Shown here piece by piece: positions 1 through 59,032 of a stretch of DNA of 59,032 nucleotides. Positions within the stretch are counted from its first letter, which is position 1. Every line of letters starts with the position of its first letter. A program made the position numbers and the translations under genes. The DNA is taken from contig NZ_JAALFH010000002.1 in assembly GCF_011058255.1 (NCBI RefSeq), forward strand, positions 1 through 59,032, given 5' to 3'. The notes below the pieces were generated by a model. It did not search any database. It had not been told where the DNA came from and saw only the letters and a list, made by a program, of their open reading frames with translations. Origin of the DNA: Thioalkalivibrio sp. XN8 (GTDB lineage Bacteria; Pseudomonadota; Gammaproteobacteria; Steroidobacterales; XN24).

Positions 1-1244
1 CCGCCGGCGCCCGGCCGGGCCGGGCCGCGCGGCACGTCGGCCAGGATCGCCGCCGTCACGGCCTCGCCGTAGACCAGCCCCTCCAACAGGGAGTTGCTGG
101 CCAGCCGGTTGGCGCCGTGCAGGCCGGTCCAGGCCGTCTCGCCGATGGCGTACAGGCCCGCCACGTCCGTCTGCCCGGCGCCGCCGGTCACCACGCCCCC
201 GCAGGTGTAGTGCGCCGCCGGCGCGACCGGGATGGGCTCGCGGGTGATGTCGATGCCCACGGCCAGGCAGTGCTCCAAGGTGTTCGGGAAGTGGGTCCGG
301 ATGAAGCCGGCGCCGGCGTGGCTGATGTCCAGCAGCACGTACTCCAGCTTGTGGGCAGCCATCTCAGTATGGATGGCCCGGGCGACGACGTCGCGGGGCG
401 CGAGTTCGCCGCGCGCGTCATAGCGATGCATGAAGCGCTCGCCGTCGGGCAGCAGGAGCCGGCCCCCTTCGCCGCGCACCGCCTCGGTCACCAGCCAGCC
501 CTCGGCCCCGGGATGACGCAGGGCCGTCGGGTGGAACTGCATCATCTCCAGGTCCGCCACGCGGCAGCCGGCACGCCAGGCCAGGGCGATCCCGTCGCCC
601 ACCGGCCGGGAGCGGTTGGTCGAGATGGCGTAGATGCCCGAGGCGCCGCCGGTGGCCAGGACCACGTGGTCGGCATGCAGGGTGCGCAGCAGCCCGCGTT
701 CCAGGTCCAGCACCTGGGCGCCGCGGCAGGCCCGCGCGCCCGGCGCGCCCGGCTCCGGTTCCACCAGCAGGTCGACCGCCGCGTGCTGTTCCAGCAGGGT
801 GATGCCGGGATGGGCGCGCAGGCGCCGCAGCAGCGCCTGCATCACGGCCCGTCCCGTGGTGTCGGCCGCGTGCACCACCCGGCGCCGGCTGTGGCCGCCC
901 TCGCGGGTCAAATCGAGCGCGCCGTCGCGCCGATCGAACGCTGCGCCCTGGTCGAGCAGCCACTCGATCGCGTCCGGGGCGCGTTCCACCACGCCCCGCA
1001 CGGTCGACTCGCGGCACAGCTCGCCGCCGGCCGCCAGGGTGTCCGCCAGGTGCAGGGCAGGGGCGTCATCCGGGCCGATGGCCGCAGCGATGCCGCCCAT
1101 GGCCTGGTTGCTGGCCGAATCCTCCAGCGCGGTGCGCGCCAGCACGGTGACGCGGCGGCCGGCGTCGGCCAGCCGCAGCGCCGCCGAGGCGCCGGCAACG
1201 CCCGCGCCGATGACGAGAATGTCGCTGCCGTCGCGCTGGTTCAT
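1..1244 (-). CDS. nadB: L-aspartate oxidase NadB (partial, runs off the window)
   Basis: Flavoenzyme that oxidises L-aspartate to iminoaspartate, the substrate of NadA, in the cytoplasm. Translating from the ATG at 1244 gives about 414 residues of the usual ~530; the C-terminal part lies beyond base 1. The N terminus has the FAD dinucleotide fold ([19 protein letters not shown]), followed by a flavin-contacting [11 protein letters not shown]-type stretch, [17 protein letters not shown] and, near the edge, a [22 protein letters not shown]-type C-terminal flavin motif (given approximately). The start codon overlaps the nadA stop as ATGA, so nadA and nadB are translationally coupled in one operon. 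The fumarate reductase/succinate dehydrogenase flavoprotein family is the only alternative, and the nadA neighbour argues against it. Confidence 0.95.
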
Positions 1245-2239
1245 GCGACCTCGAGCATGGCCTCGACGGCCCCGCGGGCGCGCCGCGCGACCTCGGGATC
1301 GATGAGGATCTCGTGGGTGCCGGTCTGCAGCGAGTGCAGGATCTTCGGCAGCGTGATGCGCTTCATGTGCGGGCACAGGTTGCAGGGCCGCACGAACTCG
1401 ACTTCCGGGTGCTCGACCGCGACGTTGTCGCTCATCGAGCATTCGGTGATCATCACCACGCGCTCCGGTCGGTGGTCCCCGACCCAGTCGATCATGCCCT
1501 TGGTGGAACCGACGTAATCGGCCTCCGCCAGCACGTCCGGCGGGCACTCGGGGTGGGCGATGACGCGGATGTGGTCGAACTGCCGGCGGTAGTCGCGCAG
1601 TTCCTGGCCGGTGAAGCGCTCGTGCACCTCGCAGGCGCCCTCCCAGAGGATCAGCTCCACGTCGGTCTGGTCGGCGACGTAGCGGCCGAGGTACTGGTCC
1701 GGCAGGAAGATCACGCGGTCCACGCCCAGCGACTCGACAATGCGCACCGCGTTGCCGGAGGTGCAGCAGATGTCCGACTCCGCCTTCACGTCGGCGCTGG
1801 TGTTGACGTAGGTGACCACCGGCACGCCGGGGTACTGCGCCTTCAGCCGGCGCACGTCGGCGCCGGTGATGGACTCCGCCAGCGAGCAGCCGGCCCGCAG
1901 GTCCGGGATCAGGACCTTCTTGTCGGGGCAGAGGATCTTCGAGGTCTCCGCCATGAAGTGGACGCCGCACTGAACGATGATGTCGGCGTCGGTCTTGGCG
2001 GCTTCGCGCGCCAAGCCGAGGGAGTCGCCGGTGTAGTCGGCCACGCCGTGGAAGATCTCCGGCGTCTGGTAGTTGTGGACCAGCAACACGGCGTTGAGCT
2101 CGCGCTTGAGCTCGTTGATGGCGGCCACATAGGGCGCGTGCACGCCCCACTCGGCCTCCGGGATCACGTGCCGGACGCGGTCGTAAATGGCTCGCGTCTG
2201 GCGCGCGACCTCGGGCGTGTAACTGAGGTGTGTCGTCAT
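1241..2239 (-). CDS. nadA: quinolinate synthase NadA
   Basis: Condenses iminoaspartate with dihydroxyacetone phosphate to quinolinate in de novo NAD synthesis; a cytoplasmic 4Fe-4S enzyme. The 332 aa match the family length. The three cluster cysteines are identifiable by alignment with the E. coli motifs: Cys118 in RAGCSL, Cys203 in GACEVH and Cys289 in CNLCPHM. Other family motifs are [10 protein letters not shown] (53-62), FMAETSKIL and [10 protein letters not shown]. It is first in a nadA-nadB operon and lies directly downstream of the NrtR-like regulator. No strong Shine-Dalgarno precedes the ATG, and an inverted repeat lies 10 bp upstream. Confidence 0.97.
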
Positions 2240-2248
2240 CTACTTATA

Positions 2249-2259
2249 CTCAAAATGAG
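2249..2259. promoter_or_regulatory. inverted repeat upstream of nadA, candidate operator
   Basis: The 11-bp sequence CTCAAAATGAG is a hyphenated palindrome (CTCA/TGAG) ending 10 bp before the nadA ATG. It sits in an AT-rich pocket, and the symmetry extends weakly on both sides (TATTG.. / ..GTATA on the minus strand). The adjacent regulator gene makes an NrtR-type operator the natural reading, but I cannot match it to a published consensus with certainty. Confidence 0.4.
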
Positions 2260-2299
2260 CAATACTGCTGTCCAAAAAAAGGCCGAATCACAGGCCGGG

Positions 2300-2324
2300 G
2301 CTTATGCTACGCGGGAGCATAAGC
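2300..2324. repeat. perfect 9-bp inverted repeat between nrtR-like gene and nadA
   Basis: GCTTATGCT (2300-2308) and AGCATAAGC (2316-2324) are exact reverse complements separated by 7 nt. On the minus strand this lies after the nrtR-like stop and about 60 bp upstream of nadA. It could be a second operator or an RNA hairpin at the end of the nrtR transcript. A seven-T run (complement of 2274-2280) follows about 20 nt later on that strand, too far for a classic intrinsic terminator. Confidence 0.5.
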
Positions 2325-2344
2325 AATGTCCAGTGCCAGGCCAT

Positions 2345-2374
2345 GTCCTGGGGACTGTCCCGGGGACAGTCCCC
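2345..2374. repeat. dispersed GGGGACTGTCCC palindromic repeat, copy 1
   Basis: GGGGACTGTCCC (2350-2361), one G, then GGGACAGTCCCC (2363-2374) form a perfect 12-bp inverted repeat adjoining the stop codon of the nrtR-like gene. The 17-nt GTCCTGGGGACTGTCCC at 2345 recurs exactly at 57959, in the amiB-mutL gap. Recurrence in two unrelated intergenic gaps suggests a REP-like dispersed element rather than a gene-specific operator; it may also act as a transcript-end hairpin. Confidence 0.6.
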
Positions 2375-2375
2375 A

Positions 2376-3320
2376 TCAGCGGCCGCGGTAGCTGAGCGCG
2401 CCCACCCCGGGTGCTCGCCGCTCCCGCAGGACCTCGCGGCGGAAGCGGTACAGCTCGGCCGGCCGGCCGCCGGTGTGCGTATCGATCCGGCCGGTCTTCT
2501 CGACCAGCCCGCCGCGCTCCACCAGGCGGCGGAAGTTCTGCGTGTGCAGGGGCAGTCCGGCCAGCGCCTCGACCACGCGCTGCAGCTGGGCGAGGGTGAA
2601 CTGCTCCTCGACCAGTTCGAAGACCAGCGGTCGGTAACGCAGCTTGCCGCGCAGGCGGGCCAGCCCCGTGGCCAGGATGCGGCGGTGGTCGTGGGCCATC
2701 GGCTTGCCGAACAGGGGCGCCTCGGCCGACGGCCGGGCGCCGCGGTCGAACCAGGACTCGGCCGTAAGGCCCGCCTCGTACAGCAGTTCGTAGCGCTCCA
2801 GTACCCGGTAGCCGTCCCAGCCGGCGCCGCCGAGGCCGAAGCAGATCTCGGTCCGCTCGGTGCGCCGCTCGCGTTCCTTCCTGGCGCGGCCCTGGCGCGC
2901 CCAGGCCGCCAGCGCCTCGCCGATGGGATCGAGGATCGCCGGCCGGTCGTGGCGCCAGTCTTCCCAGGGCAGGAAGCCGTAGCAGCCCATCCAGCGGCCG
3001 CCGGCCGCTTCGGCCGGCAGGTCCTGGGTGAGGGCGAGGTAGGCGACCGAAAGCATGCGCGGGCCGCCGGCCCGTTCGCGGGGGTCGCGGCCCTGGTCGC
3101 CGAAGGTGTAGAGCTGTTCGACGTAGCCGAGCTCGCGGCCGGTCTGGCGCCGGACCCAGTCGCGCAGCCCGAGCTCCAGGGTGCGGTCCTGTTCCGGGTC
3201 GAACGCCCCGGAGGGCAGCATCGGCAGGTCTGACTCGTCGCTCACCGTCAGCACCCGAGGCGCGTCCTCCCGCACCGAGATGATGACGGCGTTCAGCCCG
3301 ACCGTGAGGTCGCCGCTCAT
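2376..3320 (-). CDS. NrtR-like Nudix-family transcriptional regulator of NAD metabolism
   Basis: A 314-aa protein with an N-terminal Nudix fold (about 1-160) and a C-terminal winged-helix region (about 225-300) with the NrtR-like LRGKLRYRPLVFELV and FTLAQLQRVVEAL. The Nudix box at about 38-62 is degenerate: the catalytic Glu pair expected before the TG is Arg-Gln, so hydrolase activity is unlikely and ligand sensing more likely, as in NrtR regulators that bind ADP-ribose-type NAD metabolites. It lies immediately upstream of nadA-nadB on the same strand, supporting NAD control. The ATG overlaps the stop of the K+ channel gene (ATGA). A Nudix hydrolase of unknown substrate is the alternative. 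Confidence 0.8.
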   Translation of the reverse strand: MSGDLTVGLNAVIISVREDAPRVLTVSDESDLPMLPSGAFDPEQDRTLELGLRDWVRRQTGRELGYVEQLYTFGDQGRDPRERAGGPRMLSVAYLALTQDLPAEAAGGRWMGCYGFLPWEDWRHDRPAILDPIGEALAAWARQGRARKERERRTERTEICFGLGGAGWDGYRVLERYELLYEAGLTAESWFDRGARPSAEAPLFGKPMAHDHRRILATGLARLRGKLRYRPLVFELVEEQFTLAQLQRVVEALAGLPLHTQNFRRLVERGGLVEKTGRIDTHTGGRPAELYRFRREVLRERRAPGVGALSYRGR

Positions 3321-4153
3321 GACTGCTCGAGCGCCGCGCCGCACATGCGGCAGTGGTGGGCGTCCGCCTCGTGACCCTTCAGGCCGCACTCGGCGCAGGT
3401 GCGCCGGCCGCGCCGCCGGTTGCTGGCCTGGTAGAACTCGCTGAAGAAGATGCCCATCGGCACGGCGATGATTCCGTAACCGGTGATCATGATCACCGAG
3501 GCGATGAACTTGCCCAGCGGAGTGACCGGGGTGATATCGCCGTAGCCGACCGTGGTGAGGGTCACGATCGCCCAGTACATGCTCATCGGGATGCTGGTGA
3601 AGCCGGCCTCGGGACCTTCCACGTAGTGCATCAGGGTGGCGAACACCACCACCAGGGTGATGACGACATAGACGAATACCAGCGTCTTGCGCCAGCCCGC
3701 TTTCAGCACCTCGAGCAGGATGTTGGCCTCGCCGATGTAGCGGTTCATGTGCATCACGCGGAACAGGCGCAGGATCCGCAGCACGCGGATCACCAGCATC
3801 GGCCCGGTGCCGGTCAGGATCAGCCCGAGGTAGGTCGGGATGACCGACAGCAGATCGACCACGCCGTAGAAGCTGCTGGCGTAGCCCCAGCGATTGCGCA
3901 CGCAGTACAGCCGCAGGAAATACTCCACGGTGAAGATGATGGTGAAGACCCATTCGATGGCGTAGAGAATGCGGCCATGGCGCAGGTTGAACTGGTAGAC
4001 CGTGCTCAGCAGAACCACCGTCACGCTCACCAGGATGGCGGCGATCAGCAGGACGTCGAACAGCATCCCGGCCGGGGTGTCGGAGCGGAAAATGACGCGG
4101 AACAGCGTCTCTTTGCCCGGGCCGCTGCCGGCCTCGTGGCGGGCCCTGGTCAC
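3317..4153 (-). CDS. voltage-gated-type potassium channel with C-terminal zinc-ribbon-like tail
   Basis: Six-transmembrane cation channel subunit of 278 aa. The K+ selectivity filter TVGYGD is at 201-206 and an Arg-rich S4 (RVLRILRLFR) at 123-132; hydrophobic segments lie near 31-50, 64-82, 97-115, 157-176 and 215-236. The cytoplasmic tail carries CAEC (253-256) and CRMC (268-271), spaced like a small zinc ribbon. I chose the GTG at 4153, which overlaps the upstream DUF2063 stop (GTGA); a later Met30 is possible. It sits between the MNIO pair and the NAD regulator, so it may be co-transcribed with both. No cyclic-nucleotide or RCK domain is visible. Confidence 0.88.
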   Translation of the reverse strand: MTRARHEAGSGPGKETLFRVIFRSDTPAGMLFDVLLIAAILVSVTVVLLSTVYQFNLRHGRILYAIEWVFTIIFTVEYFLRLYCVRNRWGYASSFYGVVDLLSVIPTYLGLILTGTGPMLVIRVLRILRLFRVMHMNRYIGEANILLEVLKAGWRKTLVFVYVVITLVVVFATLMHYVEGPEAGFTSIPMSMYWAIVTLTTVGYGDITPVTPLGKFIASVIMITGYGIIAVPMGIFFSEFYQASNRRRGRRTCAECGLKGHEADAHHCRMCGAALEQS

Positions 4154-4950
4154 CGGGCCGCTCCGGCCGTGGACTGGGCCACCGTTTCTTGCCGCACGCC
4201 GAGAATGACGTCCCGGGCCCGGAGGTCGTCGAGGATGGCGGCGCCCGCGGCCACGACCGTGTCGGGCGACGGGTGGCCGAGTTCGGCGGCGATCTGCAGC
4301 AGGCAGTCCCGTCCGCTGGACGCGCCCACGGCCCGGTCGAGCAGCTCCAGCAGCCGCGCCGTCACCGGGTTGATCTCGAGAAAGCCGATCTCGTCGGCCC
4401 GGTCGCGGTAGACGACCAGCCGCGTGGGCTCGGCCGGCGGCTCGGTCGGCTGGAAGTCGGGTGCGATGCGGTGCACCGGCCAAGTGTAGGCCAGCGACCA
4501 CGCCAGCGGCGAGAGCACGGGATGCCCGGCGAGCAGGTTGCCGTCGCGCTCGATGCCGGTGTCGTCGAGGTCCCGCTCGTCGATCGACAGGGCCAGCTCG
4601 ACCCACTCGTAGTGCGCCAGCTCGGCCAGGAAAGGCGGGTCTTCCGGCGCGTCCCGCGCGTCCTCGAGGTAGCGCAGGAACTCGCGCGGCAGCTCGAGGA
4701 ACAGGGGCGTCTGCGCCCGGTGGCGCACCAGCCAGTCGCGCACCATCCGGCTCCAGGCGTCCTCGCCGAGGACGCGCCGGATGACGGGAAAGCTGCGGCC
4801 CAGCAGGTCACGCAGGTTGTTGTAGAACAGCTCACGGTAGATGTTGAGCCGGCGGTCCTCGATCCCGGCCGGGGCCGGCGACCGCTCCGGGTCGCGGATA
4901 TGGGCGGCGAACTCGAGCTGGGTCCGGCGCAGGCGCTCGTGCTCACTCAT
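4150..4950 (-). CDS. DUF2063 (HvfC/BufC-like) partner of an MNIO enzyme
   Basis: A 266-aa protein with the DUF2063 signature: an N-terminal helical domain with [20 protein letters not shown] (34-53) and FPVIRRVLG, then [13 protein letters not shown] (about 114-126) and a C-terminal half containing [15 protein letters not shown]. Known members (MbnC, HvfC, BufC) partner DUF692 enzymes and help recognise the precursor peptide they modify. The gene overlaps the DUF692 gene by 8 bp, so the two are coupled, and it runs into the K+ channel with a 4-bp overlap. The old family label 'putative DNA-binding' is not supported by context. Confidence 0.85.
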
Positions 4951-5806
4951 CGCGGTCCGGCTCGTGCTTGCGCTGCAGGCTGCGGATCACCTCGAGCTCC
5001 CGGCGCAGCTCCGCCAGCGGCGGGATGTTGAAGTCCCGCTCCAGCAGCGTCGGGACTGGACCGAAGCGGGCATAGGCCTGGTCCAGCAGCTGCCACACCG
5101 GGTCCGCTACCGGCGCGCCGTGCGTGTCGACGCGCAGGTCCTCGGCTTCGACGTAATGGCCCGCCACGTGCATGTACACCACGCGCTCGGCGGGCAGGGA
5201 CTCGAGGAACTGCCGCGGGTCGTAGCCGTGGTTCACGGCGTTGACGTAGATGTTGTTGATGTCCAGCAGCAGGCCGCAGTCCGCTTCCTCCAGGACCGCG
5301 CTGAGAAACTCGATTTCCCGCATCTCCTGGCCCGGCGCCGCGTAGTAGGAAACGTTCTCCACCGCGATCGGCCGCGCGAGGATCTCGCTGGCGCGACGGA
5401 TCCGCCCGGCCACGTGCCGCACGGCCTCGGCGGTAAAGGGAATCGGCATCAGGTCGTAGAGGTGGCCGTCGTCGCCGGTGTAGGAGAGATGCTCGGTGTA
5501 GTAGCGGATGCCGTGCAGGTCGAGGAACTCGCGGACCCGGCCGAGAAAGGCCTCGTCCAGCGGCGCCGGCCCGCCCAGCGACAGCGACAGCCCGTGCACG
5601 ACGAAGGGAAAGCGATCGGTGAACCAGCAGAACTTGCGTCCCAGCGCACCGCCGACACCGATCCAGTTCTCGGGCGCCACCTCCATGAAGTCCACGTCCC
5701 AGGGCGGCTCCGCCATCAGCTCGTCCATCATGCTCCGCCTGAGGCCGAGGCCGACGCCGCTGACGGGGTAGGTGTTCTGGCTGTTGCTGTGGTCGTGCTG
5801 TGCCAT
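4943..5806 (-). CDS. DUF692 multinuclear non-heme iron oxidative enzyme (MNIO; MbnB/HvfB/BufB family)
   Basis: A 287-aa TIM-barrel enzyme of the DUF692 family; characterised relatives use two or three irons to modify Cys or other residues in ribosomal peptides such as methanobactin. Family motifs are FMEVAPENW (40-48), [11 protein letters not shown] (69-79), TEHLSY (104-109), [19 protein letters not shown] (180-190), YMHVAGH (211-217) and VDTHG. His71, Glu105/His106, Glu150, Asp182, His193, His213/217, Asp228/His229 and Glu256 are plausible metal ligands by motif position. The N terminus (residues 1-12) is His/Gln/Asn-rich. It is coupled to the DUF2063 gene, but no short precursor gene (DUF2282-type or other Cys-rich) lies next to either. 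Confidence 0.88.
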
Positions 5807-5809
5807 GAC

Positions 5810-6259
5810 TCAGGCGCGGGTATCCCTTTCCAGTGCTCTTAGCGTCTCCAGGTAAGAGACGTCGTCCGGCGCCCGCTGATTGCGCTGCGCCTGCCACAAG
5901 GCCTCGGCCAGGCACTCGGCGATGCGATGCTCCGCCTCATGCCGGCCCAGCCGCGCGACCAGCGCGCCGTAGATGGCGGCGATCCCTGCCGGCCGGTCGG
6001 TGCCGGCCTGCTCGCGGACCGCCAGATGCAAGCCCATGTGGAGGAAGGGATTGCTCTCGCCGCCCTCGGGCGTCCAGTCGCGCGCCAGCGCCTCCGGGTC
6101 GTCCTCGAGCAATCGATGGTACTCGGGATGCTGCTCGATGACATCCGCGACCTGGACTTCCAGCGGCTCCGCCGGGAGGCGCTCCCGGCGCTTGCGCCAC
6201 GCCTCGACGTAAAAGGCGCGCAGTTCTTCGCGGTTATTCGGCAGCAGCACGGCCCGCAT
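5810..6259 (-). CDS. DUF1841 family protein
   Basis: A conserved 149-aa protein of unknown function. It has the usual DUF1841 opening (NREELRAFYVEAWRKRRE), then VIEQHPEYHRLLED, and NPFLHMGLHLAVREQ in the centre. I chose the ATG at 6259, which gives the family length and overlaps the end of nth by 26 bp; upstream in-frame starts lie deeper inside nth. It sits 3 bp before the DUF692 gene and probably belongs to the rsx-nth transcript. Confidence 0.85.
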   Translation of the reverse strand: MRAVLLPNNREELRAFYVEAWRKRRERLPAEPLEVQVADVIEQHPEYHRLLEDDPEALARDWTPEGGESNPFLHMGLHLAVREQAGTDRPAGIAAIYGALVARLGRHEAEHRIAECLAEALWQAQRNQRAPDDVSYLETLRALERDTRA

Positions 6260-6935
6260 CCTTGCGGCGCGTCGTACGCCGCAGCGGCGGCGAGGACGGC
6301 TCGCCGGGGGTCTTGTGACGGTAGTCGCACAGGTCGCGGATGATGCAGTGCGGGCAGTCGGGCTTGCGCGCCTTGCAGACATAGCGGCCGTGCAGGATCA
6401 GCCAGTGGTGGGCGTCGCGCTTGAACTCCGCCGGGGTGACCTTTTCGAGCCGCTCCTCGACCGCGCGCACGGTCTTGCCGGGCGCCAGGCCGGTGCGGTT
6501 CGCGACCCGGAAAATATGGGTATCCACGGCGATGGTGGGCTCGCCGAACGCGGTGTTCAGCACCACGTTGGCGGTCTTGCGGCCCACCCCGGGCAGGGCC
6601 TCGAGGGCCGCGCGGTCGCGCGGGACCTCGCCGCCGTGCTGCGCCAGGAGCATCCGGCACAGGGCAATCACGTTCTTCGCCTTGGCGTTGAACAGCCCGA
6701 TGGTGCTGATGTAGCGCTTCAGCCCCTCTTCGCCGAGCTCCAGTAGGGCCGCGGGCGTGCGCGCCGCCGGGAACAGCCGCGCGGTCGCCTTGTTGACGCC
6801 CTTGTCGGTGGCCTGCGCGGATAGCACCACGGCCACCAGCAGCTCGAAAGGCGTCTCGTAGTTCAGCTCCGTGGTGGGATGCGGATTCGCGTCCCGCAGC
6901 CGGCGATAGAGCTCGTGGCGCTTGGCGTTGTTCAT
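6234..6935 (-). CDS. nth: endonuclease III
   Basis: Base-excision-repair DNA glycosylase/AP lyase for oxidised pyrimidines. The helix-hairpin-helix is ALPGVGRKTANVV, with catalytic Lys120 and Asp138 (VDTHIFRV) at the same numbers as in E. coli. The 4Fe-4S loop reads C-x6-C-x2-C-x5-C (CKARKPDCPHCIIRDLC). At 233 aa it is about 20 aa longer than E. coli Nth because of a basic C-terminal tail (HKTPGEPSSPPLRRTTRRK). It lies 13 bp after rsxE, the conserved rsxABCDGE-nth arrangement. Confidence 0.97.
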   Translation of the reverse strand: MNNAKRHELYRRLRDANPHPTTELNYETPFELLVAVVLSAQATDKGVNKATARLFPAARTPAALLELGEEGLKRYISTIGLFNAKAKNVIALCRMLLAQHGGEVPRDRAALEALPGVGRKTANVVLNTAFGEPTIAVDTHIFRVANRTGLAPGKTVRAVEERLEKVTPAEFKRDAHHWLILHGRYVCKARKPDCPHCIIRDLCDYRHKTPGEPSSPPLRRTTRRKDAGRAAAE

Positions 6936-6948
6936 CGCCGGCCGCGGT

Positions 6949-7635
6949 TCAGGCCGCCTCGCCGGGGGCGGCGGCCGGCAGCGGCGGCGCGGCGGGCTGG
7001 CGGCGCTGCAGCCCGGCGTCGACGAGGTTCTTGGCGGCGACCAGCAGGCCGAGCCCGATAAACGCGCCCGGCGGCAGCAGCGCCAGCAGGAAACCGCCGT
7101 CGAACGCCTGCAGCTCGACGGCGCGGGCCGCCTCGCCGAACATCATGTGCGCGCCGGCGAACAGGGTGCCCTGGCCGATCAGCTCGCGCGCGGCGCCGAG
7201 CGTCACCAGGACCGCAGTGAAGCCCAGCCCCATGGCGATGCCGTCGAGCGCGGCCAGGCCCGGGCGCTCGCGGGAAGCGAAGGCCTCGGCGCGGCCGATG
7301 ATCGCGCAGTTGGTGACGATCAGCGGGATGAAGATGCCCAGCACGCGATACAGCTCGTGGAACCACGCGTTCATCGCCAGTTCCACCGCCGTCACGAAGG
7401 AGGCGATCACCAGCACGAAGACGGGAATGCGGATCTCGGGCCGGACCACGTCGCGGATGAGCGAGACGGTCACGTTGGAGAGCAGCAGCACCAGGGTGGT
7501 GGCGATGCCGAGGCCCAGGCCGTTGACGAAACTCGTGCTGACGGCCAGCAGGGGACACAGGCCCAGCAGCTGGACCAGGCCCGGGTTGTTGCTCCAGAGG
7601 CCGGTGCGCATGACCTCGGCGGCGCGTCCGCTCAT
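6949..7635 (-). CDS. rsxE: Rnf/Rsx electron transport complex subunit E
   Basis: Integral membrane subunit of the ion-pumping ferredoxin:NAD oxidoreductase, in E. coli the SoxR-reducing complex; 228 aa with about six hydrophobic segments. Half-repeat motifs typical of RnfA/RnfE are visible: [20 protein letters not shown] (24-43) and [14 protein letters not shown]. Their two Cys bind a membrane-embedded iron cluster in this family. The C-terminal 20 residues are Ala/Pro-rich. The ATG overlaps the rsxG stop. Confidence 0.96.
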
Positions 7636-8315
7636 TCCTCCTCCTCGTCCCCGGCCGCTGGCGACGGCAACCCGGCGGCGCCGGCCGGCGCGGCGAACAG
7701 GGCGTCACGGTTGCGGTCGAAGTATATCAGCGCGTCGCGCACGGCCGAGACCACGGCCCGCGGCGTGATGGTCGCGCCGGTGAACTGGTCGAAGACGCCG
7801 CCGTCGCGCTGCACCGCCCAGCGCCCGGGCCGCGGGTCCTGCAGGGAACGTCCCTTGAAGCCGCGGATCCAGTCATTGCGTTCCACCTCGATCTTGTCGC
7901 CGAGTCCCGGCGTTTCCCGGTGCGAAACCACGCGCACTCCCCCCAGGGTGCCGTCGGCGCGGATGCCCACCAGCAGGCGGATCGGGCCGCTATAGCCGGC
8001 CGGCGCGGTCGGCGTCAGCACTGCGGCGACCGGCTTGCCGTCGCGGCGGGCGCGATACACGGTCACCGGCTCCGGCGTGCCGAGCAGCTCCGGGTCGGTC
8101 ACGGTGATGGCGTCCTCGTGTACGGCGTTGTCGTAGCCGTCCGCCGGCAGCACGTCGGCGAGGCTGCGCAGCAGGAAGTCCTGCTCGTTCGCCGCGATCC
8201 GCTCCGCGGTCGACTCCCAGGTGAGCGCGACCAGCACCGCGCCCAGCACGGCGAAGCCCGCCAGCAGGCCGGCGGCCCGCCGCATGCTGCGCAACACTTC
8301 AGCCCGCGTGGCCAT
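7632..8315 (-). CDS. rsxG: Rnf/Rsx electron transport complex subunit G
   Basis: A 227-aa membrane-anchored flavoprotein subunit. A single N-terminal membrane segment (about 14-30) leads to a periplasmic FMN-binding domain. The covalent FMN attachment motif is FTGATITPR, with the TGAT Thr expected to carry the flavin. The start overlaps rsxD by 17 bp. The C terminus ends in acidic residues (GDEEEE). Confidence 0.95.
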
Positions 8316-9342
8316 AGGTGCGCGGGCGGGTGAAGTGATCGATGGCCGGGACGGCCATGTTCAGCAGCAGCACCGCGAAGGCGACGCCGTCCGGGTAGCC
8401 GCCCCAGCTGCGAATGATGAAAATCAGCGCGCCGATGCCGAAGCCGTAGACCAGCCGCCCGGCCGGGCTGGTGGCGGCGGAGACCGGGTCGGTGGCGATG
8501 AAGAAAGCGCAGAGCAGGGCGGCGCCGCTGAACAGGTGGAAGGTCGGCGGCGGGAAGGTGGCCGGCGCCAGCAGCCAGGCCAGTGTTGCCGGCAGGCACA
8601 GGCCGGCGATCACCGCCAGCGGGATCTGCCAGCGAATGACCCGGCGCCACAGCAGGTAGAGCCCCCCGACGCCGGTCCACAGCGCGATCCACTCCCAGCC
8701 GCGGCCGCCGACCAGGCCGTACAACGGCCCGGCGCGGACCTGTTCCACCGTGGCGGCCAGCGACAGCCGGGTGCGCAGGTCGTCCAGCGGCGTGGCGCCG
8801 CTCAGCGCGTCCCAGGACACGCCGGCCGGCAGCGCCCCGGTCAGGGTGAAGCGGAGTGTCTCCCAGGCGCCCAGCGCGACCGGCGTGATTTCGCCCAGCC
8901 CCGCCTGCGGCCAGGGCCAGCGCGTGAGCTGCTCCGGAAAAGAGATCAGCAGCACCACGTAGCCTGCCATGGCGGGATTGAAAGGGTTGTACCCGAGCCC
9001 GCCGTAGAGCTGCTTGGCGAACAGGATGGCGAAGGCTGCGCCCGTGGCGGTGATCCACCATGGCGTCAGCGGCGGCAGGCAGAATGCCAGCAGCACCGCC
9101 GTCACCACGGCGCTGAGATCGGCCAGGTGGGGGTGCAGCGCGCGATCCCGCAGGCGCAGCGCGCCGGCTTCACAGGCCACGGCCACCAGGGTGGCGACGG
9201 CCATGTTGTAGAGAATCCCCGGCCCGAAGAACCATACCCAGGCGATAGTCGCCGGCACCAGCGCGAGCAGCACCTCCCCCATCACCCGCGTGACGCTGCG
9301 GGCCGGGCGCAGGTGGGGCGGGCGGGTCAGCTCGAACCTCAT
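8299..9342 (-). CDS. rsxD: Rnf/Rsx electron transport complex subunit D
   Basis: A 347-aa polytopic subunit related to NqrB. It opens [17 protein letters not shown], has the conserved GGLGYNPFNPAMAGYV region, and carries a flavinylation motif LSGATPLDDLR whose Thr is the likely FMN attachment site. Hydrophobic segments are spread over the whole length. The ATG at 9342 overlaps the rsxC stop (ATGA). Its place between rsxC and rsxG is the standard operon order. Confidence 0.95.
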   Translation of the reverse strand: MRFELTRPPHLRPARSVTRVMGEVLLALVPATIAWVWFFGPGILYNMAVATLVAVACEAGALRLRDRALHPHLADLSAVVTAVLLAFCLPPLTPWWITATGAAFAILFAKQLYGGLGYNPFNPAMAGYVVLLISFPEQLTRWPWPQAGLGEITPVALGAWETLRFTLTGALPAGVSWDALSGATPLDDLRTRLSLAATVEQVRAGPLYGLVGGRGWEWIALWTGVGGLYLLWRRVIRWQIPLAVIAGLCLPATLAWLLAPATFPPPTFHLFSGAALLCAFFIATDPVSAATSPAGRLVYGFGIGALIFIIRSWGGYPDGVAFAVLLLNMAVPAIDHFTRPRTYGHAG

Positions 9343-10895
9343 TCGTCCTTCCCCGGCGGGCCGCTCGCCCCGGCGTCCCGCCGGGCCTGCACCCGCTCGA
9401 GCGCGGCATCGATCATGGCCTTGCGGGCCTGCTCGTCGCCACGGGCCTCGTCGGCGGCCCTGGCCTTTTCCTCCAGCCGTTGCTTGCGCGCCGCCTGCTC
9501 CGCCTCGAGCCGGTCGCGCCGCGCCTCGAAACGCTCGCGGGCGAGGTCGGATCGCACGCGGTCGTGCTGGCGCGCCCACAGCTCGGTCTTGGCGTAGCGA
9601 AAGTACTGGGTCAGCGGGATCTGGCTGGGGCAGGCGAGATCGCAGCAGCCGCACTCGATGCAGTCGAACAGGTGGTAGTCGTCGAGCGGCTCGAGGTCGT
9701 CGCTGCGCGCATGCCAGTAGAGCTGCTGCGGCAGCAGCTGGGCCGGGCACACCTCGGCGCATTCGCCGCAACGGATGCAGGGCATGACGGGCGCCCGGGG
9801 CCGGATTTCCTCCCGGGAAGCGACCACGATGCAGTTGGTGCCCTTGATCACCGGCAGGCTGTCGTCGGCCAGGGGGAAGCCCATCATGGCGCCGCCCATC
9901 AACAGGTGCGCGGCCTCGCCCGTGTAGCCGCCACAGGCCTGGACCAGCGCGCTGATCGGCGTGCCCAGGCGCACGTCGACATTGCGCGGGCCGGCCACGC
10001 CGTCGCCGGTCACCGTCACGATGCGCGAGATCAGCGGCTCGCCCTGCAGCACCGCCCGGGCCACGGCCGCGGCCGTGCCGACGTTGTGGCACAGGTAGCC
10101 GATGTCCGGCGGCAGGCCGCGGGCGGGGACCTCTTCGCCGGTGAGTACCTTGATGAGCTGGCGCTCGCCGCCCTCGGGGTAGACGGCGGGGACCGAGACC
10201 ACCTCGAGGCGCGGATCGGCGGCCCGGGCGATGGCCAGTTCGAGGGCCTCGAGCGCCAGCGGCTTGTCGTTTTCGATGGCGATCACGCAGCGGGGAATGG
10301 CCAGCGCCTGCAGCAGGATCTGGGCACCGGCCAGCACCTCGGCGGCGCGCTCGCGCAGCAGCAGTTCGTCGCAGCAGATGTAGGGCTCGCATTCGGCGCC
10401 GTTGAGGATCAGCAGCTTCAGTCCCGATCCGGCGCCCAGCTTGACCGCGGTCGGGAAGGCGGCGCCGCCGAGGCCGACCACGCCCGCCGCCCGCACCCGC
10501 GCGCGCAGCTCGGGGCCGGTCAGCGCGGCGTAGTCGGACAGGGGCTCATAGCCCGTCCAGCGCTCGTCGAGCCCGTCGGTCTCGATCACGATGCAGGGCG
10601 CGGCCAGGCCGCTGGGATGCGGCACCGGGTGATTCGCGATCTCCACCACGGTGCCGGAGCTGGAGGCATGGACCTTGGCCCCGACGTAACCGCTCGGACG
10701 GGCGATCGGCTGGCCGCAGAGCACGCGTTCGCCGGGGACCACGATCGGCTCGGCCGGCTGGCCGACGTGCTGCGAGAGCGGTAGCACCAGCTGCGGCGGG
10801 ACCGGGATCGTGCCGATCTGGTCGCCGGTGGCGCGCGCCGTGCGCGCGTCCAGCTTCAGCCCGCCATGGAAGCGCCAGAGCCCCGGCTGCTTCAC
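9339..10895 (-). CDS. rsxC: Rnf/Rsx electron transport complex subunit C
   Basis: Peripheral NADH- and FMN-binding subunit of 518 aa. It has the N-terminal WRFHGGLKL and the NADH/FMN region [16 protein letters not shown] and [15 protein letters not shown]. Two 4Fe-4S motifs follow: [12 protein letters not shown] and [17 protein letters not shown]. The C-terminal ~70 residues are a charged Ala/Arg/Glu helix, shorter than the repeat-rich tail of E. coli RsxC. I chose the GTG at 10895, which overlaps the rsxB stop (GTGA) and begins at the conserved [11 protein letters not shown]. Confidence 0.96.
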
Positions 10896-11446
10896 CGGCG
10901 CTCCGCCGCCAGCGGCTCGGCCGGCCGCGGCCACTTCCAGGTCTTCAGGGTCACCGGCTCTTCGACCATGGCGATGCAGTCCACCGGGCAGGGCGCGACA
11001 CAGAGCTCGCAACCGGTGCACTCGCTGGCGATCACCGTATGCATCTGCTTGCCGGCGCCGAGGATGGCGTCGACCGGGCAGGCCTGGATGCAGAGCGTGC
11101 AGCCGATGCACAGCGGCTCGTCGATGACCGCCACGGTGCGCGGCTTGATCTCGCCGCTCTCCGGGTCCAGCGGCTTCGGGTCGCGCTCGAGCAGGTCGGC
11201 CAGGGCGCGGATGGTGGCCTCGCCGCCCGGAGGGCAGCGGTTGATGTCGGCCGTGCCCGCAGCGATCGCCTCGGCGTAGGGGCGGCAGCCGGCGAAACTG
11301 CACTGGCCGCACTGGGTCTGGGGCAGCAGGGCGTCGATCCGGTCGACCACCGGGTCGCCCTCGGTGCGGAAGCGCACGGCGGCAAAGCCCAGCGCCAGGC
11401 CGAACAGCAGCGCGATACCGGCGATGACGGCGACGGCGGCAATCAT
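10892..11446 (-). CDS. rsxB: Rnf/Rsx ferredoxin subunit B
   Basis: A 184-aa iron-sulfur subunit that links RsxC to the membrane flavins. An N-terminal membrane anchor (2-24) precedes a CGQCSFAGC cluster motif with a distal Cys, then two ferredoxin motifs, [12 protein letters not shown] and [12 protein letters not shown]. It starts 1 bp after the rsxA stop, so the two are co-translated. Confidence 0.97.
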
Positions 11447-11447
11447 G

Positions 11448-12029
11448 TCAGCCCCGCACCAGGCCGGCGAAACCCATGAAGGCCAGCGACATGAGGCCGG
11501 CCGTCACCAGGGCGATGGAGGCGCCGCGGAAGGGCGCCGGCACGTCGGCCGCGGCGATGCGCTCGCGCACGCCGGCGAACAGCACCAGCACCAGGGAGAA
11601 GCCGATGGCGGCACCGAAGCCGTAGACGAAGGACTCGAGGAAACCATGGCTCTCCTGCACGTTCAACAGCGCCACGCCGAGGACGGCGCAGTTGGTGGTG
11701 ATCAGCGGCAGGTAGATCCCGAGCACCTGGTAGAGCAGGGGGCTCGTCTTGTGGACCACCATCTCGGTGAACTGCACCACGCCGGCGATCACCAGGATGA
11801 AAGCGATGGTGCGCAGGTATTCGAGGCCGAGCGGGGCGAGCAGGAACTCCTGCACCAGGTAGCTGCAGACCGACGACAGGGTCAGCACGAAGGTGGTCGC
11901 CAGGGCCATGCCGGCCGCGGTTTCCAGCTTCCTCGACACGCCCATGAAGGGGCACAGGCCGAGGAACTTCACCAGTACGAAGTTGTTTACCAGCACGGTG
12001 GCCACGAGAATGAGAGCCAGCTCTTGCAT
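11448..12029 (-). CDS. rsxA: Rnf/Rsx electron transport complex subunit A
   Basis: A 193-aa membrane subunit, homologous to RsxE but inverted in topology. Conserved motifs are [20 protein letters not shown] (14-33) and [12 protein letters not shown], with the two cluster-binding Cys. It is the first gene of the rsx operon and lies 27 bp after metG on the same strand; that gap shows no clear promoter, so read-through from metG is possible. Confidence 0.97.
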
Positions 12030-12056
12030 TGCCTCAGGTTCCGGGACGAGGTCGCC

Positions 12057-14087
12057 TCAGGTCACCCGCATGCCGGGTTCGGCACCGGCATCGGGCGCCA
12101 GCAGGAAGATGCCGCCGTCGCCGGAGGCTGCCAGCACCATCCCTTCGGACAGGCCGAAGCGCATCTGCCGCGGTTTCAGGTTCGCCACCACGACGGTGAG
12201 CCTGCCGGGAAGGTCTTCGGCGCGATAGGCCGAGCGGATGCCGGAGAAGACCTGGCGCTGGCTGTCGCCGAGGTCCAGCGTGAGCTTCAGCAGCTTGTCG
12301 GCCCCGTCCACGTAGTCGGCCTCGACGATGCGCGCTACCCGCAGGTCCACCTTGAGGAAGTCGTCGATGGCGATCTCGGCCGGGCCTTCCTCTGTGCCGG
12401 CCGGCGCCGCGACGCGAGCCGGCGCGGGCTTTTTCTCGAGGCTGTCGCGCGAGGCGTCCAGCAGGGCCTGCACCGCCTTCGGGTCCACCCGCTGCATCAG
12501 GGCCTCGAACGGCCCGATGGCGTGGTCGAGCAGCGGCCGGCCGGCGTCGTCCCACTGCAGCGGCGGGCAGCGCAGGAAGGCCTCGGCCGCCGCCGCCAGC
12601 CGCGGCAGCACGGGCTTGAGGTAGGTCACCAGGCTGCGGAAACCGTTCAGTCCCTGGGTGCAGGCCGCCTGCACCTCGCGCTCGCGCCCGGCTTCCTTGG
12701 CCATCACCCAGGGCTTTTCCCGGTCGATGTACTGGTTCACCCGGTCGGCCAGGGCCATGACCTGGCGCATCGCCTGGTTGTAGCGGCGCTGCTCGAAATG
12801 CTCGGCGATCTCCGGGCCGGCCGCTGCCAGCGCAGCCTGCAGCTCCGGCTCGGGCAGCTCCGCCGCCAGGCGGCCGTCGGCCACGCGGTGGATGAAGCCG
12901 GCGCAGCGGCTGGCGATGTTGACCAGCTTGCCGACCAGGTCGGAGTTCACCCGCTGGACGAAGTCGTCGAGGTTGAGGTCGATGTCCTCGGGGCCGGGAC
13001 CGAGCTTGGTGGCGTAGTAGTAGCGCAGGGCCTCGGGATCGAGATGCTCCAGCCAGGTGCTGGCGCGAATGAAGGTGCCGCGGGACTTGGACATCTTTTC
13101 GCCGTTCACGGTGAGGAAGCCGTGGGCGAAAACCGCCGACGGCATCCGGAAGCCGGCGCCGTGCAGCACGGCCGGCCAGAAGAGCGAATGGAAGTACACG
13201 ATGTCCTTGCCGATGAAGTGGTACAGCTCCTTGTCGCCGCCCGGCCGCCACCAGGCATCGAAGTCCAGCTCGGGCTGGCGATCGCAAAGATGGCGGAAAC
13301 TGGCGATGTAGCCGATCGGGGCGTCCAGCCAGACGTAGAAATACTTGCCGGGGCGCCCCGGGATCTCGAACCCGAAATACGGCGCGTCGCGGCTGATGTC
13401 CCAGTCCTGCAGCCCCGCCTCGAACCATTCCTCGAGCTTGTTGCGCATGCTGTCGTGCAGGCGCCCCTCCGCCATCCAGGACTTCAGCAGCGGTTCGAAG
13501 TTCCCCAGCTTGAAGAACAGGTGCTCGGATTCCCGCTCCACCGGTCGCGTCCCGGACAGGACCGAGACCGGGTCCACCAGCTCGGATGGCCGGTAGGTGG
13601 CGCCGCAGACCTCGCAGCTGTCGCCGTACTGGTCGGCGGCGCCGCAGCGCGGGCAGGTGCCGCGGACGAAGCGGTCCGGCAGGAACATCTGCTCCTGCTC
13701 GTCGTAGGACTGGCGGATCGCCCGGGTCTCGATGTGGCCGCCGGCCTCGAGCGCGGCGAAGATCTCCTCCACCAGCGCCCGGTTTTCGTCCGAGTGGGTG
13801 CTGTGGTAGTTGTCGAAGCTCACGAGGAAGCCGGCGAAGTCCTCGACCTGGCCGGCGTGGACCTCGCGGATCAGCGCTTCCGGCGTGATCCCGTCCTGGC
13901 GGGCCTTGAGCATGATCGGCGTGCCATGGGCGTCGCTGGCGCAGACGTAGATGCAGCGGTGGCCGCGCAGGCGCTGGAAGCGCACCCAGATGTCGGTCTG
14001 GATGTACTCGACCATGTGGCCGAGGTGCAGCGGCCCGTTGGCGTAGGGCAGGGCGCTGGTGACAAGGATTTCGCGGCTGTCGCTCAT
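12057..14087 (-). CDS. metG: methionyl-tRNA synthetase
   Basis: Class I aminoacyl-tRNA synthetase of 676 aa, the long dimeric form. It has [17 protein letters not shown] with the HIGH signature, a zinc knuckle [18 protein letters not shown] in the connective-peptide region, and the KMSKS loop ([12 protein letters not shown]). The C-terminal ~105 residues form a tRNA-binding (EMAP/OB) domain, [18 protein letters not shown]. On the minus strand just upstream there is a CATAAT -10-like element and a TCCCGC...GCGGGA inverted repeat in the leader (about 14090-14118). Proximity to mrp/apbC is a conserved gammaproteobacterial arrangement. Confidence 0.98.
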
Positions 14088-14135
14088 GATCGCTTCCCGC
14101 CGAGGTTAAGCGGGAAATTATGCCATATCCGGGGC

Positions 14136-15254
14136 TCAGGCCCCGGGACGCGGCGGCTCGGAATCCTCGACGCGCTTGCGGAAGCGTTCCTTGTTGATGG
14201 CGCGCTCGTACGCTTCGCGGGCGGTGATGAAGCGCCGGTCCATGAGTTCCTGCAGGGCCGCGTCCATGGTGCGCATCCCGACGCCCGCCCCCGACTGCAT
14301 CGCGGTTTCGAGCTGGTCCAGCTTGCCCTGGCGCAACAGGTTGGCGATGGCCGGCGTGTTGATCAGGATCTCCAGCGCGGGAATCCGGCCGTCACCGGTC
14401 TTCAGCCGGCACAACTGCTGGGAGATCACCCCGCGCAGGGAGGTCGAGAGCATGGTCCGGACGTGCGGCTGCTTTTCCGGCGGGAAGGCGTGGACGATCC
14501 GGTCCACCGTGGCCGCCGCCCCGTTGGTGTGCAGGGTGCCCATCACCAGGATGCCCATCTCGGCGGCCGTGATGGCGGTGGCCATGGTCTCCAGGTCGCG
14601 CAGCTCGCCGACCAGCACCACGTCCGGATCCTCGCGCAGCGCCGAGTGCAGGGCTTCGGCGAAGCTGGGGGTGTGGTTGCCGACTTCGCGCTGGCTGACC
14701 AGGCAGCTGATGCGGCTGTGGAGGAACTCGATCGGGTCCTCGATGGTGATGATGTGGCCTTTGCGCGAGCGATTGATCTCGTTGATCATCGCGGCCAGGG
14801 TGGTGGACTTGCCCGAGCCCGTCTTGCCGGTCACCAGGATCATCCCCTGGCGGTGCAGGCACAGGCTGCGCACCACGTCGGGCAGCTTGAGCGACTCCAG
14901 CGACACGGCCTGCGACGGGATGGCGCGCATCACGGCGCCCATGCCGCCGAGATGCCGGAACACGTTGACGCGGAAGCGGGACACACCCTCGATCATGTAG
15001 GCGAAGTCGGCCTGGTCCTCGCGGTCGAAGGTGGCCGCCGCCAGCGGCGTGGCGATCGACTGCAGGTTGGTGGACAGCTCCTGCTCGTCCAGCAGGTCCG
15101 GCTCGAGGGTCTGCAGGTCGCCATGCAGGCGGAAGCGCGGCGGATTGCGGGCGATCAGGTGCAGGTCCGAGCCGCCGCGCTCGACGGTCATCCGCAGCAG
15201 CCGGTCCACCAGGTCGGTGCGTTGGTGCCGGCCGGTCAGCGTCGGGTCGCTCAT
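14136..15254 (-). CDS. PilT/PilU-family twitching motility ATPase (second copy)
   Basis: A 372-aa hexameric ATPase of the type IV pilus retraction family. The N terminus has GGSDLHLIARNPPRFRLHG; the Walker A is VTGKTGSGKSTTLAA, the Asp box ITIEDPIEFLHS, the Walker B DPDVVLVGELRD and the His box GTLHTNGAA. The C-terminal region (GVGMRTMDAALQELMDRR) is PilT-like. It overlaps the upstream paralogue by 4 bp. The usual pilT-pilU neighbours (yggS, proC) are absent, so this may be an accessory pair rather than the main retraction motor. Confidence 0.9.
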   Translation of the reverse strand: MSDPTLTGRHQRTDLVDRLLRMTVERGGSDLHLIARNPPRFRLHGDLQTLEPDLLDEQELSTNLQSIATPLAAATFDREDQADFAYMIEGVSRFRVNVFRHLGGMGAVMRAIPSQAVSLESLKLPDVVRSLCLHRQGMILVTGKTGSGKSTTLAAMINEINRSRKGHIITIEDPIEFLHSRISCLVSQREVGNHTPSFAEALHSALREDPDVVLVGELRDLETMATAITAAEMGILVMGTLHTNGAAATVDRIVHAFPPEKQPHVRTMLSTSLRGVISQQLCRLKTGDGRIPALEILINTPAIANLLRQGKLDQLETAMQSGAGVGMRTMDAALQELMDRRFITAREAYERAINKERFRKRVEDSEPPRPGA

Positions 15255-16309
15255 TCGGCCAGGTCCAGTTTCGGCAGGACGCCGGTGTCGGTGACAAAGC
15301 GCGCGAACTGCTTCTTTTCGGTGGCGAAGCGGTAGGCGTCGTCCGGGTCGATCTCGCGGCGCTGGATCGCCTCCATCAGCGCCTGGTCCATGAGCTGCAT
15401 CCCGACGTCCTTGCCGGTCTGGAGCTGCGAGGGGATCAGGTGCGTCTGGTCGCTCATGATCAGGCGCGAGATGGCCTTGTTGCGGATCATGATCTCGTGG
15501 ACCGCCTTGCGGTCGCGCCCGTCGACCGTCTTCACCAGCACCTGGGTGATCACCGCCACCAGGCTCTGCGACAGGAAGCTCTTGGTCTGTTCCCGCACGT
15601 CGGCGGGCAGGGCGTCGATCACGCGGTCGATGGTCTTGACTGCGCCGGTGGTGTGCAGCGTGCCCAGCACGAGGTGCCCGGTTTCGGCCGCCGTCATGGC
15701 CATGCTGATGGTCGCGGCGTCGCGCATTTCGCCCACCAGGATGACGTCGGGATCCTCGCGCAGCGCCGCCCGCACGCCGTCGGCGAAGCTGCGCAGGTGC
15801 GTGCCGAGCTCACGCTGCACCACCTGGGAGCTCTTGCTCTTGTGCACGAACTCGATCGGGTCTTCCAGGCTGATGATATTCATCTTCCGCGTCGAGTTGA
15901 GGAAGTCGATCATCGCCGCCAGGGTGGTCGACTTGCCGGTGCCGGTGGCGCCGGTCACCAGGACCATGCCCTGGTGGTAATCGCACAGCTGGCGGATGAT
16001 CGGCGGCAGCCCCAGCGACTCGAGCGTCGGCACTTCGGCGGGGATGAAGCGGAATACCGCGCCCGGGCCGGTGTCCTTGCGGAAGAGGTTGACGCGGAAG
16101 CGGCCCCCTTCGGCGCTGACGTAGGAGAAATCGAGGTCGTGGCCGTGGCGGAACACGTCCTTCTGTTTCGGCGTCAGGATCTCGGTGACGTAGCCTTCCA
16201 GCTCGGCGGCCGACAGGTCGCGGAACTTGATGGGCATCAGGTCGCCGCGCAGCCGGAGCATGGGCGGCACGCCCACCGCCAGGTGGATGTCGGAGCAGCC
16301 CTGCGCCAT
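15251..16309 (-). CDS. PilT-family twitching motility ATPase (first copy; probable CTG start upstream)
   Basis: A PilT-type retraction ATPase, 352 aa from the ATG at 16309. It has the Walker A TGATGTGKSTT, Asp box ISLEDPIEFVHK, Walker B DPDVILVGEMRD and His box GTLHTTGAVKTIDR. Family similarity continues upstream of this ATG (ARIDAFLQLA before MAQGCSDIHL), back to a CTG at 16342 that follows the kinase stop by one codon. A GGAG lies 9 nt before that CTG, while the ATG has no Shine-Dalgarno. The true protein is therefore probably 363 aa with a CTG start. It is coupled to the kinase gene upstream and the second PilT-like gene downstream. Confidence 0.9.
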   Translation of the reverse strand: MAQGCSDIHLAVGVPPMLRLRGDLMPIKFRDLSAAELEGYVTEILTPKQKDVFRHGHDLDFSYVSAEGGRFRVNLFRKDTGPGAVFRFIPAEVPTLESLGLPPIIRQLCDYHQGMVLVTGATGTGKSTTLAAMIDFLNSTRKMNIISLEDPIEFVHKSKSSQVVQRELGTHLRSFADGVRAALREDPDVILVGEMRDAATISMAMTAAETGHLVLGTLHTTGAVKTIDRVIDALPADVREQTKSFLSQSLVAVITQVLVKTVDGRDRKAVHEIMIRNKAISRLIMSDQTHLIPSQLQTGKDVGMQLMDQALMEAIQRREIDPDDAYRFATEKKQFARFVTDTGVLPKLDLAE

Positions 16310-16345
16310 GGCGAGCTGCAGGAAGGCGTCGATCCTGGCCAGGGC

Positions 16346-18754
16346 TTACTTCTCCATTCCGAAAAACGGACGCAGCGCCTCCCGCACCTCTTCCATGGTG
16401 TCGAAGCGCTTGCTCTTGTCCACCGACATGCAGCGGCTGATCAGTTTCGAGAGCTCGGCCGGGACCGCGGGATTGAGCTCGCGCGCCGGCTTGGCCTTGC
16501 CCTGTACGTGCTGGTACATGACCGACATGTGGTCTCCCCGGGTGTACGGCGCAAAGCCCGTGACCATCTCGTAGAGGATGACGCCGAGGCTGTAGATGTC
16601 CGCCTTCTCGTCCACCTTCTTGCCCAGGATCTGCTCCGGGGCCATGTATTTCGGCGAGCCTATCACATAGCCGGTGCGGGTGAGCTGCGTGTCCCCGCTG
16701 GCCCGGGCCGCGGCCACGCCGAAGTCCACGACCTTCACCAGCTTCGTGTCGTCGATGAGCACGTTGGCAGGCTTGAGGTCGCGGTGCACGACGCCGGCCT
16801 GGTGCGCCACGAACATGCCGGTGGCGATGTCCGAGCCATACTGCAGCGCGAGGTCCAGCACCAGCGGTTTCTCCTCTTTCAGCTCGTCCGACAGCGGATG
16901 GGACTGGAAGTACTCCATGGAGATGGCGTACAGCCCGCCGAGCGACAGGAAGTCATAGATCCGGATGACGTTCCGGTGGGTGATCTTGCGCGAGTAGCGC
17001 AGCTCGTGGATGAAGCGCTTCAGCATCTCCTCGTCCTGGGCCACGCCCGGGTTGAGGAACTTGAGCACCAGCTCCTCGTCCACCACCTGGTCCTCGACCA
17101 GCAGCACGGTGCCGAAAGCGCCCTTGCCGATCTGCCGCACGAACTTGTAGCGGCCGTCGATGACGTCGCCCGGCTCGAGCTTGGTGATGTCGAGTGTCTG
17201 GCCGTACTGGGCCGCCGCCTTCAGCAGCTCGCGCCAGTCCTTGCCGTCGCCCGGCCCCGGCTCGCCCGCGGCGCTGGCGGCCGCGGCCCCGCCGCCCACG
17301 GTGCCCGACAGCGTCCCGGTCGCCGTCCCGGTGCGCTCCTGCAGCCGCTGCACGGCCGCGGCGGCGGCCTCCGCGACGGTCGGGTCCTGCGAGCCGCTTT
17401 CGCGTGCCAGCCGGTTGATGATTTCGTCCGCCGCGGCCGGGTCCACCGCCTCGGCGAGAGCCTTCATGGCCTCGACGCGTACTTCCTTGTTCTTGTGATC
17501 GAGCAGCCGCTTGAGGTGGGGCACCGCTTCCTTGCCCGCCAGCTTGCCCAGTGCCCGGGCGGCGGCCGGGATCGAGCGGGATTCGCTGCCGAGCATGGCG
17601 ACCAGCGCCGGCACGGCGCGGGCGTCGCCGATTTCGCCCAGCGCATCCGCCGCGCGTTCGCGCACCCACCAGTCCTTGTCGCGCGTCGCAGCGATGAGGT
17701 GCTGGACCGCGCGCTCGTCCTTGGTGCTGTTGAGGATCTCCACCGCCGCGCGGCGCACCGACTCGTCCTCGTCGTTGATCAGCCCGAGCACGGCGTCGAT
17801 CACGCGCGGCCCGCCGATCCGCGCCAGCGCGTCGGTGGCCCGCGCGCGGACCCACCAGTCGTCGTCGCCCAGCGCGCTGAGCAGGTCCTTGATCGAGTCC
17901 TGGTCGCCGATCTCGTTGAGCACTTCCACTGCAGCCCGCCGCGCGAAGTCGGACTCGTCCTTGAGCACCTCGACCAGGTGGCGCAGCGTGTCGGGATGGC
18001 GCTTGCGGATGATCACGTCCACGGCGCGGTTCTGGACGCCCAGGTCGGGGTCGCGCAGCAGGCCGCAGAGCAGCTCGATGTTGGCGGTCCCGCTCATGCG
18101 CTCGAGCGCCCCGAGCGCGGTCTGGCGGATCAGCTTGTTGTCGCTGCGCAGCTCCCGCTCCAGGGCTTCCTGGACATCCGGCCGGTCGAAGCCGGACAGG
18201 ATTTCCATGATGTGCGCCTTGGCGCCGACGTCCTTGCCAGTGAGGCGGCTCACCAGTTCCGGTACCAGGCTTTCGTCGGCCGCCGCGGCAATCAGCTTGA
18301 ACAGCGCGGCCTTCTCGGTCGGCCCGGCCTGGTAGGCCTGGTTGAGCAAGGCGCGTACGTCGAGCCGGGGCTGCTGCGCGGCGAGGATTTCGAGCAATGC
18401 CGGTCGCGGCGCATGCTCGTCCGCAAGATGATCGAGGAGCTTGTTCGGGTTGTAGTCGCGGCTGTTGCTCAGCGCCCACACCAGGCCCTTGAGCGCCTTG
18501 GCGTTGCTCGACGACATCAGGGCGACGGCCTCGCCGACCGTGGCCGGCGACACCAGCACGCCGAGCACGCGGCACAGCGCCTGCATGCGGGGGCCGTCCG
18601 CCGTCTCGAGCTGCGCAACGGTCTTGCGCATGGCGGGCACCCCGATCTTTCGCAGGCGGGCCACGGCCTTGCGGCCGCCGTCGCCTTCCAGGTCGGCGGG
18701 TCCCTGGATGCCGGCCAGGATGCGGTCGGCGATCGCGCCGCCGAACAGGCTCAC
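16346..18754 (-). CDS. HEAT-repeat Ser/Thr protein kinase
   Basis: An 802-aa protein. Roughly 20-470 is a run of HEAT/PBS-lyase-like repeats with recurring units such as DDWWVRARATDALARIG and DKDWWVRERAADALGEIG. A Gly/Ala/Thr-rich linker (about 475-530) follows, then a complete Hanks-type kinase domain (about 533-795). That has the Gly loop IGKGAFGTV, Lys in LVLKFL, catalytic loop HRDLKPANVL, DFGVAAA and APEQI, so it should be active. No membrane segment is evident. I chose the GTG at 18754 because a GGGAGG lies 6 nt upstream; longer frames begin in unrelated sequence. The PilT-like gene follows at once, suggesting it acts on pilus motility. Confidence 0.9.
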   Translation of the reverse strand: MSLFGGAIADRILAGIQGPADLEGDGGRKAVARLRKIGVPAMRKTVAQLETADGPRMQALCRVLGVLVSPATVGEAVALMSSSNAKALKGLVWALSNSRDYNPNKLLDHLADEHAPRPALLEILAAQQPRLDVRALLNQAYQAGPTEKAALFKLIAAAADESLVPELVSRLTGKDVGAKAHIMEILSGFDRPDVQEALERELRSDNKLIRQTALGALERMSGTANIELLCGLLRDPDLGVQNRAVDVIIRKRHPDTLRHLVEVLKDESDFARRAAVEVLNEIGDQDSIKDLLSALGDDDWWVRARATDALARIGGPRVIDAVLGLINDEDESVRRAAVEILNSTKDERAVQHLIAATRDKDWWVRERAADALGEIGDARAVPALVAMLGSESRSIPAAARALGKLAGKEAVPHLKRLLDHKNKEVRVEAMKALAEAVDPAAADEIINRLARESGSQDPTVAEAAAAAVQRLQERTGTATGTLSGTVGGGAAAASAAGEPGPGDGKDWRELLKAAAQYGQTLDITKLEPGDVIDGRYKFVRQIGKGAFGTVLLVEDQVVDEELVLKFLNPGVAQDEEMLKRFIHELRYSRKITHRNVIRIYDFLSLGGLYAISMEYFQSHPLSDELKEEKPLVLDLALQYGSDIATGMFVAHQAGVVHRDLKPANVLIDDTKLVKVVDFGVAAARASGDTQLTRTGYVIGSPKYMAPEQILGKKVDEKADIYSLGVILYEMVTGFAPYTRGDHMSVMYQHVQGKAKPARELNPAVPAELSKLISRCMSVDKSKRFDTMEEVREALRPFFGMEK

Positions 18755-19047
18755 CGCCGGCCTCCCGGGGCGGCGGGGCGAGATCGATGGTGGCTGCGGT
18801 CGCGGCGCGACATGGGTGCAAGCGGGTTTGGCTGGGCGTCTCTCAAGTGGTCTTTCCGGCTTCTGCTCCCGGCATTGTACGGTCCCGGCGCCGGTCCTGA
18901 TGGCATCCTGCCTGCCCCCGGGCCGGGCGTTCGAACCCTGTACAGTACACCGCGCCGGCCCGGCCTCCAAGCGGTGCTGCCGGCGTCCGCGGGGTCGGCT
19001 ACAATGCGCGCCTCTTTCATCAGTTTAGCGACTCTGCGGGGCTTCAA
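18755..19047. promoter_or_regulatory. divergent intergenic region, HEAT-kinase / apbC
   Basis: This is the longest non-coding gap (293 bp). It holds two outward-facing -10-like boxes of the same type: TACAATGCCGGGAGC on the minus strand (18865-18879) for the kinase, and TACAATGCGCGCC on the plus strand (19000-19012) for apbC. Neither has a good -35. A small TGTACAGTACA near 18950 is partly palindromic. No RNA gene is recognised. Confidence 0.5.
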
Positions 19048-20142
19048 ATGACCCAGGAAACCATTGACCGTGCGCGCAGCCTGCTGGCGGAGCGTGTCGA
19101 TCCCGTCCTCGAGCAGGACCTGGTCTCGGCCGGCGCCGTCGCCGACCTCAGCCTGGTGGACGGCGAGCTGACGGTCAGCCTGCGCTTCGGCTTTCCGTCG
19201 GATCGCTACGCCCGCGAGCTGCAGCGCGAGTTCTCCGGCCTGCTGGGCGAGCTGCCTGGCGTGTCACGGGTGAAGGTCAAGACCGAGTGGGCGGTGGAAT
19301 CGCGCTCGGTGCAGCCGGGACTGTCGCCGTTCCCCGGCATTCGCAACATCATCGCGGTCGCTTCCGGCAAGGGCGGCGTGGGCAAGTCCACCACGACCGT
19401 GAACCTGGCGCTGGCGCTGGTCGCCGAGGGCGCGAAGGTCGGGATCCTGGACGCCGACATCTACGGGCCGAGCCAGCCGCGCATGCTCGGCCTGTCGGGC
19501 CGGCGCCCGAGCAGCGAGGACGGCAAGCGCATCAGCCCGGTGGAGTCCTTCGGCGTCAAGTGCATGTCCATCGGCTTCCTCATCGACGAGGACCAGCCGA
19601 TGATCTGGCGCGGCCCCATGGTGACCCAGGCGCTCCAGCAGCTGCTCGGCGACACCAACTGGGGCGAAATCGACTACCTGATGGTGGACATGCCGCCGGG
19701 CACGGGCGACATCCAGCTGACCCTGTCCCAGCGCGTGCCGGTGAGCGGCGCCGTCATCGTCACCACCCCGCAGGACATCGCGCTGCTCGACGCCCGCAAG
19801 GGCCTGCGCATGTTCGAGAAGGTCAAGGTGCCGGTGCTGGGCATCGTCGAGAACATGAGCCTGCACATCTGCTCCAACTGCGGCCACCAGGAGCCGATTT
19901 TCGGCACCGGCGGCGGCGAGCGCATGGCGGAGCAGTACGGCGTGCCGCTGCTGGGCAACCTGCCGCTGGATATCCACATCCGCGAGGAGGCCGATGCCGG
20001 CCAGCCTTCGGTCGTGGCCGATCCGGACGGTCCGGCGGCCGGCGCTTACCTGGATATCGCCCGGCGCATGTGCGCGCGCCTGGCGGCCGGCGGGGCCCTG
20101 CCGGGCGCCAAGTTCCCGACCATCAGCTTCGAGGACGACTGA
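19048..20142 (+). CDS. apbC: Mrp/ApbC iron-sulfur cluster carrier ATPase
   Basis: P-loop ATPase that carries and delivers Fe-S clusters in the cytoplasm; 364 aa. The N-terminal ~90 residues are a MIP18/DUF59-like domain, followed by the deviant Walker [30 protein letters not shown], and the cluster-binding CSNCGHQ. It is divergent from the kinase and close to metG, a common pairing. Its stop overlaps the dcd start (TGATG), so the two genes are coupled. Confidence 0.97.
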
Positions 20143-20708
20143 TGAGCATCAAGTCCGACCGCTGGATCCGCCGCATGGCGGAGGCGCACGGCATGATCGA
20201 GCCTTTCGAGGCGAGCCAGGTGCGGGCGGTCGACGGCCGCAAGGTGGTCAGCTTCGGCACTTCCAGCTACGGCTACGACGTGCGCTGCGCGCCGGACTTC
20301 AAGATCTTCACCAACATCAATTCGGCGGTGGTCGACCCCAAGGCCTTCGACGCCTCGAGTTTCGTCGACGTCAGCGCCGACGTGTGCATCATCCCGCCCA
20401 ACTCTTTCGCCCTCGCGCGCACCGTGGAGTACTTCCGGATCCCGCGCAGCGTGCTGACCATCTGCCTCGGCAAGAGCACTTACGCGCGTTGCGGGATCAT
20501 CGTCAACGTGACCCCGCTCGAGCCCGAGTGGGAAGGGCACGTCACGCTGGAGTTCTCCAACACCACGCCGCTGCCGGCCAAGATCTATGCCAACGAGGGC
20601 GTGGCCCAGATGCTGTTCCTGGAGTCGGACGAAGTCTGCGAGACGTCCTACGCCGACCGCGGCGGCAAGTACCAGGGCCAGCGCGGGGTGACGCTGCCGA
20701 AGGCCTGA
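20142..20708 (+). CDS. dcd: dCTP deaminase
   Basis: Deaminates dCTP to dUTP for thymidylate synthesis; 188 aa, the trimeric dUTPase-fold family. Motifs are [15 protein letters not shown], the substrate loop [12 protein letters not shown], and [14 protein letters not shown] with the catalytic Glu. The C terminus is [15 protein letters not shown] as in the family. Its start is embedded in the apbC stop. Confidence 0.97.
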
Positions 20709-20722
20709 GGCGTCGGCCTCAG
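20705..20722. terminator. possible bidirectional hairpin between dcd and purN
   Basis: CTGAGGC (20705-20711), loop GTCG, GCCTCAG (20716-20722) makes a 7-bp perfect stem that spans both convergent stop codons. There is no T tract on either side, so it is at best a weak or Rho-assisted terminator. Confidence 0.35.
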
Positions 20723-21363
20723 ACGACCACCGGCCGCCGCAGCGGGCGGCCGTAGAGCCAGGGGCCGCCGTCCTTCCATTCCAGCCGGCCTTCGGCTACC
20801 CAGCGCACGGCCCGCGGGTAGATTTCGTGTTCGCGGGCCTGCACCTTGCGGGCGAGGCTCTCGGGGTCGTCGCCGGGCAGGACCGGCACGCGCGCCTGCA
20901 GCACCACCGGGCCGCCGTCGAGCTCCTCGGTGACGTAGTGCACGCTCGTGCCGTGCATGCGGTCGCCGGCCGCCAGCGTCCGCCGGTGCGTATGCAGCCC
21001 GCGGTGCAGCGGCAGGAGGGAGGGGTGAATGTTGAGCATCCGTCCTTCCCAGGCGCGAACCAGGCCCGGCTCCAGTACCCGCATGAAGCCGGCCAGCACC
21101 ACCAGCTCTGCGCCCGCCTCCCGCAGGGCGGCGCCGAGTGCTGCGTTCCAGGCGGCCCGGTCGGCGCTTGCCGCGGGCGCGATCGTCGCCGTGGGGACAC
21201 CCGCCGCCCGTGCCCGTTCCAACCCGTAGGCGTCGGGCCGGTCGGAGGCGACCAGCCGGAAGTCCACCGGCAGCCGGCCCCGGGCCCGGGCATCGAGCAG
21301 CGCCTGCAGGTTGCTGCCGAAGCCCGACACCAGCACCGCGACGGGCAGCGGCGCGCGGGTCAT
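20719..21363 (-). CDS. purN: phosphoribosylglycinamide formyltransferase
   Basis: Transfers formyl from 10-formyl-THF to GAR in purine synthesis; 214 aa. It has LVSGFGSNLQALLDA for phosphate binding, AGFMRVLEPG, and the catalytic region NIHPSLLPLHRGLHTH, with Asn, His and a downstream Asp (TEELDGGPVV). Its start overlaps the purM stop, the standard purM-purN pair, with the two steps adjacent in the pathway. Confidence 0.97.
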   Translation of the reverse strand: MTRAPLPVAVLVSGFGSNLQALLDARARGRLPVDFRLVASDRPDAYGLERARAAGVPTATIAPAASADRAAWNAALGAALREAGAELVVLAGFMRVLEPGLVRAWEGRMLNIHPSLLPLHRGLHTHRRTLAAGDRMHGTSVHYVTEELDGGPVVLQARVPVLPGDDPESLARKVQAREHEIYPRAVRWVAEGRLEWKDGGPWLYGRPLRRPVVV

Positions 21364-22391
21364 CAGGCGAACACCACCCTGCGCTCACCGCGCTCGATGC
21401 GGCCGGCCACCCAGGCCTGCTCGCCCTCGGCTGCCAGCAGCTCGACGGCCCGGTCGGCCTGCGCCGCCGGCACCACCACTGCCATGCCCAGGCCGCAATT
21501 GAAGGTGCGGTACATTTCCGCGTCCGCGATCCCGCCTTCCGCCTGCAGCCAGTCGAACACCGCCGGCCGACGCCAGCTGGCGGCGTCGATCACCGCCGCC
21601 GTCTCGTCCGGCAGGACGCGCGGCAGGTTCTCCGGCAGGCCGCCGCCGGTGATGTGCGCCAGCGCGCGCACCTCGACCTCGGCCAGCAGCGCCAGCAGCG
21701 GCTTGACGTAGATGCGCGTGGGCGCGAGCAGCTGGTCGAACAGCGGGCGCCCTTCCAGTTCCGTGTCCGGCCCCGCGCCGCTGCGCTCCAGCACCTTGCG
21801 CGCCAGCGAGTAGCCGTTGGAATGCAGCCCGGAGGAGGCCAGCCCGATGATCGCGTCGCCCGGCGCCACGCGCGTGCCGTCGATGATCCGGTCGTGCTCC
21901 ACGATCCCGACGCAGAAGCCCGCCAGGTCGTACTCGCCGCCCTGGTAGAAGCCGGGCAGCTCGGCCGTCTCGCCGCCGAGCAACGCGGCGCCGGCCTGGC
22001 GGCAGCCTTCGGCGATGCCCGCGATCACGGCGGCGGCGACGTCCACGTCCAGGCGGCCGGTGGCGTAGTAGTCGAGGAAGAACAGCGGCTCGGCGCCCTG
22101 CACCACGACGTCGTTGGCGCACATGGCCACCAGGTCGATGCCCACCCCGTCGTGGCGGCCGGTGTCGATCGCCAGTTTCAACTTGGTGCCGACGCCGTCC
22201 GTGCCGGCCACCAGCACGGGGCGACGGTAGCCGGCCGGGATCTCGAACAGGCCGCCGAAGCCGCCGATGCCGGAGAGCACGCCGGGCCGCATGGTCGCGC
22301 GCACCGCGGGCTTGATGCGCTCGACCAGGGCGTTGCCCGCGTCAATGTCCACGCCGGCGTCCTTGTACGTCAGCGGTGTGCGATCGCTCAT
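21363..22391 (-). CDS. purM: phosphoribosylformylglycinamidine cyclo-ligase
   Basis: AIR synthetase of the purine pathway; 342 aa. Motifs are [14 protein letters not shown] at the start, [50 protein letters not shown] and [21 protein letters not shown] -10-like box lies on the minus strand at 22437-22442, about 46 nt upstream of the ATG, in the gap shared with the divergent DUF2066 gene. Confidence 0.97.
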
Positions 22392-22477
22392 GGGGATGAC
22401 ATCCGTATGCGGCCCCGGCCGGGGCGGTGGCGTGTTATTTTATCCGACGCTTCGAGCCGAGGCAGGATACCCCGAAA

Positions 22478-23497
22478 GTGCGTCGCTTCCATCCCGTCTT
22501 TTCGCTTCTCATCCTGGCGCTGGCCCTGGCGGCGATGCTCGCTTGCGGGCCGGCCCGCGCGGACCGGGTCCAGGGCCTGTACGAGGCCGAAGTGCCGATG
22601 GTGGACGAGGACCGGGAGGCGGCGTTCGGCGCGGCCCTGGGCGAAGTGCTGGTGCGGATCACCGGGCGGCGCGACATCGCGACGCGCGCAGAGGCCGGGG
22701 CGCTGCTGGCCGACGCCGCGGCCTACGCGCAGCAGTTCCGCCAGCCGGCGCCCGACCGCCTGTGGGTGGCGTTCGACGGCGCTGCGCTGGAGAGCGAGCT
22801 CGCCCGGCTGGAACTGCCGGTATGGGGCGCGGACCGGCCGGTGACGCTGCTCTGGGTGGCGATGGATGCCGGCGGCGGGCGGCGCTTCGTCGTTGCCTCG
22901 GGCGCGGAGCAACCCCTCGAGGCCGAGCTGCGCATCGCGCTGCAGGACGCGGCCCGGCAGCGCGGCATCCCGATCATGTTCCCGCTGATGGACGCCGAGG
23001 ACCGCGCCCGGGCCTCCTTCGCCGAGGTCTGGGGCGGGTTCGAGGACTCGATCCGGGAGGCGTCCCGGCGCTACGGCGCCGACGCCGTCCTGGTTGGGCG
23101 GTTGAGCGCCGCGGACGGGGACTTCGGCCGCTGGACCCTGCTGGAGGACGGCGGCGCGCAACGGTGGACCGGGGGCGCCGCGGAAAGCCTCGGACGGGTG
23201 GCGGATCTGTTCGCCGGCCGGTTCGCGGTGGTCTCCTCCGGCGCGTCGCGGCCGGTCCTGGTCGAGGTGGCCGGCCTCGGTTCGGTCGAGGACTATGCCC
23301 GGGTGATGCTGTTCCTGGAACAGCTGACCGCCGTGCAGGCACTGTCGCTGGAGCGTCTCGACGGCGATGCCGCGATCTTCCGCCTGGTGCTGCAGGGGAG
23401 CACCGAGGCGTTCGCGGAGTCGGTCGCCCTGGGGCGCCTGCTCGAGCGGAACCTGGCCGGGAGCGGCGCCGAGCTCAGCTACCGCGTGGCGCGATGA
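22478..23497 (+). CDS. DUF2066 domain exported protein
   Basis: Conserved protein of unknown function commonly encoded beside purM in gammaproteobacteria. I chose the GTG at 22478, which yields 339 aa and begins with an export signal (VRRFHPVFSLLILALALAAM... cut near ARA-DRV); an in-frame GTG at 22427 would add 17 residues before the signal. The mature part opens VQGLYEAEVPMVDEDREAAF, then ALGEVLVRITGRRD, typical of DUF2066. It is probably periplasmic. The stop overlaps the next gene's ATG. Confidence 0.85.
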   Translation: MRRFHPVFSLLILALALAAMLACGPARADRVQGLYEAEVPMVDEDREAAFGAALGEVLVRITGRRDIATRAEAGALLADAAAYAQQFRQPAPDRLWVAFDGAALESELARLELPVWGADRPVTLLWVAMDAGGGRRFVVASGAEQPLEAELRIALQDAARQRGIPIMFPLMDAEDRARASFAEVWGGFEDSIREASRRYGADAVLVGRLSAADGDFGRWTLLEDGGAQRWTGGAAESLGRVADLFAGRFAVVSSGASRPVLVEVAGLGSVEDYARVMLFLEQLTAVQALSLERLDGDAAIFRLVLQGSTEAFAESVALGRLLERNLAGSGAELSYRVAR

Positions 23498-24042
23498 GAG
23501 CCCGCGATATTCCGAACCTGCTCTGCGTGCTGCGCATCCTGCTGACCGTGCCGGTGGGCTGGGGCATCGTCACCGGGCGCTACGAGCTGGCGCTGGTGCT
23601 GTTCTTCGTCGCCGGCGCGACTGACGCCGTGGACGGGTTCCTGGCCAAGCGCTTCTCCTGGCAGAGCCGACTCGGCGGCATGCTGGACCCGGCCGCCGAC
23701 AAGCTGCTGCTGGCAACCGCGTTCATCACGCTCTGGATGGCCGGCTACGTGCCCACCTGGCTGCTGCTGGCCGTGGTGGCCCGGGATCTCGTAATCGTCA
23801 CCGGCGCCGGGCTCTACCGCTGGCTGATCGGGGCGTTCGAGGCCGAGCCCAGCAAGATCAGCAAGTTGAATTCCCTGCTGCAGCTGTCCTATGTGATCCT
23901 GATCCTGGCCAAGCTCGTCTTCGGCTTGCCGACCCCGGCGCTGATCGCGGCGCTCGGCTGGTGCGTGCTCGCCACGACGGTAGTCAGCGGCGTCGACTAC
24001 GTGATCCGGTGGGGCGCGCGGGCGCGCGCCGTGAAGGCCTGA
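23494..24042 (+). CDS. CDP-alcohol phosphatidyltransferase family protein
   Basis: A 182-aa membrane enzyme of the CDP-alcohol phosphatidyltransferase fold. The catalytic motif is DAVDGFLAKRFSWQSRLGG (44-62) followed by MLDPAADK, with the conserved Asp residues. The N terminus (IPNLLCVLRILLTVPVGW) resembles PgsA, so phosphatidylglycerophosphate synthase is the leading possibility, but the acceptor cannot be fixed from sequence. It is coupled to the DUF2066 gene upstream and hda downstream. Confidence 0.85.
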   Translation: MRARDIPNLLCVLRILLTVPVGWGIVTGRYELALVLFFVAGATDAVDGFLAKRFSWQSRLGGMLDPAADKLLLATAFITLWMAGYVPTWLLLAVVARDLVIVTGAGLYRWLIGAFEAEPSKISKLNSLLQLSYVILILAKLVFGLPTPALIAALGWCVLATTVVSGVDYVIRWGARARAVKA

Positions 24043-24699
24043 TGCGGCAGTTGCCCCTGCCCGTGCGGCTGCGGGACTTCGCCCTGTTCGAGACCTTCGA
24101 GGCGGGGCCCAACGGCGCGGTCGTCGCCCTGCTGGCCGCGCCGGCGCAGGCGGCCCCGGCAGCCTGGGTCTGGGGCCCGCCCGCCAGCGGCAAGAGCCAC
24201 CTGCTGCAGGCTGCCTGCGCCGCGCATGCCGGCGCCGCCTACCTGCCGGCGGCAGAGCTCTGGCCCGGCGGGCCGACGACCCTGGCCGGCTGGGAAGACC
24301 GGTCCCTGGTCTGCCTCGACGACGTCGATCGCCTGCTGGGGCAGCGGGACTGGGAGGTCGCACTGTTCGGCCTGTTCAACGCGCTGTGGGAGCGCGGCGG
24401 GTGCCTGGTGGTCAGCGCCACGACGGCGCCCGGCGCGGCCGGGTTCGTGCTGCCGGACCTCGCCTCGCGCCTGGCCTGGGGCGGCGTGTTCCGGCTCGAG
24501 CCGCTGGCCGACGACGATCGCGTCGCGGCGCTGCGCAAGCGCGCGCGTCACCGCGGGCTGGAGCTGCCCGAAGACGTGGCGCGTTACCTGCTGCGCCGGC
24601 TGCCGCGGGACATGCGCGCCCTGTGCGACTGGCTGGACCGTCTCGACACGGCCTCGCTCGCCGCCGGGCGTCGCCTCACCATGCCTTTCGTGCGCGAGG

Positions 24700-26014
<1,315 letters not shown>

Positions 26015-26057
26015 GATTTATCTCCAATTTCCCGGGGGTTTCATTGCCTCGTCCGGC

Positions 26058-26087
26058 TTGACGGGCGAAAGCCCCGACTGCTAGTTT
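26058..26087 (+). promoter_or_regulatory. sigma70-like promoter for the DUF4398 lipoprotein
   Basis: TTGACG (26058-26063) and TAGTTT (26082-26087) are separated by 18 bp, about 35 bp upstream of the ATG at 26123. This is one of the better two-box promoters in the window. Confidence 0.5.
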
Positions 26088-26122
26088 CTGTTTCCTGCCG
26101 GTAGCTTGAGAGTGGGTCCCCG

Positions 26123-26431
26123 ATGATTGACGCCCCCGGCGCGAGGCGCAGGCTTGGCCGCGGTGCCACCGTGGTCGCCGCGCTCGTGCTTGCCGCCTGT
26201 GCCAGCGCGCCCGTCCAGGAGATGAGCGACGCGCGCCAGGCGATCCACGCCGCCGAGGAAGCGGGCGCGGCCGAGCTGGCGCCCGAGGCCCTCAGCGAGG
26301 CGCGGCGCCTGCTCAGCAGCGCCGAGCAGAAACTCCAGTACCGCGCTTATTCCGGGGCGCGCCACGACGCCCGCGAGGCGCGCCGCAGGGCGGCTGACGC
26401 GCTCCGCGCCGCCAAGGACAAAGAGGACTGA
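26123..26431 (+). CDS. DUF4398 lipoprotein
   Basis: A 102-aa lipoprotein. The N terminus has a basic stretch (RRRLGRG) and a lipobox LVLAAC, with Cys at about 26. The rest is a charged Ala-rich helix (ARQAIHAAEEAGAAELAPEA, EARRLLSSAEQKLQYRAYSG) typical of DUF4398. Residue 27 after the Cys is Ala, which favours outer-membrane sorting. Function unknown. The acylphosphatase gene starts 7 bp later. Confidence 0.82.
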   Translation: MIDAPGARRRLGRGATVVAALVLAACASAPVQEMSDARQAIHAAEEAGAAELAPEALSEARRLLSSAEQKLQYRAYSGARHDAREARRRAADALRAAKDKED

Positions 26432-26438
26432 GGCCGGC

Positions 26439-26714
26439 GTGACCGTCGCCCGCCGCTGCACCGTCACCGGCCGCGTCCAGGGCGTGTTCTTCCGCGCCAG
26501 CACCGCCCGCAAGGCAGCCGAGCTCGGCGTCACCGGCGCGGCGCGCAATCTTCCTGACGGCACGGTCGAAGTGCTGGCCTGCGGCAGCGAGCAGGCCGTG
26601 GCCGGCCTGTGCGACTGGCTGCACGAGGGGCCGCCCGCAGCCCGGGTGGACGAGGTGGAGGTCCGGGACGTCCCGGTGCCCGACCCCCTGCCGCGCAACT
26701 TCGCCACGGGCTGA
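26439..26714 (+). CDS. acylphosphatase
   Basis: Small hydrolase of carboxyl-phosphate bonds; 91 aa. The signature VTGRVQGVFFRASTARKA carries the phosphate-binding Arg, and GAARNLPDGTVEV carries the catalytic Asn, with EVLACG following. It begins at a GTG 7 bp after the lipoprotein stop. The length is normal and nothing is missing. Confidence 0.94.
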   Translation: MTVARRCTVTGRVQGVFFRASTARKAAELGVTGAARNLPDGTVEVLACGSEQAVAGLCDWLHEGPPAARVDEVEVRDVPVPDPLPRNFATG

Positions 26715-26739
26715 GCGGACCGGCCCGGCCGGCGGGGCA

Positions 26740-27306
26740 TCAGTACCGGTACCACTTGCGGCCCAGCCGGTCGAAAACACGGTCCGGGTACCAGCGCTGG
26801 CCGCGGCTGCCGTTGTAGCGCGCCAGTGCGGCCCGGCGGTCGCCACGCTCCTTTTCCAGGTAATAGGCCAGGATGCGGCAGCCGTAGAGCAGGTTGGTCT
26901 GGATGTCGTGCAGGTTGTCGTCGGGACGGCCGATCTCGTTGCGCCAGAACGGCATCACCTGCATCAGCCCGAGCGCGCCCGCGTGGGAGATGGCATAGCG
27001 GTCGAAATTGCTCTCGACGTCGATGACGGCCAGCACCAGCTCCGGCGGCAGCTCGAACATGGTGGCGTAGCGATGCACCAGCCGCAGGATGAGCATGCGC
27101 TCCTGCTCGTCCGGTACCTGGCGCGCCAGCCGCCTCGACATGTCCGTCAGCCAGACCTCGGCGTCGAAGCGATCGGCGAAACTGTCGGCTTCCTCGACGG
27201 CGGCACGCAGTGCCTCGCGCAGCTCGGGGTCCACCGGCGCCGTCGCACGGTCCGCCGCGGCGGGCAGCGCCAGGCAGAACAGCAGCGCCGCGAGCAGGTT
27301 CCTCAT
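26740..27306 (-). CDS. lytic transglycosylase (SLT domain), exported
   Basis: A 188-aa protein with a signal peptide ([18 protein letters not shown]) and a C-terminal SLT goose-lysozyme-like domain. The catalytic Glu is in [18 protein letters not shown], followed by GLMQVMPFW and [10 protein letters not shown]. It should cleave peptidoglycan in the periplasm, and it is smaller than the Slt70 and MltC/D types. The start overlaps the proS stop (ATGA), an unusual pairing of a tRNA synthetase with a cell-wall enzyme. Confidence 0.9.
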
Positions 27307-29033
27307 CGCTGGTGCCGGTCGATCCCCTGGCGCACGCGCTCGAGCAGCGCCGCCGCGGCGCCTTCCAGCGGCAGTGCCTCGTTGTCCTCGGCCCGGCGCG
27401 AGCGGTATTCCAGCGCGCCTGCCGCCAGCCCGCGCTCGCCTACGACCACGCGGTGGGGAATGCCGAGCAGCTCGATGTCGGCGAATTTCACGCCCGGGCG
27501 CACGTCCCGGTCGTCGAGCAGGACCTCGACGCCGGCTTCGAGCAGCGCTTGGTACAGCGGTTCGACCGCGGTCCGCACCGCCTCGCTCTTTTGCGGGTTC
27601 ATGGGTACCAGCGCGACCTGGAAGGGCGCGATGGTCTCCGGCCAGACAATGCCGCGGTCGTCGAAGTGCTGTTCGATGGCGGCGGCCACCAGGCGCGTCA
27701 CGCCGATGCCGTAGCAGCCCATGAACATCGGTTGCTCGCGACCCTCGGCGTCGAGCACCAGCGCGCCCATCGATTCGCTGTACTTGCGGCCGAGCTGGAA
27801 CACGTGGCCCACCTCGATGCCGCGGGCGATTGCCAGCGTGCCCTGGCCGTCCGGGCTCGGATCGCCGGCGAGGACGTTGCGGATGTCGGCTGCCGCGGGC
27901 TCCGGCAGGTCGCGGCCCCAGTTGACCCCGACCAGGTGCGCGTCGGCCTCGTTGGCGCCGCAGGCGAAGTCGGCTGCGGCCAGCGCGGCGTGGTCGGCGT
28001 ACACCTGGATGCCGAGGCCGACCGGACCGACGAAGCCCGGCTCGCAGCCGGCCGCCGCCTGCACCTGCTCCGCGGTGGCCATGCGCAACGGCGCCGCCAC
28101 TCCGGGGAGCTTTTCCGCCTTCACCGCATTGAGTTCGTGGTCGCCGCGGATGACCAGCGCCACGGCGCCGCCGTCCTCGCCCTGCACGATCAGGGTCTTC
28201 AGGCACTGCGCCGCCGGCAGTTCCAGGAAGGCGGTCAGCTCCGCGATGGTACGTACGCCGGGCGTGGCGACGCGCTCCAGCGTGCGGTCGGCGGCCGGGC
28301 GGGGCGCGGTCGGCGGGAGCGCGGGAGCGAGTTCGACGTTGGCGGCGTAGTCCGAGCCGGTCGAGAAGGCGATGGCGTCCTCGCCGGACTCCGCCAGCAC
28401 GTGGAACTCGTGCGACAGGTTGCCGCCGATGCTGCCGGTGTCGGCTTCCACCGCGCGGTAGGCCAGGCCGAGCCGGTCGCACACCCGCCCGTAGGCTGCG
28501 TACATTCTCTCGTAGGTGCGCGCGAGACAGGCCTCGTCGAGATGGAAGGAGTAGGCGTCCTTCATGATGAACTCGCGCGAGCGCATCACGCCGAAGCGCG
28601 GGCGGATCTCGTCGCGGAACTTGGACTGGACCTGGTACCAGTTCACCGGCAGCTGCTTGTAGCTCTTGAGCTCGCGGCGGGCGAGATCGGTGATCACTTC
28701 CTCGTGGGTCGGCCCGAGGCAGAAGTCGCGCTGGTGGCGATCCCGGAGCCGCAACAGCTCGGGACCGAACTGGTCCCAGCGACCCGATTCCCGCCACAGC
28801 TCCGCCGGCTGCACCATGGGCATCAGCAGCTCCTGGGCGCCGGCGCGGTCCATCTCCTCGCGCACGATCGCCTCGACCTTGCGCAGCACGCGGACGCCCA
28901 GCGGGAGCCAGGTGTAGAGTCCGGCAGCGAGCTGGCGAATCAGCCCCGCGCGCAGCATCAGCTGGTGGCTGACGATTTCCGCGCCGGCCGGGACTTCCTT
29001 TAGAGTGTTGAGGGGGAACTCGGAGAGGCGCAT
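27303..29033 (-). CDS. proS: prolyl-tRNA synthetase (bacterial type with editing insertion)
   Basis: Class II synthetase of 576 aa. Motif 1 is [20 protein letters not shown]; motif 2 includes [20 protein letters not shown]; motif 3 is [14 protein letters not shown] YbaK-type editing insertion lies between motifs 2 and 3 (about 225-400, with [16 protein letters not shown]), and an anticodon-binding domain follows at the C terminus. The minus-strand leader carries a TAGAATGCGGCC -10-like element (29085-29096) and a 7-bp palindrome. Confidence 0.98.
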
Positions 29034-29063
29034 GGAGATGCCTTTGCTGATGGGTTCGGCAGC

Positions 29064-29079
29064 GGAAGCGGTCGCTTCC
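29064..29079. repeat. 7-bp hyphenated palindrome in the proS leader
   Basis: GGAAGCG, two bases, CGCTTCC lies between the proS -10-like box and its ATG, inside the 78-bp gap shared with the divergent ilvC-like gene. It could be an operator or a short hairpin in the proS leader. Confidence 0.4.
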
Positions 29080-29111
29080 CTCGAGGCCGCATTCTAACCG
29101 GAGGGACGAGC

Positions 29112-30107
29112 ATGATGGAGCCGCTCGCGGCAGGCCAGCTGGACCCGGCGGCGCTCGCCGGGCGCCGGGTGGCGGTATTCGGCTTCGGCGCGCAGGGCCG
29201 GGCCCACGCCCTGAACCTGCGGGATTCCGGCGTGGACGTGGTGGTGGCGCTGCGCGACGCGTCCCCGCGCCATGCCGACTGCGCCGCGGAGGGAATGGCG
29301 ACGCTGGCGCCTGCAGCGGCGGCGCGCGCCTGCGACCTGGCCGTGATGCTGGTGCCCGACGAAGCCCAGCCGCGCCTGTACCAGGAGTCCCTGGCGCCGG
29401 CCCTGCGGCCGGGCAGCGGGCTGCTCTTTGCGCATGGCTACAACATCCACTATCGCCGGCTGGAGCCGCGCGCCGACCTCGACGTCGTCATGGTGGCGCC
29501 GCTCGGGATCGGCGAGCAGGTGCGACGGCAGTACCAGCAGGGCCGCGGCGTGCCGGCGCTGCTGGCGGTGCACCAGGACGCGAGCGGGGCGGCGGCGGCC
29601 GTCGCCGGCGCCTACGCCGCCGCCAACGGCCACGCCCGGGCCGCAGTTTTCCGCAGCAGCTTCGCGGCCGAGACGGAGACCGACCTGTTCGCGGAGCAGG
29701 CCGTGCTGTGCGGGGGCCTCGGCCAGCTCATCCTCGCGGCCTTCGAGACGCTGGTAGAGGCCGGTTACCCGGAGGAAGTGGCCTATTTCTGCTGCCTGCA
29801 CGAGGTCAAGCTGATCGCCGACCTGGTCCAGGGCCGCGGCCTGGCAGGCATGCGGCGCTCCATCTCCAGCACGGCCGCCTACGGCGATGCCACGCGCGGC
29901 CCGCGGGTGGTCGGCACGGCCAGCCGGGAGGCGATGCGGGAACTACTGGCGGAAATCCAGGACGGGCGCTTCGCGGCTGAGCTCGACGCCGAGATGGCGC
30001 AGGGCGCGCCGACGCTGGCGGCCTGGCGCAGGGCGGCGGAGACGCACCCGATCGAGGCGGTGGGGAGCCGGCTGCGGGCCCTGATGCCGTGGCTGGAACA
30101 AGGCTGA
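29112..30107 (+). CDS. divergent ketol-acid reductoisomerase-like protein with altered active site
   Basis: A 331-aa protein alignable to class I KARI (IlvC) end to end: nucleotide-binding [44 protein letters not shown] (Asp191, Glu195 kept), [15 protein letters not shown] (Glu231 kept) and [10 protein letters not shown]. Against the usual APK-G-GH-VR motif it reads [11 protein letters not shown], so the catalytic Lys is Leu131. The metal-ligand Glu of AYFECLHE is Cys227, and the AEYG Glu is Ala. Normal acetolactate isomeroreductase activity is therefore doubtful. A GGAGG lies before the ATG. The downstream pssA neighbour matches the common ilvC-pssA context, so it probably descends from ilvC. 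Confidence 0.85.
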
Positions 30108-30138
30108 GCGGTGGAAATCGCAACGGCGAAATGAGTAA

Positions 30139-30963
30139 ATGGGCCGCTCCTCCAGCCCACGACACTTCATGGAAGACCACCACCCGACACGCAAGGGCAT
30201 CTACATCCTGCCCAACCTGATCACTACCGGCGCACTGTTCGCCGGCTTCGCCGCCGTGGTCACGGCGATGGACGGGAATTTCGTCACCGCGGCCATCGCC
30301 ATCTACATCGCCGGCGTGCTCGACGGCATGGACGGGCGGGTCGCCCGGATGACCAGCACGGAAAGCGAATTCGGCAAGCAGTACGACAGCCTGGCGGACA
30401 TGGTTTCGTTCGGCCTGGCGCCGGCGCTGGTGTTCTATTCCTGGGGCGCCAGCCATTTGCAGGAACTCGGCTGGCTGTGGGGCAAGCTCGGCTGGCTGGT
30501 CGCCTTTTTCTTCGCGGTGGCGGCCGCGATGCGCCTGGCCCGCTACAACGCCCGGGCCGGGTCGGCCGACAAGCGCTACTTCGAGGGCCTGCCGAGTCCC
30601 TCGGCGGCGGCGCTGGTGGCCGGCCTGATCTGGCTCAGCACGGTCCTCGAGGCCTCCGGCCTGCTGGCGATGCTGGCCGGCCTGGTGGTGACGGCGGGCG
30701 CCGGCGCGCTGATGGTCAGCCACTTCGCCTACTACAGCGGTAAGGACTTCAATCTCGGGCGGCGCATCCCCTTCGGCTACGCGCTGCTGATTCCCGCGAT
30801 TTTCATCCTGATCAGCCTCAACCCGCCGGTGGTGTTGTTCCTGCTGTTCGGAAGCTACGCCCTGTCGGCGCCGCTGACGGCGCTCTGGCGCTGGCTGCGT
30901 CGCCGCCGGCGGCGCCAGGCCCGGGAAGCCCGGGACGATGCGGCCGGGTCGGGCCCGGACTGA
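30139..30963 (+). CDS. pssA: CDP-diacylglycerol-serine O-phosphatidyltransferase
   Basis: Makes phosphatidylserine, the precursor of phosphatidylethanolamine, in the inner membrane. It is 274 aa and of the integral-membrane (type II) form. The CDP-alcohol motif is [13 protein letters not shown] followed by [13 protein letters not shown], all Asp present; [19 protein letters not shown] is the conserved N-terminal segment. Seven to eight hydrophobic segments are seen, and the tail is Arg-rich. A start at Met11 is also possible. Confidence 0.92.
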
Positions 30964-30964
30964 G

Positions 30965-31678
30965 ATGGACCCGCGGCGGCTCGAATGCCTGCATGCGCTC
31001 GGCCTGCCCGCCTGGGCCCCGCGTCCCGGCGCGATCCTGCCCGGCGCGCCCGAGGCCTGGCGGGTGCCCGCCGTGCCGGCCGAGGCGCCGGCGCAGCCCG
31101 CGGTTGACGATGCCGCCGGCCTGGACTGGGAGGCGCTGGAGGCCCGGGTGAGTGCGTGCACCCTGTGCCCGCTGCATGCCGGGCGGACCCGCACGGTGTT
31201 CGGCGTGGGCAATCGCCGCGCCGACCTGCTGGTCATCGGCGAGGCGCCGGGCGCCGAGGAGGACCGCCGCGGCGAGCCTTTCGTGGGCCGCGCCGGCAAG
31301 CTGCTCGACGCCATGCTGCTGGCGCTCGGCCACGACCGCAGTGAGGTCTACATCGCCAACGTGGTGAAGTGCCGCCCGCCGCAGAACCGCGATCCTCGCC
31401 CGGAGGAGGCGGCGAGCTGCGCGCCTTACCTGGACCGGCAGGTCGCACTGCTGCAACCCCGGGTCATCCTTGCCGTGGGCCGCGTCGCCGCGCAGCGCCT
31501 GCTCGACACCGAGGCCCCGGTCGGCCGCCTGCGCGGCAGGATCCACAGTTACGGCCCGGCGGAGACGCCCCTGGTAGTGACCTGGCATCCTGCCTACCTG
31601 CTGCGCCGGCCCGAAGCCAAGGCCGAGGCCTGGCGGGACCTGGTGCTGGCCGCCGAGGCAGCGGGAGCGGGACGATGA
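30965..31678 (+). CDS. family 4 (type A) uracil-DNA glycosylase
   Basis: A 237-aa Fe-S uracil-DNA glycosylase. Cluster cysteines are in CTLCPLH and [10 protein letters not shown], with a further Cys in SCAPYL. The uracil pocket motifs are [20 protein letters not shown] and WHPAYLLR. The ATG at 30965 follows the pssA stop by 1 bp; the first ~55 residues are a Pro/Ala-rich extension. The stop overlaps rimI (ATGA). Confidence 0.93.
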
Positions 31679-32139
31679 GCGCGGCGGTCGGGGCCTCGCA
31701 GCTGCGGATCCGCCGGATGGGCGAGGTCGATCTCGACGAGGTGTACGAGGTCGAGCGCAGCGCCTACGACTATCCCTGGTCGCGCGGTATCTTCGAAGAC
31801 TGCCTGCGAGTGCCTTACGAATGCGAGGTGCTGGAGGAAAACGGCCGGATCGTCGGCTACACGGTGATGTCGCTGGCCGCCGGGGAGGCCCACCTGCTCA
31901 ACCTGTGCCTCGCGCCGGACGTCCACGGGCGGGGGCTGGGACGGCTGCTGCTCGACCACGTGGTCGGGGTGGCGGAGTCCCGGGGCGCCAACGTCATTTT
32001 CCTCGAGGTGCGGCCCTCGAACCAGCGCGCCGTCCAGCTGTACCTGCGGGCAGGGTTTCGACGGCTCGGGGTTCGGCCGGACTATTACCGGGCCTCGGTC
32101 GGCCGCGAGGATGCCCTCGTCCTCGCGCGGCGCTTCTGA
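31675..32139 (+). CDS. rimI: ribosomal-protein-alanine N-acetyltransferase RimI
   Basis: GNAT acetyltransferase that modifies the N terminus of ribosomal protein S18; 154 aa. It has the family N-terminal YPWSRGIFEDCLR, LLNLCLAPDVHGRGLGRLLL (acetyl-CoA loop, R-G-x-G) and EVRPSNQRAVQLYLRAGF. It is coupled to the UDG gene. Confidence 0.93.
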   Translation: MSAAVGASQLRIRRMGEVDLDEVYEVERSAYDYPWSRGIFEDCLRVPYECEVLEENGRIVGYTVMSLAAGEAHLLNLCLAPDVHGRGLGRLLLDHVVGVAESRGANVIFLEVRPSNQRAVQLYLRAGFRRLGVRPDYYRASVGREDALVLARRF

Positions 32140-32155
32140 GCCGGCCGGTTCCTGC

Positions 32156-32168
32156 TAGAATGCCGCGC
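32156..32168 (+). promoter_or_regulatory. -10-like element for prfC
   Basis: TAGAATGCCGCGC lies about 38 bp upstream of the prfC ATG in the short rimI-prfC gap. It matches a -10 plus GC-rich discriminator pattern seen before several genes in this window; no convincing -35 accompanies it. Confidence 0.45.
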
Positions 32169-32205
32169 TTTGCCAGCCCCGGCGGCTGAGCCGCCGCAGC
32201 CCCAC

Positions 32206-33795
32206 ATGACCGCATTGCCTCCCGAAGTCGCCCGGCGACGCACTTTCGCCATCATCTCCCATCCGGACGCGGGCAAGACCACGCTGACGGAGAAGCTGCT
32301 GCTGTTCGGCGGTGCGATCCAGATGGCCGGCTCCGTGAAGGGCCGCAAGGCCGAGCGCCACGCCACTTCCGACTGGATGGCGCTGGAGCAGCAGCGCGGC
32401 ATTTCCGTCACTTCCTCGGTGATGCAGTTCCCCTACAAGAACCGGATCATCAACCTGCTCGACACGCCGGGACACGCCGATTTCTCGGAGGACACCTACC
32501 GCACCCTGACGGCGGTCGACTCGGCCCTGATGGTCATCGACGCGGCCAAGGGCGTGGAGGAGCGCACGATCAAGCTGATGGAAGTGTGCCGGCTGCGCAC
32601 CACGCCGATCATCAGTTTCATCAACAAGCTCGACCGCGACGGGCGCGAGCCGCTGGAGCTGCTGGACGAGATCGAGCGCATTCTCAAGATCCGCTGCACG
32701 CCGGTGACCTGGCCGATCGGGATGGGCCGCGATTTCCGCGGCGTCTATCATTTCCTGCAGGACCGGATCTATGTCTACCACGAGGCGGCCCGCGGGGCGG
32801 CCGGGCAGACGGAAATCATCGAGGGCCTCGATTCGCCGGCCGCCGCGGCGTTGCTGGGCCCGATCGCCGCGACCTTCCGCGAAGAGGTGGAGCTGGTGCG
32901 CGAGGCCTGCGACGACCTCGACCTGGATGCCTACCGGCAGGGCGGGCAGACGCCGGTGTTCTTCGGCTCGGCGATCAGCAACTTCGGCGTGCGCGAGCTG
33001 CTGGACGGCTTCATCGAGTGGGCGCCGCCGCCCATGGCGCGGTCCACGACCACGCGCGAGGTGGCGGCAGGGGAACCTGCCCTCACCGGCTTCGTGTTCA
33101 AGATCCAGGCCAACATGGACCCCGCGCACCGGGACCGGATCGCCTTCTTCCGGATCTGCTCCGGGCGCTACACGCGCGGCATGAAGCTGCGCCATGTGCG
33201 CATCGGCCGCGACGTGCGCATCGCCGACGCCCTGACCTTCATGGCTTCGGACCGCGAGCGGGCCGAGGAGGCGTGGGCGGGCGACATTCTCGGCCTGCAC
33301 AACCACGGCACCATCAATATCGGGGATACCTTCACCGAGGGCGAGGAGCTGACCTTCACCGGCATCCCCAATTTCGCCCCGGAACTCTTCCGCCGCGCCG
33401 TGCTCGGCGACCCGCTGCGCGCCAAGGCGCTGCACAAGGGGCTCGACCAGCTGTGCGAGGAAGGCGCTACCCAGCTGTTCCGGCCGATGCGCAACAACGA
33501 CGTCATCCTCGGCGCGATCGGGCCGCTGCAGTTCGATGTGGTGGCGTGGCGGCTGCAGGAAGAGTACGGCGTCGATTGCCGCTTCGAGCAGGTCAACGTG
33601 GCCACCGCGCGCTGGGTCTATTGCGACGATCGCAGGCGGCTGGAGGAATTCCGCAACAAGGCTGCCGAGCATCTCGCGCTGGATCATGCCGGCGCGCTGG
33701 TGTACGTGGCGCCGTCCCGCGTCAATCTGCAGCTGACCCAGGAGCGCTGGCCCGAGGTCCGCTTCATGCCGACCAGGGACCACCTCGCCGCCTGA
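32206..33795 (+). CDS. prfC: peptide chain release factor 3
   Basis: GTPase that recycles RF1/RF2 from the ribosome; 529 aa, equal to E. coli RF3. The G1 is [16 protein letters not shown], switch region [13 protein letters not shown]3 [16 protein letters not shown] and G4 [13 protein letters not shown] chose the ATG at 32206 because it begins the conserved region and gives the family length. Confidence 0.97.
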
Positions 33796-33825
33796 GCCGG
33801 GTCCCGGCGCCTGCCCGGGTTCCGC

Positions 33826-33838
33826 TATAGTGGCGCGT
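33826..33838 (+). promoter_or_regulatory. -10-like element for the MFS gene
   Basis: TATAGTGGCGCGT lies about 34 bp before the MFS ATG. It is of the same -10 plus GC-rich discriminator style as the elements before prfC, apbC and tRNA-Glu. No -35 is evident. Confidence 0.4.
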
Positions 33839-33864
33839 GCCAAGCCCGTATCCCGGAGCCGTCG

Positions 33865-35190
33865 ATGCGCCGCCTGTACTTCCGCCGTCCCGTGCTCTCC
33901 TGGGCGCTCTACGACTGGGCCAACTCGGCCTTCGCGACGACGGTCATGGCCGGTTTCTTCCCGGTCTTCTACAGCGGCATCACCGGGCACCTCAGCGCGG
34001 AGGACTCCCAGTTCTGGTTCAACATGACGCTGGCCGCCGCGAGCCTTGTGGTGGCCGTGGCGGCGCCGATCCTCGGCGCGATCGCCGACCGCGGCGGCAG
34101 CCGCAAGCGTTTCCTGGCCGCCTTCGCCTTCGTCGGCATCCTGATGACGGCGGCCCTGGCCTGGATCCACGCGGGCGAATGGTGGGTCGGCCTGCTGCTC
34201 TACGGGCTCGGCACGGTGGGTTTCACCGGCGCCAACGTGTTCTACGACTCGATGCTGCCGACCGTGGCCGAGCGCAAGCAGCTCGACGTCGTCTCGGCCT
34301 ACGGCTTCGCCATGGGCTACATCGGCGGCGGCCTGCTGTTCGCGCTCAACGTGCTGATGGTCCAGCACCCCGGCTGGTTCGGCCTCGACAGCGCCGGGGC
34401 TGCCGTGCGCGCCTCGTTCCTCAGCGTCGCGGTCTGGTGGGCCGTGTTCAGCGTGCCCCTGATGCTGTTCGTGGAGGAGCGCCCGGTGCCGGATGCGCCG
34501 CGCGGCATGGCCGCCGTGCGCGAGGGCCTCGCGCAGCTGGCCGGCACGCTCCGCAAGGTGCGCCAGATGCGGGTCCTGCTGGTCTTCCTGGTCGGCTACT
34601 GGCTGTATATCGACGGCGTCAACACGGTGATGAAGACGGCCGTGTTCTTTGGTGACCGGGTCCTCGGCCTGCCGTCGACGGCGCTGGTGACCGCGTTGCT
34701 GGTGACCCAGTTCGTGGCCTTCCCGGCAGCGCTCGCCTTTGGCTGGATCGGGGAACGGATCGGGCCGCGCCGCGGCATCCTGATCGGGCTGGCGGTCTAC
34801 CTGGGGGCCATCGTCTACGCCTGGCGCTTTCTCGACGACTCGGCCGACTTCTACGCCCTGGCGGTGGCGATCGGGCTGGTGCAGGGCGGCGTGCAGAGCC
34901 TGAGCCGCTCGCTGTATGCGCGGATGGTGCCGGCGAGGATGGCCGGGGAATTCTTCGGCTTCTACAACATGGTCGGCAAGTTCGCCGCCATCCTGGGGCC
35001 CGTGCTCCTCGGTCTCACGCCGCTGGTGATTCCCGGCGCGACCACCCGTGACAGCATTCTCTCGCTGGGGCTGCTGTTCGTCCTCGGCGGGATCCTGTTG
35101 TGGCGGGTCGATCCGGTGGCGGGCGCCCGGCTTGCCGATGAACTCGACGCCTCGGCCGAGAAGATGCAACGCCTCGAGCGAGAGTCCTAG
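33865..35190 (+). CDS. UMF1/Atg22-type MFS transporter
   Basis: A 441-aa twelve-helix permease. The N terminus has SWALYDWANSAFATTVMAGF, characteristic of the UMF1 group related to the yeast vacuolar amino-acid effluxer Atg22. The MFS loop is ADRGGSRKRFLA, and a C-terminal segment LVQGGVQSLSRSLYARMVP is also family-typical. The substrate is unknown. Its TAG stop shares the tetranucleotide CTAG with the stop of the convergent transglutaminase gene. Confidence 0.9.
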   Translation: MRRLYFRRPVLSWALYDWANSAFATTVMAGFFPVFYSGITGHLSAEDSQFWFNMTLAAASLVVAVAAPILGAIADRGGSRKRFLAAFAFVGILMTAALAWIHAGEWWVGLLLYGLGTVGFTGANVFYDSMLPTVAERKQLDVVSAYGFAMGYIGGGLLFALNVLMVQHPGWFGLDSAGAAVRASFLSVAVWWAVFSVPLMLFVEERPVPDAPRGMAAVREGLAQLAGTLRKVRQMRVLLVFLVGYWLYIDGVNTVMKTAVFFGDRVLGLPSTALVTALLVTQFVAFPAALAFGWIGERIGPRRGILIGLAVYLGAIVYAWRFLDDSADFYALAVAIGLVQGGVQSLSRSLYARMVPARMAGEFFGFYNMVGKFAAILGPVLLGLTPLVIPGATTRDSILSLGLLFVLGGILLWRVDPVAGARLADELDASAEKMQRLERES

Positions 35191-37139
35191 GGCCGGAACC
35201 CGCGGATGCGCTGCTGCAACGCCGCGATGGTCGCCGGATCCCCGCCGTGCCCGTAGCGGGCGGCGAGGTAGTCGCGGGTGACGGCCTCCACCGGCCCGGC
35301 CAGGTCAGGCCTGGCGGCGGCGACCCGCCGGGCGTAGTCGGCCGGGGCCTCGGCGGGGTCGCGCGGGAGGCCGCGCGCCGCGAGCCGGGCGCAGAACAGG
35401 TCGTACGCGGCCCGGGCCGGATCCTGGCGCGGGCCGCGGCTGCGCCAGGCCAGCCACAGCGTGAACATGCCCATGATGCTGGCGACCAGCACGGTGAGAC
35501 CGACGACGAGCGCGCGCCAGTCGCCGTCCGGCAGGCCCAGGCGCGCGAGCAGGGCGAGTTGCCGCTCCGGGCCGTAACCCAGTACCCAGTCGGTCCACAG
35601 GCTGTTCAGCGCGTCCCAGCCCTGGCTCAGCGCGCGCACGCCGAACAGCTGTCGCAACGCGGCGCCGGGCACGCGCTCGCCGGCCGGCAGCGCCTCGCCC
35701 AGGCCGAGCTCGATCCGGTCCGGCGCAATGGCGGCAGTGGGGTCCACGCGGACCCAGCCGCGGCCTTCGAACCAGACTTCGGACCAGGCATGCGCGTCCA
35801 TCTGGCGCACCACCAGCCGGTCGCTGAGCGGGTTGAGCTCGCCGCCCTGGTAGCCGGTGACCACGCGCGCCGGCAGGCCGGCGGCCCGGGCCATCACGGT
35901 GAAGGCCGAGGCGTAGTGTTCGCAGAAGCCGCGCTGCGTGCGGAACAGGAACTCGTCCACGGGGTGGTTCGAAGCGAGTGCCGGGGGCTGCAGCGTGTAC
36001 ACGAAAGGCTCCTGCCGGAAGTGCCGGAGCAGCGCGTCGACCAAGGCCTCGTCCGAGCCCGCCTCGGCCCGCAGTGCCCGGGCGAATGCCACGGTGCGGG
36101 GGTTGCGGCCCTCCGGCAGCCGGAGGCTGCGGAAACGCGTGATCGGTCCGAGCTCGGCCTCGATTCGCGCCTCCGGCCAGGACTCCACGTCGAGGGCGCG
36201 CACGTTCTCCACCGGCCGGCGCGAGACCAGCTGGAACTCGTGGGTCAGGAAGGCGTCCGGGTCGTCCCACGCGCCCGGCACGTCGAGCCCCAGCAACCAG
36301 GCGCGGCCATGCGGCTGGATGATGATGCGGTAGCGGTAACTCGGACCCACCAGCTCCAGCGGCTGGTTGAGGCGGGGCAGGCGCTCCAGGTCGCTCCAGG
36401 TCCAGCCATCGAAACGCTCGAGCACCGGGCCGCGCCAATAGCGTTCCGCCGGCGGCGGCAGGGCGCCCTCGAAACTGGCGCGGAACGCCACCTCGTCGGA
36501 CTGGATCAGGCGCGAGATGGTGCCCGGCGACATCTCGTCGGAGAGGCCGGTCATCGCTTCGCCGCCGCGCGAGGGCAGGGCCCAGAACGGCCCCGGCACC
36601 CGCGGAAACAGCAGGAACAGGATCGCCGCCACCGGCAGCGCGAACGCCAGCATCCTGGCCACGATGCCGGTGGCCTCCCGCCAGGGGAGCGGGGGGCCGG
36701 AGCGCACGCCCTGGAGCAGCGCGAGCACGATGGCCGCCACGCTGGCCGCCAGCCAGGGCAGGCTCCAGATCGGCTGGTCGTACAACAGCTGCATCAGCAC
36801 CAGGAAGAAGCCGATGAACGACAGCACCTGCAGGTCGCGCCGGCTGCGGGTTTCCAGCAGCTTCATCGCGCCCATCACCACCAGCAGCGCGCCGCCGGCC
36901 TCCAGCCCGTTGAGCGTGCGATAGGTCAGCAGCACGCCGACCACGCAGGCGCCGGCCAGGGCCAGGCGCAACCAGCGGGGCGGCAGGCGCCAGCCCTGGC
37001 GCTGGATGGCCAGGCGCCAGGCGGCTGCGCCGAGGAACACGGCGGTGATCCAGACGGGCAGGCGTGGCACCGCAGGCGCCAGCGCCAGGGCCAGGCCCCC
37101 GAGCATCCAGCCCAGCCGCAGCGCGGTGGGATCAGCCAT
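35187..37139 (-). CDS. TgpA-like transglutaminase/protease membrane protein (DUF3488)
   Basis: A 650-aa protein with about six N-terminal membrane segments (10-190, DUF3488), a periplasmic transglutaminase core and one more membrane segment (about 545-565) before a cytoplasmic DUF4129-like tail. The catalytic triad is visible as Cys in TQRGFCEHYASAF, His in MDAHAWSEVW and Asp in VRVDPTAAI. It is last in a valS-moxR-DUF58-tgpA series and overlaps DUF58 by 8 bp. The MoxR/DUF58/transglutaminase trio is a recurrent envelope-associated module; its substrate is unknown. Confidence 0.92.
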   Translation of the reverse strand: MADPTALRLGWMLGGLALALAPAVPRLPVWITAVFLGAAAWRLAIQRQGWRLPPRWLRLALAGACVVGVLLTYRTLNGLEAGGALLVVMGAMKLLETRSRRDLQVLSFIGFFLVLMQLLYDQPIWSLPWLAASVAAIVLALLQGVRSGPPLPWREATGIVARMLAFALPVAAILFLLFPRVPGPFWALPSRGGEAMTGLSDEMSPGTISRLIQSDEVAFRASFEGALPPPAERYWRGPVLERFDGWTWSDLERLPRLNQPLELVGPSYRYRIIIQPHGRAWLLGLDVPGAWDDPDAFLTHEFQLVSRRPVENVRALDVESWPEARIEAELGPITRFRSLRLPEGRNPRTVAFARALRAEAGSDEALVDALLRHFRQEPFVYTLQPPALASNHPVDEFLFRTQRGFCEHYASAFTVMARAAGLPARVVTGYQGGELNPLSDRLVVRQMDAHAWSEVWFEGRGWVRVDPTAAIAPDRIELGLGEALPAGERVPGAALRQLFGVRALSQGWDALNSLWTDWVLGYGPERQLALLARLGLPDGDWRALVVGLTVLVASIMGMFTLWLAWRSRGPRQDPARAAYDLFCARLAARGLPRDPAEAPADYARRVAAARPDLAGPVEAVTRDYLAARYGHGGDPATIAALQQRIRGFRP

Positions 37140-38172
37140 CGGCCGGGCCCGCCCCGCCGGGATAGAGGGCCAGGGCGCTGAGGCAGCGATGGCGGTGCGC
37201 GGGTCCGAGCGCCGGCGGGATCACGACGCCGGGAATGCGCAGCCCGTAGGCCCCGCCGCCGGCATGCGCGTCCAGCACCCAGTGGCAGAGCACGCCCAGT
37301 CGCTCCTCCGGCGGCAGGTGCGGCAGGCTGTCCCACTCGAGCCACGCGCTGCCCCGGGGGCTGCCGGCGAACTGCTTGACCGGCAGCTCTTCGCTGCGTG
37401 CCGCCGCCTTCCAGGCGATGCGGCGGGGGGAGTCGCCGGCGCGAAAGGCGCGCAGGCCGGCGAAATCATCCTCGCCGGCCCGCTCGTTCCAGCGTCCTTC
37501 GGCGTCTTCCGGCCCGCCGGCGGGCGGCGCCGGTGCGTGCTCTGCCGGCGCGGGGTAGACCACCGTCTCGCAGTCCGGATGGAGCCAGGCCCAGGCGCGG
37601 AACAGGCCGAAGGGGAAGGCAGTGCTCACCCGCACCCGGTCGATGCGCAGGCGGCCGCGGCGGCTCGTCGGCAGCTCGAGATGCACGGCCTCGCAGCAGC
37701 CCGGGGCGAGATCCACCGGCGCCGAGGACTCGCTGTCGCAGCGGGCCTCGAGGTCGTGGCGGGCGCTGCCGCCCGGGTTTTCCAGCGCCAGTTCCAGCCG
37801 CGCGGGCTGGCCCGCGAACGCCGGCCGCAGGCGCACCCCGCGGGCCACCACGCCGCTCAGGTTCTGGTGGCACCAGTGCATGGTCACCAGCCCGAGGCCG
37901 GCGAGCAGGAAAGTCAGCATGAAGCCCATGCTGTTGTTGTAGTTCATCGCCGCCAGCAGCATGCCGAACAGGCTCAGGCCATAGCCGCCGCCGAGCGCGG
38001 TGGGCAGGATGTATACGCGCTTGCGATGCAGCTGGACCGGCTCCGGGTCGGGGCCCTGCCGCCGCCGGGCCCAGTCCGCGGCGAGTGTCCCGATGCGCCG
38101 CGCCAGCCCGGGGCCGCGCCGGCGGACCGGCGCGGCCGAGGCGGTTTCAGGGGATGGGGACGGCGGCGACAA
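37132..38172 (-). CDS. DUF58 domain membrane protein
   Basis: A 346-aa protein with two N-terminal hydrophobic segments (about 58-95) and a C-terminal DUF58 region: DDFAGLRAFRAGDSPRRIAW then KAAARSEELPVKQF. DUF58 proteins typically work with MoxR AAA+ ATPases, and the moxR gene precedes with a 26-bp overlap. The start is a TTG at 38172; no better start is seen upstream of the first hydrophobic segment. The N terminus is Pro/Ser-rich, then basic. Confidence 0.85.
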   Translation of the reverse strand: MSPPSPSPETASAAPVRRRGPGLARRIGTLAADWARRRQGPDPEPVQLHRKRVYILPTALGGGYGLSLFGMLLAAMNYNNSMGFMLTFLLAGLGLVTMHWCHQNLSGVVARGVRLRPAFAGQPARLELALENPGGSARHDLEARCDSESSAPVDLAPGCCEAVHLELPTSRRGRLRIDRVRVSTAFPFGLFRAWAWLHPDCETVVYPAPAEHAPAPPAGGPEDAEGRWNERAGEDDFAGLRAFRAGDSPRRIAWKAAARSEELPVKQFAGSPRGSAWLEWDSLPHLPPEERLGVLCHWVLDAHAGGGAYGLRIPGVVIPPALGPAHRHRCLSALALYPGGAGPADG

Positions 38173-39089
38173 GGCGCTCTCCGGGATCGTCGCCCGGCGA
38201 TTCGCCCTCGGTGCGCAGGCGATGGCCGACGACCGCCGGCGTCACGGCCTGGACATCCTCAGGAATGACCGCCCGGCGCCCGTCCAGCAGGGCCCAGGCC
38301 CGCGCCGCCCGCAACAGGGCGATGGCCGCGCGCGGCGACAGCCCGGCGCCATAGCCGGGATGCTCGCGGCTCCAGGCGACCAGCGCCTGGACGTAGTCGA
38401 GCAGGGCTTCGGAAGCGTGCACCCGGTCGACTTCCGTTCGCAGCTGCAGCAGCGCGGCCGGCGAGGCCGCGGCCGCCAGCCGGCGCAGCAGGGCGCGGCG
38501 GTCTTCCCCGCGCAGCAGTTCGCGTTCCAGCGCCCGCTCTGGATAGCCCAGCCGGATCCGCATCAGGAAGCGGTCCAGCTGCGATTCGGGCAACGGGAAA
38601 GTGCCCACCTGTTCGGCGGGGTTCTGGGTGGCCACGACGAAAAACGGCTCGGGCAGCGCGCGGGTGATCCCGTCCACGGTCACCTGGCGCTCCTCCATCG
38701 CTTCCAGCAGGGCGCTCTGGGCCTTCGGCGTAGCGCGGTTGACCTCGTCGGCGAGCACCAGCTGGGCGAAGATCGGCCCGGGGTGGAACGTGAACTTGCC
38801 GCTGTCGCGCTGGTAGATCGAGACGCCGACGATGTCCGCCGGCAGCAGGTCGCTGGTGAACTGGATGCGGTGGCAGGAAAGGCCCAGCACCCGGGCGATG
38901 CCGTGCGCCAGCGTGGTCTTGCCCACCCCGGGCAGGTCCTCGATCAGCAGGTGGCCGCCGGACAGCAGGCAGGCGAGGGACAGCCGGAGCTGGCGCTGCT
39001 TGCCGAGGATGATGCTCTCGAGAGCACGCAGCGCCTGGGCCAGCTGCGCGAGCTGCTCGGCGGCGCTCTCGGCCGGTGCGGGCCGCCCG

Positions 39090-39103
<14 letters not shown>
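38147..39103 (-). CDS. MoxR-family AAA+ ATPase
   Basis: A 318-aa chaperone-like ATPase. The Walker A is [14 protein letters not shown], Walker [16 protein letters not shown], sensor 1 [10 protein letters not shown], and it has [14 protein letters not shown] chose the GTG at 39103, which has a GGAG 7 nt upstream and overlaps the valS 3' end by 14 bp; the longer in-frame ATG at 39196 would lie deep inside valS. It forms a cassette with DUF58 and TgpA. Confidence 0.93.
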
Positions 39104-41855
<2,752 letters not shown>

Positions 41856-41873
41856 GGCGGGATTGGGTCCGGG

Positions 41874-42179
41874 TCAGGAACGCAGGTGGTTGCGCAAGGC
41901 GCGCTCGACGATATCCGGCAGCTCGTCACGCAGCCGTGAGGAAACCTGTTCGAACAGGGCCGCCTCGACTTCCCGCACCGCCGAGTGCAGCAGGTCGACC
42001 ACGACCTCCCAGGCGACCGCGACCAGTTCCGCCTTCAGCGCCGCAAGCTCGCGGTCGGAGAGCAGCCGGGGCGCCGGCACGGCCACGGCGCGCAGCACGG
42101 GCGGCGCAGGCCCGGCGTCCGGCTCGAGCTTCTGCTGCAGGACGGGGCGGATGCCGGTGGAGTTGGTATCGTCGGTCAT
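41874..42179 (-). CDS. conserved hypothetical protein between holC and valS
   Basis: A 101-aa protein I cannot assign. The first ~40 residues are Pro-rich and look disordered. The C-terminal half is a predicted amphipathic helix pair (SDRELAALKAELVAVAWEVV, VSSRLRDELPDIVERALRNH). The start overlaps the holC stop (ATGA). A small gene in this position between holC and valS is common in related genera, so it is probably real; a role beside the chi clamp-loader subunit is only inferred from position. Confidence 0.75.
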   Translation of the reverse strand: MTDDTNSTGIRPVLQQKLEPDAGPAPPVLRAVAVPAPRLLSDRELAALKAELVAVAWEVVVDLLHSAVREVEAALFEQVSSRLRDELPDIVERALRNHLRS

Positions 42180-42628
42180 GCCCGGGACGCCCCGATCTGG
42201 TGGGTTGCCAGGGCGTAGCCCCGGTCCCGGTAGAAACGGAAGCGTTCCCGCGCCGCGGCCTTCTCCTCGTCGGTGCCGGCGACGATTTCCGCCACCCGGT
42301 CGAAGCGGCTGAAGAACAGCGGCACCTCGGCGCCGAGGTTGATGAGCAACTCGGCCTCGAAGCGCGGTTCGCCGCCGGCCCCGATGCGCACCGGCGTGCG
42401 GCCGGCGACGGCCGGGTCGAGATCCTCGGTATCGATGGAGTGCGGGACGAAGCTGCCGTCGCGGAAGGTCCACAGCAACTGGTCCACCTGGCGCGCGGCC
42501 TCAGCGGAGGCGGCATGCAGGTAGACCCGGTGCTGCAGCCGCCACGCTTTCTCGGTGAGGCGACAGGCGAACAGTTCCCGCGCCTGCACGGCGGGTGCGT
42601 CGAGGACGTAGAAGTCGACCCGCGTCAT
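42176..42628 (-). CDS. holC: DNA polymerase III subunit chi
   Basis: Clamp-loader accessory subunit that binds SSB; 150 aa. It has the family pattern TRVDFYVLDAPAVQARELFA, LTEKAWRLQHRVYLHAAS, LLWTFRDGSFVPH and INLGAEVPLFFSRFDRVAEI. It follows pepA on the same strand with a 21-bp gap. Confidence 0.93.
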   Translation of the reverse strand: MTRVDFYVLDAPAVQARELFACRLTEKAWRLQHRVYLHAASAEAARQVDQLLWTFRDGSFVPHSIDTEDLDPAVAGRTPVRIGAGGEPRFEAELLINLGAEVPLFFSRFDRVAEIVAGTDEEKAAARERFRFYRDRGYALATHQIGASRA

Positions 42629-42649
42629 CCTGCTTTGGCGGGCCGGCCG

Positions 42650-44149
42650 TCAGGCCACGCCGGCCCGGCTCATCAGGAACTGCGCCAGCAGCGGCACCGG
42701 GCGGCCGGTGCCGCCCTTCGCCTGCCCGGACTTCCAGGCCGTGCCGGCGATGTCGAGATGCGCCCAGCTCAGGTCGCGGGTGAAGCGGTTGAGGAAACAG
42801 GCCGCCGTGATGGCGCCGGCGTCGCGGCCGGCGACATTGGCGAAGTCGGCGAAATTGCTCTTCAGCTGCTCGTCGTAGTCCGCGCCGATGGGCAGGTGCC
42901 AGGCGCGATCCTCGGCTTCCACGCCGGCGCGCAGCAGTTCGTCGGCGAGCGAGTCGTCGTTGCTCATCAGCCCGCTGAGGTGATGGCCGAGCGCAATCAC
43001 GCAGGCGCCGGTCAGCGTCGCGATGTCGACCACCGTGGCGGGCTTGTAGCGGCGGGCATAGGTCAGCGCGTCGCACAGGATCAGCCGGCCTTCGGCGTCC
43101 GTGTTGAGGATTTCCACCGTCTGGCCCGACATGGTCGTGACAATGTCGCCGGGCCGGCTGGCCAGGCCGTCCGGCATGTTCTCGGCCGCCGGCACCAGGC
43201 CGATCACGTTGATCGGCAGGTTCAGCCGCGCCACCGTGGCCATGGTGCCGATCACGCTGGCGCCGCCGCACATGTCGAACTTCATCTCGTCCATGGCCGG
43301 CGCGGGCTTGATGCAGATCCCGCCGGTGTCGAAGGTGATGGCTTTGCCGACCATCGCTACCGGCGCTTTCTGCTTCGGGCCGCCGCGCCACTCGAGCACG
43401 ATCAGCTTGGGCGGCTGGCGGCTGCCCTGGGATACCGACAGCAGGGCGTTCATGCCCAGCTTCTTCATCTGCGCCTGCTCGAGCACCGAGACCTTCAGGC
43501 CCTGGTGGGCCGAGGCCAGTTTCTTCGCCTCGGCCGCCAGGAATGCCGGCGTGCAGACGTTGCCGGGAAGGTTGCCCAGCCGCCGGGCGAGGGACTGTCC
43601 CTCCGCGACGCCCTGGCCATGCTTGAAGCCCAGGCTGGCGGCCGACTGCGCCTTGCGATCGGCGACCCACATGGTGAGCCGGTTGAACTTCGAGGGCGGC
43701 GTCTCCACCACCGACTTCATTTCGTCGAAGCGGTAGGCGGTTTCCTCGGCGGCTTCGGCTGCATGGCGCGCCAGGGTGTAAGGGTCAGCGTCGGCGACGG
43801 TTTCGCTGGAGAGGAAACTGAAGGCTTCCCGGGCGCCGGTGCCGAGCAGGACCTTCACGGCGGCCCCATGCGCCTTGCGCCAGGCCTTCAGGTCCAGCTT
43901 GCCGGCCTCGCCGAGCCCGACCAGCAGCAGGCGCCTGGCGCCGAGGCCCGCCGGCTTCGGCACCAGCAGCGTGGAACCCGGCTGGCCGCGGAAATCGCCG
44001 CTCTTCACCAGCCCGCTGACGAGCTTGTCGGTGACCACGTCGATTTCCCGCGCTGCTTCGGAGAGCCTGCCGTCCTTATAAATGCCGACGACAGCGCAAT
44101 CCGTCCTGACGGTTGCCGCGGAGCCGGTCTTCGCCGTGAAATCCATCAT
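42650..44149 (-). CDS. pepA: leucyl aminopeptidase (M17)
   Basis: Dinuclear-metal aminopeptidase of 499 aa; in E. coli PepA is also a DNA-binding accessory factor. Metal and catalytic motifs are VGKAITFDTGGICIKP, EMKFDMCGGA and the signature NTDAEGRLILCDAL. It is divergent from lptF, a conserved arrangement. The N-terminal ~170 residues form the hexamer-specific domain. Confidence 0.97.
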   Translation of the reverse strand: MMDFTAKTGSAATVRTDCAVVGIYKDGRLSEAAREIDVVTDKLVSGLVKSGDFRGQPGSTLLVPKPAGLGARRLLLVGLGEAGKLDLKAWRKAHGAAVKVLLGTGAREAFSFLSSETVADADPYTLARHAAEAAEETAYRFDEMKSVVETPPSKFNRLTMWVADRKAQSAASLGFKHGQGVAEGQSLARRLGNLPGNVCTPAFLAAEAKKLASAHQGLKVSVLEQAQMKKLGMNALLSVSQGSRQPPKLIVLEWRGGPKQKAPVAMVGKAITFDTGGICIKPAPAMDEMKFDMCGGASVIGTMATVARLNLPINVIGLVPAAENMPDGLASRPGDIVTTMSGQTVEILNTDAEGRLILCDALTYARRYKPATVVDIATLTGACVIALGHHLSGLMSNDDSLADELLRAGVEAEDRAWHLPIGADYDEQLKSNFADFANVAGRDAGAITAACFLNRFTRDLSWAHLDIAGTAWKSGQAKGGTGRPVPLLAQFLMSRAGVA

Positions 44150-44202
44150 TCCCTCTCCTCAGGTTCTGCCGCCGGGGGCGACGTAGCGCGCCGCAGACGC
44201 GG

Positions 44203-44214
44203 TAAGATGCCGGA
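44203..44214 (+). promoter_or_regulatory. -10-like element for lptF
   Basis: TAAGATGCCGGA lies 12-18 bp before the TTG start of lptF in the 71-bp pepA/lptF gap. The GGAG inside and after it also serves as a Shine-Dalgarno candidate, so either the TTG leader is very short or the downstream GTG is used. Confidence 0.35.
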
Positions 44215-44220
44215 GTTTAA

Positions 44221-45348
44221 TTGATCAGGGGGCAGGCCGAAACTGCGCGCGTCGTGTCAGGCATCATCAATCGCTACCTCCTGCGCGAGATCGTCCGCAA
44301 TTTCCTCGGCGTGACGGTCGTGCTCATGCTGATCCTGCTGGGCGACCAGTTCGCCCGGGGGCTGGCGCGCGCGGCGGCGGAGCGGATCCCGCGCGAGGCC
44401 GTGCTGCAGCTGATGGGCCTCACCACCATCGAGTACCTGAGCCTGCTGATCCCGGCGGCATTCTTCTTTGCCGTCATGCTGGCACTGGGCCGGCTGAACC
44501 GCGACAGCGAGATGGCGGCGCTGAACGCCTGCGGCATCGGCTCGGTGCAGTTGCTGCGGCCGCTGCTGTGGGGCGCCGCGCTGGTGGCCGCCGGCCTCGC
44601 CTGGCTCAGTTTCGGCGCCGCGCCCTGGGCCGCCGCCAAGGCCCTGGAAATCCGCCAGGAGGGCCAGCGCCAGGTCCAGCTGACCGCGCTCGAGCCCGGC
44701 CGTTTCCGCAGCGCCTCCGACGGGCGCCTGGTGTTCTACGCGCGCGACCGCAACGAGTCGGGCATCCTGACGGGGATCTTCATCCAGCAACGGGCCGGCG
44801 ACCTGGTGGAAGTGGTCACGGCGGCGCGCGCCGAGCAGCGCCTGGCGCCGGAGCGGGACGAGAACTTCCTGGTCCTGTATGACGGCATCCGCTATTCCGG
44901 CCGTCCGGGCAGCGCGGAGTTCCGCAGTGCCCGCTTCGAGGAGCACGGCATTCCGCTGCCAATGCCGCGGCGCGTCGACCCCGATCGCAAGCGCGAGGAA
45001 ATGCCGACGCTGGCGCTGCTCGGGACCGGGGACCCGGAGGACGCGGCCGAGTTGCAATGGCGGTTGGCGGCCCCGGTGTCGCTGCTGGTGCTGACCCTGA
45101 TCGCGGTGCCGCTGGGCCGGGCGCCGCCGCGCTCGGGCCGTTACGGCCGGCTGGGCTTCGCGATCCTGGTGTTCGTGTTCTACAGCAACGCCCTCAGCGT
45201 GGGGCGGATGCTGATCGAGGACGCGCTGGTGCCGGGCTGGCTGGGCCTCTGGTGGGTCCACGGGCTGGTCGTTGGGATCGGCCTGCTGCTGCTTTACCTG
45301 CAGGGCGGCGGGGCCTGGCGCCTGCGGGCGCGACGGAGGGCGGCATGA
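44221..45348 (+). CDS. lptF: LPS export permease LptF
   Basis: Inner-membrane half of the LptB2FG transporter that extracts lipopolysaccharide. It is 375 aa from the TTG at 44221 (GGAG 6 nt upstream) or 364 aa from the GTG at 44254. The first helix region INRYLLREIVRNFLGVTVVL is conserved, three membrane helices precede and three follow a periplasmic beta-jellyroll (about 140-270), and ERIPREAVLQLMGLTTIEYL is typical. The stop overlaps lptG (ATGA). Confidence 0.95.
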   Translation: MIRGQAETARVVSGIINRYLLREIVRNFLGVTVVLMLILLGDQFARGLARAAAERIPREAVLQLMGLTTIEYLSLLIPAAFFFAVMLALGRLNRDSEMAALNACGIGSVQLLRPLLWGAALVAAGLAWLSFGAAPWAAAKALEIRQEGQRQVQLTALEPGRFRSASDGRLVFYARDRNESGILTGIFIQQRAGDLVEVVTAARAEQRLAPERDENFLVLYDGIRYSGRPGSAEFRSARFEEHGIPLPMPRRVDPDRKREEMPTLALLGTGDPEDAAELQWRLAAPVSLLVLTLIAVPLGRAPPRSGRYGRLGFAILVFVFYSNALSVGRMLIEDALVPGWLGLWWVHGLVVGIGLLLLYLQGGGAWRLRARRRAA

Positions 45349-46409
45349 ACATCGTGGACCGCTACCTCGCGATGGCCGCCGGCCGCACCACCCTGCTGGT
45401 GCTGGTGGTGCTGCTGGCCCTGATCGGCTTCATCGGTCTGACCGGCGAGCTGCAGGACGTGGGGCAAGGCAGCTACCGGGCCCTCGACGCCTTTGTGGTG
45501 GTGCTCGCGCACTGGCCGCGCAACGCTTTCGATATCTTCCCGATCGCCGCGCTGCTCGGCGGGATGATGGGGCTGGGGGCGCTGGCCAATCACAGCGAGC
45601 TGGTGGCGCTGCGCGCTGCCGGCGTCGGGCTGCGCCGCATGGTGTATTCGATGACCCTGGCAGGCCTGATGTTCGCCGGGCTCGCGGCTGCGGTCGGCGA
45701 GCTCGTAATGCCCGGCGCCGAGCGTTTTGCCGATGCCTATGCGGACGAACTCAAGCGGGACCGCAACAGCCTGGCGGGGCTGTCCGGCAGCTGGCTGCGT
45801 GACGGCGACCGGGTGTTCAACATCCTGCAGGTCGAGACCCTCGACCGGCTGGGCGGCGTGTATGTTTACGAATTCGACGCCGCGGGCCGTCTCGACTCGG
45901 TCGCCATGGCGCACCGGGCGCAGGTGGGCGGCGACCGGCGCTGGATCCTGGAGGACGTCGAGCTGACTCGCTTCCGCGCCCAGATCGAAACAGAGACGCT
46001 AAACCAGCTCACGCTGCAGACCACCATCGACCCCGCGGTGATGGCGGTCTCGGTGATCGACACCAACAGCATGAGCATCCCCATGCTGCGGGACTACATC
46101 CGCTACCTGGAATCGAACGACCTGCGGGCGAGCCGCTACGAGATGGCGATGTGGCAGCGGCTGGCCAATATCGCGGCTGTGCCCGCCATGCTGCTGCTGG
46201 CCTTGCCGTTCGTCTTCGGCCCCTTGCGCTCAGGCGGCAACAGCGCGCGCTTCGTGGTCGGGTTCCTGGTCGGCGTGCTCTACATCCTCAGCAAAGGCGC
46301 GCTGGCCGACGGGGCCCAGGTCTACGGCGCGCCGGTCTGGCTGACGGCCTGGCTGCCGGTGGCCGTCATTCTCGCCGCCGCCTGGTTCGGGTTGTCACGA
46401 GTCCGCTGA
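45345..46409 (+). CDS. lptG: LPS export permease LptG
   Basis: Partner of LptF; 354 aa with the same 3+3 helix layout around a periplasmic domain. Motifs are MNIVDRYLAMA, HWPRNAFDIFPIAALLGGMM and ELVALRAAGVGLRRMVYSM, plus IRYLESNDLRASRYEMAMWQ near the fourth helix. It is coupled to lptF. Its last 15 bp overlap the convergent RDD gene. Confidence 0.96.
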   Translation: MNIVDRYLAMAAGRTTLLVLVVLLALIGFIGLTGELQDVGQGSYRALDAFVVVLAHWPRNAFDIFPIAALLGGMMGLGALANHSELVALRAAGVGLRRMVYSMTLAGLMFAGLAAAVGELVMPGAERFADAYADELKRDRNSLAGLSGSWLRDGDRVFNILQVETLDRLGGVYVYEFDAAGRLDSVAMAHRAQVGGDRRWILEDVELTRFRAQIETETLNQLTLQTTIDPAVMAVSVIDTNSMSIPMLRDYIRYLESNDLRASRYEMAMWQRLANIAAVPAMLLLALPFVFGPLRSGGNSARFVVGFLVGVLYILSKGALADGAQVYGAPVWLTAWLPVAVILAAAWFGLSRVR

Positions 46410-46838
46410 GCGATGGCCGGCATCGGACCGGAGGACCAGGCGCGTGCCGGACAGCCGGTCGTGCCATGCGAGCCGGTCCCGGTCGACCAGGACCCACAGG
46501 AAACCGAGGCCGAGCGGCAACCATGACAGCACGGCGGCGGCGAACCTGAGCAGCGCCCGGCCCCAGCCGGGTGGCCGCCCCCCAGGCCCGACGAGCCGCA
46601 GCTTCCAGGCTCGCAGGCCCAGCGTCTCGCCCCGCGTCCAGAAAGCGGCGAAGAAGAGTGCGGTGACAGCCACCAGGTAGAGCCGGAACAGCAGGTCACC
46701 CGGCGCCGCAGCCGCGCGGTGGGCGGCGACCCAGGCGGCGCCGGCAATCATCAGCACTGCAGCCAGCACCAGCCCGTCGTAGAACATCGCCGCCAGGCGC
46801 CGCAGCAAGCCCGGCGCCGGCTGGTTCTCAGCGGCCAT
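46395..46838 (-). CDS. RDD family membrane protein
   Basis: A 147-aa protein with about three hydrophobic segments (24-41, 50-68, 92-115). It carries family hallmarks: a YDGLVLAAVL variant of the first motif, TLGLRAWKLRLV, and DRDRLAWHDRLSGTRLV at the end. Function unknown. It overlaps the oxidoreductase gene upstream by 11 bp and lptG at its 3' end by 15 bp. Confidence 0.85.
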   Translation of the reverse strand: MAAENQPAPGLLRRLAAMFYDGLVLAAVLMIAGAAWVAAHRAAAAPGDLLFRLYLVAVTALFFAAFWTRGETLGLRAWKLRLVGPGGRPPGWGRALLRFAAAVLSWLPLGLGFLWVLVDRDRLAWHDRLSGTRLVLRSDAGHRSADS

Positions 46839-47496
46839 GAGCCAGTGCCTCGATGGCGGCGGGGTCGAGCCGGTGCAGCCCCGGCGGCAGCCGGCGGGCC
46901 GCCTCCAGCGCCGCGGCCACGGTGTCGATTCCGACGCTCCGGTAGCGCGACAACGGCCCGCGCATCAGCACGTCGGACAGCGGCGCCACCAGCTGGCCCA
47001 GCCGCTCGCCCAGCCGGAACTCCTCGCGCGGCCCGCGCAGCAGCCCGGGCTGCACGATCGCGAGGCAGTCGAAGCCCAGCGCCGCGACCCCGGCCTCAGC
47101 CTCGCCCTTGGTGCGCAGGTAGAAGTTGCGGGCCGTCGGGTCGGCGCCCGCGGCTGACACCAGCCCGAGGAAGCCGGCGCCGCAAGTGCGCGCTGCGGCC
47201 GCGAAGGACGCCACGCCCTCCAGGTCCACGGCGCGGAAGGCGGCGCGGCTGCCTGCCGCGCGCATGGTCGTGCCGAGGCAGCAATAGGCTTCGTCCGCTG
47301 CAACCCCGGCCAGCGCCGGCGCCAGCGCGTCCAACTCGGTGCGGCGCCATTCGAGGCGCGGGTGCGCCCGCGGTGCGGGGCCGCGCGCAACCGCCAGCAC
47401 CCGCGTGCCGTCGGTGCGCGCCAGCAAGCGGTCGAGCAGGCGACTGCCGACCGCGCCGGTGGCACCTGCAACAAGGGCAAAGGGAGGTTGGGTCAT
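46828..47496 (-). CDS. NAD(P)-binding Rossmann (atypical SDR/HTATIP2-like) oxidoreductase
   Basis: A 222-aa protein with the cofactor loop VAGATGAVGSRLLDRLL at the N terminus, a CCLGTTMRAAGSRAAFRAVD segment, SAAGADPTARNFYLRTKGEA with a Tyr-x3-Lys-like pair, and VQPGLLRGPREEFRLGE. These are typical of the atypical SDR group near HTATIP2/YbjT. The substrate is unknown. It begins 37 bp after the 3' end of tRNA-Glu on the same strand, so it may be read from the tRNA promoter. Confidence 0.85.
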   Translation of the reverse strand: MTQPPFALVAGATGAVGSRLLDRLLARTDGTRVLAVARGPAPRAHPRLEWRRTELDALAPALAGVAADEAYCCLGTTMRAAGSRAAFRAVDLEGVASFAAAARTCGAGFLGLVSAAGADPTARNFYLRTKGEAEAGVAALGFDCLAIVQPGLLRGPREEFRLGERLGQLVAPLSDVLMRGPLSRYRSVGIDTVAAALEAARRLPPGLHRLDPAAIEALAHGR

Positions 47497-47532
47497 GGGC
47501 TCGCGACCTCTGGCGGGTGTGCCGCGGGAAGG

Positions 47533-47607
47533 TGGCGCTCCGTAGGGGATTCGAACCCCTGTTACCGGCGTGAGAGGCCAGCGTCCTAACCACTAGACGA
47601 ACGGAGC
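47533..47607 (-). tRNA. tRNA-Glu (CTC anticodon)
   Basis: A 75-nt tRNA including an encoded CCA. The acceptor 7-bp stem pairs GCTCCGT with ACGGAGC, the T arm is AGGGGTTCGAATCCCCT, and the D arm region is GTCTAGTGGTTAGGAC. The anticodon loop CTCTCAC has anticodon CTC at 47572-47574, reading GAG. The identity-typical CTGGC/GCCGG anticodon stem and overall sequence match bacterial tRNA-Glu. Confidence 0.97.
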
Positions 47608-47641
47608 GTCGGGCCGCCCTGCGCACCCGCGGGTGCAGCGA

Positions 47642-47677
47642 GCGCGGCATTGTACCGGCAGTGCCGGCCCGACTCAA
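47642..47677 (-). promoter_or_regulatory. tRNA-Glu promoter
   Basis: On the minus strand TTGAGT (47672-47677), a 17-bp spacer and TACAAT (47649-47654) form a good sigma70 promoter with a GC-rich discriminator (GCCGCGC). Transcription would begin about 35 nt before the mature tRNA. GC-rich discriminators are typical of growth-rate/stringently regulated stable RNA promoters. Confidence 0.7.
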
Positions 47678-47746
47678 TGGCCGGAGGCGCCCGGGGCCGG
47701 CCTTGGTGCTAAACTTGCTGGCTTGATTGACACAGGCGGAAACGGA

Positions 47747-49138
47747 TTGGCCAGCGCGGCTCCAGGCATCGGTGCGGCTCCCCGGGTGATTCCCCGGCCG
47801 GAGCACAATATCTCCCGGGCGAACATCTCGCGCAATGCGCTGAAGGTCATGTACCGGCTGCGTGACGCGGGCTACCAGGCCTTCCTCGTCGGCGGCGGGG
47901 TGCGGGACCTCCTGCTTGGGCGGGAGCCGAAGGACTTCGACATCGCCACGGACGCGCACCCGGAGGACGTGCGGCGGCTGTTCCGCAACTGCCGGCTCAT
48001 CGGCCGCCGCTTCCGGCTCGCCCACGTGTTCTTCGGCCGCGACATCGTCGAAGTCGCTACCTTCCGGGCTTCGGACCAGGAGGAGGGCGGCGACGAGGAC
48101 GACACCCTGCTGGTGAAGGACGAGGAAGGCCGGATCCTCCGCGACAATCGCTACGGCACGATCGACGACGACGTGTGGCGGCGCGACTTCACCGCCAACG
48201 CGCTCTATTACAACATCGAGGATTTCTCGATCTGGGACTATGCCGGCGGCGTGGACGATATCCGCGCCGGCGTGCTCCGGCTGATCGGCGACCCCGAGGA
48301 TCGCTATCGCGAGGATCCGGTCCGCCTGCTGCGCGCGGTGCGCTTCGCCGCCAAGCTGGGCTTTCGGGTCGAGCCGGAAACCGAGCAGCCGCTGACGACC
48401 CTCGCACCGCTGCTCGAATCCGTGCCGCCCGCCCGCCTGTTCGACGAGGTACTGAAGCTGTTCCTCAGCGGGCACGGCGTCGCGTCCTACGATTTGCTCA
48501 GGCGCTACGGGCACTTCCACCAGCTCTTCCCGGCGGTCGACCGGCTGCTCGACAGCGAAGCCGGCGAACCTTACCGCGCGCTGCTGCTCGCCTCGCTGCA
48601 GAACACCGATCAGCGGGTCGCCGCGGACGAGCCGGTCACCCCGGTGTTTCTCTTCAGCGTACTGATGTGGGGCCCGGTCCGGCGCCGCGCGGCCGAGCTG
48701 GAGGAGGCGGGCGAGCCGCCGATCCAGGCGCTGTTGCTGGCGGCCGACGAGGTCATGGATGCGCAGCAGTCGCAGGTGGCGATCCCGCGTCGCATCACCG
48801 CGCCCATGAAGGAACTGATGGTGACGCAGCTCAAGCTCAACCGCACCCGCGGCAAGCGGGTGCTCGGGCTGCTCGGACAGACCCGCTTCCGGGCGGCCTA
48901 CGATTTTCTCTGCCTGCGGGCCAAGGTCGGTGACGCCGACCCGGCGCTGGCGGAGTTCTGGACGCAGCTGCAGGAACTCGACGAGGCGCAACGGATCGCG
49001 GCGGTCGATCCGGGCCGCCGGCGACCGGCCGATGGCGCCACGGAGGAACAGCCGCAGGCAGACGGCGAGGACCCGGCCAGGCCCCGGCGCCGCCGCCGCC
49101 GGCCGCGACGGCGCAAGCCCGGCGGCGGAACCGACTGA
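47747..49138 (+). CDS. pcnB: poly(A) polymerase I
   Basis: Adds 3' poly(A) tails to RNA. It is 463 aa from the TTG at 47747; TTG 47723 and GTG 47786 are alternatives, and the first E. coli-like stretch VIPRPEHNISRANISRNALK begins at the latter. The nucleotidyltransferase core has FLVGGGVRDLLLG, KDFDIATDA and GRRFRLAHV; then RRDFTANALYY and DPEDRYREDPVRLLRAVRFA. The C-terminal ~50 residues are Arg/Pro-rich RNA-binding sequence. pcnB-folK is a conserved pair. Confidence 0.95.
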   Translation: MASAAPGIGAAPRVIPRPEHNISRANISRNALKVMYRLRDAGYQAFLVGGGVRDLLLGREPKDFDIATDAHPEDVRRLFRNCRLIGRRFRLAHVFFGRDIVEVATFRASDQEEGGDEDDTLLVKDEEGRILRDNRYGTIDDDVWRRDFTANALYYNIEDFSIWDYAGGVDDIRAGVLRLIGDPEDRYREDPVRLLRAVRFAAKLGFRVEPETEQPLTTLAPLLESVPPARLFDEVLKLFLSGHGVASYDLLRRYGHFHQLFPAVDRLLDSEAGEPYRALLLASLQNTDQRVAADEPVTPVFLFSVLMWGPVRRRAAELEEAGEPPIQALLLAADEVMDAQQSQVAIPRRITAPMKELMVTQLKLNRTRGKRVLGLLGQTRFRAAYDFLCLRAKVGDADPALAEFWTQLQELDEAQRIAAVDPGRRRPADGATEEQPQADGEDPARPRRRRRRPRRRKPGGGTD

Positions 49139-49140
49139 CC

Positions 49141-49641
49141 GTGGCCGGTGAGCGTTTCCTGCCCGCCTATGTCGGGCTGGGCAGCAACCTTGACGATCCG
49201 GCCGGCCAGTTGCGCCGGGCCCTGGCCTCGCTCGCCGGGCTGCCCGCTACCAGGCTGCTGTGCGCGTCGTCGTTCTACCGCAGCCCGCCGCTGGGGCCTG
49301 CCAGCCAGCCCGATTACCTGAATGCAGTGGCCGGACTCCTGACTACGCTGCCGCCCCTTGAACTGCTCGCCGCGCTGCAGGCCATCGAGACGGCCCAGGG
49401 CCGCCGCCGCGACGGGGAGCGCTGGGGCCCGCGCACGCTCGATCTCGACCTGCTGCTGCACGGTGGCGCCCGGCTGGCTTCGGCGGCGCTGACGCTGCCG
49501 CATCCGGGGCTGCGCGAGCGCGCCTTCGTGCTGGTGCCGCTGGCGGAGATTGCGCCGGGCCTGCGTCTGCCCGACGGCGCGCTGGTGGCGCGGCTGGCGG
49601 GCGCCGTGGACGCGGCCGGGCTGCAGAGGCTGGCGGCCTGA
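49141..49641 (+). CDS. folK: HPPK, 2-amino-4-hydroxy-6-hydroxymethyldihydropteridine pyrophosphokinase
   Basis: Folate-pathway pyrophosphokinase; 166 aa. Motifs are YVGLGSNLDDP, SSFYRSPPLG and the signature RWGPRTLDLDLLLHGG, with the two metal-binding Asp residues. It begins at a GTG 2 bp after pcnB and ends overlapping the kinase gene by 1 bp. Confidence 0.96.
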   Translation: MAGERFLPAYVGLGSNLDDPAGQLRRALASLAGLPATRLLCASSFYRSPPLGPASQPDYLNAVAGLLTTLPPLELLAALQAIETAQGRRRDGERWGPRTLDLDLLLHGGARLASAALTLPHPGLRERAFVLVPLAEIAPGLRLPDGALVARLAGAVDAAGLQRLAA

Positions 49642-50294
49642 TGCCGCGCTCGTTGCGTTACCTGGCAATCGAGGGCCCGATCGGTGTCGGCAAGACGTCA
49701 CTGGCGCGGCGCCTGGCCGAGACTCTCCAGTTCGACCTCGTGCTCGAACAGGCCGAGGAGAACCCTTTCCTGGAGCGCTTCTACCGCGACCCGGAGCCCA
49801 ATGCCCTGCCGACCCAGTTGCACTTCCTGTTCCAGCGCGCGCGGCAGGCCCAGGAGATGCGCCAGGCCGACCTGTTCGCAGGCGGCCGCGTCGCCGACTT
49901 CCTGCTCGAGAAGGACCGGATCTTCGCCCGCCTGACCCTGCGCGACGAGGAATACCGGCTCTACGAGCAGGTCTACCAGGGCCTCACGCTGGACGCGCCC
50001 ACGCCCGACCTGGTGGTGTACCTGCAGGCGCCGGTGGAGGTGCTGGTCGAGCGCGTGCAGCGCAGGGGCATCCCCTACGAGCAGCAGGTGCAGGCGGACT
50101 ACCTGCGGCGGCTGTCGGAGGCCTACATGGATTTCTTTCATCGCTACGATGCCGGCCCGCTGCTGATCGTCAACGCGGCGACCATCGACCCGGTGCGGCG
50201 CGAGGCGGATTTCCAGGACCTGCTGCAGCGGATCCACGCCATCGAAGGGGGCCGCCAGTACTACAACCCGACGCCCTTCGGCGGGCCGGGCTGA
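49641..50294 (+). CDS. deoxynucleoside kinase (dGK/dAK-like)
   Basis: A 217-aa P-loop kinase of the dNK family. The Walker A is EGPIGVGKTSLARRLAE, then EENPFLERFYRDP, FLFQRARQAQEM, the DRIFARLTLRDEEYRLY substrate region (a variant of the usual ...SDRIFA) and the lid RVQRRGIPYEQQ. The base specificity cannot be told. This gene commonly lies between folK and panB in gammaproteobacteria. Confidence 0.9.
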   Translation: MPRSLRYLAIEGPIGVGKTSLARRLAETLQFDLVLEQAEENPFLERFYRDPEPNALPTQLHFLFQRARQAQEMRQADLFAGGRVADFLLEKDRIFARLTLRDEEYRLYEQVYQGLTLDAPTPDLVVYLQAPVEVLVERVQRRGIPYEQQVQADYLRRLSEAYMDFFHRYDAGPLLIVNAATIDPVRREADFQDLLQRIHAIEGGRQYYNPTPFGGPG

Positions 50295-50368
50295 GCCAGG
50301 CGCCGGAGATTGATGTTCCCGGGGGAATTGGCCATGCTGGCCCGCGAGCGGACGAGGGGAGTCGCGCC

Positions 50369-51205
50369 ATGACCATGTACAGCCACCTGCAGGACCGGGC
50401 GCGGGCCGACCAGCCCGTCACGCTCGACACGCTGCGCGGCATGAAAGACGCCGGCGAGAAGATCGCCTGCCTGACCGCCTACGATGCCAGCTTCGCGGCG
50501 GCCGTTGACGGGGCCGGGACCGACCTCGTCCTGGTGGGCGATTCGCTGGGGATGGTCGTGCAGGGCCACGACACCACCGTGCCGGTGACCATGGACGACA
50601 TGGTCTATCACGCCCGCTGCGTGACCCGGGGAGTGCACCGGGCATTCCTGGTTGCGGACATGCCCTTCGGCAGCTACAGCCTGCCGGAGCCCGCCTTCGC
50701 CAACGCAGTGCGCCTGATGCAGGAAGGCGGTGCGGCGATGGTGAAGCTCGAGGGCGGGGCGCTGCAGGTTCGCACGGTGGAGTTCCTGGCCTCGCGCGAC
50801 ATTCCGGTGTGCGCCCACATCGGCCTCACGCCCCAGTCGATCCACAAGCTCGGCGGCTTCAAGGTGCAGGGCCGCGAGCAGGCGGCAGCCGAACAGATGA
50901 TCAGGGACGCGCATGCGCTGCAGGAAGCCGGCGCGGACATCGTCCTGCTCGAATGCGTCCCGACCGCCCTCGGCCAGGCGATCACGCAGGCCTTGCGGGT
51001 GCCGGTGATCGGCATCGGCGCTGGACCCGCGGTGGATGGCCAGATTCTCGTGCTGTACGACATCCTCGCCGTGACGCCCGGCCGCAAGCCGCGTTTCGCC
51101 AGGGACTTCCTCGCCGGCGCCGGGAGCCTGCACCAGGCACTCGCGGCCTATGTCGCGGCCGTCAAGGACGGCAGTTACCCGGCGCCGGAGCACTGCTTCT
51201 CGTGA
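50369..51205 (+). CDS. panB: ketopantoate hydroxymethyltransferase
   Basis: First committed step of pantothenate synthesis; 278 aa. Motifs are [55 protein letters not shown] and [26 protein letters not shown] lies 7 nt before the ATG at 50369. The 74-bp gap upstream could hold a promoter for panBCD, but none is obvious. Confidence 0.97.
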
Positions 51206-52062
51206 GCCGCCCGCCGGTCGAGGGCGGCGTCGCCGGCCTGCGGACGCGACTCGCCGACTGGCGCCGCGACGGCGCCCGCATCGCCTTCGTGCCGACCATG
51301 GGCAATCTGCACGAGGGGCACATGGACCTGGTACGCACGGCCGGCGAGCGAGCTGATCGCGTGGTGGCCAGCATTTTCGTCAACCCGCTGCAGTTCGGCC
51401 CGGGCGAGGACTTCGCCGCCTACCCGCGGACGCTGGCCGATGACCTGGACCGCCTCGCCGGGACCTGCTGCGACCTGGTGTTCGCCCCGACCGAGGCCGT
51501 CATGTACCCGCACGGGCGGGAGGGCCGGACGCGGGTCGAGGTCCCCGGCCTGTCCGCCATCCTCTGCGGGGCGAGCCGGCCGGGCCACTTTGCCGGCGTG
51601 ACCACCGTGGTGGCCAAGCTGTTCCACCTGGTGCAGCCCGACCTGGCGGTGTTCGGCCATAAGGACTACCAGCAGCTCGCGATCATCCGGCGCATGGTGA
51701 CGGATCTCGATTTCCCGCTCCAGGTGACGGGGGTGCCCACGCGGCGGGAAGCGGACGGGCTGGCGATGAGCTCGCGTAACCGCTATCTCACGCCTGCGGA
51801 GCGGCGGATCGCGCCGGCCCTTTACGCTGCGCTGCAGCAAGCCGCGGCGGGACTGCGGCAGGGCGAACGAGACTTTGTTGCATTACAACAGGCGGGCATG
51901 GAAAATATCCGGTCGGCCGGTATGGCCCCGGAGTATTTCGAGGTGCGACGGCAGGACACCCTGGCGCCGGCGACAGCCGGCGACCGGAACCTGGTGGTCC
52001 TGGCGGCGTCAAAACTGGGGCGGGCGCGACTGATCGACAACGTGCTCGTGGACCTGGACTGA
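51202..52062 (+). CDS. panC: pantothenate synthetase
   Basis: ATP-dependent ligation of pantoate and beta-alanine; 286 aa. It has [17 protein letters not shown] with the HIGH-like motif, [36 protein letters not shown] and [11 protein letters not shown]. The GTG start overlaps the panB stop (GTGA). One residue differs from the common HxGH context ([10 protein letters not shown]), within family variation. Confidence 0.97.
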
Positions 52063-52090
52063 ACGGACCCTGCGTGGGAAGGAGCAACCG

Positions 52091-52471
52091 ATGCAGCTGA
52101 CTTTGCTCAAGGCCAAGCTACACCGGGCCTGCGTGACTCACGCAGAGCTTGATTACGAGGGTTCGTGCGCCATCGACTCCGACCTGCTGGAGCTGGCGGG
52201 GATCATGGAGTACGAGCAGATCCAGATCTACAACGTCACCGGCGGCGAGCGCTTCACCACCTACGCCATTCGCGCCGAGGCCGGCTCGCGCATCATCTCC
52301 GTGAACGGCGCCGCCGCCCACAAGGCGCGCCCGGGCGATCGCGTGATCATCTGCGCCTACGGCGGCATGAGCCAGCAGGAAGCCCGCCTGCACAAGCCGA
52401 AGCTGGTCTACCTCGACGAGCACAACCGCGTCACGCGCACCGGCGACGCCATCCCCGTCCAGGCCGCCTGA
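52091..52471 (+). CDS. panD: aspartate 1-decarboxylase
   Basis: Pyruvoyl-dependent enzyme making beta-alanine for PanC; 126 aa. The self-processing site is YEGSCAID with cleavage between Gly24 and Ser25. Also present are [14 protein letters not shown] and the [19 protein letters not shown] core. A GGAAGGAG precedes the ATG. It completes panBCD. Confidence 0.98.
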
Positions 52472-52478
52472 GACCTTC

Positions 52479-53429
52479 CTAGAGCGCGATCTGGTTCCTG
52501 CCGCCCATCTTGGCGCGGTACAGGGCATCGTCCGCGCGCGCGATCAACGTCTCCAGGGTGTCGCCCGGCTCGGCTGCGGCCACGCCCGCGGACAGCGTGA
52601 TGCTGGGGGCGCCCGGGTCCAGGTCGGTGGCCTTGAGCACGGCCCAGCGGGCCCGCTCCGCGCAGGTGCGGGCCGCTTCCTTGTCCGCCCCCGGCAGCAG
52701 GATACAGAACTCGTCGCCGCCGAATCGCGCCACCATGTCGCCCGGCCGGAAATGCTGGCGCAGGGTCTCCGCGACCAGCCGCAGGGCCCGGTCCCCGGCG
52801 ACGTGCCCGTAGCGGTCGTTGAAGCGCTTGAACTGGTCCACGTCGACCATGACCATTGCCGTCGGCGTCTCGTCCTTGAGGCAGCGATCCAGGCGGCGCC
52901 GGAACATGTTGTCCAGCCAGTGCCGGTTGTGCAGGTCGGTGAGGGCGTCGGTCACGGCGTGCTTCTCGAACTCGCGCAGGATACCCACGCTGTCGAGGAT
53001 CACCTGGTTGTCGGAGCGCACCCGCGAGGACAGGATCACCAGCAGGTTGCGGGCGAAGGCGTGCGAGACGTTGATCATGCGCCAGAGAATGTCCTGCTCG
53101 ATCACCATCAGGTGGGAATCGCGCGCCGCCACTACCCAGGCCGAGGGATTCTTCTCCTCGATGATGGACATCTCGCCCGCGCACTGCCCCGGCTGCAATG
53201 TGGTCAGCGGCTCGTTGTCGAGCGAGCCCAGGCGCACTTCGAGGGCCCCGGACAGGATCACGAACACGCGGGAGTTGGTGGCGGAGGGCGCCAGCAGGAT
53301 CTCGCCGGCGCGGATGTCCCTGCGCCGCGTACGCGCCAGGAAGGGACCGACGGAACGGATGTCGACGCCGCTGAAAATCTGCAGCCCGGCCAGGAAATGC
53401 CTGATGTCAGGCGCGTCGACGAAATCCAC
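52479..53429 (-). CDS. diguanylate cyclase with N-terminal cyclic-nucleotide-binding-like domain
   Basis: A 316-aa soluble protein. Residues ~12-125 form a cNMP-binding fold (VILSGALEVRLGS, GQCAGEMSII), but the usual Pro-Arg-x-Ala phosphate cassette reads NPSA, so the key Arg is absent. A short helix leads to a GGDEF domain (about 155-316): DALTDLHNRHWLD, DVDQFKRFNDRYGH and RFGGDEF at 235-241. The inhibitory RxxD (RPGD, 228-231) lies five residues before GGDEF. It should make c-di-GMP with product inhibition; the input is unknown. It is convergent with panD, 7 bp away. Confidence 0.93.
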   Translation of the reverse strand: MDFVDAPDIRHFLAGLQIFSGVDIRSVGPFLARTRRRDIRAGEILLAPSATNSRVFVILSGALEVRLGSLDNEPLTTLQPGQCAGEMSIIEEKNPSAWVVAARDSHLMVIEQDILWRMINVSHAFARNLLVILSSRVRSDNQVILDSVGILREFEKHAVTDALTDLHNRHWLDNMFRRRLDRCLKDETPTAMVMVDVDQFKRFNDRYGHVAGDRALRLVAETLRQHFRPGDMVARFGGDEFCILLPGADKEAARTCAERARWAVLKATDLDPGAPSITLSAGVAAAEPGDTLETLIARADDALYRAKMGGRNQIAL

Positions 53430-53483
53430 TCGGGCGGCCCTCTGCGTACTTGCCGGTCATTCTGTGTTCAATCCCGGTCAAAC

Positions 53484-54536
53484 TCAACGCTGCTGGGCCC
53501 GCTCGTGCCGGCCGAGCGCCCAGGCCACGTGCTCGCGCAACAGCGCCGAGGCATCGTCGGCACGGGCCGCGAGGGCCGCCCGGGCCTGCTCGTCCGGCGC
53601 CGCATTGCCGAGCGCGACGGCGATGTTGCGGAGCCAGCGCTGGTAACCGATGCGGCGGATGGCCGAGCCTTCCATCCGAGCCAGGAAATCCGTCTCTGAC
53701 CAGGCAAAGAGTTCCGCCAGCACCGGCGCGTCGAGGTTGTCGCGCGCCCGGAAGTCGCGGGTTGCGGCGAATTGCGCGTAGCGGTTCCAGGGGCACACGA
53801 GCTGGCAGTCATCGCAGCCGTAGATCCGGTTGCCCAGGGCCGGCCGCAGTGCCACCGGGATGGCGCCCTCGTGCTCGATCGTCAAATAGGAAATACACCG
53901 CCGGGCATCGAGCTCGTAGGGCGCCACGATGGCCGCGGTCGGGCAGGCATCGAGGCAGGCGGTACAGCTCCCGCAATGGGCGCTCGGGGCCGTGTCGGCC
54001 GGCAGCGGCAGGTCCGTGTAGATCTCGCCCAGGAAGAACCAGCTGCCGGCGTCGCGCGCCAGGAGGTTGGTGTGCTTGCCGATCCAGCCGAGCCCGGCAT
54101 CGCGGGCCAGCGCCTTCTCCAGCACCGGTGCGCTGTCGGTGAAGACCCGGTAGCCGAAGGGGCCGACCGCGGTCTCGATCCGGTCGGCGAGACGCTGCAG
54201 GCGCCGGCGCAGCACCTTGTGATAGTCGCGGCCGAGGGCGTAGCGGGACACGTAGCCCAGGCTGCGCTCGGCCAGCACCGCCTCCGCTGGCGCCGCCTCC
54301 GGGGGCAGGTAATCGAGCCGCACCGAGATCACGCTGATCGTGCCCGGGACCAGGTCCGCCGGACGGCTGCGGCGCGTCCCGTGGCGCGCCATCCACTCCA
54401 TGTCGCCGTGGCGGCCCAGCGCCAGCCACCGCTTCAGCCAGGCCTCGTCCTCGGGCACCGCCGCGCGGGCGATGCCGACCGCGCCGAAGCCCAGCTCGCG
54501 TCCCCAGTCCTTGATCTGTCGGGCCAGAGTCTCCAC
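53484..54536 (-). CDS. queG: epoxyqueuosine reductase
   Basis: Cobalamin- and Fe-S-dependent last step of queuosine tRNA modification; 350 aa from the GTG at 54536. Motifs are FTDSAPVLEKALARDAGLGW, GKHTNLL, the clusters CGSCTACLDACPTAA and CDDCQLVCPWN, and a HEAT-like C-terminal segment (IRRIGYQRWLRNIAVALGN). An ATG at 54560 would add eight residues but lies upstream of a TATACT -10-like box (54544-54549) that is 7 nt before this GTG. Divergent from nnr, as in E. coli. Confidence 0.95.
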   Translation of the reverse strand: METLARQIKDWGRELGFGAVGIARAAVPEDEAWLKRWLALGRHGDMEWMARHGTRRSRPADLVPGTISVISVRLDYLPPEAAPAEAVLAERSLGYVSRYALGRDYHKVLRRRLQRLADRIETAVGPFGYRVFTDSAPVLEKALARDAGLGWIGKHTNLLARDAGSWFFLGEIYTDLPLPADTAPSAHCGSCTACLDACPTAAIVAPYELDARRCISYLTIEHEGAIPVALRPALGNRIYGCDDCQLVCPWNRYAQFAATRDFRARDNLDAPVLAELFAWSETDFLARMEGSAIRRIGYQRWLRNIAVALGNAAPDEQARAALAARADDASALLREHVAWALGRHERAQQR

Positions 54537-54543
54537 GCCCGGC

Positions 54544-54551
54544 AGTATAAT
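54544..54551. promoter_or_regulatory. overlapping divergent -10 boxes for queG and nnr
   Basis: The 8 bp AGTATAAT reads TATAAT on the plus strand (54546-54551) and TATACT on the minus strand (54549-54544). Exactly 7 nt downstream of each lies a start codon: ATG 54559 for nnr and GTG 54536 for queG. This fits a symmetric bidirectional promoter with leaderless or near-leaderless transcripts both ways. No clear -35 is seen on either side. Confidence 0.6.
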
Positions 54552-54558
54552 CGGGGTC

Positions 54559-56041
<1,483 letters not shown>

Positions 56042-56064
<23 letters not shown>

Positions 56065-56551
56065 CGCGGCAGCCACGGCCGCGCTGGGCGCCCGGCTGGC
56101 GCCGGGCCTGGCAGCCGCGTGCCAGGCGGGCCCGGTGGTGGTCCACCTCGAGGGTCCCCTCGGGGCCGGGAAGACGACGCTGGTCCGCGGACTGCTGCGT
56201 GGCCTGGGTCACGAGGGGCGGGTACGCAGCCCGACGTTCACCCTGCTCGAGCCTTACGAGCTGCCCGACTGCGAGGTGATGCACCTCGATCTCTACCGCC
56301 TCGCCGATCCGGCCGAGCTCGACTATCTCGGCCTGGAGGACCTGCTCCGACCCGGTGGGCTGGTCCTCGTCGAATGGGCCGAGCGGGGCGGCGACCGGCT
56401 GCCGGGGGCAGACCTCAAGTTGGCGCTCGATTACCAGGATGCGGGGCGCTGCGCCCGTTGCACCGCGGGCTCAGGCAGGCTTGAGCCCCTGGTCGCGGCC
56501 CTGGCACAGGCGGGCGAGCCAGCGTCGTCACGCAGAATCGAGACTAAGTAA
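56042..56551 (+). CDS. tsaE: tRNA threonylcarbamoyladenosine biosynthesis ATPase TsaE
   Basis: ATPase of the t6A tRNA-modification complex; 169 aa. The Walker A is LEGPLGAGKTTLVRGLLR, switch-like RSPTFTLLEPYEL, then MHLDLYRLADPAELDYLGLE and the conserved LVEWAERGGDRLP. The ATG lies 23 bp inside the end of nnr; a GTG immediately before it is possible. The 93-bp gap to amiB is markedly AT-rich. Confidence 0.95.
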
Positions 56552-56611
56552 CCCCTCCAGCAGCTTGTTTCTCAAAATAATTATTGCGTTCGTGCCCGGC
56601 TTATGGTTAAA

Positions 56612-56642
56612 GTTGGTTCCCGAAATCCAACCAAACTGTTGG
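56612..56642 (+). promoter_or_regulatory. mutually exclusive hairpins just before amiB
   Basis: GTTGG (56612-56616) can pair with CCAAC (56627-56631), and the same CCAAC can pair with GTTGG (56638-56642), which abuts the ATG at 56645. If that ATG is used, these form alternative leader stems able to expose or block the start. If the ATG at 56603 is used, they are coding sequence. Confidence 0.3.
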
Positions 56643-56644
56643 AA

Positions 56645-57952
56645 ATGTCGAGGAAATCTCTTAAAGGCCTGCTGCTCGCGCTGTTGTTCTGCGCTCCGGT
56701 CGCCCAGGCCGAAGTGCTCGTCAAGGACGTGCGCCTGTGGGCCAGCCCCTATGCGACCCGCGTAGTCCTCGATCTCTCGGCCCCCGTCGGCCACACCCTG
56801 TTCACCCTGGACAACCCCAGCCGGCTGGTCGTAGACCTCAAGCCCGCGGCGCTGGCGCGCACGAGCGAGCTGCCGCCCGGCGCCGGGCTGGTGCGGGGCG
56901 TCCGCGCCGCCAACAAGGCCGGCGGGGAGGCCCGCATCGTGCTCGACCTTGCCGGCGAGGCCAAGCCGCGCAGTTTCCTGGTGCGGCCCGAGGGCCGCTA
57001 CGGACATCGCCTGATCATCGAACTCGAAGGCGCGGGCCCCCGGCGCCAGGCGCCCGTGATCAGCGCGGGGCAGGGCGACCGTGAGCTGGTGATTGCCGTC
57101 GATGCCGGACACGGGGGCGAGGACCCGGGCGCGATCGGCCCCCGCGGTACCTATGAGAAGGACGTGGTGCTGGGCGTGGCGCGCCGGCTGGCGGATCGCA
57201 TCAATCGCGAGCCCGGCATGCGCGCCGTGCTGACGCGCGACGGGGATTACTTCCTCAGCCTGCGCCAGCGCGTCGAAAAGGCGCGGCGGAACGGCGCGGA
57301 CCTGTTTGTATCGGTGCACGCTGACGCCTTCAAGAACCCCAGGGCACGGGGTTCCTCGGTCTACGTGCTTTCCAACAAAGGCGCGACCGACGAGGCGGCC
57401 CGCTGGCTGGCAGAGCGGGAGAATGCGGCCGACCTCGTGGGCGGCGTCAGCCTCGACGACAAGGACGACCTGCTGGCTTCGGTGCTCCTGGACCTGTCCC
57501 AGAACGCTTCCATCGGCGCCAGCCTGGAGGTGGGCGAATTCGTGCTCGACCGTCTCGGGGCTGTGAACCGGCTGCACAAGCAGTCGGTGCAGCAGGCCGG
57601 GTTCGCGGTGCTGAAGGCGCCGGACATCCCCTCCATCCTGGTGGAGACGGCCTTCATCTCGAACGTCGAAGAAGAGCAGAAGCTGCGGGACCAGCGATAC
57701 CAGGACCAGCTGGCGAACGCGCTGGTGACCGGTATTCGCGAGTACTTCTACCAGAACCCGCCGCCCGGGACCTGGGTGGCGCGCAACCGCGACCGCGCGC
57801 CCGTGGCCCGCGAAGTCGTCGTTGCCAGCGGTGACACCTTGTCGGGCATCGCCAACCGTTACAACACCAGCGTCCCGGCGCTGCGCCGCTACAACGGGCT
57901 GCGCGGCGACCGGATCAGGGTCGGCCAGGTCATCACGATCCCGGGCGGCTGA
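56645..57952 (+). CDS. amiB: N-acetylmuramoyl-L-alanine amidase AmiB (AMIN, Amidase_3, LysM)
   Basis: Septal peptidoglycan amidase; 435 aa from the ATG at 56645, which begins with a clear Sec signal (MSRKSLKGLLLALLFCAPVA, cut after AQA); an ATG at 56603 would add 14 residues. The AMIN domain follows (about 25-125), then Amidase_3 (about 145-365) with zinc ligands in DAGHGGEDPGAIG, VSVHADAF and the catalytic Glu of VETAFISN. The long insertion with ARWLAERENAADLVGG and DKDDLLASVLLDLSQ resembles the EnvC-activated inhibitory helix. A C-terminal LysM (VASGDTLSGIANRYNTSVPA) ends the protein. Confidence 0.95.
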   Translation: MSRKSLKGLLLALLFCAPVAQAEVLVKDVRLWASPYATRVVLDLSAPVGHTLFTLDNPSRLVVDLKPAALARTSELPPGAGLVRGVRAANKAGGEARIVLDLAGEAKPRSFLVRPEGRYGHRLIIELEGAGPRRQAPVISAGQGDRELVIAVDAGHGGEDPGAIGPRGTYEKDVVLGVARRLADRINREPGMRAVLTRDGDYFLSLRQRVEKARRNGADLFVSVHADAFKNPRARGSSVYVLSNKGATDEAARWLAERENAADLVGGVSLDDKDDLLASVLLDLSQNASIGASLEVGEFVLDRLGAVNRLHKQSVQQAGFAVLKAPDIPSILVETAFISNVEEEQKLRDQRYQDQLANALVTGIREYFYQNPPPGTWVARNRDRAPVAREVVVASGDTLSGIANRYNTSVPALRRYNGLRGDRIRVGQVITIPGG

Positions 57953-57958
57953 CCCCCG

Positions 57959-57987
57959 GTCCTGGGGACTGTCCCCGGGACTGTCCC
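57959..57987. repeat. dispersed GGGGACTGTCCC palindromic repeat, copy 2
   Basis: GTCCTGGGGACTGTCCC (57959-57975) is identical to the copy at 2345. It is followed by a second partly overlapping GGGACTGTCCCC, so that CTGGGGAC (57962-57969) and GTCCCCAG (57980-57987) can also pair. It fills most of the 65-bp amiB-mutL gap and could act as a transcript hairpin there. Confidence 0.6.
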
Positions 57988-58017
57988 CAGCGGGTGGATC
58001 CCGTATCCTAGGCACCC

Positions 58018-59032
58018 ATGCCTATCCGCCAGCTCCCCGCCCAGCTCGTCGACCAGATCGCCGCCGGCGAAGTCGTGGAACGCCCGGCTTCCGTGGTCAA
58101 GGAACTGGTCGAGAACAGCCTCGATGCCGGTGCGGGCCGGATCGAAATCGAGATCGAGGCCGGCGGCCTGCGCCGCTGCCTGGTGCGTGACGACGGCGGC
58201 GGGATTCCACGCGAGGAGCTGGCGCTGGCACTGTCCCGCCACGCCACCAGCAAGATCGCCAGCCTCGACGACCTGGAACGCGTGGCCACGCTCGGCTTCC
58301 GCGGCGAGGCCCTGCCGAGCATCGCCTCGGTCTCGCGCCTTGCCCTGACGTCGCGTGCCGCGGGGGCGGAAGCGGCCTGGACCGTGTCGGCCGACGGCGG
58401 CCGCCTCGGCGAACCGGCGCCGGCAGCCCATCCGCCGGGCACCACCATCACCGTCCAGGACCTGTTCTTCAATACCCCTGCGCGGCGGCGTTTCATGCGC
58501 AGCGAGCGCACCGAGTCGAGCCACGTCGAGGGACTGGCCCGCCGGCTCGCGCTGTCGCGCTTCGACACGGGGTTCAGCCTGCGGCGCGACGGACGCGCGC
58601 TGTTCGACCTGCGGCCCGCGCGGGATGCCGGCGCCCGCCTGCGGCGCGTCGGCGAGGTCTGCGGCGAGGCTTTCGCCGCCCACGTGCTGGAACTGGAGCA
58701 GGCCGCGGCCGGCCTGCGCTTGTCCGGCTGGCTGGGGTTGCCGACCTTCTCCCGGTCCCAGCCGGACCTGCAGTACTTCTTCGTCAACGGCCGCATGATC
58801 CGTGACCGGCTGGTGACCCATGCGCTGCGCCAGGCCTACGCCGACGTGCTGTTTCACGGCCGTCATCCGGCCTACGTGCTCTACCTCGAAATGGATCCTG
58901 CCCTGGTGGACGTGAATGCCCATCCGACCAAGCACGAGGTCCGGTTCCGCGAGGCCCGGAGCATGCACGGTTTCCTGTATCACGCGGTGGAGCAGGCGCT
59001 CGCCGGCACCCGGCCCGCGGCCGCCGCGGCCG
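58018..59032 (+). CDS. mutL: DNA mismatch repair protein MutL (partial, runs off the window)
   Basis: The N-terminal 338 codons of MutL. The GHKL ATPase motifs are complete: [20 protein letters not shown] (catalytic Glu, Asn), [33 protein letters not shown] and [14 protein letters not shown]. The transducer domain has [11 protein letters not shown] and [14 protein letters not shown]. The frame is open to the last base; the linker is just beginning and the C-terminal dimerisation domain lies outside. It follows amiB as in E. coli. Confidence 0.97.

Follow-up and report, generated by a model that had tools for sequence, protein, structure and literature searches.

In Haemophilus influenzae the hvf genes form one cluster. 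This system, HvfABC(X), belongs to the oxazolins (Buf_EGKCG family), and precursor adjacency is usual in captophorin/oxazolin pathways, although it is not taken as definitional. The captophorin/fontiphorin system FonABC combines an MNIO of the Lys-Cys type with EGKCG repeats and a PME1 partner (PMC12668002). Bufferin 1 clusters, whose precursors are DUF2282 proteins, have a core set of precursor, MNIO, PME1 and DoxX genes, and sigma factor genes are also reported in them (PMC12452194, section 14 of the text available). According to the same article (Antoine et al. 2025), enzymes encoded at a different locus may modify precursors unlinked to an MNIO, and several precursors may be served by one MNIO-PME pair. 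About 4,000 MNIOs of the largest cluster lack an adjacent precursor of the four main kinds, and candidate ORFs have been proposed for hundreds (section 15).

The window analysed here, a stretch of 59,032 nucleotides from Thioalkalivibrio sp. XN8, carries part of a system of known kind that is split across loci. Gene families (assigned with Pfam and NCBIfam profiles), trans precursors, co-occurrence, selectivity residues, the leader motif and gene order in related lineages were computed here. The maturase gene hvfB (4943-5806, minus strand) encodes an MNIO (DUF692) protein of the EGKCG ('Lys-Cys') selectivity type (PF05114, 346.7 bits; NF003818, 422.7 bits, cut-off 360), whose best PDB sequence match is 3bww and which, at 264.6 bits, lies under the cut-off of 310 for the BufB family. 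Its partner HvfC (4150-4950, minus strand; NF050145, 315.3 bits, cut-off 142) is a PME of type 1, as both its DUF2063 domain (PF09836) and its RRE-type C-terminal domain, NGO1945_C (PF22106), score over their cut-offs. The third gene (3317-4153, minus strand) encodes a Kv-like ion channel (PF00520, Ion_trans, scored on a reference that was one codon too long; TVGYG in the translation) with a zinc-ribbon-like C-terminal CxxC...CxxC tail. Upstream of hvfB, also on the minus strand, are two of its frequent neighbours, a DUF1841 gene (5810-6259; PF08897, 177.7 bits) and the endonuclease III gene nth (6234-6935; TIGR01083, 282.4 bits, cut-off 211.7), and then rsxE (6949-7635; NF009070, 317.3 bits, cut-off 184) and rsxG (7632-8315; NF002519, 226.1 bits, cut-off 178), which encode electron transport complex subunits; synteny agrees with all four assignments. 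The junctions, read from the sequence, comprise a gap of 3 bp between DUF1841 and hvfB, an overlap of 8 bp between hvfB and hvfC, and one of 4 bp (GTGA) between hvfC and the channel gene, where both other genus members (L033, L040) have ATGA. The original prediction of an MNIO and DUF2063 pair is borne out by these scores, as are the two overlaps it described and its view that the contiguous or overlapping DUF1841-hvfB-hvfC-channel genes leave no space for a local precursor. The reported lack of a DUF2282 gene extends to the whole genome, where the best match scores 12.7 bits against a cut-off of 22.4; the reported lack of DoxX holds for the vicinity of the pair and fails genome-wide, a DoxX/HvfX gene adjoining a precursor gene elsewhere.

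The search for Cys-rich exported small proteins proposed with that prediction revealed two HvfA-type (EGKCG-repeat) genes, both on contigs other than that of the window. The EGKCG pattern has ten matches in the genome, in two clusters (six on contig C17 and four on contig C25 of G000), the reversed pattern used as a control has two, and the exact DNA pattern has none on the window's contig. The precursor ORFs (L091:7699-8037, 112 aa; L092:7495-7803, 102 aa) both start with a leader that, judged by eye, resembles a signal peptide. Both exceed the cut-off of 19.5 for the HvfA-family repeat domain (41.2 and 24.6 bits) and fall under that of 95 for the full-length HvfA equivalog NF050188 (54.8 and 20.9 bits), and are therefore labelled HvfA-type rather than H. 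influenzae HvfA proper. The C25 gene sits between hemB and tag, while the C17 gene adjoins an ECF sigma factor gene and is followed by the DoxX/HvfX gene, the sole hvfX found over the cut-off in the genome (139.2 bits, cut-off 80). The hemB/tag precursor has retained the leader motif seen in precursors encoded next to hvfBC elsewhere; the loose form of this motif, PF...GYM, matches 32/36 trans and 36/48 adjacent ORFs. The leader of the C17 precursor has diverged (LFSAVDLDRGYM), yet is counted by the loose pattern, and because of this divergence the C17 precursor may be modified poorly or not at all.

The system resembles HvfABC(X) of H. influenzae in that HvfB, HvfC and HvfX exceed their NCBIfam cut-offs and the HvfA-family repeat domain exceeds its own; it differs in that hvfBC and the two hvfA genes occupy separate loci, with hvfX beside the second hvfA. 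With FonABC (PMC12668002) it shares the Arg-Arg and Asp-Phe of Lys-Cys MNIOs, the EGKCG repeats and the PME1 partner, whereas the precursor is not adjacent here, lying on other contigs, and the product is a predicted one. The bufferin 1 core set and sigma factor genes also recur, but HvfB lies under the BufB cut-off, and a DUF2282 precursor was rejected because no gene of the genome scores over the cut-off.

Arg-Arg plus Asp-Phe constitutes the selectivity code of Lys-Cys MNIOs (PMC12668002, section 13 of the text available, in which one sentence, contrary to the rest of the section, places the second of the two Arg with the Cys-Lys enzymes). Comparison with Arg15, Arg16, Asp249 and Phe250 of FonB placed R23, R24, D258 and F259 of the window HvfB at the published positions. 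R24 is found in 37/37 loci with this HvfB type (type A) versus 0/12 type B loci, and F259 in 36/37 versus 0/12; R23 and D258 occur in 9/12 and 12/12 type B loci as well, showing that these two halves of the code are not selective. The selectivity residues of the window enzyme match those predicted for EGKCG substrates. Residues E42, H71, H106, E150, D182, N184, H213, D227, H229 and E256 are invariant across the window, the 37 type A and the 12 type B loci, with the exception of one gap each at H213, D227 and H229; the His/Asp/Glu/Asn set expected of a metal site is thereby conserved in HvfB.

The survey covered 59 genomes of the order, 38 with type A HvfB and 21 without. On the pattern matches listed together with the domain model, an HvfA-like gene is present in 37/38 type A genomes versus 0/21 others; 35 of the 38 have a full HvfA ORF, G023 and G047 have fragments at a contig edge, and no HvfA was found in G056 (82% complete), which has HvfB and HvfX. 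The domain model alone (E 0.1) identified HvfA in 35/38 (missing G015, G023 and G056) versus 0/21. The corresponding Fisher P values, uncorrected for shared ancestry, are 4e-15 and 4e-13. HvfX scores over its cut-off in 37/38 versus 0/21. Precursor loci rest on the domain model as well as on the pattern matches listed: G015 has an HvfA ORF that the model misses, and in G027 the model match (C12) differs from the hemB-tag precursor (C2), which was found by pattern. Families f2, f4 and f15 vary in the pathway and the genes agree within each, while f16 contains the exception. In f7 genomes EGSCG mostly replaces EGKCG, and f12 has short acidic EGSCG precursors, four of which carry 2-4 motifs each and lack the leader motif. 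Among the matches listed for the 21 genomes without type A, single EGKCG matches occur in G045 (two contigs), G049, G052 and G057; the loci fetched for these (L101, L117, L121 and L115, the second G045 match being left out) contain no ORF with two motifs.

A hidden local precursor was rejected as a general answer: among the relatives' 37 loci of type A, only L055 and L078 hold precursor-like examples in the set of Cys-containing ORFs of at least 25 aa upstream of hvfB (closed ORFs, judged by eye, in the interval from the preceding gene to hvfB, or within 1.5 kb if no such gene was found). An EGKCG fragment at a contig edge near hvfBC in G047 lies beyond the reach of this listing of closed ORFs. 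In G006 and G005 an ORF of 471-472 aa separates DUF1841 from hvfB; it contains a single Cys and was discarded as a precursor.

The trans HvfA genes, their co-occurrence with the enzyme, the selectivity residues and the shared leader motif support the suggestion, made in the original prediction, that the substrate is encoded elsewhere, and the substrates of the pair are likely encoded in trans. The pair is very probably the HvfB-HvfC maturase of an oxazolin/captophorin-type copper-binding peptide pathway with its parts at separate loci. By analogy with published work on relatives, the source for the chemistry as well as for complex formation, export and copper binding, the RRE-type domain of HvfC would bind to the leader of HvfA precursors produced from other loci, HvfB, via its iron cluster, would turn the Cys of EGKCG repeats into thiooxazole, and the HvfA peptide would be exported by its putative Sec signal peptide and then bind copper. 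A precursor elsewhere that depends on the pair had been named as evidence that would refute the original prediction, and this largely obtains: HvfA-type genes do lie elsewhere, as candidate substrates that may depend on the pair. The genome carries a single MNIO gene, and the proposed search for a second MNIO locus found none.

Related lineages have the order rsx-nth-DUF1841-hvfA-hvfB-hvfC(-hvfX), while among the genomes of the order surveyed here hvfA mostly adjoins hemB/tag. The usual gene downstream of the pair is hvfX (29/38); in the window's genus hvfX is gone from the hvfBC locus and the channel gene occupies its place. These arrangements suggest that hvfA moved away from the order rsx-nth-DUF1841-hvfABC(X), as did hvfX in this genus. 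An intermediate order, with hvfA beside hvfB plus nth-set neighbours, is seen in 18 of 80 loci of named records; three of the 80 are also among the 59 genomes (identical tree rows L242/L059, L247/L075 and L317/L073), making the two surveys partly dependent. Counting against the reading, the FastTree phylogeny joins rows that lack a local hvfA in a group with a support of 84 (not starred) and leaves 15 of the 58 such rows outside it. The stand-alone precursors in the accessible text of PMC12452194 differ in that enzyme and precursor loci are unpaired there, whereas in the present case the rsx-nth-hvfBC(X) locus is matched with the hemB-hvfA-tag locus. A split between these two loci was found described neither in the available parts of PMC12452194, PMC12668002, PMC13419390 and PMC12538549 nor in the literature searched, and no literature was found on DUF692 with endonuclease III.

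It is conceivable, though doubtful, that the split is functional: the capacity for maturation would be constitutive and redox-coupled, the dose of precursor would be stress-induced, and electrons from Rsx would keep the iron cluster of HvfB mixed-valent and active. The position of the maturase next to rsx-nth would then reflect a supply of electrons from the Rsx membrane complex to HvfB, a part of the proposal drawn from gene order alone. Many relatives have an ECF sigma factor gene ahead of the hvfA that sits between hemB and tag. The hemB/tag hvfA of the window's genome has no adjoining sigma factor gene, which speaks against a functional split, and a different sigma factor gene adjoins the C17 copy.

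Very unlikely is a further, unrecognised substrate besides or instead of HvfA, a proposal that overlaps the preferred explanation, such that their probabilities need not sum to one. The MNIOs of the largest cluster that have no precursor of the four main kinds next to them (PMC12452194 section 15) leave room for it and the co-occurrence is compatible with an additional substrate, but the fit of the selectivity residues to EGKCG, the leader motif common to trans and adjacent precursors and the 37/38 versus 0/21 distribution all favour HvfA. It is highly improbable that the pair is a remnant without present activity and the trans precursors are unmodified thiol metal binders: although precursors without a linked MNIO might stay unmodified (PMC12452194 sections 20 and 21, in the available text), the window enzyme keeps the residues invariant over type A and type B loci, and the pair is conserved across a large part of an order, with precursor, HvfX and enzyme occurring or missing as a set.

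The original prediction also coupled the pair to the channel, or had it act on a full-sized neighbour protein. The channel gene adjoins hvfC in 3/3 genus members, and no such linkage was seen in the other 35 type A genomes (in G040 and G019 hvfC itself is cut short by the end of the contig). The DUF692-DUF2063-channel arrangement is thus absent from relatives outside the genus, not from all relatives, and the proposed coupling is not supported. Eight genomes outside the genus hold channel orthologues of 51-57% identity unlinked to hvfBC, 8/8 with the CxxC...CxxC tail and 8/8 without Hvf genes within 1.5 kb; orthologue and hvfBC share a contig in G005 (about 25 kb apart) and G004 (about 39 kb apart), and G048 has an orthologue but neither type A HvfB nor HvfA. 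Despite the 4-bp overlap in 3/3 genus members, the paired Cys in the tail and the suggestion in the available discussion of PMC12452194 that MNIOs may act on full proteins, modification of the channel, for example at the Cys of its tail so as to regulate ion flow, is scarcely credible and the channel was rejected as a substrate, given the genus-only linkage, the unlinked orthologues that share the tail, G048, the absence of EGKCG from the tail and the usual place of hvfX downstream. A literature search for MNIO with ion channel returned only unrelated papers. The channel is probably a local, genus-level arrival unrelated to the pathway, sharing at most a transcript with hvfBC.

For the HvfB-HvfC maturase and its trans precursors, the analysis resolves, across an order, one class of MNIOs that have no precursor next door: the precursor sits at a second locus that is largely fixed. 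Other enzymes and precursors might be paired cheaply in the same way, by reading the selectivity residues of the enzyme first and then scanning the genome for the repeat that fits them. The rsx-nth genes that often adjoin hvfBC provide a lead, open to testing, on the cellular reduction of these iron enzymes.

The enzyme pair lies on the minus strand in the order rsxC-(D)-G-E, nth, DUF1841, hvfB (4943-5806), hvfC (4150-4950), a Kv-like ion channel gene (3317-4153), a winged-helix regulator with an NrtR_WHD domain and nadA, rsxD being assigned by reading of the sequence alone. The gap between DUF1841 and hvfB is 3 bp, and the junctions, as read in the sequence, bear out the coordinates and overlaps originally predicted for the three-gene unit (8 bp for hvfB/hvfC and 4 bp for hvfC/channel). 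The MNIO (DUF692) enzyme exceeded the HvfB cut-off of 360 bits with a score of 422.7, and its BufB score of 264.6 bits lies below the cut-off of 310; the DUF2063 protein scored 315.3 bits against HvfC (cut-off 142). The closest PDB sequence to the MNIO is 3bww (E 2.5e-76). The NrtR_WHD regulator (2376-3320) adjoins nadA (1241-2239), 3' of the channel, in all three genomes of the genus, and the two plausibly form an NAD-synthesis regulation pair.

The MNIO is the only one in the whole genome, a second locus having been looked for, and no DUF2282 protein over the cut-off was found there. The original prediction, that the substrate might be encoded elsewhere, is supported by two EGKCG-repeat ORFs on other contigs, both of which exceed the HvfA-family repeat-domain cut-off, neither reaching that for full-length HvfA. 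EGKCG was chosen as the search motif because EGKCG/EGSCG-repeat precursors lie directly 5' of hvfB in two relatives from family f15 (loci L055 and L078). The corresponding DNA pattern gave 10 matches in the genome, in two clusters (reversed-pattern control, 2). The first, on contig C17, corresponds to an ORF of 112 aa carrying six EGKCG motifs, with an HvfX/DoxX gene following it and a divergent ECF sigma factor gene nearby; the second, on C25, is a 102-aa ORF with four EGKCG motifs between hemB and tag. The nearest contig end is >45 kb from each cluster. In a relative, G006, hvfBC and hvfA are ∼726 kb apart on a single 2.9 Mb contig.

Across the order, MNIOs occur in 46 of the 59 surveyed genomes (the window's included). 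On tblastn identity with the window's MNIO, two types were distinguished: type A, at least 59%, in 38 genomes (again counting the window's), and type B, 36-43%, in 12, four of them also with type A. In 35 of the 38 type A genomes we found an HvfA-like ORF carrying two or more motifs, and in two more (G023 and G047) contig-edge fragments; no HvfA-like sequence was found in G056, which is 82% complete. At E 0.1 the repeat-domain model matched 35/38 type A genomes (not G015, G023 or G056; in G027 the match is other than the hemB-tag hvfA gene) and none of the 21 genomes lacking type A; its cut-off was passed in 31/59. HvfX exceeded its cut-off in 37/38 type A genomes (G010 as a contig-edge piece only) vs 0/21 others. 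Fisher tests of HvfA with type A HvfB gave p = 4e-15 (37/38 vs 0/21) and 4e-13 (35/38 vs 0/21), values that overstate the association because the genomes are related. Presence varies within families f2, f4 and f15, where HvfB and HvfA agree; f16 holds the exception, G056. In locus L050 (G039:C10:9685-10444) hvfB is split over two frames, through either a true frameshift or an assembly error.

Type A loci of relatives adjoin nth, DUF1841 or rsx genes in 32 of 37 cases (exceptions: L034, L055, L064, L076 and L078). Of the 35 genomes that have a full hvfA ORF, 31 show hemB and/or tag in the stretch retrieved around it, and 24 show both; the four lacking either gene are G024, G053 and the two whose hvfA adjoins hvfB, G020 and G055. 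A sigma factor gene was detected by tblastn in 16 such stretches, and that of the congener G001 holds one identified by Pfam, then a DUF3379 gene. This pair lies 5' of the hemB-tag hvfA in G001 (L153/L154 compared) and is absent from the window's genome (L092), where a different sigma factor gene stands beside the second hvfA on C17; the third member of the genus, G002, shares the sigma factor gene with G001. In 29/38 genomes the start of hvfX falls directly after hvfC, 1.6-1.8 kb from the HvfB match (G010 as a contig-edge piece). In all three members of the genus hvfX is away from hvfBC, on C17 in the window's genome and, in G001 and G002, at a distance of ∼16 kb from hvfA, and its usual position is occupied by the channel gene; the DNA around hvfX matches between G001 and G002, and neither matches C17. 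In G005 and G006 (L070 and L057) a lipoprotein-like ORF of 471-472 aa separates DUF1841 from hvfB.

Linkage of the channel gene to hvfBC was seen only within the genus. Channel homologues (E 1e-20) occur in 24/59 genomes, and none of the orthologues in eight genomes outside the genus (51-57% identity) adjoins hvfBC. All eight keep a CxxC...CxxC tail, including that of G048, a genome with neither type A HvfB nor HvfA. The most plausible interpretation of this tail is a predicted zinc ribbon unrelated to HvfBC.

MNIOs acting on Lys-Cys (EGKCG-type) precursors retain Arg15-Arg16 and Asp249-Phe250, according to PMC12668002, in which one sentence places the second Arg in the Cys-Lys group and so conflicts with the remainder of that section. 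At the corresponding positions the window enzyme carries R23-R24 and D258-F259. Both arginines are found in 37/37 type A loci, and D258 and F259 each in 36/37, the exception probably being the frame-broken G039 gene. Type B loci commonly have R23 (9/12) and D258 (12/12), and lack R24 and F259 (0/12 each); the selectivity signal is thus carried by the second Arg and the Phe. Precursors of family f7 (L162, L165, L172 and L182, from G012, G026, G050 and G039) mostly carry EGSCG in place of EGKCG, yet their HvfB retains the EGKCG-type residues. By a loose pattern, a PF...GYM leader is present in 32/36 ORFs located in trans and 36/48 adjacent ones. The C25 precursor has an intact motif, PFGMTALSSGYM; that of C17 is diverged, LFSAVDLDRGYM, and is counted by the loose pattern only. 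All four trans ORFs that lack the leader belong to f12, the family with the most divergent HvfC (33-40% identity vs 44-74% elsewhere), a pattern that would follow from recognition of the leader by HvfC; the leader and its partner protein appear to vary in step. Short length, an acidic composition and few EGSCG motifs characterize the f12 precursors (L183-L186, from G017, G042, G030 and G053). Three HvfA paralogues (L178, L180 and L188, from G024, G010 and G034) have a Gly-rich, hydrophobic, Arg-containing C-terminal tail, which we take to resemble a GlyGly-CTERM sorting signal; a Pfam scan of L180 and L188 gave no match. The paralogues are possibly membrane- or surface-anchored copper peptides.

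Among the best 80 of at least 577 hvfB loci in named records, hvfA stands beside hvfB with nth-set neighbours in 18 and without them in 30; 16 have the neighbours without hvfA, nine have neither, and seven have <1 kb of upstream sequence. These named loci were called split on the sole ground that the upstream 1.2 kb showed no same-strand repeat ORF. The simplest reading is an original order rsx-nth-DUF1841-hvfABC(X) from which hvfA was later lost. The change may have run in the opposite direction, by gain of hvfA into the locus, and the HvfB tree does not fix the direction. In that tree the window's lineage groups (support 84, not starred) with other rows without local hvfA, including named Woeseiaceae; the group's 49 rows comprise 43 split, one adjacent and five unlabelled, and 15 more split rows fall outside it. 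The split/adjacent state requires at least eight changes on the tree, vs a shuffled mean of 37.1.

Precursors unlinked to their MNIO, with modification in trans, are already proposed in PMC12452194; in the literature searched we found no description of an order-wide pairing of rsx-nth-hvfBC(X) with hemB-hvfA-tag. According to PMC13419390, HvfB requires HvfC for the mixed-valent diiron state that accompanies 5-thiooxazole formation. A heterodimer of FonB and FonC modified a two-repeat EGKCG substrate, which lost 8 Da (PMC12668002), therefore ∼4 Da per site. The authors of the Microbulbifer study (PMC12538549) are reluctant to assign a copper-protective role. By analogy, the window pair would perform the same chemistry as the HvfBC/FonBC of its relatives.
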